A program made the translations under genes and the position numbers. Below are positions 1 through 64,000 of a stretch of 64,000 nt of DNA, piece by piece; positions within the stretch are counted from its first letter, which is position 1; each line of letters begins with the position of its first letter. The notes below the pieces were generated by a model that ran no database searches, had not been told where the DNA came from, and was given only the letters and a program-made list of their open reading frames with translations. The DNA comes from Selenomonas timonae (lineage in GTDB: Bacteria > Bacillota > Negativicutes > Selenomonadales > Selenomonadaceae): NCBI RefSeq assembly GCF_014250475.1, contig NZ_CP060204.1, positions 496,001 through 560,000 on the forward strand, written 5' to 3'.

Positions 1-1
1 G

Positions 2-952
2 GAACTCACGCGCGACACAGGGATCGACGCCATGATCACCGTCGGGGAGATGTCCTCCACCACCCTCGAGAACTGCATCCGTTACTCGAACCCCGCCGAG
101 AAGGAACTCTCGATGGTGTTCAGCTTCCACCATCTGAAGATCGACTATAAGGATGGGGCGAAGTGGGCACTGCAGGAGCCGAACCTCATGGCGCTCAAGA
201 ACCTTTTCCGCATCTGGCAGGAGGGCATGGCGGCGGGCGGCGGATGGAACGCCGTCTTCTGGTGCAACCACGATCAGCCACGCGTCGTCAGCCGCCTCGG
301 CGACGACGCGTGCTATCCCGTCGCATCCGCGAAAATGCTCGCCGCGTGCATCCATTTCATGCGCGGCACGCCCTACATCTATCAGGGCGAGGAGCTCGGC
401 ATGACGAACGCGAAGTACACGGACATTGCCCAGTACCGCGACGTGGAGAGCCTGAACTACTACCAGATCCTGCTCGATGAGGGGAAATCGCGGGAGGAGG
501 CACTCGCCATCCTCGCCGCGCGCTCGCGCGACAACAGCCGCACGCCGATGCAGTGGAGCGCAGACGAAAACGCGGGCTTTACCACGGGCACGCCGTGGCT
601 CGCCCCGCCCGCGAACTACCGCACGATCAACGCCGAGGCGCAGCGCGCGGACGCAGACTCCATCTTCCATTTCTATCGGACGCTCATCCGTCTGCGCAAG
701 GAGCAGCCCATCATCCAGAAGGGCGACATCTTCTTCCTCGAGCGCGAAAACGCGAGCGTCATCGCCTACGAGCGCGCCCATGCAGGGCAAAAGCTGCGCG
801 TCTACTGCAACTTTCGCGCAGCGAACGTCCCCCTGATGGAAGACACCCTCGCATCTCTTGCGGACGCAGGTTGGACAAAGCTCCTCGGCAACTACGAGGG
901 GCTTGCGGCGGAGCTGCGTCCCTACGAGGTCGTTGTGTTAGAGAAAGACTGA
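2..952 (+). CDS. treC: Trehalose-6-phosphate hydrolase, C-terminal part (5' end outside window)
   Basis: The frame is open from base 2, so the gene starts upstream of the window; about 316 residues remain. It is a GH13 alpha-glucosidase. TVGEMSST carries the general-acid Glu, FWCNHDQPR carries the Asp that stabilises the transition state, and YIYQGEE and SRDNSRTPMQW follow. The nucleophile Asp lies outside the window. The motif set fits phosphotrehalase TreC, a cytoplasmic enzyme that splits trehalose 6-phosphate into glucose and glucose 6-phosphate after PTS uptake. Oligo-1,6-glucosidase is the alternative, since it shares most of these motifs. No trehalose PTS or TreR is visible here; they may lie upstream. 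Confidence 0.85.
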   Translation, partial: ELTRDTGIDAMITVGEMSSTTLENCIRYSNPAEKELSMVFSFHHLKIDYKDGAKWALQEPNLMALKNLFRIWQEGMAAGGGWNAVFWCNHDQPRVVSRLGDDACYPVASAKMLAACIHFMRGTPYIYQGEELGMTNAKYTDIAQYRDVESLNYYQILLDEGKSREEALAILAARSRDNSRTPMQWSADENAGFTTGTPWLAPPANYRTINAEAQRADADSIFHFYRTLIRLRKEQPIIQKGDIFFLERENASVIAYERAHAGQKLRVYCNFRAANVPLMEDTLASLADAGWTKLLGNYEGLAAELRPYEVVVLEKD

Positions 953-962
953 GAAACAGCCC

Positions 963-991
963 TTGTCAATCGCACGCCCGCCTGTTATAAT
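963..991 (+). promoter_or_regulatory. Strong sigma-70 promoter for an antisense RNA
   Basis: TTGTCA at 963-968 and TATAAT at 986-991 are separated by 17 bases. No plausible ORF with a ribosome binding site follows. Transcription would start near 998 and run into the hairpin at 1052-1087, giving an RNA of about 90 nt that converges on the small hydrophobic ORF on the minus strand. Confidence 0.7.
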
Positions 992-997
992 GGACAT

Positions 998-1090
998 AGA
1001 AAGAACGCCCTATGCGGCATCTTTCCATAATCAAGTGTTATATTCATAGAGAATAACCGCTCGACCGGTCAAAGCTGGGCGGTTATTTCT
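998..1090 (+). ncRNA. Putative antisense antitoxin RNA of a type I (Fst/holin-like) locus
   Basis: The RNA is predicted from the promoter at 963-991 and the terminator at 1052-1087. Its 3' part is complementary to the end and terminator of the convergent small-peptide mRNA. Two independent loci at 22.5 and 24.0 kb have the same design. This is inference from architecture; no transcript evidence is available. Confidence 0.5.
1052..1087. terminator. Bidirectional terminator shared by convergent RNAs
   Basis: Inverted repeat AATAACCGC (1052-1060) and GCGGTTATT (1079-1087), with T-rich flanks on both strands. It can end both the plus-strand RNA and the minus-strand peptide mRNA. Confidence 0.65.
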
Positions 1091-1157
1091 TTTGGGTTAT
1101 CGCTAAGATATAGCCTGTGGCGACGATTAACAACACGATCGCACCAATTTCAGACAT
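1083..1157 (-). CDS. Small hydrophobic peptide, putative type I toxin
   Basis: A 24-residue ORF with a short acidic start (MSEIG), a hydrophobic run of about 16 residues and the end TQKK. The stop codon overlaps the terminator stem, as in Fst/holin-like type I toxins that insert into the inner membrane. No good Shine-Dalgarno sequence precedes the ATG. A possible minus-strand promoter has its -10 (TATAAT) at 1392-1387, which would give a 5' leader of about 220 nt carrying several hairpins. Such leaders are usual in type I toxin mRNAs. Toxin function is inferred from size, hydrophobicity and the convergent RNA. Confidence 0.5.
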   Translation of the reverse strand: MSEIGAIVLLIVATGYILAITQKK

Positions 1158-1424
1158 ACGAGCTAGGTTGCACGGACGAAGTGAGACCGTCCGGATTGCT
1201 GCAGATTTTTTGTCTTGCCAAGGAAACAAACCGGACGCAGAGTGGTGCTCTGTGGAGGATTTGTTGACGATGGCAGGGCGAAAAAGATGCTGTGAGACGG
1301 ATGGTTGAACGAGTCTGTGCAGCCTTCCCCCTTTCGGGGGAAAGATACCGCCGCGGGAGTACTCCCGCCCAGGACGTTTCGCTTCTATTATATTGGGCGT
1401 GAACAGTAAAAGCCAAACATATTT
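1158..1424. other. Non-coding stretch, presumed structured leader of the small-peptide mRNA
   Basis: I see no convincing gene here. The stretch has hairpins at 1325-1340 (CCCCC/GGGGG arms) and 1353-1368 (GCGGGAGTACTCCCGC, a perfect palindrome) and a weaker one near 1174-1194. A minus-strand TATAAT lies at 1387-1392. Together these could be the 5' leader of the peptide mRNA at 1083-1157. Confidence 0.4.
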
Positions 1425-1470
1425 CCGAAAAAAGCCCGTTTGGAGCACAGTCCAAACGGGCTTTTTTCGG
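1425..1470. terminator. Strong bidirectional intrinsic terminator
   Basis: A perfect 20-bp inverted repeat (1425-1444 and 1451-1470) with a 6-base loop. The AAAAAAGCCCG/CGGGCTTTTTT core gives T runs in both directions. It lies just after the stop of the minus-strand 2-hydroxyacid dehydrogenase and ends the TRAP/transketolase operon. Confidence 0.9.
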
Positions 1471-1481
1471 TCAGAGCGTCC

Positions 1482-2444
1482 TCAGTTCACAACATTGACA
1501 GGCTTTCCGTCGATGAACGACTTCACGTTGTCTGCCGTGGTCTGCATAATGCGCTCGCGCGCCTCCTTCGTCGCCCATGAGATATGCGGCGTGATGATGC
1601 AGTTCTTTGCCGTGAGCAGCACATTGTCCGCCTTGATCGGCTCTGTCGACACAACATCAAGCGCCGCACACGCGACCTTGCCGCTGTTCAGCGCAGCCGC
1701 CAGATCCGCCTCCACAACGAGAGGTCCGCGGCTGTTGTTGATGAGGATGACGCCGTCCTTCATCTTCGCGATGTTTGCCGCGTTGATAATTCCCTCCGTT
1801 GCGGGGAAAAGCGGGCAGTGCAGGAAGATGAAAGCCGACTGCGCAAGCAGCTCGTCTAGGCTGACGTATTCAGCAACCGCACGCCCTGCATCCGACTCAT
1901 GCGCATCGCTCGCGAGAACGCGTACATTGAGCGCACGCAGCACCTTCGCCGTATTGACGCCAATGCGTCCGAGGCCGATGATACCCGCCGTCTTGCCGCT
2001 CACCTCGATCATCGGATGATGCCAGTAGCACCAGTCCGGATTCGATGCCCACTCGCCCGCATGAACGGAGCGGTCATGATCGCCGATGTGCGAGCACGCC
2101 TCAAGCAGAAGCCCGATCGCGAACTGACTGACATTGTCCGTGCCATACACAGGCACATTCATGACAGGGATGTTCTTCGTGCGCGCATATTCGTAGTCCA
2201 CAACATTGTAGCCCGTCGCGAGCACGGCAATCACCTTCAGATTCGGGCACTTGTCCATCGTCGCCTTCGAGATTGGCGTCTTGTTGATGACAATGACCTC
2301 CGCGTCACCGATGCGCTCGGCGATCAGCGGCGACTCCTCGTATGCAGTGCGGTCATAGACCGTCACCGTGCCAAGCGCCTCCAGCGGCGCCCAGCTGATA
2401 TCCCCCGGATTCTCCGTATATCCATCGAGTACAACAATCTTCAT
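1482..2444 (-). CDS. D-2-hydroxyacid dehydrogenase (glycerate dehydrogenase-like)
   Basis: 320 residues, normal for the NAD-dependent D-isomer 2-hydroxyacid dehydrogenases. The Rossmann motif GLGRIG is at 157-162, followed by an Asp at the end of the next strand (ASDAHE), which indicates NAD(H) preference. The catalytic triad is Arg239 (NNSRGP), Glu268 (STEP) and His287 (PHISW). It probably reduces or oxidises a short 2-keto/2-hydroxy acid such as hydroxypyruvate/glycerate in the cytoplasm. It is the last gene of the TRAP/transketolase operon, so its substrate is likely an intermediate of the imported sugar acid. The exact substrate cannot be read from sequence. Confidence 0.85.
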   Translation of the reverse strand: MKIVVLDGYTENPGDISWAPLEALGTVTVYDRTAYEESPLIAERIGDAEVIVINKTPISKATMDKCPNLKVIAVLATGYNVVDYEYARTKNIPVMNVPVYGTDNVSQFAIGLLLEACSHIGDHDRSVHAGEWASNPDWCYWHHPMIEVSGKTAGIIGLGRIGVNTAKVLRALNVRVLASDAHESDAGRAVAEYVSLDELLAQSAFIFLHCPLFPATEGIINAANIAKMKDGVILINNSRGPLVVEADLAAALNSGKVACAALDVVSTEPIKADNVLLTAKNCIITPHISWATKEARERIMQTTADNVKSFIDGKPVNVVN

Positions 2445-2495
2445 CGCATTTCCTCCTTTGTTAATGTACGTCCTTGTCTCTGTGAGAAAATTCTA

Positions 2496-3773
2496 TCATG
2501 GGGCGAAGGAGATGTCAAAGACGACCTGCACGTACATATAGAAGAGCAATATGGCAAATTCGAGGATCAGGTAAGGCATGACCCGTTTCGAAATTGCACC
2601 GATACTCGCCTTGGTAATACTGCTTGCAACAAATATGTTGACTGCCATCGGCGGAGTAATCATACCGATTGAGGTATTGACGATAATGATCAGCCCCAGA
2701 ACAATTGGATCAACGCCGAGTGCCACAGCAATCGGGAGCAGGATCGGTGTTACAAGCAGGATGATGGACTGCGTTTCAAGGAAGCAGCCAAGGAAGAGCA
2801 GCAGGAGGTTCATCATCAGAAGGATGACATACTTGCTGCTGAACGCTGCCATAATCGTAGTCGAAAGGATCGTCGGGATATTCTCCGTCGTCATAAACCA
2901 ACTGAACGGTGCCGACATACTGATGATGAACATGACGATGGCCGAGCTGACGCAGCTCTCTGCAAAGATATCGTACAGCTTCTTTGCATCCACCTCGCGG
3001 AAGACAAAGACAGAAACGACCAGTGCGTAGACGCAGGCAACTGCCGCCGATTCAGTCGGCGTGAATACGCCCGTATAGATGCCACCGAGGATGATCACAG
3101 GCATCAGGAGTGCGAGAAACGCGTCCTTAAACCGTACGACGTATTCTTTTGCAGGGTACGGTGTACGATCCGGTGTATCAAACTTGCGGCACTTAAACAT
3201 ATTCATGACGCATAGGCCAACTGCGAGCATAATGCCCGGAATCCATCCGCCCATGAACATTGCCGTAACTGATACACCTGCCGTCACGGCATAGGTGACC
3301 ATGCCGATGGACGGCGGGATAACAACGCCGAGTGTCCCCGAAGAGGCCGCGATTGCCGCCGTCACGTCACGCGGATATCCCTTTTCGAGCATCTTCGGTG
3401 AGGTGATGCCGCCAATAGCAGCCACCGTCGCGGGGTTGGAGCCCGAGATCGCACCGAAGAATGCCGACGCAACAACAGAGATACACGCGAGACGTCCGGG
3501 CAGACGCCGCAACAGCAGCTCGATAAAGCCGATCAGGCGATCCGAGATACCGCCGACCGCCATGATGTTGCCTGCGAGGATGAAAAACGGTACCGCCATA
3601 AGGGTAAAACTATCCAGCTGCGTAAACATACGCGTCGGCACCGAGGCGAGATACTGCGGATTGCTCGTTACCAACATGGTGACAACTGCTGCAATGCCGA
3701 GACTGATCGCAATGGGAACACCCAAAAAGAGAACAAGAAAGAGTACTGCAAAGAGAATTCCTGCAATTCCCAT
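2496..3773 (-). CDS. dctM: TRAP transporter large permease (DctM)
   Basis: 425 residues, very hydrophobic, with about a dozen predicted membrane segments. This is the DctM subunit that carries the substrate, driven by Na+. Family features include FILAGNIMA near residue 64 and the repeated GxxTPTES-type segment (GVFTPTESAAVA). The start overlaps the stop of the small permease by one base (TGATG), showing translational coupling. It works with the DctQ and DctP genes just upstream in the operon. Confidence 0.92.
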   Translation of the reverse strand: MGIAGILFAVLFLVLFLGVPIAISLGIAAVVTMLVTSNPQYLASVPTRMFTQLDSFTLMAVPFFILAGNIMAVGGISDRLIGFIELLLRRLPGRLACISVVASAFFGAISGSNPATVAAIGGITSPKMLEKGYPRDVTAAIAASSGTLGVVIPPSIGMVTYAVTAGVSVTAMFMGGWIPGIMLAVGLCVMNMFKCRKFDTPDRTPYPAKEYVVRFKDAFLALLMPVIILGGIYTGVFTPTESAAVACVYALVVSVFVFREVDAKKLYDIFAESCVSSAIVMFIISMSAPFSWFMTTENIPTILSTTIMAAFSSKYVILLMMNLLLLFLGCFLETQSIILLVTPILLPIAVALGVDPIVLGLIIIVNTSIGMITPPMAVNIFVASSITKASIGAISKRVMPYLILEFAILLFYMYVQVVFDISFAP

Positions 3774-4285
3774 CAGCCCGCCGCCTCCTTCTCATCCTGC
3801 GGGGCATCTCCCGCCGTACGGATTTTCTGCACCGTACGATAAGTATAGAATACCGCCATGAGGACAATCCCGATGGGGATCAGCGCATAGACACCGCCGA
3901 GGGGGAGTTTCAGCATGGGGCTGAGCTTCCCCTGTGTGAGCATCTTTGATACGATGTCCCAACCATACCTCGCCATGAATACGGCAAACACATCGAGCAG
4001 GATGGTGACGACGACACTCACTCCGAGAATGATGCGCGGCGATTTTCGAAAGAGCAGAGGTACGAGTTCGACGATGAAATGGCGCTCCTGCAGGGATGCA
4101 AGCATCAGTCCGAGGTAGACAATCGCAACCATGCAGTAGCGCGCGAACTCCTCACTCCACGGAATGGCAAAAAGCTGCGAGTACCGCCCGACGGTCGCCA
4201 GAAAGACGACCAGAACCATGAGCGCCATGAGGATAACCAAAAAGGCTTCGACGACTTTCGCAAAGCAGTCAACCAATTTTTTCAT
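3773..4285 (-). CDS. dctQ: TRAP transporter small permease (DctQ)
   Basis: 170 residues with four hydrophobic segments. It has the typical DctQ feature WSEEFARY in the second third of the first half (AIPWSEEFARYCM). It forms the membrane complex with DctM; DctQ is needed for transport but does not itself carry the solute. It lies between the DctP and DctM genes, the usual TRAP order. Confidence 0.9.
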   Translation of the reverse strand: MKKLVDCFAKVVEAFLVILMALMVLVVFLATVGRYSQLFAIPWSEEFARYCMVAIVYLGLMLASLQERHFIVELVPLLFRKSPRIILGVSVVVTILLDVFAVFMARYGWDIVSKMLTQGKLSPMLKLPLGGVYALIPIGIVLMAVFYTYRTVQKIRTAGDAPQDEKEAAG

Positions 4286-4321
4286 AAGCCCACCTCAGAT
4301 TCGGCGATTCGCTGCAAATAC

Positions 4322-5380
4322 TCAGCGTCCAGTAATGGCGCGGATGCGAGAGAGCAGACCCTGGTCGATGTTGAGGGAGGAATCCTGATAGACGCTTTCC
4401 GTCACCTTCATCCACTCTGCCTTGTTCACATCCGTGAATACAACTCCCTGTTCCGTCATGCGCTGACGTGCCGTAGCATCGATGCTCTTGGAGATTTCGC
4501 GCTCCTTCATCTTGCCGTATTCAGCTGCCTCATCGAACCACTTCTTCTGTTCGTCGGTGAACTTGTTGTAGGTATCCTCGTTGATCATCAGTACACAGGG
4601 GCTGTAGAACAGGTCGATCATCGAGATGTACTTCTGCACCTCATAGACCTTTGCCGTCAGGATGATCGCAAGCGGATTCTCCTGCCCATCGACAGTGCCC
4701 TGCTGGAGTGCGGAGAAAATCTCACCCCACGCCATTGCCGTCGGTGTTGCTCCGAGAGCCGTGTAGCTCGCCATATGGACGTGGTTCTCCATCGTACGAA
4801 TCTTCATGCCGGCAAGGTCTGCCGGTGTCTTGATTTCCTTCTTATTGTTCGTCAGCTCACGGAATCCGTTCTCCCAGAAGCCGATTGCCTTGACACCCGT
4901 GCCGTTAAATGCCCCCAGCAGCTCCTTGCCGATATCACCGTCGAGCACCTTATATGCCTCTTCGCGCGACTCAAAGAGATAGGGCAGGTCAAGCGTGCTC
5001 CAGTTCTTCGTCGCATCCGAGAATGTCGAGATCGGTCCAGTCGAGGAAAGCACCATATCCTGCGTACCGAGCGAAACGTTGTCGATCATGTCGGACTCGC
5101 CGCCGAGTGCAGAGTTCGGGTAGATATCAATGGTCATGGTGCCGCCCGAAAGTTCCTCGAGCTTCTTCTGCATCTCGACCAATCCGAGAACATAGTGTCC
5201 GTCCGGTGCCGTTGTCGTACCGACTTTGAGATGTGTCTTTGCCGTTTCGCTGCCGAGGAGCTTCACCTCATCGCCCTTCTGCTGATTTTTGGGCGCAGCA
5301 CCATTATCCCCGCCGCCGCAGCCAATCATTGTGAGCGCCATAATCATCGTCATGGCAAGGAGTGTCAGTCGCTTCAACAT
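4322..5380 (-). CDS. dctP: TRAP transporter substrate-binding lipoprotein (DctP)
   Basis: 352 residues. The N-terminus is a lipoprotein signal (positively charged MLKRLT, hydrophobic run, MIGCGGG lipobox with Cys at about 21), so the protein should be lipid-anchored in the periplasm. The mature part is a DctP fold with YLFESREEAYKVLDG and the conserved IRTMENHVH region; the arginine there usually binds the substrate carboxylate. The ligand is therefore probably an organic or sugar acid. It has the typical GEIFSALQQGTVDGQENP motif. Confidence 0.92.
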   Translation of the reverse strand: MLKRLTLLAMTMIMALTMIGCGGGDNGAAPKNQQKGDEVKLLGSETAKTHLKVGTTTAPDGHYVLGLVEMQKKLEELSGGTMTIDIYPNSALGGESDMIDNVSLGTQDMVLSSTGPISTFSDATKNWSTLDLPYLFESREEAYKVLDGDIGKELLGAFNGTGVKAIGFWENGFRELTNNKKEIKTPADLAGMKIRTMENHVHMASYTALGATPTAMAWGEIFSALQQGTVDGQENPLAIILTAKVYEVQKYISMIDLFYSPCVLMINEDTYNKFTDEQKKWFDEAAEYGKMKEREISKSIDATARQRMTEQGVVFTDVNKAEWMKVTESVYQDSSLNIDQGLLSRIRAITGR

Positions 5381-5432
5381 GTTGGATTCTCCTTTTCTCT
5401 CTTAGAAAATAAAACTCATCTGCCCAGGAGCC

Positions 5433-6299
5433 TCAAAGCTTGGGATTCTCAGGGTGAAGCATCGTGGCGATCGCCTTTTCAAGCATATCGTCCTCCCAGA
5501 TCTTCTTCCAGTCGTCGCGTAGCACATGACGGTTACCAATGCCAATGGCGACCTTGCAGGCGTCCGAGACAGGCGGATTGCCCGGCAGATAGCCGAGGAA
5601 GTTCGCACTTAGGTTGAAGATGTGTCCCGTCAGGAAGGAGACCGCTGCCTCTCGTTCAATGCCGCGGCGCACCGCCTCATCCACCGTCTCTGCCATCGCG
5701 TACAGCGTGCTCGCGCCGAGGATCTCTACGAGTGTCGGCTCGAGGAACGCGATCTGTTCGGAGGTCATGATGTACGCTTTGTCCGCACGGTACATGCAGC
5801 GTGCCGTCTCCTGTGCCAGATCGAACTTTGCATCATCGCCGCATATTTTCGACATGACAATGTCCTGATGTCCGCCCTCGCCGCCAAAACGGTCAAGATA
5901 TGCATCCTCTTCCTTCTGCCACTTGAAATAAGACGGATGACATGGATGGGCAACCCCGAAGGTGCAGTCATCACGCAGCGTCAGCTCCTTGGCGACTGCA
6001 GCCGCAGGATCGAGGATGAGAAACACCGTACCGGGGCGCAGGAGCGGCACATACTCTGCCGAAAGTGTCCGGATCATCGTATCCGGTACGGCGAAGATGA
6101 CGACATCGGCGAAGTCAAGGGCTTCCTTGACAGGGGTCACCGAGAGGCCTCGTTCCTTCTCAATGCGCTCGACAGCAGGCGGATAAGTCTCCACCAGTTT
6201 CACATCAAATTTATCAGGGAACTTCGTGATGAGGTTATTCGAGGTGCGCGTCCCCATCTTGCCGCCTGCACCAATGACTGCGACCTTGATCTTACTCAT
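5433..6299 (-). CDS. NAD(P)-binding dehydrogenase with phosphogluconate-dehydrogenase-type C-terminal domain
   Basis: 288 residues. The N-terminal Rossmann fold has VIGAGGKMG at residues 8-16. The C-terminal half fits the phosphogluconate dehydrogenase C-terminal domain seen in small sugar-acid dehydrogenases. FGVAHPCHPSYF in the middle is a distinctive family segment. It likely oxidises or reduces a sugar-acid intermediate in the pathway fed by the TRAP transporter. It lies between the transketolase subunits and DctP in one operon. The substrate is unknown. Confidence 0.75.
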   Translation of the reverse strand: MSKIKVAVIGAGGKMGTRTSNNLITKFPDKFDVKLVETYPPAVERIEKERGLSVTPVKEALDFADVVIFAVPDTMIRTLSAEYVPLLRPGTVFLILDPAAAVAKELTLRDDCTFGVAHPCHPSYFKWQKEEDAYLDRFGGEGGHQDIVMSKICGDDAKFDLAQETARCMYRADKAYIMTSEQIAFLEPTLVEILGASTLYAMAETVDEAVRRGIEREAAVSFLTGHIFNLSANFLGYLPGNPPVSDACKVAIGIGNRHVLRDDWKKIWEDDMLEKAIATMLHPENPKL

Positions 6300-6342
6300 A
6301 GATTCGGCTCCTTTCTGCCGCTCTGAACAAAGTGTTCAGAGA

Positions 6343-7281
6343 TTATTTTCCAAGGGCTTTCAGCGTCTCCTCCGCAATGCCTGTAGGACTGAATCCGTAG
6401 CGGTCTCCGAGTTCCTTTGCCGCACCGGACTCCGCATAATCCGTGAGTGCAATCCGCTTCACACGCACCGGCTTATGTTCGGTCGCCAAACGGCTGATGT
6501 AGGAGCCGAGTCCACCGTTGATGTTGTGATCTTCAACCGTGACAACGCAGTCGGTCTTAGCCATGACATCGAGGATCTTCTGCGGATTCTTGCCATAGAG
6601 GATATTGATGTCCGCAACTGTGACATTCACGCCGCGAGCCTTCAGCTCATTCGCTGCCGCCATCACGCGGTCAAGGACAAAGCCGTTCGAGAAGATCACT
6701 GCATCCGTCCCGTACTCCTTCAGCACGGTGATGCCGTCGAGAGAGAAGGGTGCCTCCGGTGCGAAGACATCCGCCTCGCGACCCGAGCCGCCGCGGATAT
6801 AGACCGGACCCTCGATCTCCGCCGCATAGCGCACAGCCTTATACATCTGATTGCCGTCCGCCGGCGTCAGAATCGTGAAGTTCGGCAGGGAGCTGACGAA
6901 CGCCAGATCCTCATAGAACTGATGCGTCACACCCTCGCGCTCGCCGCCGAGGCAGCCCGCATTGAAGCCCGCGCATTTCACATTGAGATCCGTATAGCCG
7001 ACAAAGGTGCGCATCTGCTCACCCGCGCGCATCGTCATAAAGCCGCAGTAGGTACCGACAAACGGAATGCAGCCCGCGCTCGCCATGCCGGCGGCAACAG
7101 CAACTGCACACTGCTCGGCAATCCCGCACTCGATGTAGCGCTCCGGGTACTTATCGCCAAACGCAACCGCGCGCATTGCCTTGAGCGCATCTGGGTAGAC
7201 GCCGTAGACATCCTTGCCCTCATCCGCCAAATCCATCATTGCTGCCGCAAAGGCCTCGCGGGTTCCCTTAAACTTTGCCAT
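6343..7281 (-). CDS. Transketolase, C-terminal subunit
   Basis: 312 residues from the ATG at 7281, chosen because it starts one base after the N-terminal subunit's stop and has a purine-rich GAGGCGAGTGAG ahead of it; the frame stays open upstream. It carries the pyrimidine-binding domain of transketolase (YIECGIAEQ with the catalytic Glu, near residue 55) and the C-terminal transketolase domain. It pairs with the 7283-8104 product to form a split, thiamine-diphosphate-dependent enzyme that moves two-carbon units between sugars. Split transketolases in catabolic operons often act on unusual sugar phosphates rather than the pentose pathway (family knowledge). Confidence 0.88.
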   Translation of the reverse strand: MAKFKGTREAFAAAMMDLADEGKDVYGVYPDALKAMRAVAFGDKYPERYIECGIAEQCAVAVAAGMASAGCIPFVGTYCGFMTMRAGEQMRTFVGYTDLNVKCAGFNAGCLGGEREGVTHQFYEDLAFVSSLPNFTILTPADGNQMYKAVRYAAEIEGPVYIRGGSGREADVFAPEAPFSLDGITVLKEYGTDAVIFSNGFVLDRVMAAANELKARGVNVTVADINILYGKNPQKILDVMAKTDCVVTVEDHNINGGLGSYISRLATEHKPVRVKRIALTDYAESGAAKELGDRYGFSPTGIAEETLKALGK

Positions 7282-7282
7282 C

Positions 7283-8104
7283 TCACTCGCCTCCCAGCTC
7301 GCTCTTTGCAATCGCCCACTCTTCATCCGTCGGAACACCCTTATGCCATGCGTTGTTGTCTGCCATATAGCTCACGCCGCAGCCTTTGATGCAGTCACAA
7401 ACGATCGCGTGCGGCTTGCCGGCAACAGTCTTGGCTTTCGCTACAGCCGCTTTGATCGCATCCATATCATGTCCGTCGATCTCCTGCGTGTCCCAGCCGA
7501 ATACACGGAAGCGCTCCGCAACATTATTGAGGCCGACGGTGAACTCCACCGACTTGTAGCTCTGCCAGTTGTTCTTGTCGATGAAGACGATGAGGTTATC
7601 GAGCTTCCGTCCGGTCGCGATATTCACCCCTTCCCAAATGACGCCCTCCTGCAGCTCACCGTCACCACAGATCACGTAAGTGTAAAAATCCTTCTTGTGC
7701 ACCTTTGCTGCGATCGCCATCCCCGCTCCAATTGCAATGCCGTTCCCGAGGGAGCCGCTCGTCATGTCGATCCCGGGGACACCGCTGTGCATGGACGGAT
7801 GTCCCTGGAAGATGCTGTCCAGTGCACGCAGACGATAGTCCTGCACCTTCGGCTTTACGAAGCCGCGCTCATTCAGTGCCGCGTAAAAGATAGGACATGC
7901 ATGCCCCTTAGAGAGGATGAAGCGATCACGATCCGGATCGTCCGGCCGATCAGGATTTACGCGCATGATGTCAAAGTAAAGCGCCGCCATGATATCGGCG
8001 ATCGAGAGAGCAGGCCCCGGATGCCCGTCCTTGCCCTCATAGATCATGCGAACAGCCTCGAACCGCAGCTTCTTTGCGATCTTTTTCAGTTCCGCAGATT
8101 CCAT
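7283..8104 (-). CDS. Transketolase, N-terminal subunit
   Basis: 273 residues, the thiamine-diphosphate-binding half. GDGELQEGVIWE followed by KNNWQS is the GDG-X-N cofactor and Mg2+ motif; the early GHPGPALS segment is also typical. First gene of the minus-strand operon, downstream of a promoter/operator region at 8185-8249. ATG at 8104 is preceded by AGGAGGAAAA. Operon order is tktN, tktC, dehydrogenase, dctP, dctQ, dctM, 2-hydroxyacid dehydrogenase. Confidence 0.9.
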   Translation of the reverse strand: MESAELKKIAKKLRFEAVRMIYEGKDGHPGPALSIADIMAALYFDIMRVNPDRPDDPDRDRFILSKGHACPIFYAALNERGFVKPKVQDYRLRALDSIFQGHPSMHSGVPGIDMTSGSLGNGIAIGAGMAIAAKVHKKDFYTYVICGDGELQEGVIWEGVNIATGRKLDNLIVFIDKNNWQSYKSVEFTVGLNNVAERFRVFGWDTQEIDGHDMDAIKAAVAKAKTVAGKPHAIVCDCIKGCGVSYMADNNAWHKGVPTDEEWAIAKSELGGE

Positions 8105-8184
8105 ACGTTTTCCTCCTTCTACTTGGGGAAGATGCGGCAGACTTTGTTTCCGATGCGGCCGTATCCTCTTCCTCCATCCTAACT

Positions 8185-8208
8185 ATGGTCAGACATCAGA
8201 CGTCTGAT
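8185..8208. promoter_or_regulatory. Palindromic operator, probably for the divergent GntR/FadR regulator
   Basis: ATCAGACGTCTGAT (8195-8208) is a perfect 14-base palindrome. The adjoining ATGGTCAGACAT (8185-8196) resembles the TGGTCnGACCA-type sites bound by FadR-family GntR proteins. It sits just downstream of the minus-strand -10, where a bound repressor would block transcription of the transketolase/TRAP operon. Assignment to the neighbouring regulator is inference. Confidence 0.65.
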
Positions 8209-8220
8209 TCTTATACTCTA

Positions 8221-8249
8221 TATATAACATATTATTATCTTAATGTAAA
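8221..8249 (-). promoter_or_regulatory. Promoter of the transketolase/TRAP operon
   Basis: On the minus strand, TTTACA (8249-8244) and TATATA (8226-8221) are 17 bases apart. The start would be near 8214, directly upstream of the palindrome at 8195-8208. Confidence 0.6.
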
Positions 8250-8375
8250 GGATATTTATCGGTTTTTGTGCAAAAACTGCGCAAATTCGCTATAGAACAA
8301 CTTCACCAACTTCTCTGATAAATCAAAAACTGTTGTACGCAAAATGATTTATTCGCCTTTTCATATCGCTTCTGC

Positions 8376-8381
8376 TATAAT
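8376..8381 (+). promoter_or_regulatory. Extended -10 promoter of the GntR regulator gene
   Basis: TGCTATAAT, an extended -10 box, lies 43 bases ahead of the regulator's ATG. No clear -35 is seen. The rest of 8250-8375 is AT-rich with no further feature I can support. Confidence 0.55.
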
Positions 8382-8423
8382 GGGGCACAGAGAACAGGGA
8401 ATGGACGCAGGAAGGATCTATCG

Positions 8424-9152
8424 ATGCTTATGAAGGCAAACGGCACCGCCGTGCATTTACAACCGGATTTCAAACACCAATCCATGTCTGCTGCGGAGCT
8501 TGTCGTCACCGGCATCAAACAGCAACTGATTGACCGCCGTCTGCGCGCGGGCGACCGACTGCCGCCCGAAACAGAACTGTGCGAGGTCTTTGGCGTCGGC
8601 CGCAGTTCCCTGCGCGAGGCAATCCGCACACTGCGCGCACAGGGTTTGCTCGAGCTGCAGCCCGGTGTCGGAACGTTCGTATCAGACGGCCGCGGCAAAG
8701 CGTTTCGCGATACTCTCTTCTACAATCTCTGTCTTGCAGATCCTGAGTTGGACGAGATCGAGGAGCTGCGCAAGATCCTTGAGATTGATATTATGGAGCT
8801 CATCATCCGCAACTACAAACGCAACGCCCCTGAGCGGGTGCTCCTGCATGAGAATTTCAACGAACTCACCGCACTTGCCTCAACGAACTGTGACAGCAAC
8901 ACACTGCTTGCGAATGATATGGACTTCCATAAAATCATGGCAGATGCGTGTAAAAACCACGTCATCCGCTCCATCTATCGGAGTCTTATCGACTATCTCC
9001 AACGCTCGATGGCCGATTCCTACGCCGCGCAGAGTATTGAGCGCGTCCTCGAAAGCCATCGCAGTCTCCTATCCACAATCGACGATCGCGCCATCGACCG
9101 TGTTGAGGAGAGTGTAAGCTTCTCCCTCGCTCCTTGGCGTCCACAGGCGTAG
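8424..9152 (+). CDS. GntR-family transcriptional regulator, FadR subfamily
   Basis: 242 residues. The N-terminal winged helix-turn-helix has LPPETELCEVFGVGRSSLREAIRTL around residues 50-75, the GntR DNA-binding signature. An all-helical FCD ligand-binding domain follows. AGGAAGG precedes the ATG at 8424; a second ATG at 8430 is possible. It is divergent from the transketolase/TRAP operon and shares its control region, so it is the likely sensor of that pathway's sugar acid. It would act as a repressor relieved by ligand (inference). Confidence 0.88.
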   Translation: MLMKANGTAVHLQPDFKHQSMSAAELVVTGIKQQLIDRRLRAGDRLPPETELCEVFGVGRSSLREAIRTLRAQGLLELQPGVGTFVSDGRGKAFRDTLFYNLCLADPELDEIEELRKILEIDIMELIIRNYKRNAPERVLLHENFNELTALASTNCDSNTLLANDMDFHKIMADACKNHVIRSIYRSLIDYLQRSMADSYAAQSIERVLESHRSLLSTIDDRAIDRVEESVSFSLAPWRPQA

Positions 9153-9161
9153 CACACACAT

Positions 9162-9207
9162 AGCAAAAGACCCCGATGGCTGTATTATACCATCGGGGTC
9201 TTTTGCT
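9162..9207. terminator. Bidirectional terminator between convergent genes
   Basis: Perfect 18-bp stem AGCAAAAGACCCCGATGG/CCATCGGGGTCTTTTGCT with a 10-base loop. It serves the GntR gene (plus) and the aldo/keto reductase gene (minus). Confidence 0.9.
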
Positions 9208-9224
9208 ATGCGGGTTGTCGTTTT

Positions 9225-10079
9225 TTACTCAATATGCAGCGGCTCTTTGCGCGTCGGCGGCGGAAACGCGCGGTCAATCGCGGCGCAGTCCTCCGCCGTG
9301 AGGTCGAATGCGTCCGCGCCCGCATTGCTGACGGCGTGCTCCCGCCGTCCCGTACGCGGAATGGCGATCGTATTGCCGTCGCGGATCGCCCATGCGAGTG
9401 CGATCTGCGCCGGTGTCGCGCCGTACTTCGCCGCAATCTCACCGAGCACACTGCTCCCGAGGAGGTCGCAGCCGAGCCGCCCCACCTGCGCGAGCGGGCA
9501 GTACGCCATCAGCGCAACATGATGCTCCCGCATCCACGGCAGGAGGCTGTAGTCGATGCCGCGCGAACCCATGTGATAGAGCACCTGATTCACCGCACAG
9601 TTCCTGCCGCCATCGATACGCCACAGCTCCTCCATATCTGCCGTATCGAGGTTGGACACGCCCCACGCGCGGATCTTGCCCAACGCGCGTGCCTTCTCCA
9701 TCGCCGCGACCATGTCCGCGAGAGGGTGACTGCCGCGCCAATGGTAGAGGTAGAGATCGAGATAGTCCGTCCCGAGATGGGAGAGACTTCGGTCGAGCGA
9801 CTCCATGAGCCGTGTGCCGTACGCGTTCGACGGCATGACCTTCGACACGAGAAAGAGCTTGGTGCGGTCATAGGAACGAATTGCCTCACCTACGAGGCGC
9901 TCCGAGCGCCCGTCACCATAGTTCTCCGCCGTGTCGATGAGGGTCATGCCCGCCTCGATGCCTGCACGCAGTGCCTCGATCTCCCGCGCATGTGTTTCGG
10001 CGGAGTCCCCAAGGTACCATGTCCCCTGCCCGAGTGCGGGGACAGAGACCCCGCTTGACAGCTTGACCATGTGTTTCAT
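9225..10079 (-). CDS. Aldo/keto reductase
   Basis: 284 residues from the ATG at 10079 (AAGGAGCGTGATAAT upstream). An (alpha/beta)8 NADPH-dependent reductase with the catalytic tetrad Asp49, Tyr54 (IDTAENYG), Lys80 (VSKVMP) and His113 (LYHW). The C-terminal IPRTGRREH segment binds the 2'-phosphate of NADPH in related enzymes. It is of the YeaE/DkgA-like group and reduces aldehydes or 2-ketoaldehydes in the cytoplasm. It is a single gene with its own terminator; substrate unknown. Confidence 0.9.
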   Translation of the reverse strand: MKHMVKLSSGVSVPALGQGTWYLGDSAETHAREIEALRAGIEAGMTLIDTAENYGDGRSERLVGEAIRSYDRTKLFLVSKVMPSNAYGTRLMESLDRSLSHLGTDYLDLYLYHWRGSHPLADMVAAMEKARALGKIRAWGVSNLDTADMEELWRIDGGRNCAVNQVLYHMGSRGIDYSLLPWMREHHVALMAYCPLAQVGRLGCDLLGSSVLGEIAAKYGATPAQIALAWAIRDGNTIAIPRTGRREHAVSNAGADAFDLTAEDCAAIDRAFPPPTRKEPLHIE

Positions 10080-10232
10080 ATTATCACGCTCCTTACCTAT
10101 TGGAAGAGTACATGACCTTTGGGCAAATACCATTATCTCGGTACTCTTTCATTTACAATTCTACACGAATACTTGGCATGATGAAACCCTTTGCACGATT
10201 TTCTTTTTCAAAAATACGTAAGAAAAGGACTT

Positions 10233-10261
10233 TTGACAGTGGCTCAATAAATCTCTATAAT
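10233..10261 (+). promoter_or_regulatory. Consensus sigma-70 promoter for the DUF1653 gene
   Basis: TTGACA (10233-10238) and TATAAT (10256-10261) are both perfect consensus with a 17-base spacer, 44 bases ahead of the ATG. Confidence 0.8.
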
Positions 10262-10304
10262 CGTGCAGGGAGCATCCCATAATACAGGAAACAGGGAGCA
10301 GAAT

Positions 10305-10559
10305 ATGACACGCAAACAACCAAAGCACGGCGAGATCTGGCGGCATTTCAAGGGGAATCTCTACCGCATTGAGACAGTGGCGGAGCACACGGAGACGGGC
10401 GAACTGCTCGCCGTCTATCAGGCACTCTACGGGACGTACGGCATCTACGCGCGCCCGCTCGCGATGTTCCTGAGCGAGGTCGATCGCGCCAAGTACCCGG
10501 ATGCAACACAGAAATATCGCTTCGAAAGAGTGCAGCCAAAGGACGCTTTTCTCCTCTGA
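10305..10559 (+). CDS. DUF1653 domain protein
   Basis: 84 residues from the ATG at 10305, chosen because the frame's earlier start would overlap the promoter's transcript start. [26 protein letters not shown] and VYQALYG.YGI.ARPL.MF match the DUF1653 family of small bacterial proteins. Members are widespread and of unknown function. It has its own near-perfect promoter and no operon partner. Confidence 0.8.
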
Positions 10560-10700
10560 AAATAAACGCCGTAGTATATGACCATAAATAAAACATAACT
10601 GCCATTTATGTTTTCAATGTCAAAGTTTCATAGGGCTTTTGTCCAAAATATAGCAGGAAAAACGGAATAGAGAGAGAATTATAAGAATTCGTCGAAAGAA

Positions 10701-10726
10701 AGTTTCCGAAATATATTACGGAAACT
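10701..10726. promoter_or_regulatory. Inverted repeat ahead of the SLC13 permease gene
   Basis: AGTTTCCG (10701-10708) and CGGAAACT (10719-10726) flank an AT-rich core that is itself nearly palindromic. It lies about 60 bases ahead of the permease ATG. It lacks the T run of a terminator, so it is a candidate operator. Nothing else is clear in 10560-10787. Confidence 0.35.
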
Positions 10727-10787
10727 AATCGGGCTTGTTGATACCCGCAGCAATCCCGAACGAACTGTATGAATAGGAGATGTATTC

Positions 10788-12047
10788 ATGGATGCAGCAA
10801 TGCTGACATTGGGTGTTCTCGGGGTGGCGGCGTTCCTCTTCGCCACAGAGATTATCCCTCTCGCCGTCACGGCAATGGGCGCGGCGATCGCGCTCGGACT
10901 CTTGGGGGTGCTCACCCCGGCACAGGTATTCTCAGGACTGTCCAATTCCACGGTCGTCCTTTTCGCCGGTATGTTCATCATCGGCGCCGCGATGTTCCAG
11001 ACGGGACTCGCGCAAAAAATCGGCATCGCCGTCGTCAAAAAATCGGGCAATGACGAGCGTGCATTAATGGCGGCACTGATGCTCATAACGATCGTGCTCT
11101 CGTCCGTGTCCTCGAATACGGCGACAGTCGCGTGCCTCATGCCCGTCGTCATCCAGATCTGCGCTGCGGCAAAACTGCCCGTCTCACCGCAGCTCATGGC
11201 GCTCGCCGTCGCGGCAAATGTCGGCGGTACGATCACGATGATCGGCACGCCGCCGAACATCCTCATGAGCGCGACGCTCGGTGCCTCGGGACTAACGCCG
11301 TTCGGCTTCTTCGAATTCGCATGGATTGGTATCCCGCTCTCCATCGCGGGCATGATCTACATGCTCACGATCGGCCGCAAGCTCTGCCCGCGCAAGCTCG
11401 TGGACAGCGAGGCGGTCGCAGGTGAGGCGGAGGAGGCAAAGGATCCGCGCAAGATGGTCATCTGCGCCGTCATCCTGATCGGCGTTGTCGTCGCAATGGT
11501 GCTCGAAAAGCAGATCAACGTCCCGATGCAGACCTCGGCGATCATCGGCGGTCTCCTCTGCGTCCTCACGGGCTGCCTCTCGGAGAAGCAGGCGTATCAG
11601 GGCGTTGACTGGACGACCATCTTCCTCTTTGCAGGTATGCTCCCGCTCGCCAGCGCGATGGATCACAGCGGCGCAGGCAAGCTCATTGCAGACTTCGTCG
11701 TCGGACTCATCGGCGACCATCCGTCCCCGATGCTCATCGTCGGTGCAATGTTCGCCCTCTCGTGCGGCCTGACGCAGTTCATGTCGAACACGGCGGCAGC
11801 CGCGCTCCTCGCGCCGATTGCGATCTCCATCGCGCAGTCCATCGGCGTCTCCCCATATCCGGTCGTCATGGCGATCGGCATCGCTGCATCCTGCGCATTT
11901 ACGACGCCGGTTGCAACGCCGCCGAACACCCTCGTTCTCGGCCCCGGACAGTTCCGCTTCATGGACTACGTCAAGGTCGGCGTTCCGCTCGTCTTCGTCT
12001 CGCTGATCGTCTGCCTTGTCGTCATCCCCCTCGTCTGGCCGTTCTAA
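10788..12047 (+). CDS. SLC13/DASS-type anion permease
   Basis: 419 residues with about ten membrane segments. Two SNT signatures (SSNTATVAC near residue 105 and MSNTAAAALLAP near 333), each followed by a second half-site (GTPPN and TPPN), are the sodium and carboxylate sites of the divalent anion:Na+ symporter family. Likely imports a dicarboxylate, or possibly sulfate or another anion, across the inner membrane. It is followed by a hairpin and then the first SHMT-like gene, so it is probably a separate transcript. Confidence 0.85.
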   Translation: MDAAMLTLGVLGVAAFLFATEIIPLAVTAMGAAIALGLLGVLTPAQVFSGLSNSTVVLFAGMFIIGAAMFQTGLAQKIGIAVVKKSGNDERALMAALMLITIVLSSVSSNTATVACLMPVVIQICAAAKLPVSPQLMALAVAANVGGTITMIGTPPNILMSATLGASGLTPFGFFEFAWIGIPLSIAGMIYMLTIGRKLCPRKLVDSEAVAGEAEEAKDPRKMVICAVILIGVVVAMVLEKQINVPMQTSAIIGGLLCVLTGCLSEKQAYQGVDWTTIFLFAGMLPLASAMDHSGAGKLIADFVVGLIGDHPSPMLIVGAMFALSCGLTQFMSNTAAAALLAPIAISIAQSIGVSPYPVVMAIGIAASCAFTTPVATPPNTLVLGPGQFRFMDYVKVGVPLVFVSLIVCLVVIPLVWPF

Positions 12048-12126
12048 TCGAGAGCATATATAGATAAACGGCGTCTCCTTGCACGACCGTGAATGAATCG
12101 AACTGAACTGAAAAGTCGTTCACCGC

Positions 12127-12158
12127 ATGACAGGTGTATCCTCGGGTACACCTGTCAT
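12127..12158. terminator. Hairpin after the permease gene
   Basis: Perfect 12-bp stem ATGACAGGTGTA/TACACCTGTCAT with an 8-base loop, followed by TTTCAT. Weak T tract, so it could be a partial terminator or an attenuator ahead of the next gene. Confidence 0.55.
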
Positions 12159-12182
12159 TTCATGGCACACAAGGAGAATATC

Positions 12183-13502
12183 ATGAAAAAAGAAGAAATG
12201 CTGAACCATCTGAAGGCATTCGACCCCGCGATCTTCACCTTCCTGCAGGACGAGATCCAGCGGCAGCGCTGCACTCTCTCGCTGATCCCGACGGTCAACG
12301 CCATGTCGCCGCTCGCTGCCTTTCTCGAGGGGAGTGCGCTCGCAAACAGCACCCTCGAGGGCTGCGGAGCACGTCATGCCAGTTCCGTCGAGGAGCTTGT
12401 CCGCACGCGCGCACAGGAACTCTTCGGCAGCGCGCACGCTGTCGTGCGGCTCGGCAACATCGCCGCAGCCTCGCGTGTCGCATTTCTTGCGCTGTTGCAG
12501 CCGGGCGATACCGTCCTCTCCTTCAACCGCAGGAAAGAGGAGCACTGTGCGGGGCTGAACTACCATTTCGAGAACTTCGGCATTGACCCTGCCCTCCAAA
12601 AGGTGGACTGGGACGAGGTCATGCAGCTCGCCGAACGTGTGAAGCCGCGCCTCATCATCTTCTCGCCTGTCAGCTATCCGTGCGTGCCGAACTACGAGCG
12701 GCTCGCCGCCGTTGCGCGCGCCGTGGGCGCATATCTCTGGGTCGACATCGGGCAGTGCGTCGGGCTCGTTGCGGCGGGGCTCATCCCCTCGCCCGTAGCG
12801 CTTGCCGATGTTGTCAGCTTCCCGACGAACGACTCGCTGCGCGGGCCTGACGGCGCGATCCTCCTCTGCACGAAGGAGCTTGCGCCGCAGATGGACGCCG
12901 CCGTCGCAAACACGGGGCATATCTCCCTGCACATGAACCACCTCGCCGCGCTCGGCTTTGCCCTGCATGCAGCTGCACAGCCGCGCTTCCGCGCGTACGG
13001 GGAGCAGGTGCTCGCGAACAGCCGCGCGCTCGCCGCAGCCCTCAAGGAGCAGGGCATCAACCTCCTCGCGGGCGGCACCGAGACCCATCTCATCCTCGCC
13101 GCTCCTGCGGCGGGCGTTGACATCGTGGACACGGTGCACGCCCTCGGACGCATGGGCATCTATGTCAAACGCGACAAGATCCCGACCATGCGCCCCGAGA
13201 TCATGCTCTCCGCGCTGCGCCTCTCGACACTGAACCCGACCACGCGCGGGCTCAAGGAGGCGGACATGTCCATCATTGCCGACGTACTCGCGCGCACCCT
13301 CAGCGGGAAATGCCCCGCCGAGGAGGAGGATTCGGTGTGCATGAAGATCGCAAAGCTCCTCATGGACAAGCCCACCTTCTCCGAGGAGTGGATGAACGAG
13401 GGCGCAGCCGCACAGACTGTCGCGCCCACCTCCGACACGGGCAGCGTCCATGAGCACGCCGCCAACGAGCGGAAAACGATCCTCAAGAGCTTATTCAAAT
13501 AA
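12183..13502 (+). CDS. SHMT-like fold-type I protein lacking the PLP lysine (copy 1)
   Basis: 439 residues from the ATG at 12183 (AAGGAGA upstream). It aligns along its length with serine hydroxymethyltransferase: QPGDTVLSFN, WVDIGQCVGLVAAG, LRGPDGA, AGGTETHL. In GlyA the PLP Schiff-base lysine lies in TTHKTL; here that segment is PTNDSL, so Lys is replaced by Asp217. The His that stacks on PLP (VDMAH) is Gln191. The PLP-phosphate-anchoring Asp (WVD) and the substrate-binding Arg (SALRLST) remain. It therefore cannot form the internal aldimine and is unlikely to be a standard SHMT. A C-terminal extension of about 60 residues has no SHMT counterpart. Role unknown. Confidence 0.75.
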   Translation: MKKEEMLNHLKAFDPAIFTFLQDEIQRQRCTLSLIPTVNAMSPLAAFLEGSALANSTLEGCGARHASSVEELVRTRAQELFGSAHAVVRLGNIAAASRVAFLALLQPGDTVLSFNRRKEEHCAGLNYHFENFGIDPALQKVDWDEVMQLAERVKPRLIIFSPVSYPCVPNYERLAAVARAVGAYLWVDIGQCVGLVAAGLIPSPVALADVVSFPTNDSLRGPDGAILLCTKELAPQMDAAVANTGHISLHMNHLAALGFALHAAAQPRFRAYGEQVLANSRALAAALKEQGINLLAGGTETHLILAAPAAGVDIVDTVHALGRMGIYVKRDKIPTMRPEIMLSALRLSTLNPTTRGLKEADMSIIADVLARTLSGKCPAEEEDSVCMKIAKLLMDKPTFSEEWMNEGAAAQTVAPTSDTGSVHEHAANERKTILKSLFK

Positions 13503-13519
13503 CGGAGCATCAAACAACC

Positions 13520-13549
13520 TCCGACCGCGTGCAGTCGTATGCGGTCGGA
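13520..13549 (+). terminator. Intrinsic terminator after SHMT-like copy 1
   Basis: TCCGACCGC (13520-13528) pairs with GCGGTCGGA (13541-13549), followed by TTTTTTAT. Confidence 0.85.
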
Positions 13550-13667
13550 TTTTTTATCGTAAAATATTCAGAAGCGTCAACAAATGGATGATTTGTACGC
13601 CGCATTGTGCTATACTAAAGGAACAAGACTGAACGAATCCCATTTTTACGGAAGAGGAGAATTGCCC

Positions 13668-14903
13668 ATGAAACGTGAAGAAGTCGTCAACCACCTGAAG
13701 ACATTCGACCCCGAGATCTATGGTCTCTTGGAGGAGGAACGCCAGCGCCAGCGCTACACTCTCTCCCTCATGCCGAACATGAACGCCATGTCGCCGTTCG
13801 CGAAATATCTCGAGGGCAGCGTCCTCACGAACAGCTTCTTTGACCGCCACGACGAGACCACGAGCGGCGGCCTCCACCTTGACGCCATCGTGCGCAAGCG
13901 CGCCATGGAGCTCTTCCACAGCGACCACGCCATCGTGCGCCTCGGCAACATTGTCGCCGCCTCGCGTGTCGTCTTTCAGGCGCTGCTGGAGCCTGGCGAC
14001 ACCGTCCTCTCCTTCAACCTCAGGAAAAAGGATCACGTCGCGGGACTCTCCTACAACTTTGAGAACTACGGCATCGAGCCGGGCACGCAGGAGATCGACT
14101 GGGGGGCAGTACGGGAGCAGGCGGAGCGCGTAAAGCCGCGCCTCATTATCTTCTCGCCCGTCAGCTACCCGCGTACCATCGACTATCAGATCCTCTACGA
14201 GATTGCGCAGACCGTCGACGCCTACCTCTGGGTCGACATCAGCCAGTCCGTCGGACTCGTCGCGGCAAAGCTCGTGCCCTCGCCTGTGCCCCTCGCCGAT
14301 GTCGTCACCTTCTCCACGCGCGACTCGCTGCGCGGCCCCGACGGCGCCGTCCTCCTCACGAAGCGCGACATCGCCGCGCGCATGGATGCCGCCGTCATCA
14401 ACACGGGGCATGAGGCGCTGCACATGAACCACCTCGCCGCGCTCGGTGTCGTCCTGCGCGAGGCAGGCAGTGAGCGCTACCGCAGCTATGCCGCGCAGGT
14501 CGTACAGAACGCACAGGTACTCGCGCGCACCCTCGCCGACCACGGCGCCTCCGTCCTCTGCGGCGGTACGGATACCCACCTCGTCCTCGCCTCTGCCGCC
14601 GCCGGCATCGATACAGATGCGGCGGTCAAGGCAATCGGACAGATGGGCATCCGAGTCAAGACCGACAACGTCCCCACGATGAACTCCGGCCTCTTCCTCC
14701 ACGCCCTGCGCCTCTCGACCTCGAACCCCACGACGCGCGGAATGCGCGAGGAGGACATCGCCTACATCGGCTCCCTGCTCGCAAAACCGCTTACCACCGT
14801 CCTCTCCCCTGAGGAGATCGAGAAGACGCGGCAGGAGATCGTCGCCCTCGTCAAGGATGCCCCCGTCTTCTCCGAAGAGTGGATGGGCGACTCCGAGGGC
14901 TGA
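13668..14903 (+). CDS. SHMT-like fold-type I protein lacking the PLP lysine (copy 2)
   Basis: 411 residues from the ATG at 13668 (GAAGAGGAGA upstream). A diverged paralog of the preceding gene with the same departures from SHMT: the PLP-lysine segment reads STRDSL, giving Asp219, and Gln193 replaces the PLP-stacking His. SHMT landmarks such as VRLGNIVAAS, EPGDTVLSFN, LRGPDGA and CGGTDTHLVLA are kept. It is transcribed separately (terminator upstream; a TATACT at 13612-13617). That two copies keep the same Asp while diverging elsewhere suggests a selected function, not decay. Possible roles: PLP-independent enzyme, small-molecule or RNA binding, or a regulatory subunit. Confidence 0.75.
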   Translation: MKREEVVNHLKTFDPEIYGLLEEERQRQRYTLSLMPNMNAMSPFAKYLEGSVLTNSFFDRHDETTSGGLHLDAIVRKRAMELFHSDHAIVRLGNIVAASRVVFQALLEPGDTVLSFNLRKKDHVAGLSYNFENYGIEPGTQEIDWGAVREQAERVKPRLIIFSPVSYPRTIDYQILYEIAQTVDAYLWVDISQSVGLVAAKLVPSPVPLADVVTFSTRDSLRGPDGAVLLTKRDIAARMDAAVINTGHEALHMNHLAALGVVLREAGSERYRSYAAQVVQNAQVLARTLADHGASVLCGGTDTHLVLASAAAGIDTDAAVKAIGQMGIRVKTDNVPTMNSGLFLHALRLSTSNPTTRGMREEDIAYIGSLLAKPLTTVLSPEEIEKTRQEIVALVKDAPVFSEEWMGDSEG

Positions 14904-14927
14904 CCACACAATATTTGCATAGAAACG

Positions 14928-14955
14928 CGCCCCACCGAGAATGATCGGCGGGGCG
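14928..14955 (+). terminator. Intrinsic terminator after SHMT-like copy 2
   Basis: CGCCCCaCCGA pairs with TCGGcGGGGCG (one mismatch), 6-base loop, followed by TATTTCGTT. Confidence 0.65.
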
Positions 14956-15015
14956 TATTTCGTTGCAGATGAATGCATTTGATGCTATGCTGAAAACAAA
15001 AAGGAGGTGCTCACT

Positions 15016-15243
15016 ATGGCAAACGCTTTGGTACAATTTCGCACAGATGAGACGGAGCGGACGAAAGCCGCTGCAATCTGTGCTGCACTCGGCATGGATC
15101 TCCCGACCTATCTTCGTATGTGTGTCTCCCGCCTCGTCCGCGAGCGCGGAATCCCGTTTCACATGCATCTGGATGACGCGCCGATGATGCGCGGCATCCG
15201 CGCAATGCAGCATGCCTCGATGATTGCACACGAAGAGGGCATA
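15016..15243 (+). pseudogene. DinJ/RelB-type antitoxin gene, 3'-truncated
   Basis: AAGGAGGTG lies 6 bases ahead of the ATG at 15016. The first 76 or so residues (ALVQFRTDETE, GMDLPTYLRMC, RGIPFHM) fit DinJ-like ribbon-helix-helix antitoxins. After EEGIA the frame runs without a stop to 15579, but that part is the antisense of a radical-SAM gene, so the last residues of the antitoxin and the YafQ/RelE toxin expected downstream are gone. The junction near 15243 looks like a deletion that fused two convergent genes tail to tail. Confidence 0.75.
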
Positions 15244-15543
15244 GCATCCAATCGACCCCACCTCTGGGAAGATCTCGATGATCTTCTCCCCAATCGCACG
15301 CAGACGGTCGAAGCCCAGCACAAACGCATCCCCGTTGAGGAGGAAGATGCGTTCCACCGCACCGTAGTACCGCCGCGCCTCGCGCAGATCGCGCTCGATC
15401 TGCTCCATCGTCTCCACCGCGAACGGCACGTCGCGGTACATCGTGCAATAGCTGCACCGATTGTGGCTGCACCCCTGCGTCACCTACACGAGCAGCGAAT
15501 CCGCCTCATACGGCGGCCGATAAGTTGTCCCTGTGTATTTCAT
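15243..15543 (-). pseudogene. Radical SAM protein remnant (internal stop, 3' truncation)
   Basis: From the ATG at 15543 (GGGAGGATGCG upstream) the frame gives MKYTGTTYRPP and about 100 residues. They include GCSHNRCSYCTMYRD, whose three Cys bind the 4Fe-4S cluster, and FLLNGDAF. A TAG interrupts it after codon 19 where relatives have Gln (CAG). The reading ends at SIGCYA, where the truncated antitoxin on the other strand begins. Full-length relatives are several times longer. It retains a good promoter and operator-like palindrome. Confidence 0.75.
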
Positions 15544-15566
15544 CGCATCCTCCCTATTTTCATCAT

Positions 15567-15580
15567 GTTACACCTGTAAC
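15567..15580. promoter_or_regulatory. Palindrome resembling a BlaI/CopY-type operator
   Basis: GTTACACCTGTAAC has 6-base arms around a 2-base centre and contains TACANNTGTA, the core bound by BlaI/MecI/CopY repressors. It lies in the leader of the radical-SAM remnant, just downstream of its promoter. No such repressor is encoded nearby. Confidence 0.45.
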
Positions 15581-15592
15581 ACTTATATTCCC

Positions 15593-15621
15593 ATTATAGA
15601 TATCCGCAGGGGCTTTGACAA
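15593..15621 (-). promoter_or_regulatory. Promoter of the radical-SAM remnant
   Basis: Minus-strand TTGTCA (15621-15616) and TATAAT (15598-15593), 17-base spacer. Confidence 0.65.
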
Positions 15622-15670
15622 GAGGCATAGAGCGAGTGATACATTTTCATGGGAATGTATCAGCGCATAG

Positions 15671-15815
15671 AAAAAGACGCCCCGCAGGGCGTCCTTGTCG
15701 TAAAGAGACTCTTTGGCAGGCGTGCCGTTCCCCTGCATCTCTCGGGTTTCCCCTGTCCGTACCAGCGGCGTGTGGTTGACACGAAATTTACCACCTCAAA
15801 GAGTCTCTTTCTTTG
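15671..15815 (-). ncRNA. Unidentified structured small RNA with own promoter and terminator
   Basis: Minus-strand TTTACA (15850-15845) and TATAAT (15826-15821), 18 bases apart, would start an RNA near 15815. A perfect 14-bp helix (15797-15810 with 15702-15715) closes an internal domain of about 80 nt. That domain holds a GGG-GAAA-CCC hairpin and other short helices. It ends in GGACGCCC-TGC-GGGGCGTC followed by five T. Length is about 145 nt and there is no ORF with a ribosome binding site. I could not match it to 6S, SRP, RNase P, tmRNA or the common riboswitch consensus sequences. The next gene downstream is the radical-SAM remnant, which has its own promoter, so a stand-alone RNA is more likely than a riboswitch. 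Confidence 0.6.
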
Positions 15816-16209
15816 TCCTTATTATAAATCACTCTCCATGCGACTGTAAAGGATTTTTTGTTGCGCAGATATTTATTCCATTTCTTCTCACTGATTTTTA
15901 GAAATGTAATAATTGAGTTGGAGTACCCCTCAGGGTCCTCAACAGTGACAAGCCGCAGAATTAGCTGAAAGCGAACGCCATCCACCCGAAACGCCTTGAG
16001 TACAAACGCCGTATGAGGACGATTCGCTTCCAGAATATAATCCGGCTGTATCAACGCATCGGGAAGATACGCAGCATCTCCTCGTAATCCTGTGGATGGT
16101 GATCTTTAATATGGTCAATCTGCGCATCCGTAATGATAACCGCATCCGTCGTGATGCAGGGCGTTACAACGGAATAGATTGTGCGGTCAATTTTACAAAT
16201 AACATGCAC
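15788..16209 (-). pseudogene. PBECR-type (phage-associated) nuclease, frameshifted
   Basis: Two adjoining frames together make one protein. The first (from about 16209) gives VHVICKIDRTIYSVVTP, TTDAVIITDAQIDHIK and YEEMLRIFP, then a stop. The second starts again as DALIQPDYILEANRPHTAF and runs through RLVTVEDPEGYSNSIITFLKI to 15788. One base missing near 16060 explains the break. The pattern fits the PBECR family of small phage-associated RNase-like domains. The start is also doubtful: the in-frame codons after GGGAGGAC are ATA-GAT-CTC-GTG. The gene's 3' end overlaps the small RNA and its promoter. Confidence 0.6.
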
Positions 16210-16230
16210 GAGATCTATGTCCTCCCATCA

Positions 16231-17142
16231 TCACTGCTCCACCCCGATGATTTCTTTCCATATATATCCCTCTCTGACGCCTGAGTCGCTGTAGAGGATG
16301 TCCTCGGCCGCGAAGATCTCGGCGAGGGTGTGAGCGATGACCATGCCAGGGATGATTGTGTGGAGGCGGTCGGGGGCGGAGCGCAGGAGGACGGCGGTAT
16401 CAGCCTCGCTGAGGGTCTGTCCCGTAGAAAACAGGCCGATCATCGCAGGCAGATGACGCGCGTCGATGAGGCGCGGCGTCTCATCGGGATAAAGCAGCCC
16501 ATGCATGCGACTCGCGCTGCTGAGGACGCCGCCCATGCCGATCATATGCTGCGCGCGCAGCGCACGCACCTCGGGGGCACTGTCCAGTATTGCTGTGACC
16601 GCCGCACGAATCGCCGCACACTCGTCACCACTCGGGAGCAATCCCGCAACGTGCGCCTTCGACATGGCAAGCGAGCCGATCGGGAGGCTCCAACGCCCCT
16701 GCATCTTATGCGCCGCATAGGAGATGATCTCGGTGCTGCCGCCGCCGATGTCGACCATGATGCCGTCCGCATGGGCGATGCTTGCGGTCGCGCCGATGAA
16801 GTCGTACGCAGCCTCCTCCTCGCCGCTGATGATGCGGATGGAGACGCCCGTGCGCCGCGTGATCTCCTCGGTCGCGGCGCGGCTGTTGGTCGCAGAGCGC
16901 AGTGCCGCCGTCGCAAAGGCATGAACGTGCGCGATGCCGAATGTCTCGATGAACTCCATGAAGCCGCGCAGGATCTTGACCGTCTTTTCTACCCCCTCGC
17001 GCACGAGCCGTCCGTGCGAGAGATAGCCTGCAAGCCCGACCGTATGCTTGCGTTTCAGCAGGAGGGTGAACTCCCTGCCATCGATCTGGTAGACCGCCAT
17101 GCGGATGGTGTTCGAGCCGATGTCGATGATTGCGTGCAGCAT
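16231..17142 (-). CDS. Ppx/GppA family exopolyphosphatase / guanosine pentaphosphatase
   Basis: 303 residues, the short form of the family without the C-terminal HD domain. IDIGSNTIRM at the N-terminus and VDIGGGSTEI near residue 147 are the phosphate-binding loops of the ASKHA ATPase fold; SGEEEA holds the catalytic Glu region. It releases terminal phosphate from polyphosphate or converts pppGpp to ppGpp; the two activities cannot be told apart from sequence. It starts 4 bases after the threonine synthase stop, in the same operon. Confidence 0.88.
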   Translation of the reverse strand: MLHAIIDIGSNTIRMAVYQIDGREFTLLLKRKHTVGLAGYLSHGRLVREGVEKTVKILRGFMEFIETFGIAHVHAFATAALRSATNSRAATEEITRRTGVSIRIISGEEEAAYDFIGATASIAHADGIMVDIGGGSTEIISYAAHKMQGRWSLPIGSLAMSKAHVAGLLPSGDECAAIRAAVTAILDSAPEVRALRAQHMIGMGGVLSSASRMHGLLYPDETPRLIDARHLPAMIGLFSTGQTLSEADTAVLLRSAPDRLHTIIPGMVIAHTLAEIFAAEDILYSDSGVREGYIWKEIIGVEQ

Positions 17143-17146
17143 GGGG

Positions 17147-18148
17147 CTACCGCTTCAGCCCGCTGCCGGGCACGGGGATGATGACGCGATAGTTGTCGGG
17201 CATGCCGTCCGCAAAGAAGGCACGCGCGCCCGCAAGCCCCGCCGCTGCGGTCAGCTCGGCGTAGATGCCGCGTCGGTTGAGTGTCTTTGCCGCCTTGAGG
17301 ATCTCGCTGTCCTCGACGGCGACGGCATCGCCCCCGCTGCGGCGCAGTGCCTTCAGGATGTCCTCCATGCGTGGCGGCGCACCCACGCGGATGGTCTCGG
17401 CAATCGTATTCTTGCGCGGTGTCTCGGGCAGATCGTGGAATGCCTCGACCACGGGCGCACATTTCGTACTCTGCACGCCGACGAAATGCGGCAGGCGGCC
17501 GAGCTCTGCAAAGCCCTGATAGAGCCCAAGGAGAAGTGAACCGTTCCCAATGGGGACGATGATGTAGTCGGGCACGTTATCATCCAGCTGGTGATAGATC
17601 TCGTGTGCCATGCTCTTGATCCCATCGGCAAAGAGCGGATTGTAGACGTGCGAGGCATAGTAGTCGCTGCCGAGTTCCGCGCGCAGGACACTGCTTGCGT
17701 TCATGCGCCCGTTCGGCACGCGCACGACATCGGCACCGTACGCCGTGATCTGCTTTGCGCGCTCGGCAGAGATGTCATCGGGCACGTAGACCCTGCACGC
17801 GATGCCCGCCGCCGCCGCATATGCCGCGACCGCCGCGCCCGCATTGCCCGCCGAGTCGACTGCGACACGGTCGATGCCAAGATGTGCAAGCTCGCCGATG
17901 AGGCGCTTCGCCCCGCGATCCTTGAACGAACCGGTCGGCTGACGATCCTCCATTTTGAAGTAGTAGCGGCATCCGTCGATGACGAGCGGCAGGAGCGGCG
18001 TCTCCACCTCACCGAGCGTCACCGCCTCGTGGCGGTCGCCCGCGTCCATCGCGCTCTGATACAGACGAAAAAGCCCACCGCATTCACACGCATAGGCGTG
18101 CGTTGCGACGGGGTATTCCTTTTTGCAGCGCTCACAGTAGAAGTGCAT
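17147..18148 (-). CDS. thrC: Threonine synthase-like PLP enzyme
   Basis: 333 residues from the ATG at 18148 (AGGAGGTTCATC upstream). An N-terminal zinc-ribbon (Cys5, Cys8, Cys21, Cys23) precedes a fold-type II PLP domain with Lys76 in PTGSFKDRG. These are the ThrC features: conversion of O-phosphohomoserine to threonine. The protein is slightly short and the segment DSAGNAGAAVAAYAAAAG replaces the usual SSGN(T)A motif, so a related PLP lyase is possible. It is cotranscribed with ppx downstream. Confidence 0.75.
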   Translation of the reverse strand: MHFYCERCKKEYPVATHAYACECGGLFRLYQSAMDAGDRHEAVTLGEVETPLLPLVIDGCRYYFKMEDRQPTGSFKDRGAKRLIGELAHLGIDRVAVDSAGNAGAAVAAYAAAAGIACRVYVPDDISAERAKQITAYGADVVRVPNGRMNASSVLRAELGSDYYASHVYNPLFADGIKSMAHEIYHQLDDNVPDYIIVPIGNGSLLLGLYQGFAELGRLPHFVGVQSTKCAPVVEAFHDLPETPRKNTIAETIRVGAPPRMEDILKALRRSGGDAVAVEDSEILKAAKTLNRRGIYAELTAAAGLAGARAFFADGMPDNYRVIIPVPGSGLKR

Positions 18149-18196
18149 GATGAACCTCCTTCGGAACGTATGAGATTGTAACGATATAGGGAGATA

Positions 18197-18302
18197 AGCC
18201 TCCCCCGCCAATGCGGGAGGAGGATCGCTTGCGGTGGAAGGGGCGCCCCTATCGGCTCACTTCGTTCGCCACTTCCCCCGTCGCGACGGGGGAAGCTAAA
18301 TT
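18197..18302. repeat. Palindromic interspersed repeat reading into the sulfatase-fold gene
   Basis: Two strong inverted repeats, CCTCCCCCGCC/GGCGGG-type at 18200-18222 and CTTCCCCCGTCGCGACGGGGGAAG at 18272-18295, flank a 50-base middle with GGCTCACTTCGTTCGCCA. The layout fits the short palindromic, MITE-like repeats found scattered in Negativicutes genomes (recalled, not searched). On the minus strand it supplies the last 17 or so codons and the stop of the upstream transferase gene. Confidence 0.55.
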
Positions 18303-20132
18303 ACCGCCCGTCCCCTCATCCGTATGATCCTCGGTCAGCGCGTGGTTGCCGAACATGGTCGTCAGCGTCTCACGCGTGAAGCCGTAGGCAGGACTCGAGA
18401 AATCCTGCCGCGGATCGTAGCGGTTGTTCGGCGCACCGAGGAGTCCGCAGACCGTATCGTACATCATATCGTTCGTAAAATACGCATCGCGGCGGGATTC
18501 GAGCATCGCTGCACGCTGCGGCAACGCCGCGTGGTACTCGGGCGACAGATAAATGAAGAACGGGATGCGCACCATATCGAAGCTGAACACGTCGGGATTG
18601 TGTGAGATCTTGAGATTTTCGCCGTGGTCAGAGAAATAGACCATCGCGCGGAGGTTCAGATTCTTCTCGGCGTAGCTGAAGATCTGCGAGAGAATGTAGT
18701 CCGTGTAGAGGATGCTGTTCGCATACGACGGCGCGCTTGTCATCGCCGATTCGCCGTCCTCGGCGGCGAACTTCGCCCATTCATCGGGATAGCGGTTGTT
18801 GTAGTAGATATGACTGCCCATCAGATGTAGGACGATGAAGTTATTCACATTCGGGTCAATGCGCGTGAGATACGGGAGCAGGCTCTCGTCATACTTTGTC
18901 GTAAAGGTGTACGAATCATCCGTCCACTCCGCCACGTCTGCCGTCTTCGCGACCATCGTGATCGCACTGTCGAACTGCCCGTAGCGCCCCTGATTGCTGA
19001 ACCAGTAGGTATGGTAGCCGATTTTTTTCGCCACATCGAGGAGCGATGCCGACTCGAAGAACTCCTTGTCGTTGTACTGGCTCTTCTCCGTCAGCGCGCG
19101 CTCGAGAACAGGCACCGTCTGCGTCCACGAGGAGTAGGTATTCCGATAGACGAGGAAGCCCTCACGCTCGGCCGCCATCTGCTCCATCCACGGTGTATTC
19201 TCATACGGGAAGGACGGCGTATAGTAGTGCATATAGTTGCGCGAAGCAGACTCGCCGATGACGAAGATCACCGTCCCCGGCGCACGTGTCGCAAGGGTAT
19301 TCTCCATATCGATGATGAGTGACGCATATCTCTCGTCCTGATGCAGGCTATACGACTGCGTCTCCTCAACATAGCTCGTCACATCTTTGTAGAGGCCCGC
19401 AATCGAACTCTCGGGGATGAGTGCGACATGTATCCCTGCTGCGGCGATCATGACGAGAACAAGGCTGCCCATGCGCGATCCTTCCGCGCTCGGATAGATG
19501 CATCGTGCGAACACGAGGTAGCTGCGGTAGGAGAGATAGATGAGCAACAGCAGGAGGAGTACAACGAGCGCAGCGGGCAGAACCCCCACAGTCGACTGGA
19601 TATAGTCCCCCGCCTCATGCCAGTTCGTCAGATAGAGCGCCATGAGCGATGCCGGGCTGAGCGCATGCCAGACCGTCATATAATAGGCAATCTGCGTCAG
19701 TGGGATGAGCGACATGAGGAAGCCGAGCACAGAGAGGAGCGCTGCCGTCAGCCGCCGATGCCCAAGGTGGAAAAGGACACCGCCCAGTGCCGCGAGCACG
19801 AGCATATACGCCGTCCCGATGAGAAAGTCATAGAAGATCAGCGAGCGATACCAGTCCTGCCGATACGTCCACGCATAGAGAAGCGGAAAGGTAAGACACC
19901 AGAGCAGCCCGGGCACCATCGCCCCGAGCATTCCACGCGAGAAGAGCGGAACACCCGTCCCATACTGCATGAGCATAAGCGCCGCAAGGACAGGAAGGAG
20001 CGCGGGGAGAAAATACTCCGCGCCCATATCCTGCCCCATATTGATGTAACATGCGACGAGCGTCAGAAAATACGCTCCTGCCGCCGCCGCATAGCGGATC
20101 CATTCATTTGCCCGCTCTGTCGATACCTTCAT
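18249..20132 (-). CDS. Sulfatase-fold phosphoethanolamine transferase-like membrane protein
   Basis: 627 residues. About five membrane segments in the first 215 residues are followed by a periplasmic alkaline-phosphatase-superfamily domain. FVIGESASRNYMHYYTP holds the metal-binding Glu and the putative nucleophile region, and YFSDHGENL the metal Asp/His. This fits the EptA/CptA group that transfers phosphoethanolamine from phosphatidylethanolamine to lipid A core or other surface glycans. The last 17 residues (from about NLASPVATGEV) are encoded by a palindromic repeat, so the native C-terminus was probably replaced. The start lies 11 bases after the 3D-domain gene, same operon. Confidence 0.8.
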   Translation of the reverse strand: MKVSTERANEWIRYAAAAGAYFLTLVACYINMGQDMGAEYFLPALLPVLAALMLMQYGTGVPLFSRGMLGAMVPGLLWCLTFPLLYAWTYRQDWYRSLIFYDFLIGTAYMLVLAALGGVLFHLGHRRLTAALLSVLGFLMSLIPLTQIAYYMTVWHALSPASLMALYLTNWHEAGDYIQSTVGVLPAALVVLLLLLLIYLSYRSYLVFARCIYPSAEGSRMGSLVLVMIAAAGIHVALIPESSIAGLYKDVTSYVEETQSYSLHQDERYASLIIDMENTLATRAPGTVIFVIGESASRNYMHYYTPSFPYENTPWMEQMAAEREGFLVYRNTYSSWTQTVPVLERALTEKSQYNDKEFFESASLLDVAKKIGYHTYWFSNQGRYGQFDSAITMVAKTADVAEWTDDSYTFTTKYDESLLPYLTRIDPNVNNFIVLHLMGSHIYYNNRYPDEWAKFAAEDGESAMTSAPSYANSILYTDYILSQIFSYAEKNLNLRAMVYFSDHGENLKISHNPDVFSFDMVRIPFFIYLSPEYHAALPQRAAMLESRRDAYFTNDMMYDTVCGLLGAPNNRYDPRQDFSSPAYGFTRETLTTMFGNHALTEDHTDEGTGGNLASPVATGEVANEVSR

Positions 20133-20143
20133 ATTCTGCCGTA

Positions 20144-20845
20144 CTACTCCATGATAAAGATTTCGAGATCCTGTCTGCCAAACATCAGTGCCTCAGCGTG
20201 GCTATCAAATGCAACGTCAATACGATAACCATGTATTGAGCCGCCAACATCCTCCGCCACAGCCTCACCATAGCCCGGAATAAAGACGCGTGTGCCGAGC
20301 GGAATGACAGACGGATCAACAGCGATCACGCCGCGCCGTACCATCGTCCCCGTCGCCGTACGATTCCCGTTGCCCGGATCGAACGCACTGTAGCCCGTCG
20401 CCGAGACATATACCGAGCGGCTACTGCCGCGGCTGACCTCATGCGCGCGCTCCTCACGAATCCCGAGCGCCACAGGGTCATACGGGACACCGCCCGAAAG
20501 CGCAAGATACGTCGCCTGACCGCAGATGCCATCCACCTCGAGGCCATTCTTCTCCTGACAGCGCTCAATTGCCGCGCGTGTAAGAGGGCCTGCAACGCCG
20601 TCCGCTGCACCATCGAGATAGCCCCCCCTGATGAGGAGCTCCTGCACATGCTGCACCGCTGCACCGCGCATTCCCTCCTTTACGAGGATATGTGCCGCCT
20701 CGGCAGGCGCATGGAGTGCAAGCGGCACAGTCACGGCGAGTGCCGTACCGATCGAGAGTGCTCCTCTGAAGCGCCGCAGCTCCCTGTGCCGCCGCGCTCC
20801 CTGTACCAATTTTCGTGCTGCCAAAAGGAGTTTCCGTATCTTCAT
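20144..20845 (-). CDS. Peptidoglycan-binding 3D-domain protein
   Basis: 233 residues. A basic N-terminus and a hydrophobic stretch at about 28-48 ending APAEAA suggest a signal peptide. A peptidoglycan-binding domain (VKEGMRGAAVQHVQELLIRGGYLDG, residues 55-115) is followed by a C-terminal 3D domain (VSATGYSAFD ... GVIAVDPSVIPLGTRVFIPGYG ... RIDVAF). 3D domains occur in Rpf/Sps-like lytic transglycosylases. The usual DTGG motif reads DVGG, keeping the catalytic Asp. Probably cleaves or remodels the cell wall. It precedes the sulfatase-fold gene in an envelope operon. Confidence 0.85.
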   Translation of the reverse strand: MKIRKLLLAARKLVQGARRHRELRRFRGALSIGTALAVTVPLALHAPAEAAHILVKEGMRGAAVQHVQELLIRGGYLDGAADGVAGPLTRAAIERCQEKNGLEVDGICGQATYLALSGGVPYDPVALGIREERAHEVSRGSSRSVYVSATGYSAFDPGNGNRTATGTMVRRGVIAVDPSVIPLGTRVFIPGYGEAVAEDVGGSIHGYRIDVAFDSHAEALMFGRQDLEIFIME

Positions 20846-20956
20846 TCCATCGTGCTCCCTTCACTTTGCGATCTTTATTCTGCGCCGGCCATATGCGGCG
20901 CGCGCCAATCATATTACGTTTTGTTGGGAATATTTTACTATAAAGTGGAAGTCACG

Positions 20957-21787
20957 TCAAACACAGGCAAGCTCGATCTCAGGCGCACGTACAATCAGCC
21001 CGTCCTCCGCCGCGTACCGATAGAATAGGCGCAGTCCAGCGATCGTCTCCTCATCCAGCTGCCAAACGACAGCGCTGCCGAGGTATGCCCGCAGCTCTTC
21101 GCGCGTGAAACGCCCATCTGCAAGCACCTCGCTGATTGCCGCATCCTTGACCGTCTGCCAGTCGCGAAACGCCGCCGCAATCCGCCCGTGAACGAGCCGC
21201 AGCTCCTCGGGATGCGCCGCCGCAAATGCGCGTGCCGCCGCCCAGATACCGAACACCATGCGCATGCCCGTGAGCCGCTTCCATTCGCGTGCGAGATCGT
21301 AGATGTAGATCCCATCGGGCGGGTGATGATATAGTTCGAGTGCATCGTCCCCGATGAAGAGCGCGCCCACCGCCCCATCTGGCACGGGGTCAGCCGGCGT
21401 GAGCGCCCGTGTTTCATAGACTGGCGCTGCATCATACGCGCGGCGCAGTATGATCTTCAGCAGGGCGTGCGAGGACGCCGATTTATCTGAGAGCAGGACG
21501 CGGCCGTCCTTGATCTCCTCGGCGGGGGCGCGCGAGACGAGCAGCACGCTCCGCACATCGCCGTCGGACGCAATGCACACATCAGGCAGGATGAGCAGAT
21601 CTGCCGCGTGCCGTGCATACGTGATCGAGGACACCCCCGACACATCCAGATTCTTCGCCTCAAGCCGCCCGTTCAGCTGTGCAGGTGAGGCGCGCAGGAT
21701 ATCCAGCCCCTCCGCCGCCCCGTGCGCGAGCGCATACGTCAGCGGCAGCACATTCAAAAACGCGATATGACCCAGCCGCACACTCAT
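20957..21787 (-). CDS. mqnA: Chorismate dehydratase MqnA (futalosine menaquinone pathway)
   Basis: 276 residues from the ATG at 21787. A periplasmic-binding-protein-like fold without a signal peptide: RLGHIAFLNVLPLTYAL, SGVSSITYA, LVSRAPAEEI, LFIGDDALE and YDLAREWKRLTGMRMVFGIW are MqnA landmarks. It dehydrates chorismate to 3-enolpyruvylbenzoate, the first step of the futalosine route to menaquinone. Starts 19 bases after the upstream hypothetical gene, likely cotranscribed. No other mqn gene is in the window. Confidence 0.88.
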   Translation of the reverse strand: MSVRLGHIAFLNVLPLTYALAHGAAEGLDILRASPAQLNGRLEAKNLDVSGVSSITYARHAADLLILPDVCIASDGDVRSVLLVSRAPAEEIKDGRVLLSDKSASSHALLKIILRRAYDAAPVYETRALTPADPVPDGAVGALFIGDDALELYHHPPDGIYIYDLAREWKRLTGMRMVFGIWAAARAFAAAHPEELRLVHGRIAAAFRDWQTVKDAAISEVLADGRFTREELRAYLGSAVVWQLDEETIAGLRLFYRYAAEDGLIVRAPEIELACV

Positions 21788-21806
21788 ACATTCTCCCTTT
21801 CTCTCC

Positions 21807-22400
21807 TCACGGGCCTGTAAACGAAATGTCCGAGAACTGCGGCGCACGCGCCATCATCAACTCCATGCGCCGCGCAAAGCGCTCGTAGAAATCCGTTGCC
21901 ACAGCAATATTGGGTTGGATGAACACCTGCTCCTGCACTGGAGTCATCTCCCAAACAGACACAGACTCATGCACAAAGGCGCTCGCACGAAAGCGTTCCT
22001 TCACACCCGCAAGAGACGGATCATCGTAGTCCAAGACCAGCCGCGCAGCCGTCTCCCGCATCTCCGCGAGCAGCCGACGCATCTCGTCATAACTGTATAC
22101 GTTATCCTCCAGATTCCACTCAAACTCCACGCCGAGTGGCTCGGGATGCTCCAGCCTGCGGTAGCGCATGGAGCGCTCCTGATTGTAATTCCGCTTGAGG
22201 AAATAAAACAAAAACATCTCCACATCGTCTTCATCGATGGAGATTTCCTCAGCCGTACGCCGCAGAACCTGCGTGAAAACCTCATCGCCCGCGCCCGGCA
22301 ACAGGCCCTCATCGGGAAGTGCCACCGGCATGATCCGAAAACACGCCGAGCCCTGATGCCCCTCCAGAATCTCAATCGTCGAAAGCCTCTGCTCCTCCAT
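21807..22400 (-). CDS. Hypothetical protein upstream of mqnA
   Basis: 197 residues, acidic, soluble, no signal peptide. I do not recognise it. It is codon-typical for the window. AGGTAGATC precedes the ATG. It probably forms a two-gene operon with mqnA. No motif visible supports a function. Confidence 0.7.
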   Translation of the reverse strand: MEEQRLSTIEILEGHQGSACFRIMPVALPDEGLLPGAGDEVFTQVLRRTAEEISIDEDDVEMFLFYFLKRNYNQERSMRYRRLEHPEPLGVEFEWNLEDNVYSYDEMRRLLAEMRETAARLVLDYDDPSLAGVKERFRASAFVHESVSVWEMTPVQEQVFIQPNIAVATDFYERFARRMELMMARAPQFSDISFTGP

Positions 22401-22525
22401 GATCTACCTCCGTTCACTCTTCATATCCTCTATTATAATCCTTCTTCGTGGAAAAATACAGTATTTTCACAATCGCTTGTGACACTATGGGAAACAAAAA
22501 GACAGCCAAGTGCTGCCTTTCGTGA

Positions 22526-22546
22526 TATAATATCTTTGGTACTATC
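22526..22546 (+). promoter_or_regulatory. Toxin-side promoter and 5' repeat of type I locus A
   Basis: Extended -10 TGATATAAT (22523-22531), then GGTACTATC at 22538-22546 where the transcript would begin. The same GGTGCTATC motif starts the opposing RNA, so both RNAs share a 5' repeat, the hallmark of Fst/par-type systems. Confidence 0.6.
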
Positions 22547-22591
22547 TATTCGGTAGGCGGTCAATTCAGCCCCTGAAAGGGGGCGAAGCTC

Positions 22592-22660
22592 ATGGAGTTC
22601 TACGATTTTTTGTCGTTGGTATTCCTCGTAACAATCTGCATTGTTGCGTTAAAGGCATAA
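22592..22660 (+). CDS. Small hydrophobic peptide, putative type I toxin (locus A)
   Basis: 22 residues: an amphipathic start (MEFYDFLS), a hydrophobic core, and the end ALKA. AGGGGGCGAAGCTC lies ahead of the ATG. Size and pattern fit holin-like/Fst-type membrane toxins. The stop is followed directly by the terminator shared with a strong convergent RNA. The gene lies between two homologous end repeats (22538-22563 and 22722-22742). Function inferred from architecture. Confidence 0.6.
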   Translation: MEFYDFLSLVFLVTICIVALKA

Positions 22661-22664
22661 GAAA

Positions 22665-22695
22665 ACCCGCCTGCTCCAGCAAAGTTTAGGCGGGT
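22665..22695. terminator. Shared terminator of type I locus A
   Basis: ACCCGCCT (22665-22672) pairs with AGGCGGGT (22688-22695), just after the peptide stop. Confidence 0.7.
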
Positions 22696-22748
22696 CTCTC
22701 ACCAAAACACGTATTGAGGCTGACCGTTTACACGATAGCACCTTTTAT
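22665..22748 (-). ncRNA. Putative antitoxin RNA of type I locus A
   Basis: Starts near 22748 from the strong minus-strand promoter at 22755-22783 and ends at the shared terminator, about 85 nt. Its 5' end GGTGCTATC...CGGTCA matches the 5' end of the toxin transcript, allowing contact at both the repeats and the terminator. Confidence 0.6.
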
Positions 22749-22754
22749 ACGCTT

Positions 22755-22783
22755 ATTATACGACAGGACGAAGACTGCGTCAA
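22755..22783 (-). promoter_or_regulatory. Antitoxin RNA promoter, locus A
   Basis: Minus-strand TTGACG (22783-22778) and TATAAT (22760-22755), spacer 17. Stronger by consensus than the toxin-side promoter. Confidence 0.75.
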
Positions 22784-22813
22784 ATCATTTTTCTGCCAAC
22801 AGAGGAGAACAAT

Positions 22814-23905
22814 ATGCAGCACGAACAGATTGCACTCGACTATGAAGTCACCGAGCAGAAGGAAGCCCTCTACGAGGCGATTGCCGCGCTCCTCGCGAAC
22901 GCCCTGCGGCAGATGGAGGACGCAGAAACACACGCGCGTACGCTTCTCTATGACGCCCTGTGCCGTATGTGGAACACACTGCTCGGCACGACTTACCGCA
23001 CGCGCGAGGAGATCGCCATGCTGCGCGGCGCATATGGACTTGCCCGCGAGCTCCTTGCGGGTATGCAAGATGACGACACGCCCGCCCGCACAGCTGCTCC
23101 GCAGGAGATGGACGGCACGCTGCTCGAATCGCTTGCAAGCGTCACATCCGAAGAGTTCCAACACCAACGGGACGCACTGATCCGCATCCTCACCGAGGGA
23201 CGCACGCCCGCCGAATCCCCGCAGGCGTATCTCATTGCAGGACAGCCCGGCGCGGGCAAGACCACGATGGCAGATCTCTTCACACGCGCGCACGCGGCCA
23301 ACATCATCTTCATCAGCGGCGATGCCTATCGCCCATTTCACCCGCACATTGCGGAGCTCCGTGCGCACTTCGGTGACGATGCCGTCCTCCACACGCAGGA
23401 ATTCGCGGGCAAAATGACCGAGGCACTCATCGACGTACTCAACGCACAGGGCTATCACCTCATCATCGAGGGCACGCTCCGCACACAGGAAGCGCCGGTG
23501 CGCACACGAGAGCTCCTCGCCGCGCGCGGCTATCGCGTCTCGCTGAATGTCCTCGCCGTCCCGCCCATCCTCTCATACCTCGGCACGCTGCGCCGCTATG
23601 CGCGCATGCGGGAATTCGGCATGCATCCGCGCAGGACGCCGCGCGATCATCACGACCGCGTCGTGCGGGACATCGCCGCAAACCTCGATGCCCTCGACCA
23701 GATGCACCGATTCGATGCAATCCGCCTCTATGACCGCACAGGTGCTTGTCTGTATGAGGAGAACCAACAGGGAGGAAGCCCCGCCGAAGCACTCCGCCGC
23801 GCAATGGCACGCCCCTTCTCCGCCGAAGAGCGCGACGACCTCCGCCGCATTTACGCGCCCTATGTGCCAGAAGAGCTGCTTGATGAGGCGCTGCACTCCT
23901 ACTGA
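22814..23905 (+). CDS. Zeta toxin family UDP-GlcNAc kinase-like protein with extended N-terminus
   Basis: 363 residues; AGAGGAGAACAAT precedes the ATG. From about residue 115 it is a zeta/PezT-type P-loop kinase: Walker A GQPGAGKTT at 143-151, ISGDAYRPFHP, QEFAGKMTEALID, LIIEGTLRT and the YLGTLRRYARM segment. Zeta toxins phosphorylate UDP-N-acetylglucosamine and block cell-wall synthesis. No epsilon antitoxin gene adjoins it. The first 110 residues are helical-looking and could be a fused antitoxin domain, as in single-chain EzeT. The gene is flanked on both sides by related Fst-like loci. Confidence 0.85.
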   Translation: MQHEQIALDYEVTEQKEALYEAIAALLANALRQMEDAETHARTLLYDALCRMWNTLLGTTYRTREEIAMLRGAYGLARELLAGMQDDDTPARTAAPQEMDGTLLESLASVTSEEFQHQRDALIRILTEGRTPAESPQAYLIAGQPGAGKTTMADLFTRAHAANIIFISGDAYRPFHPHIAELRAHFGDDAVLHTQEFAGKMTEALIDVLNAQGYHLIIEGTLRTQEAPVRTRELLAARGYRVSLNVLAVPPILSYLGTLRRYARMREFGMHPRRTPRDHHDRVVRDIAANLDALDQMHRFDAIRLYDRTGACLYEENQQGGSPAEALRRAMARPFSAEERDDLRRIYAPYVPEELLDEALHSY

Positions 23906-23946
23906 GTTCTGCAGCAAAAAAGACAGCCGAAGCTGTCATACTGTGC

Positions 23947-23967
23947 TATAATAGCTGTGGTGCTATC
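23947..23967 (+). promoter_or_regulatory. Toxin-side promoter and 5' repeat of type I locus B
   Basis: Extended -10 TGCTATAAT (23944-23952) followed by GGTGCTATC (23959-23967), matching locus A over about 70 bases including the preceding GACAGCC sequence. Confidence 0.6.
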
Positions 23968-24014
23968 TATTCGGTAGGCGGTCAATCGAAGCCTTAGATC
24001 GGCGGTGATTGGCT

Positions 24015-24080
24015 ATGAACGAAACAAATGTAACTCTGTTGCTGTTCATCGTTCTAGTTTTACTTTTAACCAAAAAGTAA
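24015..24080 (+). CDS. Small hydrophobic peptide, putative type I toxin (locus B)
   Basis: 21 residues: MNETNVT, then a run of 11 hydrophobic residues, then TKK. It resembles the 1083-1157 peptide in its KK end more than its neighbour in locus A, although locus B's flanks match locus A. The stop is inside the terminator stem. Weak ribosome binding site (GGCGGTGATT). Function inferred. Confidence 0.6.
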   Translation: MNETNVTLLLFIVLVLLLTKK

Positions 24081-24118
24081 ACCGCCCCTAGGAGTCCAAT
24101 CTATAGGCGGTTACTTTT
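24074..24118. terminator. Shared terminator of type I locus B
   Basis: AAAAGTAAaCCGCC pairs with GGCGGTTACTTTT across an 18-base loop, one bulge. The peptide stop codon is within the left arm. Confidence 0.7.
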
Positions 24119-24161
24119 CCACTATATAAGGGCTGACCGTTTACACGATAGCACCTTTTCT
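24077..24161 (-). ncRNA. Putative antitoxin RNA of type I locus B
   Basis: About 85 nt from the promoter at 24168-24196 to the shared terminator; begins with the same GGTGCTATC...CGGTCAG end repeat as locus A. Confidence 0.6.
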
Positions 24162-24167
24162 ACGCTC

Positions 24168-24196
24168 ATTATACGACACGAGAGAAAATCCGTCAA
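24168..24196 (-). promoter_or_regulatory. Antitoxin RNA promoter, locus B
   Basis: Minus-strand TTGACG (24196-24191) and TATAAT (24173-24168), spacer 17, as in locus A. Confidence 0.75.
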
Positions 24197-24231
24197 ATCA
24201 TTTTCGCCGCATCGGTCAAGGAGGATTTTAT

Positions 24232-25017
24232 ATGAATCAGAACAACAAATACACCGTCATCACAGGCGCGAGCGCGGGCATCGGCGCCGCCGCAGCAACG
24301 GCATTTGCCGCGCGCGGACACAATCTCGTCCTCATTGCGCGCCGTACCGAGCGGCTGCACGCGCTCAAGGACAAAATTCACGCAGCGCATCCGTCGCTCG
24401 ACATCATCGTGAGGACTGCCGATCTCTCCGTCCCCGAGAACGTCATACACCTCTATGACGATCTGCGCACACTCCCGATCGGAACGTGGATCAACAACGC
24501 CGGCTTCGGCAGCTACGGCATCGTCGGCGCACAGGAGCTCGGCAAAATCACGCAGATGATTCACCTGAACATCGAGGCACTGACCATCCTGTCCACGCTC
24601 TTTGTACGCGACTTTGCCGATGTTGCGGATGCGCAGCTCATCAACATCTCCTCTGTCGGCGGCTACCAGATCGTCCCGACCGTTGTCACCTACTGCGCGA
24701 CAAAATTCTACGTCAGCGCCTTTACCGAGGGGCTTGCCCACGAGCTGAGCGCACGCGGCGCGAAACTCCGTGCAAAGCTCCTCGCCCCCGCCGCAACGCA
24801 GACCGAGTTCGGCGCCGTCGCGAACGACAACCCCGCCTACGACTACGACAAGGCGTTCGGCACCTACCACACGAGCGCCGAGATGGCAGACTTCCTGCTC
24901 ACCCTCTACGACAGCGACGAAACGCTCGGCATCGTCGACCGCGAGACCTATACCTTCCGCCTGTGCGCACCACAGCTCCCCTATGCCGGCAATTCCGCGC
25001 GCAATCAAAAGGTATGA
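24232..25017 (+). CDS. Short-chain dehydrogenase/reductase
   Basis: 261 residues; AAGGAGGATTTTAT precedes the ATG. Classical SDR: cofactor loop TGASAGIG (11-18), the NNAG motif at 88-91, and the catalytic Ser140/141, Tyr154, Lys158 (YCATK). An Arg pair after the second strand (IARRTER) points to NADPH. It is of the DltE/YqjQ-like group. Substrate unknown. It lies directly after type I locus B and is followed by the AICAR formyltransferase gene with its own promoter. Confidence 0.88.
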   Translation: MNQNNKYTVITGASAGIGAAAATAFAARGHNLVLIARRTERLHALKDKIHAAHPSLDIIVRTADLSVPENVIHLYDDLRTLPIGTWINNAGFGSYGIVGAQELGKITQMIHLNIEALTILSTLFVRDFADVADAQLINISSVGGYQIVPTVVTYCATKFYVSAFTEGLAHELSARGAKLRAKLLAPAATQTEFGAVANDNPAYDYDKAFGTYHTSAEMADFLLTLYDSDETLGIVDRETYTFRLCAPQLPYAGNSARNQKV

Positions 25018-25047
25018 TGGGGCAAAGGATGCGTGCGTCTTCCCCGG

Positions 25048-25076
25048 TTGAAAATCTCCCCGTGCGCCGTTATAAT
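25048..25076 (+). promoter_or_regulatory. Promoter of the AICAR formyltransferase gene
   Basis: TTGAAA (25048-25053) and TATAAT (25071-25076), spacer 17. Confidence 0.7.
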
Positions 25077-25115
25077 GGAAGCAAAGCAATACACTGCGAA
25101 AAAGGAGCGCTTACA

Positions 25116-26288
25116 ATGAACGAAATCGCACTCAAATACGGCTGCAACCCGAACCAGACCCCCGCACGCGTCTACGCGGACGGAGGACTGCCCTTCACCG
25201 TACTGAACGGCCGCCCCGGCTACATCAATCTGCTCGACGCACTGAACAGCTGGCAGCTCGTCCGCGAACTGAAGGAAATGTCGGGGCTGCCCGCCGCCGC
25301 ATCGTTCAAGCACGTCAGCCCCGCAGGTGCGGCGCTCGGCCTCCCGCTCACGGAGACGCTCGCGCGGGCGACCCATGCGCCGAAAGGCGAGCTCTCGCCT
25401 GTGGCGTGTGCCTATGTGCGTGCACGCGGCGCGGACCGCATGAGCTCCTACGGCGACTTTGCCGCCGTCTCGGACATCTGTGACGAGAGCCTCGCGGAGT
25501 TCCTGCGCGGCGAGGTCTCCGACGGCATCATCGCACCGGGGTATACGGAGAAAGCACTTGAAATCCTAAAGAGCAAGCGCAAGGGCGGCTATCTCATCCT
25601 CCAGATGGACGAGAGTTACGCGCCGCCCGCGCTGGAGCGCAAGGACGTGTACGGCGTGACCTTCGAGCAGCAGCGCAACGAAGTAGCGATCACAGAGGAC
25701 TGCCTAACCGACCGCCCGACGGCGAACAAGGACATCCCCGCCGAGGCTCGCCGCGACCTCCTGCTCGCGCTCATCACGCTGAAATATACCCAGTCCAACT
25801 CGGTCTGCTACGCCGTCGACGGACAGGCGATCGGGGTCGGCGCAGGACAGCAGTCGCGCGTCCACTGCACGCGCCTCGCGGGGAACAAGGCGGATATCTG
25901 GCAGCTGCGCCAGAGCCCGCAGGTGCTCGCCCTCCCGTTCAAGGACGATGTGCGCCGCCCCGACCGCGACAACGCCATCGACGTATACACGGCGGGTGAC
26001 GAGGACGACTACGCCCTGCTCACGGCGGACTGGCAGCGGCTCTTTACCGAGAAACCCGCACCGTTCACGCGTGCGGAAAAGCGTGCCTACCTCCGCACCG
26101 TCAAGGGGGTCGCGCTCGGCTCGGACGCATTCTTCCCGTTCGGCGACAACGTGGAGCGTGCCCACCAGAGCGGCGTTTCCTACATCGCACAGAGCGGCGG
26201 CTCCATCCGCGATGACAACGTCATTGAGACGTGCGACAAGTACGGCATCGCAATGGCGATGACCCACATCCGCCTCTTCCATCATTGA
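25116..26288 (+). CDS. AICAR formyltransferase (PurH transformylase domain only)
   Basis: 390 residues from the ATG at 25116 (AAAGGAGCGCTTACA upstream). It matches the transformylase part of PurH: RYGCNPNQ-like start (KYGCNPNQTPA), FKHVSPAGAA with catalytic Lys-His, YTQSNSVCYA, IGVGAGQQSRVHC and the end SIRDDNVIE...HIRLFHH. It adds a formyl group from 10-formyl-THF to AICAR in purine synthesis. The N-terminal IMP cyclohydrolase domain of PurH is absent, so cyclisation must be done by another protein. Stand-alone forms are known in Firmicutes. Confidence 0.88.
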   Translation: MNEIALKYGCNPNQTPARVYADGGLPFTVLNGRPGYINLLDALNSWQLVRELKEMSGLPAAASFKHVSPAGAALGLPLTETLARATHAPKGELSPVACAYVRARGADRMSSYGDFAAVSDICDESLAEFLRGEVSDGIIAPGYTEKALEILKSKRKGGYLILQMDESYAPPALERKDVYGVTFEQQRNEVAITEDCLTDRPTANKDIPAEARRDLLLALITLKYTQSNSVCYAVDGQAIGVGAGQQSRVHCTRLAGNKADIWQLRQSPQVLALPFKDDVRRPDRDNAIDVYTAGDEDDYALLTADWQRLFTEKPAPFTRAEKRAYLRTVKGVALGSDAFFPFGDNVERAHQSGVSYIAQSGGSIRDDNVIETCDKYGIAMAMTHIRLFHH

Positions 26289-26310
26289 GATACATCACCT
26301 CCGTTTTCCG

Positions 26311-26337
26311 GCCTCCCCCGCACGATATGAGGGAGGC
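26311..26337 (+). terminator. Hairpin after AICAR formyltransferase gene
   Basis: GCCTCCC (26311-26317) pairs with GGGAGGC (26331-26337), followed by TGTTTCATTT. The rest of 26338-26490 is AT-rich leader. Confidence 0.65.
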
Positions 26338-26449
26338 TGTTTCATTTCACTGAATGTTTTTCGCATCCTATTCTCATATATCGTTCTGTTATTAAATATT
26401 TCTATTTGATTTTCCTATCAGAATTGTGCTATCATTCTGCTATCTGTTG

Positions 26450-26455
26450 TATAAT
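26450..26455 (+). promoter_or_regulatory. -10 box for the copper receptor gene
   Basis: TATAAT 35 bases ahead of the ATG in a very AT-rich stretch; no clear -35. AGGAGG lies just before the ATG at 26491. Confidence 0.5.
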
Positions 26456-26490
26456 AAGTCTCATTTTCTATTCTACAGGAGGTATACGGA

Positions 26491-28599
26491 ATGAACCGAT
26501 CACACCGCCGCCTTGCTCTGCTCGGCATGGCGCTCAGTACGGCATGTTTTGGTGCGCACGCATACGCAGCCCAAACAATGCAGATGGATATGCACGGCAC
26601 GATGAACAGCACGCCCGCTGCCGCTGATGACGGAATGTACGAGTTCACCCTCGATGAGGTCATCATCACGGGCTACCGCACGGCAACGCCGCTCACCCTC
26701 TCCACCGACCCGCAGCGTCCGCGCCAGCCCATTCCCGCCGCCGATGGTGCAGGTTACCTCAAGACCATCCCCGGCTTCTCCGTCGTCCGCAAGGGCGGGC
26801 TCGGCGGCGACCCGATGATGCGGGGCATGGGCGGCTCGCGCATGGTGATGGATATGAACGGCGGCGGTATGTCGGGCGGCTGCCCGAACCGCATGGACCC
26901 CACATCGACCTACGCATTCCCCGAGACGTTCAGCCGCATCATCGTGAACAAGGGGCCGCAGAGTGTCCGCTATGGCGCGAGCGTTGCGGGCAGCGTCATC
27001 TTCGAGCGCGAGACGGAGCGTTTTGAAAAGCCCGGCGTACGCGGCAACATCTCCGTCCTCGGTGCATCGAACCACCGCTTTGACGAGCTGACCGATGTCA
27101 CGGCAGGGGGAAAAGAGGGCTACGCGCGCATCATCCAGACGCGCAATTATGCGCGTGACTACGCAGACGGTAGCGGACGCCGCATCCACTCCGGCTACGG
27201 CCGCCACAGCCTCACGGGCATCGTCGGTCTCACGCCCGACCCCGACACCCTCTTTGAGGTCTCCTACGACCGCAGCCGCGGCTGGGCGAAGTACGCACAC
27301 GGCATGATGGACGGCAGTCAGTTCGACCGCGACAGCTACGCCGTGAAGTTCGAGCGGGCGCATCTCTCACCCGTCGTGGAGAAACTCACGCTGAATTTCA
27401 ACAACGATACCATCGACCACATCATGGACAACTACACATTCCGTCCGGGTGGAATGATGGGCACGGATGTCAAGCGCGTGCAGTACGGTATGCGCGCCGT
27501 CACCGACCTGCGCTTCTCCCCGCAGGCAACGGGCGCCGTCGGCATCGATCTGCGCCGCGACGCACACTATTTCGCCGAGGCGCACAGACGGCTGAAGGGG
27601 TCGCCGAACAACGACATGGACATCAAGAATTTCGGCATCTTCCTCGAGTACAACCGTGACCTTGCCGCGCGCAGCCGCCTGCGCACAGGACTGCGCTATG
27701 ATCGGACGGAGACGGACTACCACAACGCCCGCTTCCGCAATCCCATGGGGATGCTCATGCGCAACCTCGTTCCCGGCAGTGCGAGCGATCACGCCGTCAG
27801 CGGCTTCGTTCGCTGGGAAAACACGGCAAAGAAGCAGCCGCTGACGTTCTACGTCGGCCTCGGCCACGCGGAGCGCCCCGCCGACTACTGGGAGGCGTAT
27901 CACACGTGGGCGGCCTACAGCAATCGCCGTCTCGGCATGAACGCCACCCCCGCCGCCACACGTCCGCGCAAGGAGAAGAATACGCAGCTCGACCTCGGCT
28001 GGGTCTACGCGGGCGAGAAGACGAATGCAAGTCTCTCCCTCTACTATGCGCACATCCATGATTTCATCCTGCGTCTGCCGCAGATCGGCATGGGCATGAA
28101 TGCACGCACCCCCTACGGCAACGTGAATGCACGCCTCTACGGCTTCGAGGCGGAGGTCACGCGCACCGTCTCTCCGCGCTGGACGCTCGGCGCATCGCTT
28201 GCCTACACGCGCGGCGACGACCGCACGAACGATGCGGCGCTCCCGCAGATCGCCCCTCTCGAGGCGACGCTCACGGCGAAATACAGCCACAAGAAGCTGG
28301 AGACGAACGCCGTCTGGCGGCTCGTCAGCCACCAGAACCGCTTCCACAAGGGCTACGGCAGCGTCACGGGCACGGACTACGGCCCGACGGGCGGCTTTGG
28401 CATCTTCTCCCTTAGTCTCGCCTACCGACCCGACGAGAACCTGACGTTCTCCTTCGGTGTGGACAACCTCTTCAACAAGACCTACGCCGAATTCGTCAAC
28501 TACAGCGAGGCGGCAATCGCCTCCCTCGGCATCCCCGCCGGCGGTCACATCACAGAGCCCGGACGCACCTTTTGGTTCAAGAGCAGCTATAAATTCTGA
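26491..28599 (+). CDS. TonB-dependent copper receptor, OprC/NosA-like
   Basis: 702 residues. Signal peptide at about 1-27 (ends AYAAQ), then a Met/His-rich stretch (TMQMDMHGTMN), a TonB-box-like FTLDEVIITG, the plug domain and a 22-strand barrel ending in aromatic Phe (SSYKF). KGGLGGDPMMRGMGGSR and GGCPNRMDP are the plug motifs of OprC/NosA copper receptors; Met-rich segments (MMGTDV, GMLMRN, GMGMN) suit Cu binding. It sits in the outer membrane and is driven by TonB, which is not in the window. It shows that the host has an outer membrane. Confidence 0.88.
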   Translation: MNRSHRRLALLGMALSTACFGAHAYAAQTMQMDMHGTMNSTPAAADDGMYEFTLDEVIITGYRTATPLTLSTDPQRPRQPIPAADGAGYLKTIPGFSVVRKGGLGGDPMMRGMGGSRMVMDMNGGGMSGGCPNRMDPTSTYAFPETFSRIIVNKGPQSVRYGASVAGSVIFERETERFEKPGVRGNISVLGASNHRFDELTDVTAGGKEGYARIIQTRNYARDYADGSGRRIHSGYGRHSLTGIVGLTPDPDTLFEVSYDRSRGWAKYAHGMMDGSQFDRDSYAVKFERAHLSPVVEKLTLNFNNDTIDHIMDNYTFRPGGMMGTDVKRVQYGMRAVTDLRFSPQATGAVGIDLRRDAHYFAEAHRRLKGSPNNDMDIKNFGIFLEYNRDLAARSRLRTGLRYDRTETDYHNARFRNPMGMLMRNLVPGSASDHAVSGFVRWENTAKKQPLTFYVGLGHAERPADYWEAYHTWAAYSNRRLGMNATPAATRPRKEKNTQLDLGWVYAGEKTNASLSLYYAHIHDFILRLPQIGMGMNARTPYGNVNARLYGFEAEVTRTVSPRWTLGASLAYTRGDDRTNDAALPQIAPLEATLTAKYSHKKLETNAVWRLVSHQNRFHKGYGSVTGTDYGPTGGFGIFSLSLAYRPDENLTFSFGVDNLFNKTYAEFVNYSEAAIASLGIPAGGHITEPGRTFWFKSSYKF

Positions 28600-28615
28600 C
28601 ACATATTTCCCGACG

Positions 28616-28645
28616 AAGCTGCCACATCGTGCGGCGGCTTTTTTT
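28616..28645 (+). terminator. Terminator after the copper receptor gene
   Basis: AAGCTGCC pairs with GGCGGCTT (one G-T pair), then TTTTTT. Confidence 0.8.
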
Positions 28646-28669
28646 CTTCCCCTTTTCGCTCCTCTATGC

Positions 28670-28675
28670 TATAAT
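28670..28675 (+). promoter_or_regulatory. -10 box for the YbjN-like gene
   Basis: TGCTATAAT, an extended -10 box, 46 bases ahead of the GTG start. Confidence 0.55.
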
Positions 28676-28721
28676 AAATTATTATTGGAATGATGCGCAC
28701 AGAATGGGGAGGTGATTGGTC

Positions 28722-29153
28722 GTGATCGAAGCGGCCAAAACATTCGAGGAATATATTAAGAAGGAAAATATCACGGGCTTCCAGATCCGTGAGGCGGGCG
28801 ACGACCGCAATACCGCCATCTTTGAGAGCGAGATCGAGGTCGAGGGGCGGCGGCTCCCGATCGTCGTCATCATCGACTCCACCGCATACGCCACCATTCG
28901 CATCCGCCTCGCTCAGAACGCTGTCGACGACACGAACGCCATGCTGCTCACGGGCTGGCTCATGCGGCAGAATCAGGACAGCCGCCTCGTGAAGTTCTAT
29001 CTCACCTCCGACACCACCATCCTCGCCGACGTCGTTGTCCCGCACAACCCCGAGGCATTCGACCCCGAGGTCATGGTGAGCGTCCTGCGCGTCTTCATCC
29101 GCGACATCACAAAGCTCATGCCCGAGCTCGCGTTGCTCCTGCCTGAGGAGTGA
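28722..29153 (+). CDS. YbjN-like conserved protein
   Basis: 143 residues from GTG at 28722, with GGGGAGGTGATT upstream; TTG at 28716 is also possible. Alpha/beta protein of alternating strands (IVVIIDSTAYATIRIRL) resembling the YbjN/type III chaperone-like fold. No catalytic motif. Function unknown; YbjN relatives are described as sensory or chaperone-like. Monocistronic between the receptor gene and a tRNA. Confidence 0.6.
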   Translation: MIEAAKTFEEYIKKENITGFQIREAGDDRNTAIFESEIEVEGRRLPIVVIIDSTAYATIRIRLAQNAVDDTNAMLLTGWLMRQNQDSRLVKFYLTSDTTILADVVVPHNPEAFDPEVMVSVLRVFIRDITKLMPELALLLPEE

Positions 29154-29203
29154 GACATTCGCGTTTGACAAAACGCCGCGAATCTGCTATGATACTCAAC
29201 ATC

Positions 29204-29277
29204 GCGGGCATAGTTCATCGGTAGAATGAAAGCTTCCCAAGCTTTAGAGGTGGGTTCGATTCCCATTGCCCGCTCCA
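29204..29277 (+). tRNA. tRNA-Gly (anticodon CCC)
   Basis: Acceptor GCGGGCA pairs with TGCCCGC. The D arm (GTTCATCGGTAGAAT), the anticodon stem AAAGC/GCTTT with loop TTCCCAA, the T arm GTGGGTTCGATTCCCAT, discriminator T and an encoded CCA are all present. It reads GGG codons. An IS1182-type element lies 12 bases downstream. Confidence 0.93.
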
Positions 29278-29397
29278 TATGAGAAGATAGGGGCTGTTGC
29301 ACGAAGGTAAATTTATCTTTGTGCAACAGTCCATCTTTTCGTATAGGGGCAGATCGGCGAAACAACGGTAACGAAAACTTGTACCTCTACAGAAATA

Positions 29398-29446
29398 GGG
29401 CACACGAATAAGGACGATTGCAATGCTCGCCCTTATTCGTGTGCCC
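29398..29446. terminator. Terminator within IS copy A
   Basis: GGGCACACGAATAAGG pairs with CCTTATTCGTGTGCCC, 17-base loop. It follows the transposase stop and shields against transcription in either direction. Confidence 0.7.
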
Positions 29447-29471
29447 TTATTGGTTTCTTTCCAACGTCTTC

Positions 29472-31100
29472 TTATGCCGCTTCTCTCAATGATACCAGAT
29501 GCCGCTCCAACGTGCCGCTCTGTATCTTTTGATGCAGTTTGAAGACGTTGTGTGCCAGTGCCAGCAGAATCGTCTCACCCAAGACATTCGCACGCCCCCT
29601 CGTAAGAAAGCGGCGAAATCCAAAGGCTCCCTTGATCTGTGCAAAGACACCCTCTGCCTGGATGCTGCGGTTCATCCGCAGGACGATGCCTTCCGTGCTC
29701 TTGATCCGTGCAAGGTTCTTTGCACGCTCTCGTTGAAAGACCTTGGCAACCTCCAATCTCTTGGTTCGTTCCTCCATTGGTATCTTGCTGTGGTTGCCAT
29801 GGATGCACTGCTTCTTTCTTTCGCAGCCGTTGCAGTCGGTACACGTGTACATGGTCTTTTCGCTCACATACCCGCGCGCACTCTTTGTCCTGCGCGTCCC
29901 CGTCACAACAAGTCGCCGCCCCTCAGCGCACCGGTAGACATCCTCCGCCGCAAGGTAGTTCATGTTCTCCCGCCGCCCGATGTCCTGCTTCCATTTGCGC
30001 TTCTTGCTCACTTCGTAGTTGTTCGGCTTGATGTAGGAGGCCTGTCCCTTTTCCCTCAAATACAGGTAGTTCTCCTCACTCTCATATCCTGCATCGGCGA
30101 CGAGTTTTCGGCTCCTTTTTCCGATGTGTGCATGAAAATCCTCCAAAAACGGGATGAGTGTCCGTGTATCTGTTGGGTTCGGGTAAACACCTGCCCATAC
30201 GATAAAGGATGCCTCCACGCCATATTGCAGATTATATGCCGGCTTTAACTGACCGTTCTTCATTGCATCTTCTTTCATCCGCATGAAGGTTGCTTCATAA
30301 TCTGTCTTGGAAAAGCTGTTGCGCTCCCCACAGATGTGCAGTTTCTTTGTGTAGTCCTTCAGACGGCTGATGTAAGAGTCCAATGTCTCCATGGTACGCT
30401 GAAGCACGGTCTTTCGTCTTCCACTCCCGTAAACGAAGATGATGTTTTGCTCTTTTTGGATGCGTTTCAAACGTCGGCGCAGACGTTTCAGATGGTGCAG
30501 GCGAATCTCAGAGCCACGGCGCAGGTGAATACCGAACTCTTTTTCTACGCCGGCAAGAAAGGTGTCGAGTTTCTCCATGAGTTTGGTACGGTTCTTTGCA
30601 ACGCCTTTTTTCCAAACGAAGGTGTACTTGCCCGCAACGGCTTCGATCTTTGTACCGTCGACAAAGAGGTTCTCAAACGAGATGGCTCCAACGGATGCAA
30701 GAAACTGTGCCATTTGTGCCAGAATCTCCTTGGCGCAGGGGGCAAAGTGATCCCTGCGAAAACGGGCAATGGTTGTGTGATCCGGTGCGGGTTGCCCTTC
30801 GAGCAGATACATGAAGTGGATGTCCCTTAGGCATACCTCCTCGATGCGGCGGGAACTGTAGATTTGATTCATGTATGCGTAGATGAGGATGGCAAGCAGC
30901 TGATGCGGTGATACGAGATTCCGCTCGGCACGCCGAAAGCTCCTGTACAGTGGTGTAAGATCCATTTGATGGATGCAGTGGAGCAGGAGGCGAACGGGAT
31001 CGTCCTTCTTGATTTGAAATTCAAAGTTGAGGGGGAGGCTGGGTTGAAATGTGCCTCCGTAGGATGTATAATCCTTATGTAAAATTTGTTGCATACTCAT
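29472..31100 (-). CDS. IS1182-family transposase, copy A
   Basis: 542 residues. N-terminal PLNFEFQIKKDDPVRLLLHCIHQ and PDHTTIARFRRDHF are the DUF772-type region of IS1182/IS5-like enzymes. DDE residues fit LFVDGTKIEAVAGKYTF (first Asp), KLVADAGYESEENY (second Asp) and the Glu in SIQAEGVFAQIKGAFGFRRF. A Cys cluster (CTDCNGCERKKQC) near residue 425 looks like a metal-binding insert. The gene is intact. It differs from copy B by one residue I can see (Ile versus Thr in AR(I/T)KSTEG). Confidence 0.93.
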   Translation of the reverse strand: MSMQQILHKDYTSYGGTFQPSLPLNFEFQIKKDDPVRLLLHCIHQMDLTPLYRSFRRAERNLVSPHQLLAILIYAYMNQIYSSRRIEEVCLRDIHFMYLLEGQPAPDHTTIARFRRDHFAPCAKEILAQMAQFLASVGAISFENLFVDGTKIEAVAGKYTFVWKKGVAKNRTKLMEKLDTFLAGVEKEFGIHLRRGSEIRLHHLKRLRRRLKRIQKEQNIIFVYGSGRRKTVLQRTMETLDSYISRLKDYTKKLHICGERNSFSKTDYEATFMRMKEDAMKNGQLKPAYNLQYGVEASFIVWAGVYPNPTDTRTLIPFLEDFHAHIGKRSRKLVADAGYESEENYLYLREKGQASYIKPNNYEVSKKRKWKQDIGRRENMNYLAAEDVYRCAEGRRLVVTGTRRTKSARGYVSEKTMYTCTDCNGCERKKQCIHGNHSKIPMEERTKRLEVAKVFQRERAKNLARIKSTEGIVLRMNRSIQAEGVFAQIKGAFGFRRFLTRGRANVLGETILLALAHNVFKLHQKIQSGTLERHLVSLREAA

Positions 31101-31239
31101 ATTTTACGCCAGAAGCCGGTGTTTGAAAACACCGGCTTCTGTGTTTTTTCACAAAATTGAGGCTTCTGCACGTTGGTTTCGTGCAACAGCCCCCTATTAT
31201 TATACCCTGCCATAGACGCTGAGTCATAGCAGTTCATAT

Positions 31240-32979
31240 CTACGCATTCCTGCGCACAAAGCTCTCCCAAATCTCCATATATGCCGCCTCCACATCGCGG
31301 ACATACGTGCGTGCATCCGTGAGCGGCGAATGCGCCAATATACTGCGCAGATTCGTGCGCAGGGCGTGCAGGGTATCGGGTGAGGAGGCGAGCGCCGCCG
31401 CGATCTGCACGTAGCCCTCGGGCGTTGCCGCAATGAGCTCGGGCAGTCCCGCATTGATGAGCAGACTCTCGCCGAAGCGCGCGCCGTGGCTTGTTCCGCA
31501 GAGAGTCACGACGGGCACGCCCATCGCGAGCGCCTCGCAGGTGGTGATGCCACCCGTATAGGGGAAGGTGTCGAGCGCGATGTCCATATCCCCGTACTCT
31601 GCGAGATGATGCGGCCCAAATCCGCGCAGCTCCACGCGCTCCGTGGGAATCCCGTAGTGCGTGAATCGCTCCGCCGCGATCTCCCGCCCCTCGGCGCTGC
31701 CGAAGAGTTTGCTCTTTAGGAGAAGACGTGAGCTTGGCACCGTTTCGAGCAGAGCGCCCCAGAGGCGCAGCACATCATCCGTCACCTTGCTGAAATTGTT
31801 AAAGCTGCCGAACGTCACATATCCGCGCCGCTCCATTGGGGGCAGGGCGATGGCGGGCAGATCCGATGGCAGAGTGTAGCAGAAATGGCTGTGCGGCAGG
31901 CAGATCATCTCCTCGGTAAAGGCATCGTCATCCGTCTCGAGGGGATCGACGTGCACATCCGAGAGCATATAGTCGACCGCAGCCAGTCCCGTTGTATTAA
32001 AGTAGCCGATGCCCGTCACCTGCACGGGCGCAGGTTTATGGGCGAGCACGGGCAGAGCGTTGTGCTGCGTATGCCCCGCCAGATCCACGAGGATGTCAAT
32101 CTCGTCGCTGTGCACAAGTGCCGCCGTCTCCTCCTCTGGCATGCCCAAGATATTGTGCCACATATCGACCGCCGCGCGAAACTCCTGCGAGAGACCGTCC
32201 TCCGCGCAGTTTGCATAGCAGTACACGGCAAATCTCGTGCGGTCATAGGCGGTGAGGAGCGGACGAATCAGCGTACCGACGGGGTGCGTGCGCAGATCGG
32301 GTGAAATGTAGCCGATGCGGATGCGGTCATGTCCGCGCCGCGCATCCGACGCAGTTGAGAGCGGGTGAACATCCGCATAGAGCGCCCCGTAGCCGCGTGC
32401 GAGCTTCGCATACGCGGCACGCCGCTCTGAGGGCAGATAGTTCGAGGCAAAGAGCGCGTTGCTGTACTCGATTGCCTTTTTCTCACGAGCTGTCTCAAGG
32501 CGGCTCGAGGCGAGAAATGCCTCCACCGCCTCCGCACTCTCTCCCGTCAGCGTCAGAGCCTCCCCGAGGAGGCTGTACGCGCTCGCAAGGAATACCGTGT
32601 GATAGGCGGCTCTGTCTCCTGCGTCGATCCGCTCCTCGAGCATGGCAATGAACGCGCGCAGATGCGCAACCTGTGTGCGAATCTTCCCCTCCGCGCGGTC
32701 GATGTAGATCTCCTGACGCGCTGCCCCTGCATGGTGGGGCTCGATTGCGCGAATCCGCGCAATCTCCGCACGCGCCTCATCGTACGCCTCGCAGCCCGTC
32801 AGCGCTGCCGCACGGATATAGCGCATCTCCGCATCCTCGGGCAATACGGCAAGGAATTCCTGCGCTATGTCCGCCGCCCGCGCGTACTCCTTCGCCTCGT
32901 AGAGCGCATTCACCTGCATGAGAATCTCCTGCCGCAGCCCCTGCACATCCTCCACAGCGTCACCCCTCTCTCTATACAT
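31240..32979 (-). CDS. TPR protein with SPINDLY/OGT-type glycosyltransferase (GT41)
   Basis: 579 residues from the ATG at 32979 (AAGGAGGGAGCT upstream). TPR-like helices fill about 1-200; the catalytic part has RIGYISPDLRTHPVG, DILVDLAGHTQHNALPVLAHKPAPVQVTG-type segments, FGSFNNFSKVTDD and DTFPYTGGITTCEALAMGVPVVTL, landmarks of the O-GlcNAc transferase/SPINDLY family. Bacterial members usually glycosylate flagellin or other surface proteins. No flagellar gene is in the window. It is divergent from gyrA, and its 5' end is about 137 bases from the gyrA start. Confidence 0.85.
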   Translation of the reverse strand: MYRERGDAVEDVQGLRQEILMQVNALYEAKEYARAADIAQEFLAVLPEDAEMRYIRAAALTGCEAYDEARAEIARIRAIEPHHAGAARQEIYIDRAEGKIRTQVAHLRAFIAMLEERIDAGDRAAYHTVFLASAYSLLGEALTLTGESAEAVEAFLASSRLETAREKKAIEYSNALFASNYLPSERRAAYAKLARGYGALYADVHPLSTASDARRGHDRIRIGYISPDLRTHPVGTLIRPLLTAYDRTRFAVYCYANCAEDGLSQEFRAAVDMWHNILGMPEEETAALVHSDEIDILVDLAGHTQHNALPVLAHKPAPVQVTGIGYFNTTGLAAVDYMLSDVHVDPLETDDDAFTEEMICLPHSHFCYTLPSDLPAIALPPMERRGYVTFGSFNNFSKVTDDVLRLWGALLETVPSSRLLLKSKLFGSAEGREIAAERFTHYGIPTERVELRGFGPHHLAEYGDMDIALDTFPYTGGITTCEALAMGVPVVTLCGTSHGARFGESLLINAGLPELIAATPEGYVQIAAALASSPDTLHALRTNLRSILAHSPLTDARTYVRDVEAAYMEIWESFVRRNA

Positions 32980-33068
32980 AGCTCCCTCCTTATTCGACGG
33001 GATGATGTGAAATCCTTTTTGGAGAAGCCTCTGTCTCGCAAAACATAGACTTTTCGCCGCGAAAATGC

Positions 33069-33074
33069 TATAAT
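33069..33074 (+). promoter_or_regulatory. -10 box of gyrA
   Basis: TGCTATAAT with an extended -10; start near 33081. This leaves only 8 bases before the upstream GTG at 33089, which supports the downstream TTG start. Confidence 0.6.
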
Positions 33075-33115
33075 CATCGTGGATTATTGTGGAACGAACA
33101 CGAAGAGGTGACATT

Positions 33116-35563
<2,448 letters not shown>

Positions 35564-35601
35564 GCACAGGATTTACAAAGGCGCAACCATCTGATAGAAT
35601 G

Positions 35602-35672
35602 AAAAAGCATCCAATCGATTGCCTCCGTCTGGGGAGTCGCCCCATTCCGATCGCGTCGATTGGATGCTTTTT
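35602..35672 (+). terminator. gyrA terminator
   Basis: Perfect 17-bp stem AAAAAGCATCCAATCGA/TCGATTGGATGCTTTTT with a 37-base loop that can itself fold (GGGGAGTCGCCCC). Confidence 0.8.
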
Positions 35673-35682
35673 GTCGGAATTC

Positions 35683-35711
35683 TTGCGGCTCTCCCACGCC
35701 TATGGTATACT
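35683..35711 (+). promoter_or_regulatory. Promoter of the relB/relE pair
   Basis: TTGCGG (35683-35688) and TATACT (35706-35711), spacer 17. Confidence 0.6.
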
Positions 35712-35768
35712 GTAGACGAAAACACTAGAGGGAACTGAAATCTCTCGTCGTCAGAAAGGAGGCGTCCC

Positions 35769-35990
35769 ATGAGCCTTGCCGTTCATCTGAACCCGCGCGA
35801 TGCGAAGCTCTTTAAGAAGCACGCAGCCCGTAGCGGCATGACCCTCTCCGCGTTCGCCGCTGCGGCCATGCGCGAGCGCATGGAGGACGAACTCGACCGT
35901 CAGGCATATGAGGAGGCCATGGCAGAGTTCCGCAAGAACCCCATTACCTACACCTTGGAAGAGGTAGAGAAAGAGCTGGGACTTGCATGA
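35769..35990 (+). CDS. relB: RelB/DinJ-type antitoxin
   Basis: 73 residues; AGAAAGGAGGCGTCCC precedes the ATG. Ribbon-helix-helix N-terminus (LAVHLNPRDAKLFKKHAARSGMTLS) and an acidic tail (TYTLEEVEKELGL) that would wrap the toxin. It neutralises the product of the next gene and represses the shared promoter (family knowledge). The stop overlaps the toxin start by 4 bases (ATGA). Confidence 0.85.
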   Translation: MSLAVHLNPRDAKLFKKHAARSGMTLSAFAAAAMRERMEDELDRQAYEEAMAEFRKNPITYTLEEVEKELGLA

Positions 35991-36253
35991 GTTATCATGT
36001 CGAGTTCAGCCCACAGGCGAAAAAGCAGTTAAAGAAACTCGACCGCTACGTCTACGCAACAATCATCGCATGGATTCGTCGTAATCTCGAAGGATGCACT
36101 AACCCGCGCCTTCACGGCAAAGGACTGACGGCGAACCTCAGCGGTCAGTGGCGCTACCGCGTAAACGACTACCGCCTCATTGCGGACATTCAGGACGACA
36201 GGGTCATTATCCTCGTTGTGCGCGTTGCACACCGCTGCGCCGTCTACGATTAA
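35987..36253 (+). CDS. relE: RelE/ParE-superfamily toxin
   Basis: 88 residues. YHVEFSPQAKKQLKKLDR start, then LHGKGLTANLSGQWRYRVNDYRLIADI, the RelE core with the basic residues that position mRNA in the ribosome A site. The C-terminal VVRVAHRCAVYD has the conserved His and Tyr. RelE toxins cut mRNA on the ribosome. Overlaps relB by 4 bases. The pair lies on a segment bracketed by inverted IS copies. Confidence 0.87.
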   Translation: MSYHVEFSPQAKKQLKKLDRYVYATIIAWIRRNLEGCTNPRLHGKGLTANLSGQWRYRVNDYRLIADIQDDRVIILVVRVAHRCAVYD

Positions 36254-36261
36254 CGGACATC

Positions 36262-36300
36262 AAAACGCTCCGCTTCTCACCCAGAGAAACGGAGCGTTTT
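36262..36300. terminator. Bidirectional terminator between relE and dsdA
   Basis: AAAACGCTCCG pairs with CGGAGCGTTTT; T runs on both strands. Confidence 0.85.
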
Positions 36301-36320
36301 TACGTGCAACAATATGAACT

Positions 36321-37649
36321 TCAGCGATATGTCGCGAGATATTCTGTCCAGATCTCCTCGGGGACGAGTCGGCCGCCTGTCGCCCACGCGATCTGCGTCG
36401 CATGCCCGAGGCGCTCTGGCGTAAGTCCGTGCACGGCGCAGTAGGCGCGCGCATCGGGGAAGCGCAGGAGTCCGAGCGGCCCTGCAAACGAGGCACAGCT
36501 CGACGGCTCGATGCGGATGCCCTCGCTCGCATTGAGGTCGCGCAGATAGTCGTAAAGATGCGCCTCCGAGACCGTAAATACACCCGCCATATGGTTCGTC
36601 ATGATGCGCGTCACGAGGCTGGATGGGCTGGCACAGGCGAGACCGTCCGCATCCGTCTTGCCCGCGATGCCGATGTCGTGCACACTCACCTGCTCGTATC
36701 GCTGCGTCGCGACGCCGAGGAGGACGGAGGGACACTGTGCCGGCTCGACAAAGAAGCAGTGCACGTTGTCGTGATAGAGGCGGCGCAGTCCGTACGAGAC
36801 GCCGCCCGGCGCACCACCGACACCCGCAGGAATATAGACAATGAGCGGATGCTCGCTGTCCACTGTAATATTAAGGTCGGCAAGCTGCGCGGCAAGGCGC
36901 TCGGCGGCGACGGCGTAGCCGAGGAAGAGATCGACGGACTTTTCATCGTCGACGAAGTGACTCATCGGATCGGCGTCCGAGGCACGCCGCCCCTCTGCAA
37001 CTGCACGCGAGTAATCATCCGCATATTCGATGACCTCGACGCCGTGGCTGCGCAGGAGGTTCTTTTTCCACGCTTTTGCATCCGCCGACATATGCACGCG
37101 CACGCGGAAGCCGATCGCCGCACTCATGATGCCGATGGACATGCCGAGGTTGCCTGTGGAACCGACCTGCATGGTGTAGCGTGCGAAAAAATCACGCATA
37201 TCGGCGAGCTTACCATAGTCGTCATCTATGGTCAAAAGTCCTGCACCGATCGCCAGATCCTCCGCGTGTTTCAGCACCTCATAGATGCCACCGCGCGCCT
37301 TGACTGAGCCCGCAATGGCGAGGTGGCTATCCATCTTGAGCAGGAGGCGGCCGGGGATCACAGCGTGATACTCTGCCGCAAGGCGCTGCTGCATCTTCGG
37401 AATCGGGCGCAGGGGCGACTCGATGAGTCCGTTCGTCTCCTCCGTCTCGGGAAATGCACGGCGGATGAACGGGGCAAAGCGCTGGAGCCGCGCAGCTGCA
37501 TCCGCAATATCTGCATCGGATACGACGAGCTGAGAGAGACCGTCCACCATGTCAAACGGCAGGAGGCGCGGGTTGATCCACGCGGTCTCCTCTGCATCCG
37601 CGACCGCGCGCAGTGCGGGGTCAGCGGCGATAAGGGCGTCTCTGTTCAT
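36321..37649 (-). CDS. dsdA: D-serine dehydratase
   Basis: 442 residues from the ATG at 37649 (AGGAGGAGATTTCA upstream), the length of E. coli DsdA. Fold-type II PLP enzyme with Lys117 in AGSVKARGG, the Gly-rich phosphate loop (PAGVGGAPGGVSYG) and DsdA segments such as NPRLLPFDMVDGL, MQVGSTGNLGMSIG and TNHMAGVFTVSEAHLY. It converts D-serine to pyruvate and ammonia. No DsdC regulator or DsdX permease adjoins it; it is the last gene of the AAA+ ATPase operon or follows it closely. Confidence 0.92.
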   Translation of the reverse strand: MNRDALIAADPALRAVADAEETAWINPRLLPFDMVDGLSQLVVSDADIADAAARLQRFAPFIRRAFPETEETNGLIESPLRPIPKMQQRLAAEYHAVIPGRLLLKMDSHLAIAGSVKARGGIYEVLKHAEDLAIGAGLLTIDDDYGKLADMRDFFARYTMQVGSTGNLGMSIGIMSAAIGFRVRVHMSADAKAWKKNLLRSHGVEVIEYADDYSRAVAEGRRASDADPMSHFVDDEKSVDLFLGYAVAAERLAAQLADLNITVDSEHPLIVYIPAGVGGAPGGVSYGLRRLYHDNVHCFFVEPAQCPSVLLGVATQRYEQVSVHDIGIAGKTDADGLACASPSSLVTRIMTNHMAGVFTVSEAHLYDYLRDLNASEGIRIEPSSCASFAGPLGLLRFPDARAYCAVHGLTPERLGHATQIAWATGGRLVPEEIWTEYLATYR

Positions 37650-37669
37650 TGAAATCTCCTCCTGTTCAT

Positions 37670-38155
37670 TTACTGTACGACAGAGACGGAACCGTCGCTG
37701 CTGATGGCGCGGCAGACGTCGGTATAGACCTCGACGAATTCGTAGCCGCCGCGTGCGGCGAGGGAGCGGGCGCGCTCCATCCCTGCGGGGAGTGGCTCTC
37801 CGCGCTTGTAGTGCTCGATGATGCCCCCTGCGATGGTGAGGGTGTGCACCTCGTACGGGTCGCCGAGGTAGCATTTCGAGACAATGCCGATGAGGACGCC
37901 CGCGAGATCGAGTACGTCGGGGAACTCTGCACGGATGGCGGCGAGGATTGCCTCACGCTCCGCTGCGTTCATTGTGTGTCCGCCCGCGTCGAGTTTATGA
38001 ATTGCCTCGATGTATGCCTTGGAGCGCTGCTTCTTGAGGAGGCGCGCCGTCTGCATCGCGTCGGTCTTGCTCTCGGTCTTTGCGGGCGCCGCTGTCGATA
38101 GACTCAGCTTCGCCGTCTGCATACTCTCTGTACGATTGAGTAATGGTCGCGGCAT
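37670..38155 (-). CDS. Hypothetical protein between AAA+ ATPase and dsdA
   Basis: 161 residues; GGGAGGAATA before the ATG. Basic, low-complexity N-terminus (about 1-45, rich in Lys, Thr, Ala) then a folded region with ILAAIRAEFPDVLDLAGVLIGIVSKCYLGDPYEVHTL. No family recognised. It is 53 bases downstream of the ATPase gene on the same strand, so it is probably in the same operon. Confidence 0.65.
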   Translation of the reverse strand: MPRPLLNRTESMQTAKLSLSTAAPAKTESKTDAMQTARLLKKQRSKAYIEAIHKLDAGGHTMNAAEREAILAAIRAEFPDVLDLAGVLIGIVSKCYLGDPYEVHTLTIAGGIIEHYKRGEPLPAGMERARSLAARGGYEFVEVYTDVCRAISSDGSVSVVQ

Positions 38156-38208
38156 ATTATTCCTCCCTGAAATGTATCATAATGCTGCGCCGCGGCGACG
38201 CGAACGCA

Positions 38209-39783
38209 TTATACCAACACTCTGCGCGTGCGTGTCTCAGTGGATTTCTTCAGCTCGGTCTCGCTGCCGATGGGGCGGCCGCTCGCGGGGACGGCGCGTT
38301 CGCGTCCCCAGTCGCGGATGGCGGCGATCTTCTCGGGTGCGGTCTCGGAGAGCGGGACGACGTTGCCGAATGCCGTGCGCAGATTTTCTTCATTTAATTG
38401 GAAATCGGGATTCGCGATGACGCGATACGCGAGATCGCGCACGGTGGACTCAAGATCCGCGCCCGTAAAGCCGTCGGTCATGGCGACGAGGGTGTCAGCG
38501 AATGCGCCCGCGAAGTCGAGCTCCAGATATTTCCGCATATAGAGGCGCAGGATGTCGCGGCGCTCGTCAGCGGTCGGCAGATCGATGAAGAAGAGTTCGT
38601 CGAAGCGCCCGCGCCGCAAGAGCTCGGAGGGGAGCATGGAGACATCGTTCGCAGTTGCGACGACAAAGACCTGCTTGCGGCACTCCTGCAGCCAAAAGAG
38701 GAACTGCCCGACCATGCGCGTGGAGACGCCGCCGTCATTCGAGCTGCCTGCGCCCGAGAGCCCCTTCTCGATCTCGTCGATCCAGAGGATGCACGGCGCG
38801 ACGTTCTCGGCGGTGGTGAGTGCGTCGCGCAGCTGCTGCTCGGTCTGCCCAACGTAGCTGCCCTGTACGGTTGCAAAGTCGAGGCGGTAGAGCGGCAGTT
38901 TCCAGTTCGCGGAGATCGCCTTTGCTGAGAGGGACTTGCCGCAGCCGGGCACGCCGACGAGGAGGATGCCGCGCGGGGACTTGAGCCCCTTTTCGCGCAG
39001 GAGGCTCCGCTTCTCTGCCGTAAAGAGGAGGCGTTTCTCGTCGAGCCAGTTGCGGAGACCCGCAAGCCCGCCGACATCGCGCACGCTCTCGTCAACCTCG
39101 ATCTTCTCGAGTCCGGAGATGTCGGAGAAGAGGCGATCCTTTGCCGTGCGCACCTCGTCCATGTCCTCCTTGCGGATGGATTTCTTCGCGATGAGCGCCG
39201 CCATGACGTTCTCTGCCTCAATGGCGGTGACTCCACTGAGTATGGACGCTGCCTCGCGGATGTCCATATCATCCCATTCGATTGTGATCTCTGCGCGGTA
39301 GTCGTCGATATAGCCGCGGATGATGGCGTACATCTCGTCCTCATGGGGGAGCGGCGGCGAGGGGGTGAGCCCGAGGCGCTGCAGGGGGTTCCAGATGGGG
39401 GAGGTTGTGAGGACGATGATCTGCCCGCCGGTCTCGTTCGCGAGGGTCACGAGGTCGAGCAGCTGGCGCGCGTCGCTCGTGTCGGTCGAGAGGTCGGGGA
39501 TCTCGGTGAGGACGAGGGTGAGGTTCGCGCGGTGCTTCATCTGCTCGCCGATGAAGTCGATGGCGCCGTAGATGGATTTGTCCTCGTTCAGAATTTTATC
39601 GGTCGCGAGGTCGTAGACGCCCTTGGAGAGGGTGTGGATGCAGAACGGGAGGGAGAGCTCTGCCGCGACTTCCTTCAGCAGGTCGAGGGCGCGGGCGCGC
39701 TCAACGGTGTGGAGCGCGATGAAGGGGATGCGCGCGATGCCGTAGCGCGCGAGAAGTTCTTTACACTCGTTTCGTGCGGTCAT
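38209..39783 (-). CDS. AAA+ ATPase, Ycf46-like
   Basis: 524 residues from the ATG at 39783 (GGGAGGTTTCCT upstream). Residues 1-160 look like a degenerate nucleotide-binding domain without a P-loop. Residues 235-460 are a complete AAA+ module: Walker A GVPGCGKS (277-284), Walker B ILWIDEIEK (332-340), sensor 1 VVATAND and the Arg finger in LLRRGRFDELFF. This two-part layout is that of Ycf46-type ATPases. Such proteins usually remodel or extract partner proteins. It is downstream of four unknown genes including a membrane protein, its likely partners. Confidence 0.85.
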   Translation of the reverse strand: MTARNECKELLARYGIARIPFIALHTVERARALDLLKEVAAELSLPFCIHTLSKGVYDLATDKILNEDKSIYGAIDFIGEQMKHRANLTLVLTEIPDLSTDTSDARQLLDLVTLANETGGQIIVLTTSPIWNPLQRLGLTPSPPLPHEDEMYAIIRGYIDDYRAEITIEWDDMDIREAASILSGVTAIEAENVMAALIAKKSIRKEDMDEVRTAKDRLFSDISGLEKIEVDESVRDVGGLAGLRNWLDEKRLLFTAEKRSLLREKGLKSPRGILLVGVPGCGKSLSAKAISANWKLPLYRLDFATVQGSYVGQTEQQLRDALTTAENVAPCILWIDEIEKGLSGAGSSNDGGVSTRMVGQFLFWLQECRKQVFVVATANDVSMLPSELLRRGRFDELFFIDLPTADERRDILRLYMRKYLELDFAGAFADTLVAMTDGFTGADLESTVRDLAYRVIANPDFQLNEENLRTAFGNVVPLSETAPEKIAAIRDWGRERAVPASGRPIGSETELKKSTETRTRRVLV

Positions 39784-39797
39784 AGGAAACCTCCCTG

Positions 39798-40250
39798 TCA
39801 AGATACTAAAATGTTCACCCGATGACTGCGCACGAGGGCGCTCATCTTGCCGCTGCGGTCACTCTTTGCAGAGTTCTCGAGGCTCTCCTGCATATGGTCG
39901 GCGGCGTGCTGTACGAGGTCGACGAAGGACGCGCGCTGCTCCTCTGGGAGTGCAGGGAGATCTGCTGCCGTGCGCAGGTAGGCGAGGGTGCGGCGCAGGC
40001 TGAGGAGCGCGCCGATCATACCGCGCTCCTCCGTCGCGTGCTGCATATCGCGGTCAAATCGGTCAGATGCCGTGTTGATGCGCGCGTTGATTGCATCTGA
40101 GAAGCGCTTTGCAAATCGCTCGGCAACGCCGGACTGCCATGCGAGCGTTCCTGTCTGCAGCGCGTGCAATATATCCTCATCTGCCGTGCCCTCCGCGAAC
40201 TGCCGCAGGAGTGCCGTCCACTCCGCATAGGTCTTCGGCGGAGCGATCAT
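39798..40250 (-). CDS. Hypothetical helical protein of the AAA+ operon
   Basis: 150 residues from the ATG at 40250, which overlaps the upstream stop by 4 bases (ATGA). All-helical by composition, with charged heptad-like stretches (RFAKRFSDAINARINTASDRF). No family recognised. Lies 14 bases ahead of the ATPase gene. Confidence 0.65.
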   Translation of the reverse strand: MIAPPKTYAEWTALLRQFAEGTADEDILHALQTGTLAWQSGVAERFAKRFSDAINARINTASDRFDRDMQHATEERGMIGALLSLRRTLAYLRTAADLPALPEEQRASFVDLVQHAADHMQESLENSAKSDRSGKMSALVRSHRVNILVS

Positions 40251-40477
40251 GGGCGCTTCCTCCGCACGGGCGCCATCGGCGGCTCGAGGTTCCACGCGGG
40301 CAGCCCCTCGGCGAGCACCTCCGTCGTTCCATAGGCGCTCATATCCTCCGCTGCCGGGGCAGCGGGACGGATGGGCGCAAATGCGGCTCTGTGCCGCTCG
40401 GACGGGCGCATGGGCTTTCCCTCATCGTTGCGCAGCGACTCCTTTGGAATCGCCGCAAACGGGTTCTGTTCAGACAT
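40247..40477 (-). CDS. Small hypothetical protein of the AAA+ operon
   Basis: 76 residues, Pro- and Arg-rich, probably disordered. It overlaps the genes on both sides (8 bases upstream, 4 downstream), a sign of translational coupling rather than a chance ORF. GGAGGGGAGCC before the ATG is a good ribosome binding site. Confidence 0.6.
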   Translation of the reverse strand: MSEQNPFAAIPKESLRNDEGKPMRPSERHRAAFAPIRPAAPAAEDMSAYGTTEVLAEGLPAWNLEPPMAPVRRKRP

Positions 40478-41648
40478 GGCTCCCCTCCTGTATCTGTATA
40501 CGACGACCTTTGTCCATACTGACGCGGAATTCTGCGGGGTTCAGCTCCGAGAGGAAATCGATGACGTTCTTGCTCTCCGCATCGCGCTGTGCGAACTCGT
40601 CGCGGTAGTCCACGACCTCGGCGAGGATGCCGCACAGGATTGCCATGCCCGACTCTCCCTGCTTTGCATAGTCCTCCATCAGGGCAGCGCGCTGCTCCTC
40701 GAGTGCGCGTACAGCCGTACGGTAGGAGTAGTACATATACGCGCCGATGGCAATGCCGATGACGAGCCCGACGGCGCCGCCGAGGTAGAATCCGAGGACG
40801 GCTGTGAGGATGCCGCCCCACTGCGCAAATTTCTGTCCGTTCGTCAGGCGCAGATTTGCAAGCGCGAGGTCGCGCTCGTAGTCGTTCCACGCCTGAAAGC
40901 GCTTGAGCAGTTCCGCTTCGTTCTCGCCGTCCGCCGTCTCGCCCTCGAATCCGCCGATCTTGAACGAGATGATGTTCGGAACGGCGGCGCGATTCTCGGC
41001 GATGTGGTCACGGTAGGCCGAGAGAATCCAGTCACGCGATACGGCGAGCGCCATTTTCTGTGTCATGACGCTCGCATGCGACTCCGCGGGATTCATGGCG
41101 GCATCCGTGAGGAGCTGCATGAAGTCGCGCCGCTCCTCGAATGCCTTTTCCTTCAGCTTCATCTCGCGTTTTGCGCGCTCCTCATCGCCGCCCGCATCGA
41201 CGACGAGCTGCTCGAGTGCCGCCGCCGCGCGCAGGGGCTGCTCCGCCGCGTCGAAGTCGGTCACAAGGCTCGTGAGGATGCGGTCGAGCTCCTGTACGAG
41301 AGTGCGCAGGGGCGGCTGCTGTTCAAAGACTTGCTTTAGATGGCCGTAGAATTTCTCGTGCAGATATGCGCCGCCGAGGACGCGCTGCATGTGGACGATG
41401 AGCGGGCTGTACTTCGCGAGGTAGGGATAGCTGTCCTCCTCGGGTTTCTCCGGCTGCATGACGTCGAGCGCCTTTTTCCAGCGGCGTTCCTGCTCCTCGA
41501 CAAAGCCCGCCTTCTCCGAGAGACGTTCGATCCACGCATCGATCTGCCGCGTGAGCAGACCCTCCGTATCGCGTCCGAGGAGGCCGCTCGCATAGGCGTC
41601 GACGATGAGAATCGCCTTGCGGTCAAGCGATGTCTCGTCCTGCCGCAT
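40470..41648 (-). CDS. Hypothetical membrane protein of the AAA+ operon (possibly 3' part of a split gene)
   Basis: 392 residues. Mostly helical and charged, with one hydrophobic hairpin near residues 270-305 (ILTAVLGFYLGGAVGLVIGIAIGAYMYYSY), so it is probably an inner-membrane protein with large cytoplasmic coiled parts. The frame stays open upstream of the ATG and reads LRWAQHYL directly before it, which looks like protein sequence. It may therefore be the continuation of the upstream 193-residue ORF, separated by a +1 frameshift near 41,660-41,690. No family recognised. Confidence 0.6.
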   Translation of the reverse strand: MRQDETSLDRKAILIVDAYASGLLGRDTEGLLTRQIDAWIERLSEKAGFVEEQERRWKKALDVMQPEKPEEDSYPYLAKYSPLIVHMQRVLGGAYLHEKFYGHLKQVFEQQPPLRTLVQELDRILTSLVTDFDAAEQPLRAAAALEQLVVDAGGDEERAKREMKLKEKAFEERRDFMQLLTDAAMNPAESHASVMTQKMALAVSRDWILSAYRDHIAENRAAVPNIISFKIGGFEGETADGENEAELLKRFQAWNDYERDLALANLRLTNGQKFAQWGGILTAVLGFYLGGAVGLVIGIAIGAYMYYSYRTAVRALEEQRAALMEDYAKQGESGMAILCGILAEVVDYRDEFAQRDAESKNVIDFLSELNPAEFRVSMDKGRRIQIQEGSHV

Positions 41649-42204
41649 GAGATAGTGCTGTGCCCAGCGCAGGGGCGGATGCGCTGCGCTCCGCGCGGCG
41701 ACAGACGAGCGCGAAGAAGAGCGAGGTCTTCTCCTCGTCGCGGCGCAGGGCTTCCTTCAGCGCGCGCTGTGCGATCTCCTCGTTGTCGCTGATCCACGCC
41801 GAGAGGGAGACGAGCGCGGGCGCGAGCCAATACTCGGGCGCGCGCAGCATCAGCTCCTCACTCGCCGCACGGATCGTCTCCTGCCGCACAATAGCAAGGT
41901 CATTCGCCTGCAATATTCCCTTCGTAGTGCGGCGAATGACTGCGTAATGTCCATACTTTTGCTCTAGTTCCTGCCGCAGCTTCACGAGACGCGTCTCCGC
42001 CAGCTGCGCACGGCTCGAGAGTTTCTGCGCATCCACGAATGCGTGGAAATCCTGCGTCAGCTCCTCGAGGTCGTCGCGCAGAGCTTCGACCTCCCTGCCG
42101 ACAGCAATCACATTCCCATTCGTTGTGTCGATATAGTCGCCCAGTTCCCGCAGACGGCTCGCGATATGCGACAGATCCGCCTGCGCAATCACCCGATTGC
42201 TCAT
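41623..42204 (-). CDS. Hypothetical coiled-coil protein, first gene of the AAA+ operon
   Basis: 193 residues from the ATG at 42204 (AAAGGAAATGT upstream). Coiled-coil at about 15-85 (LRELGDYIDTTNGNVIAVGREVEALRDDLEEL-type heptads). It continues as helical sequence to LFFALVCRRAER, then the last 20 or so residues (SASAPALG...) look out of frame. The next ORF overlaps by 26 bases in another frame. Together they could be one protein of about 580 residues broken by a single-base shift, or a sequencing error. Confidence 0.6.
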   Translation of the reverse strand: MSNRVIAQADLSHIASRLRELGDYIDTTNGNVIAVGREVEALRDDLEELTQDFHAFVDAQKLSSRAQLAETRLVKLRQELEQKYGHYAVIRRTTKGILQANDLAIVRQETIRAASEELMLRAPEYWLAPALVSLSAWISDNEEIAQRALKEALRRDEEKTSLFFALVCRRAERSASAPALGTALSHAAGRDIA

Positions 42205-42348
42205 ACATTTCCTTTCTTTCTTCCAATGATACGAGATGATTATAGCATTGATTGTCGTTTTCGAGAAGCAGGAAATCTCCTGCAAGAACACGAATATATT
42301 CAGATATAGAGTGAAAGGAGGCTGAGGGTCATATATCAGGATATCAAT

Positions 42349-43365
42349 ATGTCGGATTTCTCACCACGCGTTCGCAGTGTTCCGTTTGACGCCTATCCAG
42401 AGATGGCGCTTCTGACGCTCGGTATACGGAGCTATCTGACATCGGGAACGGCGCATGCCTTTACTACAGATGCGCATATCCTCGTCGGTAATTACTGCTC
42501 TCTCGCACATGAGTTGGATTTTTACCTTGGGATGAACCACAATCATCATGCGATTAGCTCGTATCCGTTCGCATCTATCCTCAATGCGTCGGATGAAAAT
42601 CAGCATGCGTCGTATAATCACCATCAGATCATCATCGGGCACGATGTCTGGATCGGCGCAAGCGTATCGCTGATGAGTGGTATCCATATAGGAAACGGGG
42701 CGGTGATCGGCGCAGATGCCGTGGTGACAAAGGATGTTCCGCCGTATGCGATTGTAGTCGGGAATCCCGCACACGTCGTCAAGTATCGCTTCGATGAAGA
42801 GACCATTGCGCGTCTTCAGCGGATCAAGTGGTGGAATTGGCCGCAAGAAAAGATTGAAAAATATATTCCAGCGTATGGCGACGATATGGCGGGATTCCTC
42901 GACAAATTTGATGTACCAGAGATAGGGGAGAATCCGGATAAAACGGCTACCTCCATCATGGATCTGCGCGCCGAGGGCTATGAGGTCTCCTACCTTATTC
43001 CCGACTTTGAAATACAATTCCCGTACACTGTATGGACACGCGTGATTGACAGCTTCCTTCAGACGTATACGAGCGAAGATAAGGCGGCACTTATCATTGC
43101 CCTGCCCGATACTAAGGGCGTAGAGACCTATGCGCAGGCAATCGCCGCCCGCATCGCAGAGGTCGGGGCGCGTGCACCGCTCATTCTTACGCATACGTGC
43201 GGCAGGAATTTTCCCTTTTCCATCGCCGCGCTCAAGGCATCGAACGCTTATATCACGACGCGTAAGCCTGTCTGCTCCTATGCTGTCGACTACGCGGCGG
43301 ACGCTGGGATTGCAATTCGTTACGGGCTGGATCAGAGGGCACTGCTCTTCCCCCCAATCGACTGA
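42349..43365 (+). CDS. CatB/Vat-type hexapeptide acyltransferase with extra C-terminal domain
   Basis: 338 residues. Residues 1-180 form a left-handed beta-helix O-acetyltransferase: [19 protein letters not shown] with the catalytic His, then [51 protein letters not shown]. Residues 195-338 are a separate alpha/beta domain not found in xenobiotic acetyltransferases and unassigned here. AAAGGAGG (42314-42321) is 27 bases before this ATG but 9 bases before an in-frame ATA at 42331, so the true start may be ATA. Likely modifies a surface sugar rather than a drug. Confidence 0.75.
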
Positions 43366-43373
43366 TGACATAT

Positions 43374-43410
43374 AAACGCTCCGCGTCCCACATGGAGAGG
43401 CGGAGCGTTT
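43374..43410. terminator. Bidirectional terminator between acyltransferase and rpiR-type genes
   Basis: AAACGCTCCGC pairs with GCGGAGCGTTT, 15-base loop. Confidence 0.85.
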
Positions 43411-43418
43411 TCGTGTTG

Positions 43419-44261
43419 CTATATCTTACTGTGCCAGACGGCTTCGGTTGTGCGGATTTTCTTTTCCATCGCACTCGGCGGGAGGATCTTCAAGACCTCT
43501 GTGTAGACGAGATCGACGAGGAAGAACTGTGCCATCTTGGACGCAATGGAGCCGGTCTCGAGCGGGGTCTCCTCGGCGATGTAGGTGAGGCTCACGTCGG
43601 AGGCGCGGCGCAGGCTGGACGGATGGTTCTCCGTGAGCGAGATGATCCGAAGTCCCCGCGCGCGTGCGATGTCGACGGTCTCGAGGATCTCCGCTGTCTC
43701 GCCCGAGTGCGAGATGGCAAAGATGACGTCGCCCGGCTCCATGATGGCGGCGATCATGCGCATCGTGTGATTGTCGCGCGGCGCGATGCAGTTCATGCCG
43801 ATGCGCAGGAATTTGAAATAGGAGTCCTGCGCGATGATACCTGAGTAGCCCAGCCCGATGAAGGCAATGCGCTGCGCCCCGATGAGGAGATCAACGCAGG
43901 TGTCGATGGTCTCGTTGCGGATGATGTCCTGCGTCTTCTCGAGGGCGATCATGTTCGTGGAGAGGAGCTTGCGTGCGGTCTCGCGCGCACTCTCGTTGTT
44001 CCGAATGTTGCCGCGGTCGAGATAGCGTCCGAGCTCCGCGCCCTCCTCGGCGAGCGCCGCCTTGAAGTCGGCGAGGCTCGCAAAGCCCATCTTCCGCACG
44101 AAGCGCGTGCAGGTCGCCTCCGCTGTGCCGCACGCAAGCGCAATCTCGCGAATGGTCATGCGCGGGATGTCCGTAAGGCGCGCGCGGATGCAGTTGATGA
44201 TTTTGCGGTCGCCCTTGGAGACACGGAACGGCGGGTTGTCCAGCTGGCTGAGTATCTTCAC
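43419..44261 (-). CDS. MurR/RpiR-family regulator of amino-sugar use
   Basis: 280 residues. N-terminal RpiR helix-turn-helix (IREIALACGTAEATCTRFVRKMGFASLADFK, 37-67) and a C-terminal SIS domain (about 115-245) that binds sugar phosphates. Last gene of the minus-strand nag/nan operon, 32 bases after the ROK kinase gene. In relatives it represses the operon until ManNAc-6-P or GlcN-6-P binds. Confidence 0.88.
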   Translation of the reverse strand: MKILSQLDNPPFRVSKGDRKIINCIRARLTDIPRMTIREIALACGTAEATCTRFVRKMGFASLADFKAALAEEGAELGRYLDRGNIRNNESARETARKLLSTNMIALEKTQDIIRNETIDTCVDLLIGAQRIAFIGLGYSGIIAQDSYFKFLRIGMNCIAPRDNHTMRMIAAIMEPGDVIFAISHSGETAEILETVDIARARGLRIISLTENHPSSLRRASDVSLTYIAEETPLETGSIASKMAQFFLVDLVYTEVLKILPPSAMEKKIRTTEAVWHSKI

Positions 44262-44293
44262 CGTATCACCTCGCTGCTATCATAGCAGATTTT

Positions 44294-45184
44294 TTAGCTC
44301 TCCCCATGCTCCTGCAAGAAATGTACGAGTGCGCCAAGCATCCCCGCATCGTTTCCCGTTGCAGCAAATGCGATCTTGGTCACCTCGTAGACGCGTGGCG
44401 GTAAACGATCGCGGAGCGCTGCCTCAAGGGGCGGGCGCAGCGCTGATTCCTGCGCCATGATGCCGCCGCCGAGGACAATGCACTCAGGATTGACGACTGC
44501 GACGACATTAGTGATTGCATCCGCAAGCGCGGTGACGAGCGCGGTGACTTCCTCTGCCGCCGCAGGGTCGCCCTTGGCGAGGAGATCGAATACGGCGCGC
44601 CCGTCGATGCTGCCCGAGGGCAGTCCCTTTGTGCGGCAGACGGAGCTGACGAGATGGGTTGCGGAGCAGCGGTCATGCAGACGTCCGCCGGGGACGCGCA
44701 TATAGGCGATCTCGCCCGCGCTCATGGATGCGCCGTGTATGACGCGCCCATCCACGATAAGGCATCCGCCGATGCTCGTGCCGACGGTCATGGCAAAGAG
44801 GGAGGAGCAGCCCCGTCCCGCGCCCTTCCACATCTCGCCGAGCGCGGCGCAGTTGACATCGTTCTCGACGGAGGTGGGGAGGCCGAATGCATCGTGCATC
44901 AGGGCTTTCCAGTTCGTGCCCGTGTAGTTCGGGATGGCATCCTCAAGGGAGTAAACGATGCAGCCCTCCTGAGGATCAACCATGCCTGCCGTGGAGATGG
45001 CGACGCCCTTCACCGCATGTGCCGCCAAAGCCTCACGCACGATCGCCGTGACTTTGCGGACGATACCTGCGCCGCCGTGCTCCCTTGCCTCGGTGGGGAC
45101 GGAGCCGTGCGTGAGAAATATGCCCTCCGCAGTTGCCACGCCGTATTTGATGGCGGTGCCTCCGATGTCGATGCAGATAACCAT
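44294..45184 (-). CDS. nanK: ROK-family sugar kinase, probably N-acetylmannosamine kinase
   Basis: 296 residues. Phosphate loop CIDIGGTAIKYG at 4-15, catalytic Asp in VENDVNCAA, and GTSIGGCLI. The zinc-binding HxxCxC motif found in most ROK kinases is absent (GGRLHDRCSATHL instead). Position between nanE and rpiR-type genes points to ManNAc phosphorylation. GlcNAc or glucose kinase activity is the alternative. Confidence 0.8.
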   Translation of the reverse strand: MVICIDIGGTAIKYGVATAEGIFLTHGSVPTEAREHGGAGIVRKVTAIVREALAAHAVKGVAISTAGMVDPQEGCIVYSLEDAIPNYTGTNWKALMHDAFGLPTSVENDVNCAALGEMWKGAGRGCSSLFAMTVGTSIGGCLIVDGRVIHGASMSAGEIAYMRVPGGRLHDRCSATHLVSSVCRTKGLPSGSIDGRAVFDLLAKGDPAAAEEVTALVTALADAITNVVAVVNPECIVLGGGIMAQESALRPPLEAALRDRLPPRVYEVTKIAFAATGNDAGMLGALVHFLQEHGES

Positions 45185-45209
45185 GGATTTCCCCTCCGTT
45201 CTATCCCCT

Positions 45210-45662
45210 CTATTCCACGCGCACCTTGAAAATCCCCTTTTTCAGCGGTGCCGCCTCGTCCACCTTCACACCGGAGCGGTGGACGTCCTCGGGATAGCAG
45301 ATGAGGAAGTCACCGGGACGCATGATGGTCGAGGACGTGACTGCGCCGTCTGCGGGCACGTAGTCCTTGTCCTCCTCGTAGGGATGGATCTGCATCCGCT
45401 CGATCAGGCTCACGTCGATGATCTCCGTGCCCTCGGAGAGAACGTGGATGTCGATGTAGGCGCGGTGCGCCTCCCAGATCTTCTCACTGCGCTCACCCGT
45501 TGTATAGTGCGCAATGTTGACGTAGAGATCGTCTCCCGCGATCTCGTTGCGCCCCGTGGGCAGCGCCGCGAGGTCGTGCTCCCGTGCAAAGGCAAGCGCC
45601 TGCTGGATGCGCGGCGGGAGAAATGCATAGGTCTTTTCGTGATGGATGCTGCCGTAGATCAT
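45210..45662 (-). CDS. YhcH/YjgK/YiaL family protein (sialic-acid anomerase-like)
   Basis: 150 residues, cupin-type fold of the YhcH family: AHYTTGERSEKIWEAHRAYIDIHVLSEGTEII and FLICYPEDVHRSG hold conserved Glu and His metal ligands. E. coli NanQ (YhcH) speeds anomerisation of sialic acid. AAGGAGGTTTCT precedes the ATG. Part of the nag/nan operon; 45663-45812 upstream holds no convincing gene. Confidence 0.85.
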   Translation of the reverse strand: MIYGSIHHEKTYAFLPPRIQQALAFAREHDLAALPTGRNEIAGDDLYVNIAHYTTGERSEKIWEAHRAYIDIHVLSEGTEIIDVSLIERMQIHPYEEDKDYVPADGAVTSSTIMRPGDFLICYPEDVHRSGVKVDEAAPLKKGIFKVRVE

Positions 45663-45812
45663 AGAAACCTCCTTGAAGCTTTTTCCCTATTGTATCAGTC
45701 CCGCGTGTGCCGCGCAACTGTACGGACGAAGATCAGCCGACCACTTTGTTCGACGACGCATTCCACGCCTCCTCTTTCTCCCCCGCCAAAGACCGTCGTC
45801 CCTGCAGGTGCC

Positions 45813-46484
45813 TCATGCAATCGCGTCGGCGAAACGACGCGCTATAACCTGTGGGCGCGTGATGGCGGAGCCGACGATCGCGCCGAAGACGCCCGTCTGC
45901 ATCGCCTCCACCAGTTCCTCCGGCGTATTGATGCGCCCCTCGGCAAAGACGGGGATGGGCGCATCCTGCGCGAGGCGGCGCATCAGCTCGAAGTCTGGTC
46001 CCGCGATCTGCGGGCTGTACGGAGTATAGCCCGACATCGTGGTCGAGATCGCATCGACGCCGAGCTCCGCCGCCCTCATGCCCTCCTCATAGGTAGAGAT
46101 GTCGGCGAGAATAAGGCGGTGCGCGGCGTGAATGCGTGCGATGAGATCACGTACGTCGGTTTTCTGTGGGCGGTCGCGTGCCGTCATGTCGAGCGCGATC
46201 ATCTCACAGCCCGTGCCGATGAGTGCATCAACCTCGCGCATGGTCGGCGTAATAAAGATGGGGGAGTCCGCATAGTTCTGCTTGATAAGACCGATGACGG
46301 GCAGCTGCGCGACGGCGCGGATCTCCTCAATGTCCGCAACGCTCTGTGCGCGGATCGCGACCGCGCCGCCCTCCTTTGCCGCGCGTGCCATGCGCCCCAT
46401 GATGAACGGACTGTGCAGCGGCTCATCGGGCAGTGCCTGACAGGAAATGATGAGTTTTCCCTTCACTTGATCAAAGAAATTCAT
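45813..46484 (-). CDS. nanE: N-acetylmannosamine-6-phosphate 2-epimerase
   Basis: 223 residues, TIM barrel. LIISCQALPDEPLHSPF, AVAIRAQSVADI, IGLIKQ, ALDMTARDRP with the catalytic-Lys region (IGLIKQNY) and the phosphate loop FAEGRINTPEE. It converts ManNAc-6-P to GlcNAc-6-P, linking sialate/ManNAc catabolism to NagA and NagB encoded in the same operon. No sialate lyase (nanA) is present in the window. Confidence 0.92.
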   Translation of the reverse strand: MNFFDQVKGKLIISCQALPDEPLHSPFIMGRMARAAKEGGAVAIRAQSVADIEEIRAVAQLPVIGLIKQNYADSPIFITPTMREVDALIGTGCEMIALDMTARDRPQKTDVRDLIARIHAAHRLILADISTYEEGMRAAELGVDAISTTMSGYTPYSPQIAGPDFELMRRLAQDAPIPVFAEGRINTPEELVEAMQTGVFGAIVGSAITRPQVIARRFADAIA

Positions 46485-46616
46485 CCAAAGCCCTCCAATT
46501 TATTTTTATTTATAATAATTTATTATATATTATTCTATATTGTTTTTAAAAAGAAAAATACGAAAATATTTTCAGCCATAGGAGATATATTTCCGTATTT
46601 TTCACAATCATATTCG

Positions 46617-48194
46617 TCAGAGGTTCAACTGTTCCTCAACTTCATTTTTAATTACAGTTACCTGCGGTCCATAGATGACCTGGACACCATTCCCGCTCGC
46701 GAGCAATCCCCGGCTGCCGGATTCCTTGAGCAGACGCTCGCTGACCTTGCCGGCATCCTTTACCGTCACACGAAGGCGCGTTGCACAGCAGTCAAGTTCC
46801 TCAATATTATCCCTGCCGCCGAGTCCCTCGATCACGAGATCGGCACGATAATGATCCGACGCGCTCTCCGCGGCGACGGGTGCTTCCTGCGGCTCCGTCT
46901 CATCCTCACGTCCGAGTGTTTTGAAATCAAACTTCAGAATGAGATACTTAAAGGAGAAGTAGTAGAGGAAGAACCAGGGGATACCGACCATCGGGATGTA
47001 GAGCCAGTTCGTCTTTGCATCGCCCTGCAGCACACCGAACAGTATGAGATCGATACAGCCGCCCGAGAACGTCTGCCCGACCGTAATCTGCAGGATATGC
47101 GCAATCATAAAGGCGCAGCCGTCAAAGAACGCATGCAGCACATAGAGTGCCGGTGCAACGAAGAGGAAGGAGAACTCGATCGGCTCCGTGATGCCGGTCA
47201 TAAAGGAGGTCAGTGCCGCAGAGAAGAGGAGACCGCCAACGACCTTCTTATTCTCCGGCTTTGCCGTCTGATACATGGCAAGACATGCGCCGATAAGTCC
47301 GAACATCATTGTGATAAAGCGTCCTGACATGAAACGTGAGATGCCGATATAGTAATGCTGTGTGTTCGGATCGCCAAGCTGGGCGAAAAAGATGCGCTGT
47401 GTCCCCTCGACGAGCTGCCCGTTGATGATCTCAGAGCCGCCGAGCGCCGTTGTCCAAAAAGGAAGATAGAAGATATGGTGCAGTCCAAACGGGCCAAGCA
47501 TACGCAGGACAAATCCATAGATCAGTGTGCCGATGTACCCCGTTGCATCAACAATACCGCCAAGCCCAAAGATCAGCTGCTGGAAATGCGGCCATACGAA
47601 GAACATAATACACCCGAGAAAAATCGAGGAAAAAGAGCAGATGATCGGTACAAAACGCGATCCGCCAAAGAATCCAAGGAACGGCGGAAGCTCGATCTTA
47701 TTGAATCGCTTATGCAGGAGATACGTCATAAGACCAACCACAACGCCGCCGAAAACACCCGTCTCCAAGGTCTGAATGCCGAGACTCATTCCCTGCCCGA
47801 CACTTGCAAGGTTCTCTTTCGCAAGCGTCCCCGTAATGATAAGGAGTGCATTGATGGTCGCGTTCATCACAAGCAGCGCGAGCACAGAGGCAAGACCTGC
47901 CGTTCCCTTATCGCTGCGCGCAAGTCCGACGGCGATGCCGACAGCAAAGAGAATAGCGAGGTTCGCAAAGACGATGCTGCCTGCGGATGCCATAATTGTG
48001 AAGATATTCTGCAGCCAACCAATATCGAGGAATGGATACGCCTTGACCGAATTTGGATTCGACAGTGCGCCGCCAATGCCGAGCAGAAGGCCTGCGGCAG
48101 GAAGCACAGCGATCGGCAGCATAAAGGATTTCCCGAACCGCTGTGCTTTGGCGAAAAATGAACTCTCGCCGCTTGTTTGTCCGAATAAACTCAT
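46617..48194 (-). CDS. PTS permease EIICB, glucose/N-acetylglucosamine type
   Basis: 525 residues. EIIC domain with about ten membrane segments (1-420; PIAVLPAAGLLLGIG, and GITEPIEFSFLFVAPALY carries the conserved GITEP motif). An EIIB domain follows from about 445, with the phosphorylated Cys in DCCATRLRV. No EIIA domain, so a separate EIIA-Glc-like protein must supply phosphate. Operon context favours GlcNAc (NagE-like) as substrate. AGGAGGTATTTTT precedes the ATG. The 132-bp AT-rich gap to nanE has no feature I can support. Confidence 0.88.
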   Translation of the reverse strand: MSLFGQTSGESSFFAKAQRFGKSFMLPIAVLPAAGLLLGIGGALSNPNSVKAYPFLDIGWLQNIFTIMASAGSIVFANLAILFAVGIAVGLARSDKGTAGLASVLALLVMNATINALLIITGTLAKENLASVGQGMSLGIQTLETGVFGGVVVGLMTYLLHKRFNKIELPPFLGFFGGSRFVPIICSFSSIFLGCIMFFVWPHFQQLIFGLGGIVDATGYIGTLIYGFVLRMLGPFGLHHIFYLPFWTTALGGSEIINGQLVEGTQRIFFAQLGDPNTQHYYIGISRFMSGRFITMMFGLIGACLAMYQTAKPENKKVVGGLLFSAALTSFMTGITEPIEFSFLFVAPALYVLHAFFDGCAFMIAHILQITVGQTFSGGCIDLILFGVLQGDAKTNWLYIPMVGIPWFFLYYFSFKYLILKFDFKTLGREDETEPQEAPVAAESASDHYRADLVIEGLGGRDNIEELDCCATRLRVTVKDAGKVSERLLKESGSRGLLASGNGVQVIYGPQVTVIKNEVEEQLNL

Positions 48195-48221
48195 AAAAAT
48201 ACCTCCTCATAAAATAACATT

Positions 48222-49379
48222 TTATGGAACAAAGCAATCCCGCCCGCCAACAATTGTACGCCGTATCCGAAACTCCTCGTCAAAGATCGCGATGTCCGCA
48301 TATTTTCCGACGCTGAGCGAGCCGAGGTCGTCGTAGACGCCCAGTTCTTCGGCGGGGGTGCGCGTCGCCATCTCCACAACGGCGGGAATCTCTGCGCCCG
48401 TATTCGCGCGTAGGATGCGCAGCCCGTCGTTCATGCAGAGGACGCTGCCCGCGATCGTGCCGTCCGCGAGCGTTGCGAGTGTGCCCTTGACGTAGACCCT
48501 CTGCCCGCCGAGTTCCGAGACACCCTCGCCGAGACCGCAGGCACGCAGGGAATCCGTGATGGGGATTAGGTTTCTCCCGCGCTTTGCATGATAGATGATG
48601 CGCTGCATTGCGGGATGGACGTGCACATTGTCCACGATCAGCTCGCAGTTCGCCTCCGTATCAAGTCCCGCACCGAGCAGGCCCGGATGACGATGATTCA
48701 GTGGCGTCATTGCGTTGCACAGATGCGTGACGTGCGTCGCGCCCGCCGCGATTGCCGCACGCGCCGTCTCGTAGTCCGCCGACGTGTGACCGATGGAGAC
48801 GACAATGCCGTGCGCCCTGCAATTCTCGATAAAGTCCTTCTCCGTCAGCGTCTCGGGTGCGATCGTGATGATCTTGATGACATCCGCATAAGGCTCAATT
48901 TTTTCAAATGCAGCGGGGAGGATGTAATGCTCGTCCTGTGCACCCTTTTTCGCGGGGCTGATGAAGGGCCCCTCCATATGCGCCCCGAGAATGCGTGCCC
49001 CGCGCAACCCCTGCTCTGCCATTGCCGCGCGGATGCGCACGAGTGCACGCTCCACGGAATCGAACGCGCAGGTCATCGTGGTCGGGAGGAAGGAGGTCAC
49101 GCCCGTCCTCGCTTGGAATGCGGCGATCCGTGCGAGTGCTCCCGCGTCCTCATCCATTGTATCTGCGCCGTCGCAGCCGTGGATGTGGACGTTCAGAAAG
49201 CCCGGCGCAACATACGCACCCGCAGCATCGATTAATTCATCCGCATCGGACGGACTGAACTCCGCGGCAGGGATGATCTGCATAATCTGCTCATCATAGC
49301 AGAGGACATCGTCTGTCTGTGCCTTAAAATGTCCGTCTTCATCGGGAATGATGAGGACACCGTTGCGAATCGCCTTCAT
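48222..49379 (-). CDS. nagA: N-acetylglucosamine-6-phosphate deacetylase
   Basis: 385 residues. Amidohydrolase with metal ligands in NVHIHGCDGAD, HMEGPF, SIGHTSADYETA, THLCNAM, and catalytic Asp in ITDSLRA. It removes acetate from GlcNAc-6-P to give GlcN-6-P for NagB. The ATG overlaps the nagB stop by 4 bases (ATGA). Confidence 0.95.
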   Translation of the reverse strand: MKAIRNGVLIIPDEDGHFKAQTDDVLCYDEQIMQIIPAAEFSPSDADELIDAAGAYVAPGFLNVHIHGCDGADTMDEDAGALARIAAFQARTGVTSFLPTTMTCAFDSVERALVRIRAAMAEQGLRGARILGAHMEGPFISPAKKGAQDEHYILPAAFEKIEPYADVIKIITIAPETLTEKDFIENCRAHGIVVSIGHTSADYETARAAIAAGATHVTHLCNAMTPLNHRHPGLLGAGLDTEANCELIVDNVHVHPAMQRIIYHAKRGRNLIPITDSLRACGLGEGVSELGGQRVYVKGTLATLADGTIAGSVLCMNDGLRILRANTGAEIPAVVEMATRTPAEELGVYDDLGSLSVGKYADIAIFDEEFRIRRTIVGGRDCFVP

Positions 49380-50125
49380 CGGGAGTCACGCTTTCCCTCG
49401 CTCAGGAGTGCACCCGCCTCGTGGTCGACGATGAGGGTCACGCTCGGATGCAGCTGCAGGATGGAGGCAGGCACCTGCGGGGTGATTGCGCCCTTGACCG
49501 CGTCGCGCACCGCCTCTGCCTTCTCCGCGCCGCTCGCGAGCAGGACGATATGACGCGCGCGAAAGATCGTGCCAATGCCCATACTCATCGCCTCGCGCGG
49601 CACCTCCGCCGCCGAGGCGAAGAAGCGCGCATTTGCCTCGATCGTGCTCTCCTTCAACGCGACCTTGTGCGTTGTGCGTGTGAACGATTCTCCCGGCTCG
49701 TTGAAGCCGATGTGCGCATTGCGCCCAATGCCGAGGAGCTGCATGTCGATGCCGCCCGCCGCCATGATTGCCGCCTCATATTCCTCCGCCTCGCGCGCGG
49801 GATCGCTCGCAAGCCCGTTGGGGAAGAAGACGTGATCCTTGCGGATGTTCACATGGTCGAAGAGGTTTTCGTGCATGAAGCGATGGTAACTCTGCGGATC
49901 GTCCGCCGGAAGCCCGACGTATTCGTCCAGATTGAACGAAGTCGCCTGTGAGAAGTCCAGCCCAACCGTCTGATACAGCCAGACGAGGTTCTGGTACAGC
50001 TCGACCGGGGTGCTGCCTGTTGCAAGCCCGAGCACCGAGTCCGGCTTGATCCAGAGCTGCCCCGCAATGATCTTTGCCGCCTCCTCGCTCATCTTTTTAT
50101 AGGTATCCGTAAAAATGATACGCAT
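49376..50125 (-). CDS. nagB: Glucosamine-6-phosphate deaminase
   Basis: 249 residues from the ATG at 50125 (GAAGGGAGTATCGCA upstream; the frame opens earlier without a ribosome binding site). LGLATGSTPVELY, FNLDEYVGL with the catalytic Asp, and LGIGRNAHIGFNEPG are NagB signatures. Converts GlcN-6-P to fructose-6-P and ammonia. First gene of the nag/nan operon. Confidence 0.95.
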   Translation of the reverse strand: MRIIFTDTYKKMSEEAAKIIAGQLWIKPDSVLGLATGSTPVELYQNLVWLYQTVGLDFSQATSFNLDEYVGLPADDPQSYHRFMHENLFDHVNIRKDHVFFPNGLASDPAREAEEYEAAIMAAGGIDMQLLGIGRNAHIGFNEPGESFTRTTHKVALKESTIEANARFFASAAEVPREAMSMGIGTIFRARHIVLLASGAEKAEAVRDAVKGAITPQVPASILQLHPSVTLIVDHEAGALLSEGKRDSR

Positions 50126-50167
50126 TGCGATACTCCCTTCTATAGGATCTGTCCTGAATTCTCCTAT

Positions 50168-50196
50168 AATATAGCACAATTCAAAAAATAATGCAA
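50168..50196 (-). promoter_or_regulatory. Promoter of the nag/nan operon
   Basis: Minus-strand TTGCAT (50196-50191) and TATATT (50173-50168), spacer 17, in strongly AT-rich DNA. Confidence 0.6.
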
Positions 50197-50385
50197 TTAT
50201 ATTTCATAAAATTGCTGATAAATATTTTATTTGCATAATTAAAGAAAATATATTTCTTTTTTAGATATAAAAATACGCACGTGATGTGTTCTCATCCTAA
50301 ATTGGAATATCAAATCGGACAGCAGAGCGTAACAGAATCAAAAATTAAGAGTGGAGCGGTAAGATGAGCGGTGAGCGCGCAAAAA
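50197..50385. other. AT-rich spacer between nagB promoter and IS copy B
   Basis: No gene. The first 80 bases are very AT-rich with near-repeats of TTGCATAATTA/TAATTGCAT type that could be regulator sites. The rest up to the IS end has no recognisable feature. Confidence 0.4.
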
Positions 50386-50478
50386 GGGGCTGTTGCACGA
50401 AACCAACGTGCAGAAGCCTCAATTTTGTGAAAAAACACAGAAGCCGGTGTTTTCAAACACCGGCTTCTGGCGTAAAAT

Positions 50479-52107
50479 ATGAGTATGCAACAAATTTTAC
50501 ATAAGGATTATACATCCTACGGAGGCACATTTCAACCCAGCCTCCCCCTCAACTTTGAATTTCAAATCAAGAAGGACGATCCCGTTCGCCTCCTGCTCCA
50601 CTGCATCCATCAAATGGATCTTACACCACTGTACAGGAGCTTTCGGCGTGCCGAGCGGAATCTCGTATCACCGCATCAGCTGCTTGCCATCCTCATCTAC
50701 GCATACATGAATCAAATCTACAGTTCCCGCCGCATCGAGGAGGTATGCCTAAGGGACATCCACTTCATGTATCTGCTCGAAGGGCAACCCGCACCGGATC
50801 ACACAACCATTGCCCGTTTTCGCAGGGATCACTTTGCCCCCTGCGCCAAGGAGATTCTGGCACAAATGGCACAGTTTCTTGCATCCGTTGGAGCCATCTC
50901 GTTTGAGAACCTCTTTGTCGACGGTACAAAGATCGAAGCCGTTGCGGGCAAGTACACCTTCGTTTGGAAAAAAGGCGTTGCAAAGAACCGTACCAAACTC
51001 ATGGAGAAACTCGACACCTTTCTTGCCGGCGTAGAAAAAGAGTTCGGTATTCACCTGCGCCGTGGCTCTGAGATTCGCCTGCACCATCTGAAACGTCTGC
51101 GCCGACGTTTGAAACGCATCCAAAAAGAGCAAAACATCATCTTCGTTTACGGGAGTGGAAGACGAAAGACCGTGCTTCAGCGTACCATGGAGACATTGGA
51201 CTCTTACATCAGCCGTCTGAAGGACTACACAAAGAAACTGCACATCTGTGGGGAGCGCAACAGCTTTTCCAAGACAGATTATGAAGCAACCTTCATGCGG
51301 ATGAAAGAAGATGCAATGAAGAACGGTCAGTTAAAGCCGGCATATAATCTGCAATATGGCGTGGAGGCATCCTTTATCGTATGGGCAGGTGTTTACCCGA
51401 ACCCAACAGATACACGGACACTCATCCCGTTTTTGGAGGATTTTCATGCACACATCGGAAAAAGGAGCCGAAAACTCGTCGCCGATGCAGGATATGAGAG
51501 TGAGGAGAACTACCTGTATTTGAGGGAAAAGGGACAGGCCTCCTACATCAAGCCGAACAACTACGAAGTGAGCAAGAAGCGCAAATGGAAGCAGGACATC
51601 GGGCGGCGGGAGAACATGAACTACCTTGCGGCGGAGGATGTCTACCGGTGCGCTGAGGGGCGGCGACTTGTTGTGACGGGGACGCGCAGGACAAAGAGTG
51701 CGCGCGGGTATGTGAGCGAAAAGACCATGTACACGTGTACCGACTGCAACGGCTGCGAAAGAAAGAAGCAGTGCATCCATGGCAACCACAGCAAGATACC
51801 AATGGAGGAACGAACCAAGAGATTGGAGGTTGCCAAGGTCTTTCAACGAGAGCGTGCAAAGAACCTTGCACGGACCAAGAGCACGGAAGGAATCGTCCTG
51901 CGGATGAACCGCAGTATCCAAGCAGAGGGTGTCTTTGCACAGATCAAGGGAGCCTTTGGATTTCGCCGCTTTCTTACGAGGGGGCGTGCGAATGTCTTGG
52001 GTGAGACGATTCTGCTGGCACTGGCACACAACGTCTTCAAACTGCATCAAAAGATACAGAGCGGCACGTTGGAGCGGCATCTGGTATCATTGAGAGAAGC
52101 GGCATAA
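50479..52107 (+). CDS. IS1182-family transposase, copy B
   Basis: 542 residues, intact, near-identical to copy A (Thr for Ile in ARTKSTEG). Same DDE landmarks (LFVDGTK, VADAGYESE, AEGVFAQIKGAFG). Near-identity implies recent transposition or gene conversion. Confidence 0.93.
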   Translation: MSMQQILHKDYTSYGGTFQPSLPLNFEFQIKKDDPVRLLLHCIHQMDLTPLYRSFRRAERNLVSPHQLLAILIYAYMNQIYSSRRIEEVCLRDIHFMYLLEGQPAPDHTTIARFRRDHFAPCAKEILAQMAQFLASVGAISFENLFVDGTKIEAVAGKYTFVWKKGVAKNRTKLMEKLDTFLAGVEKEFGIHLRRGSEIRLHHLKRLRRRLKRIQKEQNIIFVYGSGRRKTVLQRTMETLDSYISRLKDYTKKLHICGERNSFSKTDYEATFMRMKEDAMKNGQLKPAYNLQYGVEASFIVWAGVYPNPTDTRTLIPFLEDFHAHIGKRSRKLVADAGYESEENYLYLREKGQASYIKPNNYEVSKKRKWKQDIGRRENMNYLAAEDVYRCAEGRRLVVTGTRRTKSARGYVSEKTMYTCTDCNGCERKKQCIHGNHSKIPMEERTKRLEVAKVFQRERAKNLARTKSTEGIVLRMNRSIQAEGVFAQIKGAFGFRRFLTRGRANVLGETILLALAHNVFKLHQKIQSGTLERHLVSLREAA

Positions 52108-52132
52108 GAAGACGTCGGAAATAAATCAATAA

Positions 52133-52181
52133 GGGCACACGAATAAGGGCGAGCATTGCAATCGTCCTTATTCGTGTGCCC
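52133..52181. terminator. Terminator within IS copy B
   Basis: Same 16-bp GGGCACACGAATAAGG hairpin as copy A, with the loop sequence inverted in orientation. Confidence 0.7.
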
Positions 52182-52306
52182 TATTTCTGTAGAGGTGCAA
52201 GTTTTCGTTACCGTTGTTTCACCGATCTGCCCCTATACGAAAAGATGGACTGTTGCACAAAGATAAATTTACCTTCGTGCAACAGCCCCCTATATATTTC
52301 GTGGTA

Positions 52307-53422
52307 TCATCCCTGCAGCGTCTGCATCAGGGCTTCTTTGTTTTCATGCGGTGTCGTGGTGGGGCGGCCGAGATCGGCGCGTGAGCCGATTGCTGTGCGT
52401 ATCTCCAGGAAGGAGAGCACGTCAGCGGTTTGGAGTTCGGCAAGCGCGCACGTAAGGTCATCCTTTGTATCTGCCGTCTGTATCGCCTGATAGCCGAGGG
52501 CCGCAGCGATGGCGGGGAAGTTGACACTGTGTGCTGCCGTCGGTGCACCGCCGACGCTCTCGTGTGCCTCGTTGTTGAGGAGGATGTGCACGAGATTCGT
52601 CGGGGCGGCTGCACCGATGGTTGCCATTGCACCCATGTGCATGAGTGCGGCGCCGTCGCCGTCGAGCACGATCACGCGCCACTCCGGGCGGTGGAGTGCG
52701 ATGCCGAGGGCGATTGCCGCTGCATGGCCCATTGAGCCGACGGTGAGAAAGTCATGGGCATGATCCTCACCGCGCGCCTCCCTCAGCTCGAAGAGTTCAC
52801 GCCCCGTTTTTCCCGTGGTCGCGACAATAATGGGGTCTCCCGCGGCAGCAAGGATCGTGGCGATTGCCTCCTCACGGCGCAGGGGGAAGTCATTTGTATA
52901 TTTCCGCTTCGGATACGTGAGCGCCCCATCGCATACAAGAAGGGCGCACTGCCCGCCTGCCGCGAGATGCGTGCGTTGCTTCTCGATCCACTGTGCAACA
53001 TCTGCAGGCGTTGTCTCCTGCGTGAGCACCATCGTATGAACGCCCATCGTCTCGAGCAGTGGTAGGCTGAGCCGCCCCTGCACGAGATGCTGCGGCTCAT
53101 CGTGGAGATCGGGCTCGCCGCGCCAGCCAATGACAAAGATGCAGGGGATGCCGTAGACCTCCTCATGTAGCAGGGAGAGCAGGGGGTTGACGATGTTGCC
53201 GAGCCCGCTGTTCTGTAGGTAGACGAGCGGCGTCTTGCCCGTCGCGAGGTGATAGCCCGCCGCGAGCGCCGCTGCATTCCCCTCGTTTGCGGCGATCATA
53301 TGCGTGGGGCTATTCGCGCCGTACATATCCATCAGACAGTCGACGAGCGGGCGCAGCTTCGAGTCCGGCACGCCCGCGTAGAACTCCGTACCGAGTGCAG
53401 AGATAAAATCATTGACGTTCAT
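52307..53422 (-). CDS. ppd: Phosphonopyruvate decarboxylase
   Basis: 371 residues from the ATG at 53422 (AGAAGGAGCATCT upstream). Thiamine-diphosphate enzyme: the catalytic Glu is in AANEGNAAALAAGYHLATGK, VYLQNSGLGNIVNPLLSL is a Ppd landmark, and GDGAALMHMG...LLNNEAHES is the GDG-X-N cofactor motif. It makes phosphonoacetaldehyde from phosphonopyruvate, the irreversible step that pulls PEP mutase forward. Last gene of the phosphonate operon; IS copy B lies 17 bases beyond its stop. Sulfopyruvate decarboxylase is related but does not fit the neighbours. Confidence 0.92.
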   Translation of the reverse strand: MNVNDFISALGTEFYAGVPDSKLRPLVDCLMDMYGANSPTHMIAANEGNAAALAAGYHLATGKTPLVYLQNSGLGNIVNPLLSLLHEEVYGIPCIFVIGWRGEPDLHDEPQHLVQGRLSLPLLETMGVHTMVLTQETTPADVAQWIEKQRTHLAAGGQCALLVCDGALTYPKRKYTNDFPLRREEAIATILAAAGDPIIVATTGKTGRELFELREARGEDHAHDFLTVGSMGHAAAIALGIALHRPEWRVIVLDGDGAALMHMGAMATIGAAAPTNLVHILLNNEAHESVGGAPTAAHSVNFPAIAAALGYQAIQTADTKDDLTCALAELQTADVLSFLEIRTAIGSRADLGRPTTTPHENKEALMQTLQG

Positions 53423-53482
53423 AGATGCTCCTTCTATGTGACTATGCCAGGTATATCGTCGGCCGGCGCTCGCCATAGTTTG

Positions 53483-55600
53483 CTACATTTCCTCCGGCAG
53501 GGGGAACATTTCTCCGTTGTTTCCGATCCCCTGCAGGAATTCCCGCACGCGCGGATAGAAGAATGCACGCAGTTCCGGGCTGTCGATCTCATAGCCAAGC
53601 TCTCCTTCATGCGTGCGCGGGTAGATGGCGACGCATGCTCCTTCGAGATTGACCGTGCCGTCCGTGAGAACCGCCTCCTCCGTATTGAGACGAAGTACAT
53701 GTGTCAGGGAGCGCGCCGCGAGGAAGTAGGGCTTCGTCGGATAGAGCGAGTTACTGAATGCGACCTCACGACCCGTACCGCCGAATATTTTGGGCAGCAC
53801 ACCGTCCACATTTCCGCCGACGGGAAAGCCGAGGAGATGACTGAGTGCAGGGTAGATATCCACCGTACTCGTGAGCTCATCCGCGATGACACCCGCGGGC
53901 ACACCCGCGCCGCGCATCATCCATGCCGCCCCCGTCAGATGCGTGCCCACAATGTCGTGTGGCTCACTGAAGATGGCAACCCCATGATCGGAGTAGAGAT
54001 TCACGAGGTAGTCTTCGGGCGCATAGTGCTGCTCAAGATAGGCGAAGAGCGTACCGAGCGCACGATCCGTATCGCGGATGCTCTGCCAAAATGCACACTG
54101 ACTCACCGCGTTCGGGCGCATATAGGGACTGGGCATAGACGGAGCCTCTGTGACGCGCTCTGCGAGGGAGAGATGCGCCTGTACGCTACTTGGGAGCTGA
54201 TAGAGCGGCGACGGATACGGATGCACCTCGCTTGCGTGAAGCAGGAGAAAATGGTCGATATCGGGAAATGCCTCCAGATGGCGAATGACGCGCTCGACAC
54301 CCTCATAGATCTGTGCGCGGTACATGGAGACAATGAGGCGGTCATAACCGCGCGCAATGCCGTTGTATACCCCGCCTCCAAATCCCATCAGCTGCGCTGT
54401 CGCATAGCCCGCCGTCCGCGCTCGCTCCGAGATCGTCACATCATCGGGACGAAGATCGATGGTGAATCTGTCATTGAAGATGCCGCTGTGCTGCGGATAC
54501 ATTCCCGTCTCGATCGCAGCGATTGACGGATAGGTGTACTCCGCCACGGAGAAGCACTGATCGAAGATCGTTCCCTTCTCAAAAAAACGGTGGGTCTGCG
54601 GCATTTTGTCGGCAAAAGAGTCGCGCAGCACAGTCCAAGGGAGTGCGTCAATGAGGAGGTTTAGCACGAATCTGCGCCGCGTGGGACTGTGCCCGATATG
54701 GATCGGTATACCAACGACAAAATCCTGCGCCGAAGAGAGTGTCGCACTCTGATTCAGACGGAAGAAATTCGGCGTTCCGATGTTCAGCCATGCCGTATCA
54801 TCCAGCTCGTCCGTCTGTATGCGAAGCTGCTGTGCCTCCTGCACATCCAGCAGAGGGAGAACTGTTCCGAGGACGGGGAGGATCACCTCCTCCTGCGGAG
54901 CAAGCTGCAGATCGGCACGCCCTGGCACCTGCTGTGCACGGATGAGATCGAATGTGAAGTCGCCGCCGCCGAAATAGGAGAGACCTGGTGCGTTGCGGAG
55001 CGCGTCGATCTGCCACACGTGATCGCCCTGCATCCCCTGCTCTGCATAGACGCCGACGTAGTAGGGCGGTTCGATGTGGGAGCTGACGGGCAGCGTCTCG
55101 CCGAGAAAAAGCGCGTCGCGCTCGACCAGTCCCTCCTCCGGGTTATAGCCCATGCGCGTGCCAAATGGAGCGTAGGACGGCGCGGACATGGCAATAGAGA
55201 GACGGTCGAGTGCATGTGTGTTCAATGCTGCGCGCGGAAGATTGAGCGCGAGGGGGATGCCGCAGCCGGTCAGATAGCCCTGCATGACGAGCGCATCTGT
55301 ATAGCGGCCGAGCGTCTTGTACGAACGGGCAAGTATCTCCCAGACGGCGGGGCTCATGGGACGGACGCGATAGGATCGCTCGGCACAGAGCGTTGCGGTC
55401 TCCGCATCTCCGTGATGGAGGAGATACTGTGCAGCAAAGATGTCCGCACGCTCGGATTCCGGTGCAGCCTCTCGATATGCCGCGAGCTGCACGAGGAAAT
55501 CATCGTCGTATGCGCCGCGCTCCGAGCGCGCGAGGAGATCGTAAAAGAGCGCAGAGGCGCGCTCGTTATTTCGCCAGAATATGGTGAAATCGTCCGTCAT
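53483..55600 (-). CDS. TPR / alkaline-phosphatase-superfamily protein, tandem paralog 1
   Basis: 705 residues from the ATG at 55600 (GGAAAGGAC upstream), matching the starts of its paralogs; an ATG at 55630 overlaps the upstream stop and adds 10 residues. Residues 1-130 are helical, TPR-like. Residues 130-310 are a beta-rich middle domain. Residues 310-700 have the alkaline-phosphatase/sulfatase fold: Asp318 in LLIDALPW, putative nucleophile Thr356 in AEYTYPSIAAIETGMYP, His460 in ASEVHPYP, and Asp538-His539 in LYSDHGVAIF. No signal peptide or membrane segment, so it is probably cytoplasmic. Operon position suggests it transfers or cleaves a phosphonate or phosphate ester. Confidence 0.8.
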   Translation of the reverse strand: MTDDFTIFWRNNERASALFYDLLARSERGAYDDDFLVQLAAYREAAPESERADIFAAQYLLHHGDAETATLCAERSYRVRPMSPAVWEILARSYKTLGRYTDALVMQGYLTGCGIPLALNLPRAALNTHALDRLSIAMSAPSYAPFGTRMGYNPEEGLVERDALFLGETLPVSSHIEPPYYVGVYAEQGMQGDHVWQIDALRNAPGLSYFGGGDFTFDLIRAQQVPGRADLQLAPQEEVILPVLGTVLPLLDVQEAQQLRIQTDELDDTAWLNIGTPNFFRLNQSATLSSAQDFVVGIPIHIGHSPTRRRFVLNLLIDALPWTVLRDSFADKMPQTHRFFEKGTIFDQCFSVAEYTYPSIAAIETGMYPQHSGIFNDRFTIDLRPDDVTISERARTAGYATAQLMGFGGGVYNGIARGYDRLIVSMYRAQIYEGVERVIRHLEAFPDIDHFLLLHASEVHPYPSPLYQLPSSVQAHLSLAERVTEAPSMPSPYMRPNAVSQCAFWQSIRDTDRALGTLFAYLEQHYAPEDYLVNLYSDHGVAIFSEPHDIVGTHLTGAAWMMRGAGVPAGVIADELTSTVDIYPALSHLLGFPVGGNVDGVLPKIFGGTGREVAFSNSLYPTKPYFLAARSLTHVLRLNTEEAVLTDGTVNLEGACVAIYPRTHEGELGYEIDSPELRAFFYPRVREFLQGIGNNGEMFPLPEEM

Positions 55601-55626
55601 ACGGCCGTCCTTTCCGTCGATTTGGC

Positions 55627-57750
55627 TCATACCTGCTCCGGCAGGGGAAAGCTTTCCCCGTTGCTTGCGATCCTCTTCAGGAATTCGCGCACACGCGGAT
55701 AGAAGAACGCACGCAGCTCCTCACTGTCCACCTCATAGCCTGCTTTACGTTCATGGTCACGCGGATAGATGGCGACCTTCGCCTTTGCGATATCGACCGT
55801 TCCGTCCATTGCGACCGCTTCCTCCGTCTCAAGGCAGAGGGTATGCGTCACCGAGCGTACCGCGAGGAAATAGGGCTTTGTCGGGAAGAGTGAGTTGCTG
55901 AACGTGATCTCACGTCCCGTTCCGCCGAATGCGCGCGGCACAGCGCCGTCGATATAGTCATCCACGGGGAAACCCAGCAGATGTCCCAGTGTCGGATAGA
56001 TGTCCACGGGACTTGTCAGCTCATTTGAGACCACGCCCGTAGGGATGCCTGCTCCACGCATCATCCACGTTGCCCCTGTGAGAAACGGATCCACAATGTA
56101 CGGCTGCTCGCTGAAGATCGAAACGCCGTGATCGGAGTAGAGATTTACAATATACTCATCTGGAGCATAGTTCTGCTCCAAATAGGAAAAGAGCATGCCA
56201 AGCGTCCGGTCAAGCTCCCGCACGCCCAGCCAGAATGCCTCCTGATTCAGGGGACAGGGGCGCAGATACGGGCTCGGCGGGGTCTCGATCGTCTCGGTCA
56301 TGCGTTCTGCAAGCGGCAGACGCGCCTGTGCGGCTGTCGGATATTGGAACATTGGAGAAGGCCAGGGGTGCACATCGGAGGAGTGAACGAGGATGAAATT
56401 ATCAGCATCCCCCATGCTCTCGAGCTGGCGAATAACGCGTTCCATGGCTTCATAGTTCTGCTGTCGATAGGGTGAGATCAGGAAACGGTCATAGCCGCGC
56501 GTTGCACCGTTGTATATGCCGTCGCCAATACCCATGAGATTTGCCGTCGCATAGCCGGCGCTGCGCATCCGTTCAGAGAGCGTCACATAGTCTTCGGGCA
56601 GCGTAACGGTAATCTTGTTGTTGAAGAGTTGACTGTGCTGCGGATACATTCCCGTTTCAATTGTGGCAAAGGACGGGTAGGTATACTCTGCCACGGAGAA
56701 ATGCTGATCGAAGATGAGTCCTTGCGCGAAAAAGCGTGCCGTCTGCGGCATCTGCTCCGCAAAACAGCTGCGGAGTATCTGCCACGGCATCGCATCGGCA
56801 AGAATATTCAGGACGAGACGGGGGCGTGACGATTTTCTGCCCACCGGGATTGGTCGACCTACAAGAAAATCCTGCTCCGAGGTGAAGTCGGTCGACTCAT
56901 TCAGTCGAAAGTAGTTCGGGGTTGCCACGTTCAGCCACCCGAGCTCGTTGATGTGGTCGGTACGCACACGGATGCGCTGCGGATCGCGCATTCCATACGC
57001 GGGGAGCACCGTCCCAATGATGGGGAGCACGACTTCCTCCCCGGGATCCAGTTCAATATGCGCCGCACCCGGGGCACGCTGTGCACGAAGCACATCGAAG
57101 GTGAAATCTCCTGCGCCGAAATATGTAACGCCAAAAGCGTTGCGCAGCGTGTTCAGCTGCCATGCCTTATCGCCCTGAAGACCTTGCTCGGCATAGACAC
57201 CGACATAGTAGAGCGGCGCAATATGCGGTGAGATGGGGAGAAATTCCCCTGCAAAAACACCGCCCTCCGTCGTAATCCCCTTTTCCGGATTATAGGATGC
57301 ACGTGTCGCCATTGGCCCAAAACCCGGACGGGACAGCATGATGGACAGGCGATCGAGCGCCTCCTCTGTAATTGCCTCTGAGGGGTAGTCTTCGACTGCA
57401 ATCGGAACATTATAGAGCTGTGCAGAATGCCCCTGCATGACGAGTGCATCTGCATAGCGTCCGAGCGCCTTGTACGCAGGGGAGAGCACAGACCAGACCG
57501 CATGCTGGACAGGCCGTGCGCGATAGGATCGCTCGGCACAGAGCGTTGCGGTCTCCGCATCTCCATGATGGAGGAGATACTGTGCAGCAAAGATGTCCGC
57601 ACGCTCGGATTCCGGTGCAGCCTTCCGATATGCAGCCAGCTGCACGAGGAAATCATCGTCGTATGCGCCGCGCTCCGAGCGGTCGAGGAGATCGTAGAAG
57701 AGCGCATGGGCACGGTCGTTGTTCTGCCAGAATACGGTGAAATCGTCCAT
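55627..57750 (-). CDS. TPR / alkaline-phosphatase-superfamily protein, tandem paralog 2
   Basis: 707 residues from the second of two adjacent ATGs (57750), with AAAGAGGCT upstream. The N-terminal 90 residues are almost the same as paralog 1 (FLVQLAAYR.AAPESERADIF, LLHHGDAETATLCAERSYR). The middle then diverges, and the C-terminal catalytic fold is conserved: LADAMPW, EYTYPSFATIETGMYP, SSDVHPWPSP, LYSDHGVSIF. It ends PLPEQV and overlaps the next gene's alternative ATG by 4 bases. Closest to paralog 1 over the catalytic domain. Confidence 0.8.
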   Translation of the reverse strand: MDDFTVFWQNNDRAHALFYDLLDRSERGAYDDDFLVQLAAYRKAAPESERADIFAAQYLLHHGDAETATLCAERSYRARPVQHAVWSVLSPAYKALGRYADALVMQGHSAQLYNVPIAVEDYPSEAITEEALDRLSIMLSRPGFGPMATRASYNPEKGITTEGGVFAGEFLPISPHIAPLYYVGVYAEQGLQGDKAWQLNTLRNAFGVTYFGAGDFTFDVLRAQRAPGAAHIELDPGEEVVLPIIGTVLPAYGMRDPQRIRVRTDHINELGWLNVATPNYFRLNESTDFTSEQDFLVGRPIPVGRKSSRPRLVLNILADAMPWQILRSCFAEQMPQTARFFAQGLIFDQHFSVAEYTYPSFATIETGMYPQHSQLFNNKITVTLPEDYVTLSERMRSAGYATANLMGIGDGIYNGATRGYDRFLISPYRQQNYEAMERVIRQLESMGDADNFILVHSSDVHPWPSPMFQYPTAAQARLPLAERMTETIETPPSPYLRPCPLNQEAFWLGVRELDRTLGMLFSYLEQNYAPDEYIVNLYSDHGVSIFSEQPYIVDPFLTGATWMMRGAGIPTGVVSNELTSPVDIYPTLGHLLGFPVDDYIDGAVPRAFGGTGREITFSNSLFPTKPYFLAVRSVTHTLCLETEEAVAMDGTVDIAKAKVAIYPRDHERKAGYEVDSEELRAFFYPRVREFLKRIASNGESFPLPEQV

Positions 57751-57770
57751 CATAGCCTCTTTTCCAAACA

Positions 57771-59924
57771 CTAGGCTGGCCCGCCGAACCACGCGGGACG
57801 CGCTGCGCGCATCGCGGGCCAGAACTCGCCGTTGTTGGCCGTTTCTTTGACAAAGTCCCGCGCACGCGGCCAGAAGAATGCACGCAGCTCTGCGGAGTCG
57901 ATGCGATGCGCTTCCTCGAGCTCATGTCCGCGTGGATAGATGCCGGTGCGCGTAATCATGAAGTCGGCCGTTCCGTCCTCGTCAACGACCTCTTGTGTCT
58001 CCAGGCGCAGCACGTGCTCATGCGTGCGTACAGCGAGCTTATATGTCTGTCCTGGATATTGGGAGGCACTGTACACGGCGTCACGTGTCGTCCCGCCGAA
58101 GATGGCGGGAAGCTGGCCGTCAATATCGTCTGTGACGGGGTATCCGCAGAGTTTTCCAAGGGTGGGGTAAATGTCAATGGAGCTGGTGAGGTCATTGACG
58201 GTCACGCCCTCCGGCACACCGGCACCGCGCATCATCCACGCAGCGCTGGTGGAGCACTCGCTGATGACGTCGATGATGCCCGTCGAGGTGCTTCCGAATA
58301 TGGCAATGCCGTGATCGGAGTAGAGGTTCACGAGGAATTCATCCTCTGTGAAATGATCCTCCAGGTAGGCGAGTAAAAGGCCAAGATTGCGGTCGGTCTG
58401 CTGCAGCCGTTCGAGATACTGCTCCTGATAGATTTTGAGGCTGGGCAAGCGAACGCTTGCCGTGTTTGCATCATGAGGGAAGAACCGCTCCGAGAGAGGC
58501 AGGTGGGTCTCGACGGCGGTATCGAATTTGAATCCGATGGCATTGTACGGATGTATGTCAAGTATATCGAGAAAGAGAAATTGGTCTGCTTCATCGAATG
58601 CCCGGATGTGACGAATTGCGGAGTCCGCGCCAAAGGAGGAGTTCAGTATCCAGGAAGCAGCAATTGCGCGATCGAATCCACGCAACACACCATGAGAAAT
58701 GCCCTGTGTGGATGCTGCCGGAGCCGCGCAGTAGTAGCCGAGCGCGCTCATGCGTTCCGCGATGGTCGGCATGTTCCGCGGGAGCTCACCCCCGGCCTTT
58801 ATGTTGAATATCTGCGTATGATGGGGATAACAGCCGGTCTCGATGGCGGGGTGCGCGGGCAGTGTGTACTCTGAGGTCGAGAAATGCTGATCGAAGATCA
58901 CGCCGCGGGAGAAGAAACGCATGATGTTCGGCATATGTGTCGCCGCATAGGGGCGTGTCGCAGCCCATGACAGACCATCGATGAACAGATTCAGGACAAC
59001 CTTGCGCCGCTGCGGGCTGTGCCCGAGGCGGATCGGAGTGCCCACAGCGTAGGGCGTATCCTCCGCGGAGCGGAGGGCAGTGTCCTCGCTGAGGCGGAAG
59101 TAGCTGAATGCCCATTTGCCGAGTGGAGTTTCCTGCGCGCCGCCCGATGCGGTGGTTACGGAGAGCGGCTGGTTTACTGCAGTTCCAGCGATCGGGATGA
59201 TCGCCTCCGTGCCGGGAGGGAGCTGAATATTCGTTGTGCCGCGCACCTCCGTTGCCTTTTGCAGGTTGAAGAAGAACTCATGATGCTCGTAGCGGGAAAA
59301 CGCATCCGTATGGCGCAGTGCGGACAGCATATGGCTGTGATCGGACAGACAGGAGTTTTCCGTATAAACGGCACTCCAAAAACGTGCGCTGTCGGGCGGC
59401 ATCGTGAGCGGAATCTCCTCGCCGATAAAGATATCGGGACGAAAGTGCAGCGCTCCGTTCTCTAGGCAGGCACGGCCAGTCGAATTGGGCGTATACAGGC
59501 CGTTCCCCATGGCAAGGGAAAGACGCCCCAAGCCCTCCTTTACATCGGTCTCCGGCAGATTGATTACAGGTTTCGGTGCACCATAGAGGCCATAAGCACG
59601 GCCCTGTATTTCGAGCGCCTCCATCTCCCGATGGAGGGCTTTGTAAGCGGCAGCGAGGACCTTCCAGACCTCAAGATTGATGCTGCGTTTTCGATAGGCG
59701 CGCTCACCGCAAATAACTGCGGATTCTGCATCGCCATGCGCAAGTAAATAGCGTGTGGCAAAGATGTCCGCACGCTCGGATTCCGGTGCAGCCTCCCGAT
59801 ATGCAGCCAGCTGCACGAGGAAATCATCGTCGTATGCGCCGCGCTCCGAACGCGCGAGAAGATCGTAAAAGAGCGCAGAGGCATGCTCATCATTGCGCCA
59901 GAATATGGTGAAATCGTCCGTCAT
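57771..59924 (-). CDS. TPR / alkaline-phosphatase-superfamily protein, tandem paralog 3
   Basis: 717 residues from the ATG at 59924; an ATG at 59954 overlaps the upstream stop. The first 75 residues and the 5' flank repeat those of paralog 1 almost base for base. The middle domain is quite different from paralogs 1 and 2 but resembles the remnant of paralog 4 (VYTENSCLSDHS, LGKWAFSYFRL). The catalytic fold is intact: LFIDGLSW, EYTLPAHPAIETGCYP, ILDIHPYN, LYSDHGIAIF. The tail differs (GEFWPAMRAARPAWFGG). Same operon. Confidence 0.8.
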   Translation of the reverse strand: MTDDFTIFWRNDEHASALFYDLLARSERGAYDDDFLVQLAAYREAAPESERADIFATRYLLAHGDAESAVICGERAYRKRSINLEVWKVLAAAYKALHREMEALEIQGRAYGLYGAPKPVINLPETDVKEGLGRLSLAMGNGLYTPNSTGRACLENGALHFRPDIFIGEEIPLTMPPDSARFWSAVYTENSCLSDHSHMLSALRHTDAFSRYEHHEFFFNLQKATEVRGTTNIQLPPGTEAIIPIAGTAVNQPLSVTTASGGAQETPLGKWAFSYFRLSEDTALRSAEDTPYAVGTPIRLGHSPQRRKVVLNLFIDGLSWAATRPYAATHMPNIMRFFSRGVIFDQHFSTSEYTLPAHPAIETGCYPHHTQIFNIKAGGELPRNMPTIAERMSALGYYCAAPAASTQGISHGVLRGFDRAIAASWILNSSFGADSAIRHIRAFDEADQFLFLDILDIHPYNAIGFKFDTAVETHLPLSERFFPHDANTASVRLPSLKIYQEQYLERLQQTDRNLGLLLAYLEDHFTEDEFLVNLYSDHGIAIFGSTSTGIIDVISECSTSAAWMMRGAGVPEGVTVNDLTSSIDIYPTLGKLCGYPVTDDIDGQLPAIFGGTTRDAVYSASQYPGQTYKLAVRTHEHVLRLETQEVVDEDGTADFMITRTGIYPRGHELEEAHRIDSAELRAFFWPRARDFVKETANNGEFWPAMRAARPAWFGGPA

Positions 59925-59950
59925 ACGGCCGTCCTTTCCGTCGATTTGGC

Positions 59951-61354
59951 TCATACCTGCTCCGGCAGGGGAAAGCTTTCCCCGTTGTTTGCAATCTCGC
60001 GCACGAAATCGCGGGCGCGCGGGTAGAAGAACGCGCGCAGCTCTGGGGAATCCATCGCGTAGCCTTCCTCGCGTTCATGTCCGCGCGGATAGATCCCGAC
60101 CTGAGCCTCTGCGAAGTCAACCGTACCGTCATCCTCGGTATAGCCACGCGTCTCAAGGCGCAGCGCATGCGTGTGTGTACGTACGGCGAGCTTGAACGTC
60201 TGTCGCGGGAAGATCGAGAGACTGTAAACTGCGTCTCGTGGGGTGCCGCCGAACACGGCGGGCAGATTGCCGTCGATGTCCTCGGCGACTGGGAAGCCTG
60301 AGAGATGTGCGAGCGTCGGATAGATGTCTGCAATGCTCGTCAGCTCGTCTGCGACCAATCCCTTTGGAATGCCCGCACCGCGCATCATCCATGCTGCGCG
60401 CGTCGAGTTCTCTCCGATGATATCAATGACGCCGCCCGTCGGCGTTGTGAATACGGAATTTCGGCGTGCCCACGGCATAGAGGGCAGCATCTGTGCCCGT
60501 CAGACGGGTTGTCTCCGTGAGGCGAAAATGACTGAATGCCCATTTCCCAAGATATGCTGCTGCGGGCGGCATATGCTCGCTCTCGATCTGCAGCTCCTGC
60601 AGGTACTGTGTTCCTGCGACGGGGAGGATGACCTCCATTCCCTCCGGAATCTCGATCGTCACCGTGCCACGGATTTCTTCCGCACGCTGCAACTGGAACG
60701 GGAAATCACGCTGCATCTTGTCGACAAAGACGGACGAATGACGTATTTCCTCGATGAGGGCACTCTTGTCTGAGAGAAAGGCGTTTTCGACATAGGCACC
60801 GACCCAGTGGCGCGCACATCCTTCGGGTGGTGTCAGCGGCAGATGCTCCCCGACAAACGCGTCGAGGATCATATATAACTCTCCGTCATTCAGTACGGCA
60901 CGCGTCTGTGACAGCGGCGCACCCGTGCCAAGCCCCGTGGCGACGGAGAGGCGGTTCAGCCCCTCGATGCCGCCGCGATGGAGCAGCCCCCCATTGGAAT
61001 CTCCGGCGTGAGATACCGGCCGTGCGCATAGCCGTACATTGTGAGGGCGTCCACCGTGCGCCCCAGCCTTGTGTAGATCTCAGCAAGCAGAGTCCAAACC
61101 ATATAGTTCACGGGGCGTCGGGCATACGCGCGCTCCGCGCAGATGACGGCATTCTCTGCATCACCGTGGTGGAGGAGGTACTGTGCAGCGAAGATATCTG
61201 CGCGTTCTGAATCCGGCGCAGCCTCCCGATAGGCGGCAAGCTGCGCGAGGAAATCATCGTCGTATGCGCTGTGCTCTGCGCGGTCGAGGAGATCGTAAAA
61301 GAGCGCAGAGGCGTGCTCATCATTGTGCCAGAATACCGTAAAATCGTCCTGCAT
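59951..61354 (-). pseudogene. TPR / alkaline-phosphatase-superfamily paralog 4, disrupted
   Basis: Intact relatives need about 2.1 kb; only 1.4 kb remains. The N-terminal frame (MQDDFTVFWHNDE..., from 61354) breaks in a run of six G at 60992-60987, after about 122 codons. The sequence continues in another frame as LLHRGGIEGLNRLSVATG and through the middle domain to LYAVGTP near 60470. There a deletion of about 250-280 codons joins it, out of frame, to TTPTGGVIDIIGE and the C-terminal part ending PLPEQV. The lost part holds the metal-binding Asp, the nucleophile Thr and the DHG motif, so no activity can remain. Confidence 0.85.
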
Positions 61355-61377
61355 TTCTCCCTATCCCCTCACATGGA

Positions 61378-62472
61378 TTACGCGTTCAGCGCATCTTCAA
61401 ACACGCGGAAAAAGCCCGCAATGTCCGTCTCGTCAATCGCACCGAGAGCGCAGAGGCGGAATGTCGCTGAGGTCTGCATCTTGCCCGGATAGATCGTATA
61501 GCCGCGCTCGTAGCAGTAGTCATGCACGCGCGTGAAGTCAAAGTCCGCCGACGGATATGCAACAGCGACCACCAGTCCCGACTGGAGCTCGCGCGGGATG
61601 ACCTCCGTGAGACCGAGCCGTGCAAGCCCTGCGTGGATGGCGTCAATCGTGCGCGTGTGGCGTGCCCATTTTTTCGTTTCGCCCTCGGCAAAATACTCTG
61701 CGAGGGCGCGTTTTGCCGCATAGACGGTCTGCACGGGCGGGGTAAAGCGCATCTCGCCCGTCTGCTCGAATCCCTCGTACTGCATGACGAGGTTTGTGTA
61801 GTACGAGCGCACGGGATACGCCTTTGCTGCATCGAGGACGGATTTTTTTGCGAGCACAAACGAAAGCCCCGTCATGCCCTGAATGCCCTTCTGCGCCGAG
61901 GACATACATACATCGACGTTCATTTCGTCGACGCTGAATGGGATCATGGCGTAGGTTGAGATCGTGTCCGCGATCATGACCGCGCCGTGCGCATGGGCAA
62001 GCGCACCGATCTCCCGTACGGGATTGAGGATGCCCGTACCCGTTTCCTGATGCGTTGTGTAGACGGCAGTGATGTCGGGATGCTCGATGAGTGTGCGCTC
62101 GACCGCAGCGAGATCGGGCAGCCCGTCGATTGGGAATTTCAGGTCGATATGCGGCACAGAGTAGGCACGCGCCATCTCTGCCGCCCGCGCGGAATAGGCT
62201 CCGTTGTTGACAATGAGGAGCTTTCCGTCAGCGGGGATGAGCGAGCTGACGCACGCGTCCATGCAGAGCGTACCCGAGCCGCAGAAAAGGACGGTCGTCC
62301 AGTCCGCAGGATCGGCATGGACAACCTTTAATAAATCCGTGCCAAGTTCGCGCATCAGTGCGCCAAACTCCCGCTCGCGCGGGCAGATGTCGGGGACGAT
62401 CTGCGCCATCTTGACCGTGTCGGTCGTGGTCGCCGGTCCCGGGTTGAGGAGGATATTTCTCTGTATGTTCAT
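61378..62472 (-). CDS. phnW: 2-aminoethylphosphonate:pyruvate transaminase
   Basis: 364 residues. Class V aminotransferase: NILLNPGPATTTDTV start, FCGSGTLCMDACVSSL, THQETGTGILNPV, ADTISTYAMIP and the PLP Lys in SSAQKGIQGMTGLSF. In this operon, with PEP mutase and Ppd, it should run in the biosynthetic direction, aminating phosphonoacetaldehyde to 2-aminoethylphosphonate. Starts 3 bases after the methyltransferase stop. Alanine-glyoxylate transaminase is the close alternative by sequence; context decides. Confidence 0.87.
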   Translation of the reverse strand: MNIQRNILLNPGPATTTDTVKMAQIVPDICPREREFGALMRELGTDLLKVVHADPADWTTVLFCGSGTLCMDACVSSLIPADGKLLIVNNGAYSARAAEMARAYSVPHIDLKFPIDGLPDLAAVERTLIEHPDITAVYTTHQETGTGILNPVREIGALAHAHGAVMIADTISTYAMIPFSVDEMNVDVCMSSAQKGIQGMTGLSFVLAKKSVLDAAKAYPVRSYYTNLVMQYEGFEQTGEMRFTPPVQTVYAAKRALAEYFAEGETKKWARHTRTIDAIHAGLARLGLTEVIPRELQSGLVVAVAYPSADFDFTRVHDYCYERGYTIYPGKMQTSATFRLCALGAIDETDIAGFFRVFEDALNA

Positions 62473-62475
62473 AGT

Positions 62476-63183
62476 TTATTTCCGATACATAAATACGTTG
62501 AATACAAACGGGGTGTTCCAATACCCCTCCATCTCGATGGCGGGGTATTCGATGCAGAGGTTGTGTGCGCGTGCAAAATCCTCGAAGAAGGCGCGGCGGT
62601 AGAAGAACTTGCTGAGCCCCTTGTAGCGCTCATCGTAGTCGGGGATGGTGGCGCGGCGGTAAGCGAGGAAATCCTCCTCCTTCGCCGCATCGTGGAGATC
62701 AATCAGTCCGATTGCACCCGTCGTTTTCTCCAGCATGCGCGTGAGCACACGCGCGGCAAAGTCCTCGCTCGGGAAATAGGAAAAGACGCTGTTCGAGAGC
62801 GCAGCGTCGTATTTGAGCGTGGTATCGAACGCGTCTGCCTCACCGCAGGTCAGCTCGCGTGCCCCGGGGAGTACCCTGCGCGCGGTCTCGACGAGGGTGG
62901 CGGCGTAGTCCGTGCCGCCGACGACGATGCCCTCACGCTGCATGAGGTAGAGGTTCGCTCCCGCGCCGCATCCGACATCGTAGACGCTCATGCCCGGCGA
63001 GAGGTGCAACAGCTCTACAATCCGCCGCCCCTGCATGAGCAGCGAGTCGAGGGGAATGCCGCCGTCCACAACGTCAAATCCGTTGAGGCGCTTCAGTTCG
63101 AGGAATACATCCTGCCAGTCGCCCGAGAGGGCGACCTCCGCTGCCTGCCGCCGGTTCCAGACGGCTTTCCATTCATTGCTCAC
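62476..63183 (-). CDS. Class I SAM-dependent methyltransferase in the phosphonate operon
   Basis: 235 residues from GTG at 63183, which overlaps the PEP mutase stop by one base (TAGTG). SAM-binding motif I VYDVGCGAGAN at about 83-93, then GTDYAATLVETA (acidic loop) and ALSNSVFSYFP (motif IV). Its place between PEP mutase and AEP transaminase suggests it methylates a phosphonate intermediate or AEP itself (for example N-methylation), but the acceptor cannot be read from sequence. Confidence 0.8.
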   Translation of the reverse strand: MSNEWKAVWNRRQAAEVALSGDWQDVFLELKRLNGFDVVDGGIPLDSLLMQGRRIVELLHLSPGMSVYDVGCGAGANLYLMQREGIVVGGTDYAATLVETARRVLPGARELTCGEADAFDTTLKYDAALSNSVFSYFPSEDFAARVLTRMLEKTTGAIGLIDLHDAAKEEDFLAYRRATIPDYDERYKGLSKFFYRRAFFEDFARAHNLCIEYPAIEMEGYWNTPFVFNVFMYRK

Positions 63184-63998
63184 TATACCACCTCAATCAG
63201 TCGAATGATATCCTTGATCGGCAGCAGCGTGCTGTCGATCTCGTGTGCGCGGTGGTGCGTGAGGATGGAGCGCGCCGCGTTCTCCATCGCGGGGAAGGCA
63301 CTGCGCGTGAGCTGGTTCGCGTAGATGACGATGCGCACGCCGTGCGCTGCGAGCTCTGCCTCCGTGATCGTGTTGTAGGAGGAGGGTACGGCGACAATGG
63401 GGACATTCGGATGCTTCGCACGGAAGCTGTCGCAGAATGCAATGACCTCGTCGGGCGATTTCGCGCGCGAGTGGATCATGATGCCGTCCGCACCCGCCGC
63501 AACGTAGCCCTCCGCGCGTGCGAGGGCATCGTCAAGACCCTTTTCGAGGATCAGGCTCTCGATGCGCGCGATGATCATGAACTCCTCTGTGCGCTGTGCC
63601 GCCTTGCCCGCCGCGATCTTCTCGGAGAAATTCTCGATCGTGTCCTGTGTCTGTGCGACCTCCGTGCCGAAGAGGGAGTTGCGCTTCGCGCCCGTCTTGT
63701 CCTCGATGATGACGGCAGAGACGCCGAGGCGCTCGAGGGTACGGACGTTGTAGGCAAAATGCTCCGCTGTGCCGCCCGTGTCCATGTCGAGGATGATGGG
63801 CTTCGTCGTGACATCCATGACCTCATTGATGGTCTGGATGCGGTCGGAGAGGTCGACGAGCTCGATGTCAGGCTTGCCGCGCGAGGTCGAGTCGCACAGG
63901 CTCGAGATCCACATGGCGTCGAACTGGTCAAGCCCACCGTCGCTCTCGACGACAGTCTTCTCCGCAATGAGCCCCGTGAGCCCGTTGTGCACCTCGAT
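63183..63998 (-). CDS. pepM: Phosphoenolpyruvate mutase, C-terminal part (5' end outside window)
   Basis: About 271 residues are visible; the frame stays open to the window edge (…IEVHNGLTGLI), so the start lies beyond 64000. Isocitrate-lyase/PEP-mutase barrel with the mutase signature EDKTGAKRNS, the Mg2+-binding DMDTGG, and ARIESLILEKG. It converts PEP to phosphonopyruvate, the committed step that forms the C-P bond. In many relatives with this EVHNGLTGLI beginning, a nucleotidyltransferase domain is fused upstream; whether that holds here cannot be seen. Confidence 0.93.
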   Translation of the reverse strand: MEVHNGLTGLIAEKTVVESDGGLDQFDAMWISSLCDSTSRGKPDIELVDLSDRIQTINEVMDVTTKPIILDMDTGGTAEHFAYNVRTLERLGVSAVIIEDKTGAKRNSLFGTEVAQTQDTIENFSEKIAAGKAAQRTEEFMIIARIESLILEKGLDDALARAEGYVAAGADGIMIHSRAKSPDEVIAFCDSFRAKHPNVPIVAVPSSYNTITEAELAAHGVRIVIYANQLTRSAFPAMENAARSILTHHRAHEIDSTLLPIKDIIRLIEVV

Positions 63999-64000
63999 TG

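Follow-up and report, generated by a model that had tools for sequence, protein, structure and literature searches.

The 64,000-nucleotide stretch of the Selenomonas timonae genome analyzed here (the window) carries two tandem genes, A and B, whose products have the fold of serine hydroxymethyltransferase (SHMT) without the lysine that forms the Schiff base with pyridoxal phosphate (PLP). These proteins belong to a family that has a single origin in an SHMT relative containing PLP, lost the lysine as well as phosphate, substrate-Tyr and further contacts and has been under purifying selection since; its genes are linked to those of ion/anion transporters. The main clue to function is the transporter gene at 10788-12047, which the original prediction had overlooked. 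We tentatively propose that A and B are SHMT-fold pseudoenzymes that assist carboxylate/anion transporters, possibly by sensing a ligand.

Results

A and B have the SHMT fold

10788-12047, + strand: DASS/CitMHS-type sodium-coupled anion symporter, 419 aa, upstream partner of A
12183-13502, + strand: ORF A (P0001), Lys-less SHMT-fold protein, 439 aa, C-terminal tail present
13668-14903, + strand: ORF B (P0002), Lys-less SHMT-fold protein, 411 aa, C-terminal tail absent

The products of A and B are 57% identical. The end-to-end match to SHMT described in the original prediction stands as far as coverage of the Pfam SHMT model of 399 positions is concerned (A, positions 1-398, E 1e-57; B, positions 1-397, E 1.1e-64), but the alignment is not unbroken, with two deletions of ~5 and 8 residues relative to SHMT. 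Against NCBIfam NF000586 (SHMT), A and B score 230.8 and 249.6 bits, both below the cut-off of 335 bits. The predicted structure of B (pLDDT 78, pTM 0.82), built on 16 Selenomonas-group sequences, has the SHMT fold (VIA, best Z 39.6 across 356 residues at rmsd 2.4), and all matches listed in the structure searches are SHMTs, among them that of Arabidopsis SHM7. The search for a normal glyA found one elsewhere in the genome (G000:C1:2248144-2249277, 592 bits); glyA is likewise present in each of 14 genus genomes searched.

The cofactor lysine is absent from the family proteins examined

12831-12833, + strand: codon for Asp217 of A, which aligns with the Schiff-base lysine
14322-14324, + strand: codon for Asp219 of B, which aligns with the Schiff-base lysine

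Alignment with SHMT bears out that Asp217 and Asp219 stand in place of the Schiff-base lysine, with the motif THKTL reading TNDSL in A and TRDSL in B. The lysine column (Lys226) was read in 69 distinct proteins out of 122 family genes found; none has Lys there. In 62 the residue is Asp; the other 7, of which 4 are orthologues of B, show Glu, Gly, Ala, Asn or no residue at all. With these 7 exceptions, a gain of function residing in the Asp itself is not supported. A lysine shifted to a nearby position, for which a proper alignment was the check, was rejected, as the 6 columns to either side of the site are free of Lys in all 69 proteins.

Other pocket assignments needed revision. The PLP-stacking His, which had been read as Gln, is His122 in SHMT (PMC10397204), and this column is still His (H121 in A, H123 in B), although alignment is less certain there with the 8-residue deletion close after; the Gln of A and B sits at the column of His200, which is the O3' contact in SHMT. 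The Asp thought to hold the PLP phosphate is indeed retained as Asp197, but this residue binds the pyridine N1 of PLP (PMC10397204), so the phosphate role was wrong. The substrate Arg is kept in both proteins as Arg357 (bsSHMT numbering). Both Arg357 (carboxylate) and Asp197 (pyridine) are invariant in the 68 aligned rows, in which most other contacts are changed: His200 to Gln (63/68), Asn98 to Ser (65/68), His125 to Gly (60/68) and Ser172 to Val (62/68), with Tyr60, Tyr61 and Gly62 deleted in all 68. The Ser93 column is Ser in 16 rows and the Tyr51 column Tyr in just 11, the Tyr51-Tyr61 region aligning poorly next to the deletion. The family also has a new Arg-Lys at bsSHMT columns 118-119 in every row, within a loop RKx(E/D)(H/Y), and His at column 255 in 65/68. 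In ordinary SHMT, sulfate and chloride anions are found bound beside Arg357 (PMC10397204).

These residues bear on whether the proteins bind PLP or PMP non-covalently, as external-aldimine-type or PMP enzymes. The invariant Asp197 would suit such binding, as would the His122 column, which is His, Tyr or Phe in 66/68 rows, and bsSHMT K226Q and K226M were crystallised with glycine and serine, going by the titles of entries 1yjs and 1yjy. However, the majority or almost all of the members have replacements in the phosphate pocket (Tyr51, Ser93/Gly94) and at Asn98, His125, His200 and Ser172, and we consider non-covalent binding improbable.

One origin, followed by purifying selection

The 69 distinct proteins form one clade (SH-aLRT 100), with a single origin and a long stem leading to a conserved family; the substitution shared by A and B, viewed earlier as parallel, was therefore inherited. 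The tree was made by a quick method that warns of long branches meeting, and the relation to a Lys-containing SHMT-like paralogue in other Negativicutes families (L062-L066) is tentative. Members number 122 in 89/189 Selenomonadaceae genomes, a count taken from a hand-typed list of search output. In a 398-genome phylum sample, 7 of 11 Selenomonadaceae have a member and no other family does; the best match outside Selenomonadaceae scores 339 bits vs. ~529 or more for members, and the three best outsiders read THKTL. An origin from mobile elements was rejected, as plasmid and phage records (244 and 47) match only at <60% identity; the matches listed are 32-35% identical and are presumably ordinary SHMT. 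Neither a Lys-less SHMT family nor SHMT-transporter pairing turned up in the non-subscription literature searched.

That the two genes have a new function and are not decaying, as originally argued, is supported by this conserved single-origin clade, its presence in 89/189 genomes and dN/dS values of 0.12-0.29 for A (21 pairs) and 0.05-0.21 for B (36 pairs); none of the 16 sequences used is interrupted by a stop codon. Some signs of decay toward loss do exist: 1) the family is patchy, 100/189 genomes, many of them incomplete, lacking a member; 2) A has been lost in S. flueggei and S. felix; 3) G158 and G161 contain ~40-residue remnants of a further copy. Decaying paralogues are nevertheless very improbable, being contradicted by the dN/dS range, the intact reading frames and the 122 genes kept. 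The family, which has diverged down to ~40% identity, fits the pseudoenzyme kind in that a catalytic residue was lost and the sequences stayed under purifying selection.

Lys-less genes usually follow a transporter gene

The window transporter matches Pfam CitMHS (300 bits) and Na_sulph_symp (134 bits), exceeds the cut-off of NCBIfam TIGR00785 dass (223.4 vs. 198.6 bits), matches VcINDY sequences at E 5e-33 and has two Ser-Asn-Thr (SNT) motifs at residues 109 and 333. The DASS family includes the human SLC13 citrate and dicarboxylate carriers and is of wide interest. Linkage was tallied for 55 of the 122 genes, leaving out repeats (L123=L053, L136=L011, L126=L058), the Lys-containing loci L138-L141 and one 60-aa ORF of the window judged to be spurious, with genes called by a simple ORF caller. 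The nearest gene upstream, on the same strand, encodes an ion transporter in 42/55 (33 DASS, 9 of a third family), cases related by descent that represent far fewer independent events; 26 of the 42 lie within 60 bases and 4 overlap. Another 5/55 are second in a transporter-A-B order, and 8/55 have no transporter upstream. Several of the upstream transporter ORFs are split or incomplete: both ORFs of L010, the second of L011, those of L109, L110 and L124, and that of L056, which lies at the edge of a contig. Within ~11 kb of A, genomes G047 and G170 show no such transporter. S. flueggei and S. felix, in which A is missing, have a transporter that has diverged to 82% identity with that of the window.

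A chance neighbourhood was rejected: at E <=1e-5, none of these transporters has a homologue near any of 21 glyA loci in 21 genomes (flank of 1.5 kb for the window genome's glyA and of ~3 kb, upstream, for the 20 others). The window's own genome has only 12 CitMHS match pieces, indicating that CitMHS-type genes are uncommon. Three transporter types occupy the same upstream place, namely two DASS types 27% identical to each other and a third with no significant BLAST match to either, no PDB sequence or NCBIfam match and a weak match to Pfam CitMHS. The transporter and Lys-less gene were duplicated as a unit in L010 and L011/L136. No other neighbour recurs widely, the next commonest cluster lying near 8/55 genes. 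In L137 and L109, both of one genus, the Lys-less gene has sodium-pump decarboxylase beta and gamma-like genes behind it on its own strand, in an apparent operon with it, and genes for a glycyl radical enzyme, an activase and a transaldolase-family protein ahead of it. An amphipathic, often basic C-terminal tail is present in most DASS-linked members apart from B, which lacks it even where the transporter adjoins (L006, L010, L011, L135).

Signals between the genes

12048-12182, + strand: conserved intercistronic leader, transporter to A, with AAACGGC, CGACCGTGAA and GAACT blocks and predicted helices
12127-12158, + strand: inverted repeat/hairpin before A
13520-13549, + strand: intrinsic terminator after A
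13606-13616, + strand: extended -10-like TGTGCTATACT before B, compared by eye across loci

The original prediction gave each gene its own expression signals. The terminator after A agrees with this; the putative promoter of B is the TGTGCTATACT element found by eye, which a promoter scan of the window did not report. This element recurs unchanged in L004, L005, L009 and L010, 4 of the 7 further loci compared, and with one or two differences in the remaining 3 (L006, L007, L011).

The leader was defined by alignment of 10 loci and a consensus fold, and its hairpin is followed by a T-run in L010 and L011, resembling an intrinsic terminator. A covariance model built from the 10 sequences gave 10 strong matches in 60 genomes, by construction the same 10 loci, and, under stricter filters, no further strong match in the 60 genomes. 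Four matches were weak (21-25 bits) and were taken as chance; four genus genomes without the transporter-A junction gave no strong match, and 21 further loci gave one match, at E 0.35. No named Rfam family was found for the leader in window positions 10500-13700 at E 5.

Discussion

Given their usual place right behind a transporter gene, Lys-less proteins probably serve the transporter and not the original enzyme role. As the likeliest mechanism we suggest that the emptied PLP/substrate pocket, which keeps the carboxylate-anchoring Arg and Asp197 and would have gained a lining from the invariant Arg-Lys loop, takes up an anion, such as a carboxylate, from the cytosol, and that the protein may report or control uptake by its cognate transporter, on a principle like that of GlnK on AmtB or SbtB on SbtA with a PLP-enzyme fold instead. 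The amphipathic tail could dock to the transporter, and B, with no tail and a likely promoter of its own, may have become independent of it. The stronger form of this proposal, in which a PLP-enzyme fold has become a cytosolic ligand-sensing, gating subunit of carboxylate/anion transporters, a non-PII regulator re-paired with three transporter types, is somewhat unlikely. We count against the partner reading the genes without an upstream transporter, in the tally and in G047 and G170, the shared descent of the linked cases and the split or incomplete transporter ORFs, as well as the apparent promoter and missing tail of B.

An enzyme that works without PLP and converts the imported carboxylate in a repurposed pocket is in our judgement unlikely, even though a transporter followed by a catabolic enzyme is the commonest operon logic. 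Arg118, Lys119, Asp197 and Arg357 have stayed invariant and His255 nearly so across the family's divergence, Lys120 of B could be a migrated Schiff-base lysine, and the decarboxylase, glycyl radical enzyme, activase and transaldolase-family genes of L137/L109 would be in keeping with catabolism. However, the SHMTs that make up the structure matches listed offer no PLP-free model of this fold, three transporter types suggest no single substrate, and the decarboxylase arrangement is confined to 2 loci of one genus, with no widely recurring neighbour but the transporter. The decarboxylase genes also fit carboxylate use in general; they and the invariant polar residues would suit an enzyme as well as a transporter partner.

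A regulatory pseudo-subunit in mixed oligomers with GlyA is less probable again than non-covalent PLP binding. In its favor, glyA is found in all 14 genus genomes searched, and precedents exist in inactive relatives of PLP enzymes (PMC2748086), the ornithine decarboxylase antizyme inhibitor being one such model, and in a dead deoxyhypusine synthase paralogue that activates its enzyme in trypanosomatids (PMC3663545). Linkage is to transporters, however, with no glyA in the Lys-less neighbourhoods examined, and Tyr51 and Tyr61, cross-dimer residues of SHMT subunits, are lost or not kept.

Whichever role applies, the Lys-less clade presents a clean natural case in which a cofactor-dependent enzyme lost its cofactor lysine once and then persisted in scores of genomes beside a new genetic partner, a transporter. 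If the pairing is functional, the DASS family gains an unexpected kind of partner. These genes should not be annotated as glyA or used as such in metabolic models.

Among known systems, GlyA (PF00464) shares with the Lys-less family the fold (Z 39.6), Asp197, Arg357 and a near full-length alignment, whereas the latter is without the Schiff-base Lys and Tyr60/Tyr61 and has His200, Asn98, His125 and Ser172 mostly replaced. The L062-L066 paralogue, which tentatively adjoins the Lys-less clade in the tree, keeps Lys226, His122, His200 and Arg357 in 5/5, unlike the Lys-less family, and three Lys-containing paralogues scanned score above the SHMT cut-off, unlike A and B. One Lys-containing paralogue (L138) lies beside an SDF (DctA/GltP-like) transporter gene and another (L141) two genes from one. 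VcINDY, a DASS member, is homologous to the window transporter, which has both SNT motifs; the VcINDY text consulted mentions no SHMT-fold partner. Ornithine decarboxylase antizyme inhibitors and LCB1 of serine palmitoyltransferase are likewise inactive relatives of PLP enzymes (PMC2748086). They belong to other subfamilies or folds than the Lys-less SHMT proteins. The former act on polyamine metabolism and LCB1 within its own enzyme, and we know of no transporter link for either. A transporter with a cytosolic partner, as proposed for the Lys-less proteins, is seen in SbtA-SbtB and AmtB-GlnK (PMC8352866). SbtB and GlnK have the PII fold and their interaction is solved, whereas that of the Lys-less protein with its transporter is only surmised. 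To our knowledge, PII proteins have no sequence relation to Lys-less SHMT-fold proteins. The adjacency of GlnK/SbtB-type genes to their transporter genes is nonetheless shared by the Lys-less genes, 42/55 of which lie directly downstream.

Lys-less SHMT homologues and the ordinary glyA

The Selenomonas timonae genome is a single contig of 2.35 Mb, of which the window is 496001-560000, and the following features of the window are considered here:

10788-12047, + strand, DASS (sodium-coupled anion symporter family) gene, immediately 5' of A
12048-12182 (135 bases), intercistronic leader between transporter and A, with conserved blocks and predicted helices
12183-13502, + strand, ORF A, Pfam SHMT profile matched over almost its full length
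13668-14903, + strand, ORF B, Pfam SHMT profile matched over almost its full length

A and B, 57% identical to each other, are thus full-length SHMT homologues, as originally predicted; they score 231 and 250 bits with the NCBI SHMT model, both below its cut-off of 335, and the ordinary glyA that the prediction had proposed to look for lies elsewhere in the genome (592 bits). Judged by gene B, the closest named relative is Selenomonas sp. FOBRC6 (98% identity). An AlphaFold2 model of B (16 sequences; pLDDT 78, pTM 0.82, with segments 30-40, 61-66 and 399-411 below pLDDT 50) has SHMTs as its closest structures by both Foldseek and VIA (VIA Z 39.6, rmsd 2.4 over 356 residues). Converging on B from the minus strand is a seemingly truncated 210-aa ORF (14851-15483), whose start carries CSHNRCSYC, which we take to be the radical SAM cysteine motif.

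Active site and C-terminal tail

We aligned 93 relatives (68 Lys-less proteins, 5 Lys-containing paralogues and 20 glyA products) with Geobacillus stearothermophilus SHMT (bsSHMT) as reference, taking residue roles from an extract of PMC10397204, in which Lys226 is the Schiff-base lysine, Asp197 binds the pyridine nitrogen, Arg357 holds the substrate carboxylate, His122 stacks on PLP, and Asn98 and His125 hold Asp197. The predicted replacement of the PLP lysine by Asp extends to the family, with Asp in 61 of the 68 Lys-less rows and Lys in none (62/69 for Asp in a separate alignment with one additional, shorter sequence). Since the others among these 69 carry Glu (twice), Gly or Ala, all in B orthologues, and Asn or a gap in three further proteins, Asp at this column is the rule and not a requirement. 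Arg357, rightly predicted as kept, is retained in 68/68 rows, as is Asp197; the latter had been mistaken for a PLP-phosphate ligand, its role in the cited extract being to bind the pyridine nitrogen. Nor has the PLP-stacking His become Gln: by the same source the stacking residue is His122, whose column, adjoining a deletion, holds His in 53 rows, Tyr in 12, Leu in 2 and Phe in 1, and the Gln sits at His200 (63/68). Further changes are Asn98 to Ser (65/68), His125 to Gly (60/68), Ser172 to Val (62/68) and loss of Tyr60 and Tyr61 by deletion (68/68), together with Arg-Lys at columns 118-119 (68/68) and Glu or Asp at column 121 (66/68). This active site is not that of SHMT. With these changes the pocket has lost much of the SHMT working machinery, while keeping the anion-holding Arg and an Asp and acquiring a charged loop of its own. 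We consider it highly probable that the Lys-less proteins are pseudoenzymes. Chief among the alternatives to the transporter-partner proposal given below is a PLP-free enzyme working on the imported acid, for which the invariant Arg-Lys pair and other polar residues speak; that the pocket uses PLP or PMP non-covalently seems to us less likely.

Past the Trp of a conserved FSEEW-like motif, the tail has 35-41 residues in 36 of the 68 rows, 22-24 in 18 (these form one clade, with linkage to the third transporter described below or to none) and 6 in 14, the latter being the B orthologues. Long tails occur in members linked to either DASS type, and a basic amphipathic end such as ERKTILKSLFK is common in the 419-aa-DASS group. 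Because tail length tracks the tree and B is tailless even beside a DASS gene, the tail as a docking element is only a hint.

Origin, distribution and selection

The Lys-less proteins have a single origin: in a maximum-likelihood tree of the 93 proteins, made by a quick method that carries a long-branch warning, all 68 group together in a single clade (SH-aLRT 100) whose stem is long (1.41 changes per column). Adjoining this clade are the Lys-containing paralogues found in other families of Negativicutes (L062-L066). Inside the Lys-less clade A and B make up two branches, older than the compared Selenomonas species. Both are under selection, with no internal stops and dN/dS of 0.12-0.29 for A (7 sequences, 21 pairs) and 0.05-0.21 for B (9 sequences, 36 pairs). 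With a profile built from 18 members, which separates members (about 529 bits or more) from all else (339 or less), we found 122 genes in 89 of 189 Selenomonadaceae genomes, and among 398 genomes sampled from the phylum members were confined to this family. Among the 14 genomes of the genus, B and glyA are each present in 14 and A in 12; a mixed oligomer of Lys-less protein with GlyA is another of the less likely explanations.

Linkage to transporters

The Lys-less genes are linked to transporters. Among 55 distinct genes with flanking DNA (out of 122 known), the next gene upstream on the same strand encodes a transporter in 42, with a gap of at most 60 bases in 26 and overlap in 4; where these transporter ORFs are split or partial, as several are, they were taken as they stand. 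Five of the 55 are B copies in second place behind A, including that of the window, and eight have no transporter (L008, the second copy of L056, L058/L126, L122, L128, L129, L133 and L134). A homologue of these transporters was near glyA in 0/21 control loci. Three kinds occur upstream: DASS types of 419 and 515 aa, only 27% identical and together accounting for 33/42, and a 471-aa type (9/42) that matches CitMHS only weakly and shows no significant similarity to the DASS types by BLAST. As the 42 cases are related by descent, the stronger argument is that one transporter type has been exchanged for another in the same place. The order transporter-A-transporter-B at L010 and L011/L136 implies that the unit was duplicated whole, and the two genus genomes without A retain a diverged transporter, 82% identical to that of the window. 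The window's transporter has two Ser-Asn-Thr motifs, which in the DASS transporter VcINDY contact substrate carboxylates (PMC9098524). Some functional tie of the Lys-less proteins to transport is, in our estimate, probable.

Other copies show varied surroundings. Short N-terminal remnants of another Lys-less copy, at L136 between A and the second transporter and in two genomes (G158:C18:19460-19579; G161:C16:216099-216215), are tandem duplication scars. Second, short-tailed copies occur in genomes G267 (third transporter type upstream), G062 (preceded by a gene that by eye looks like a LacI-type regulator), G167, G224 and G292 (next upstream gene no transporter) and G239 (left out of the neighbour tally). 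Other Negativicutes carry Lys-containing paralogues at L138-L141. In three of these loci the paralogue comes after a small gene from a single cluster (scanned in L138, where it encodes a DUF3870 protein); an SDF-type (DctA/GltP-like) transporter gene adjoins the paralogue in L138 and is two genes off in L141.

No non-transporter neighbour recurred widely, the commonest other cluster being near 8/55 Lys-less genes. In one genus (L109 and L137), an OAD_gamma-like small gene lies 28 bases past the Lys-less gene, followed on the same strand by the gene for the beta subunit of a sodium-pump decarboxylase (OAD_beta, 521 bits; both assignments from a Pfam scan in L137), and upstream of the transporter are genes for a transaldolase-family protein and for a glycyl radical enzyme with its activase:

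L137 6104-15187 (also L109), apparent operon: glycyl radical enzyme, activase, transaldolase-family, DASS transporter, Lys-less SHMT, OAD_gamma-like, OAD_beta

At L119, pyruvate formate-lyase and its activase lie 5' of the transporter. These few cases are compatible with a role in organic-acid metabolism, and the decarboxylase genes would fit the PLP-free enzyme as well. In the window's own genome OAD_beta is located away from the Lys-less genes.

Leader and upstream signals

Across 10 loci, blocks of the leader are strictly conserved. A GUGAAC/GUUCAC helix is predicted within it, and there is also a hairpin with 5 pairs for which at least one of the 10 sequences differs on both sides; in two relatives a T-run behind the hairpin resembles a terminator. 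A covariance model built from these loci gave no further strong match across 60 genomes, nor any in 4 genus genomes without the transporter-A junction, and Rfam gave no match within the window stretch searched, leader included. The leader may determine how much A is made relative to the transporter. Further upstream, at 10701-10726 and also 5' of the transporter in several relatives, a near-perfect inverted repeat, AGTTTCCGAAATA/TATTACGGAAACT, stands behind a conserved GAGAGAGAATTA-like stretch and is possibly an operator or leader hairpin. A perfect sigma-70 consensus promoter (10233-10261; 12/12, spacer 17) directly precedes a 98-aa ORF (10263-10559).

Proposed function and known systems

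We postulate that the Lys-less protein, a pseudoenzyme with covalent PLP absent from the old site, would bind an anion or carboxylate in the former substrate pocket and, as a cytosolic partner, act on the transporter. Such sensing or gating is a tentative proposal, to which we give somewhat less than even chances. To our knowledge, GlnK and SbtB have no sequence relation to these proteins. In function, GlnK-AmtB and SbtB-SbtA would be the nearest analogues of the proposed partner, as covered in an extract of PMC8352866. Our search of the open-access literature found no paper on the Lys-less SHMT family or its transporter pairing, and inactive relatives of PLP enzymes are already known, namely the ornithine decarboxylase antizyme inhibitors and LCB1 (extract of PMC2748086); on this search, the family would be a new case among them.
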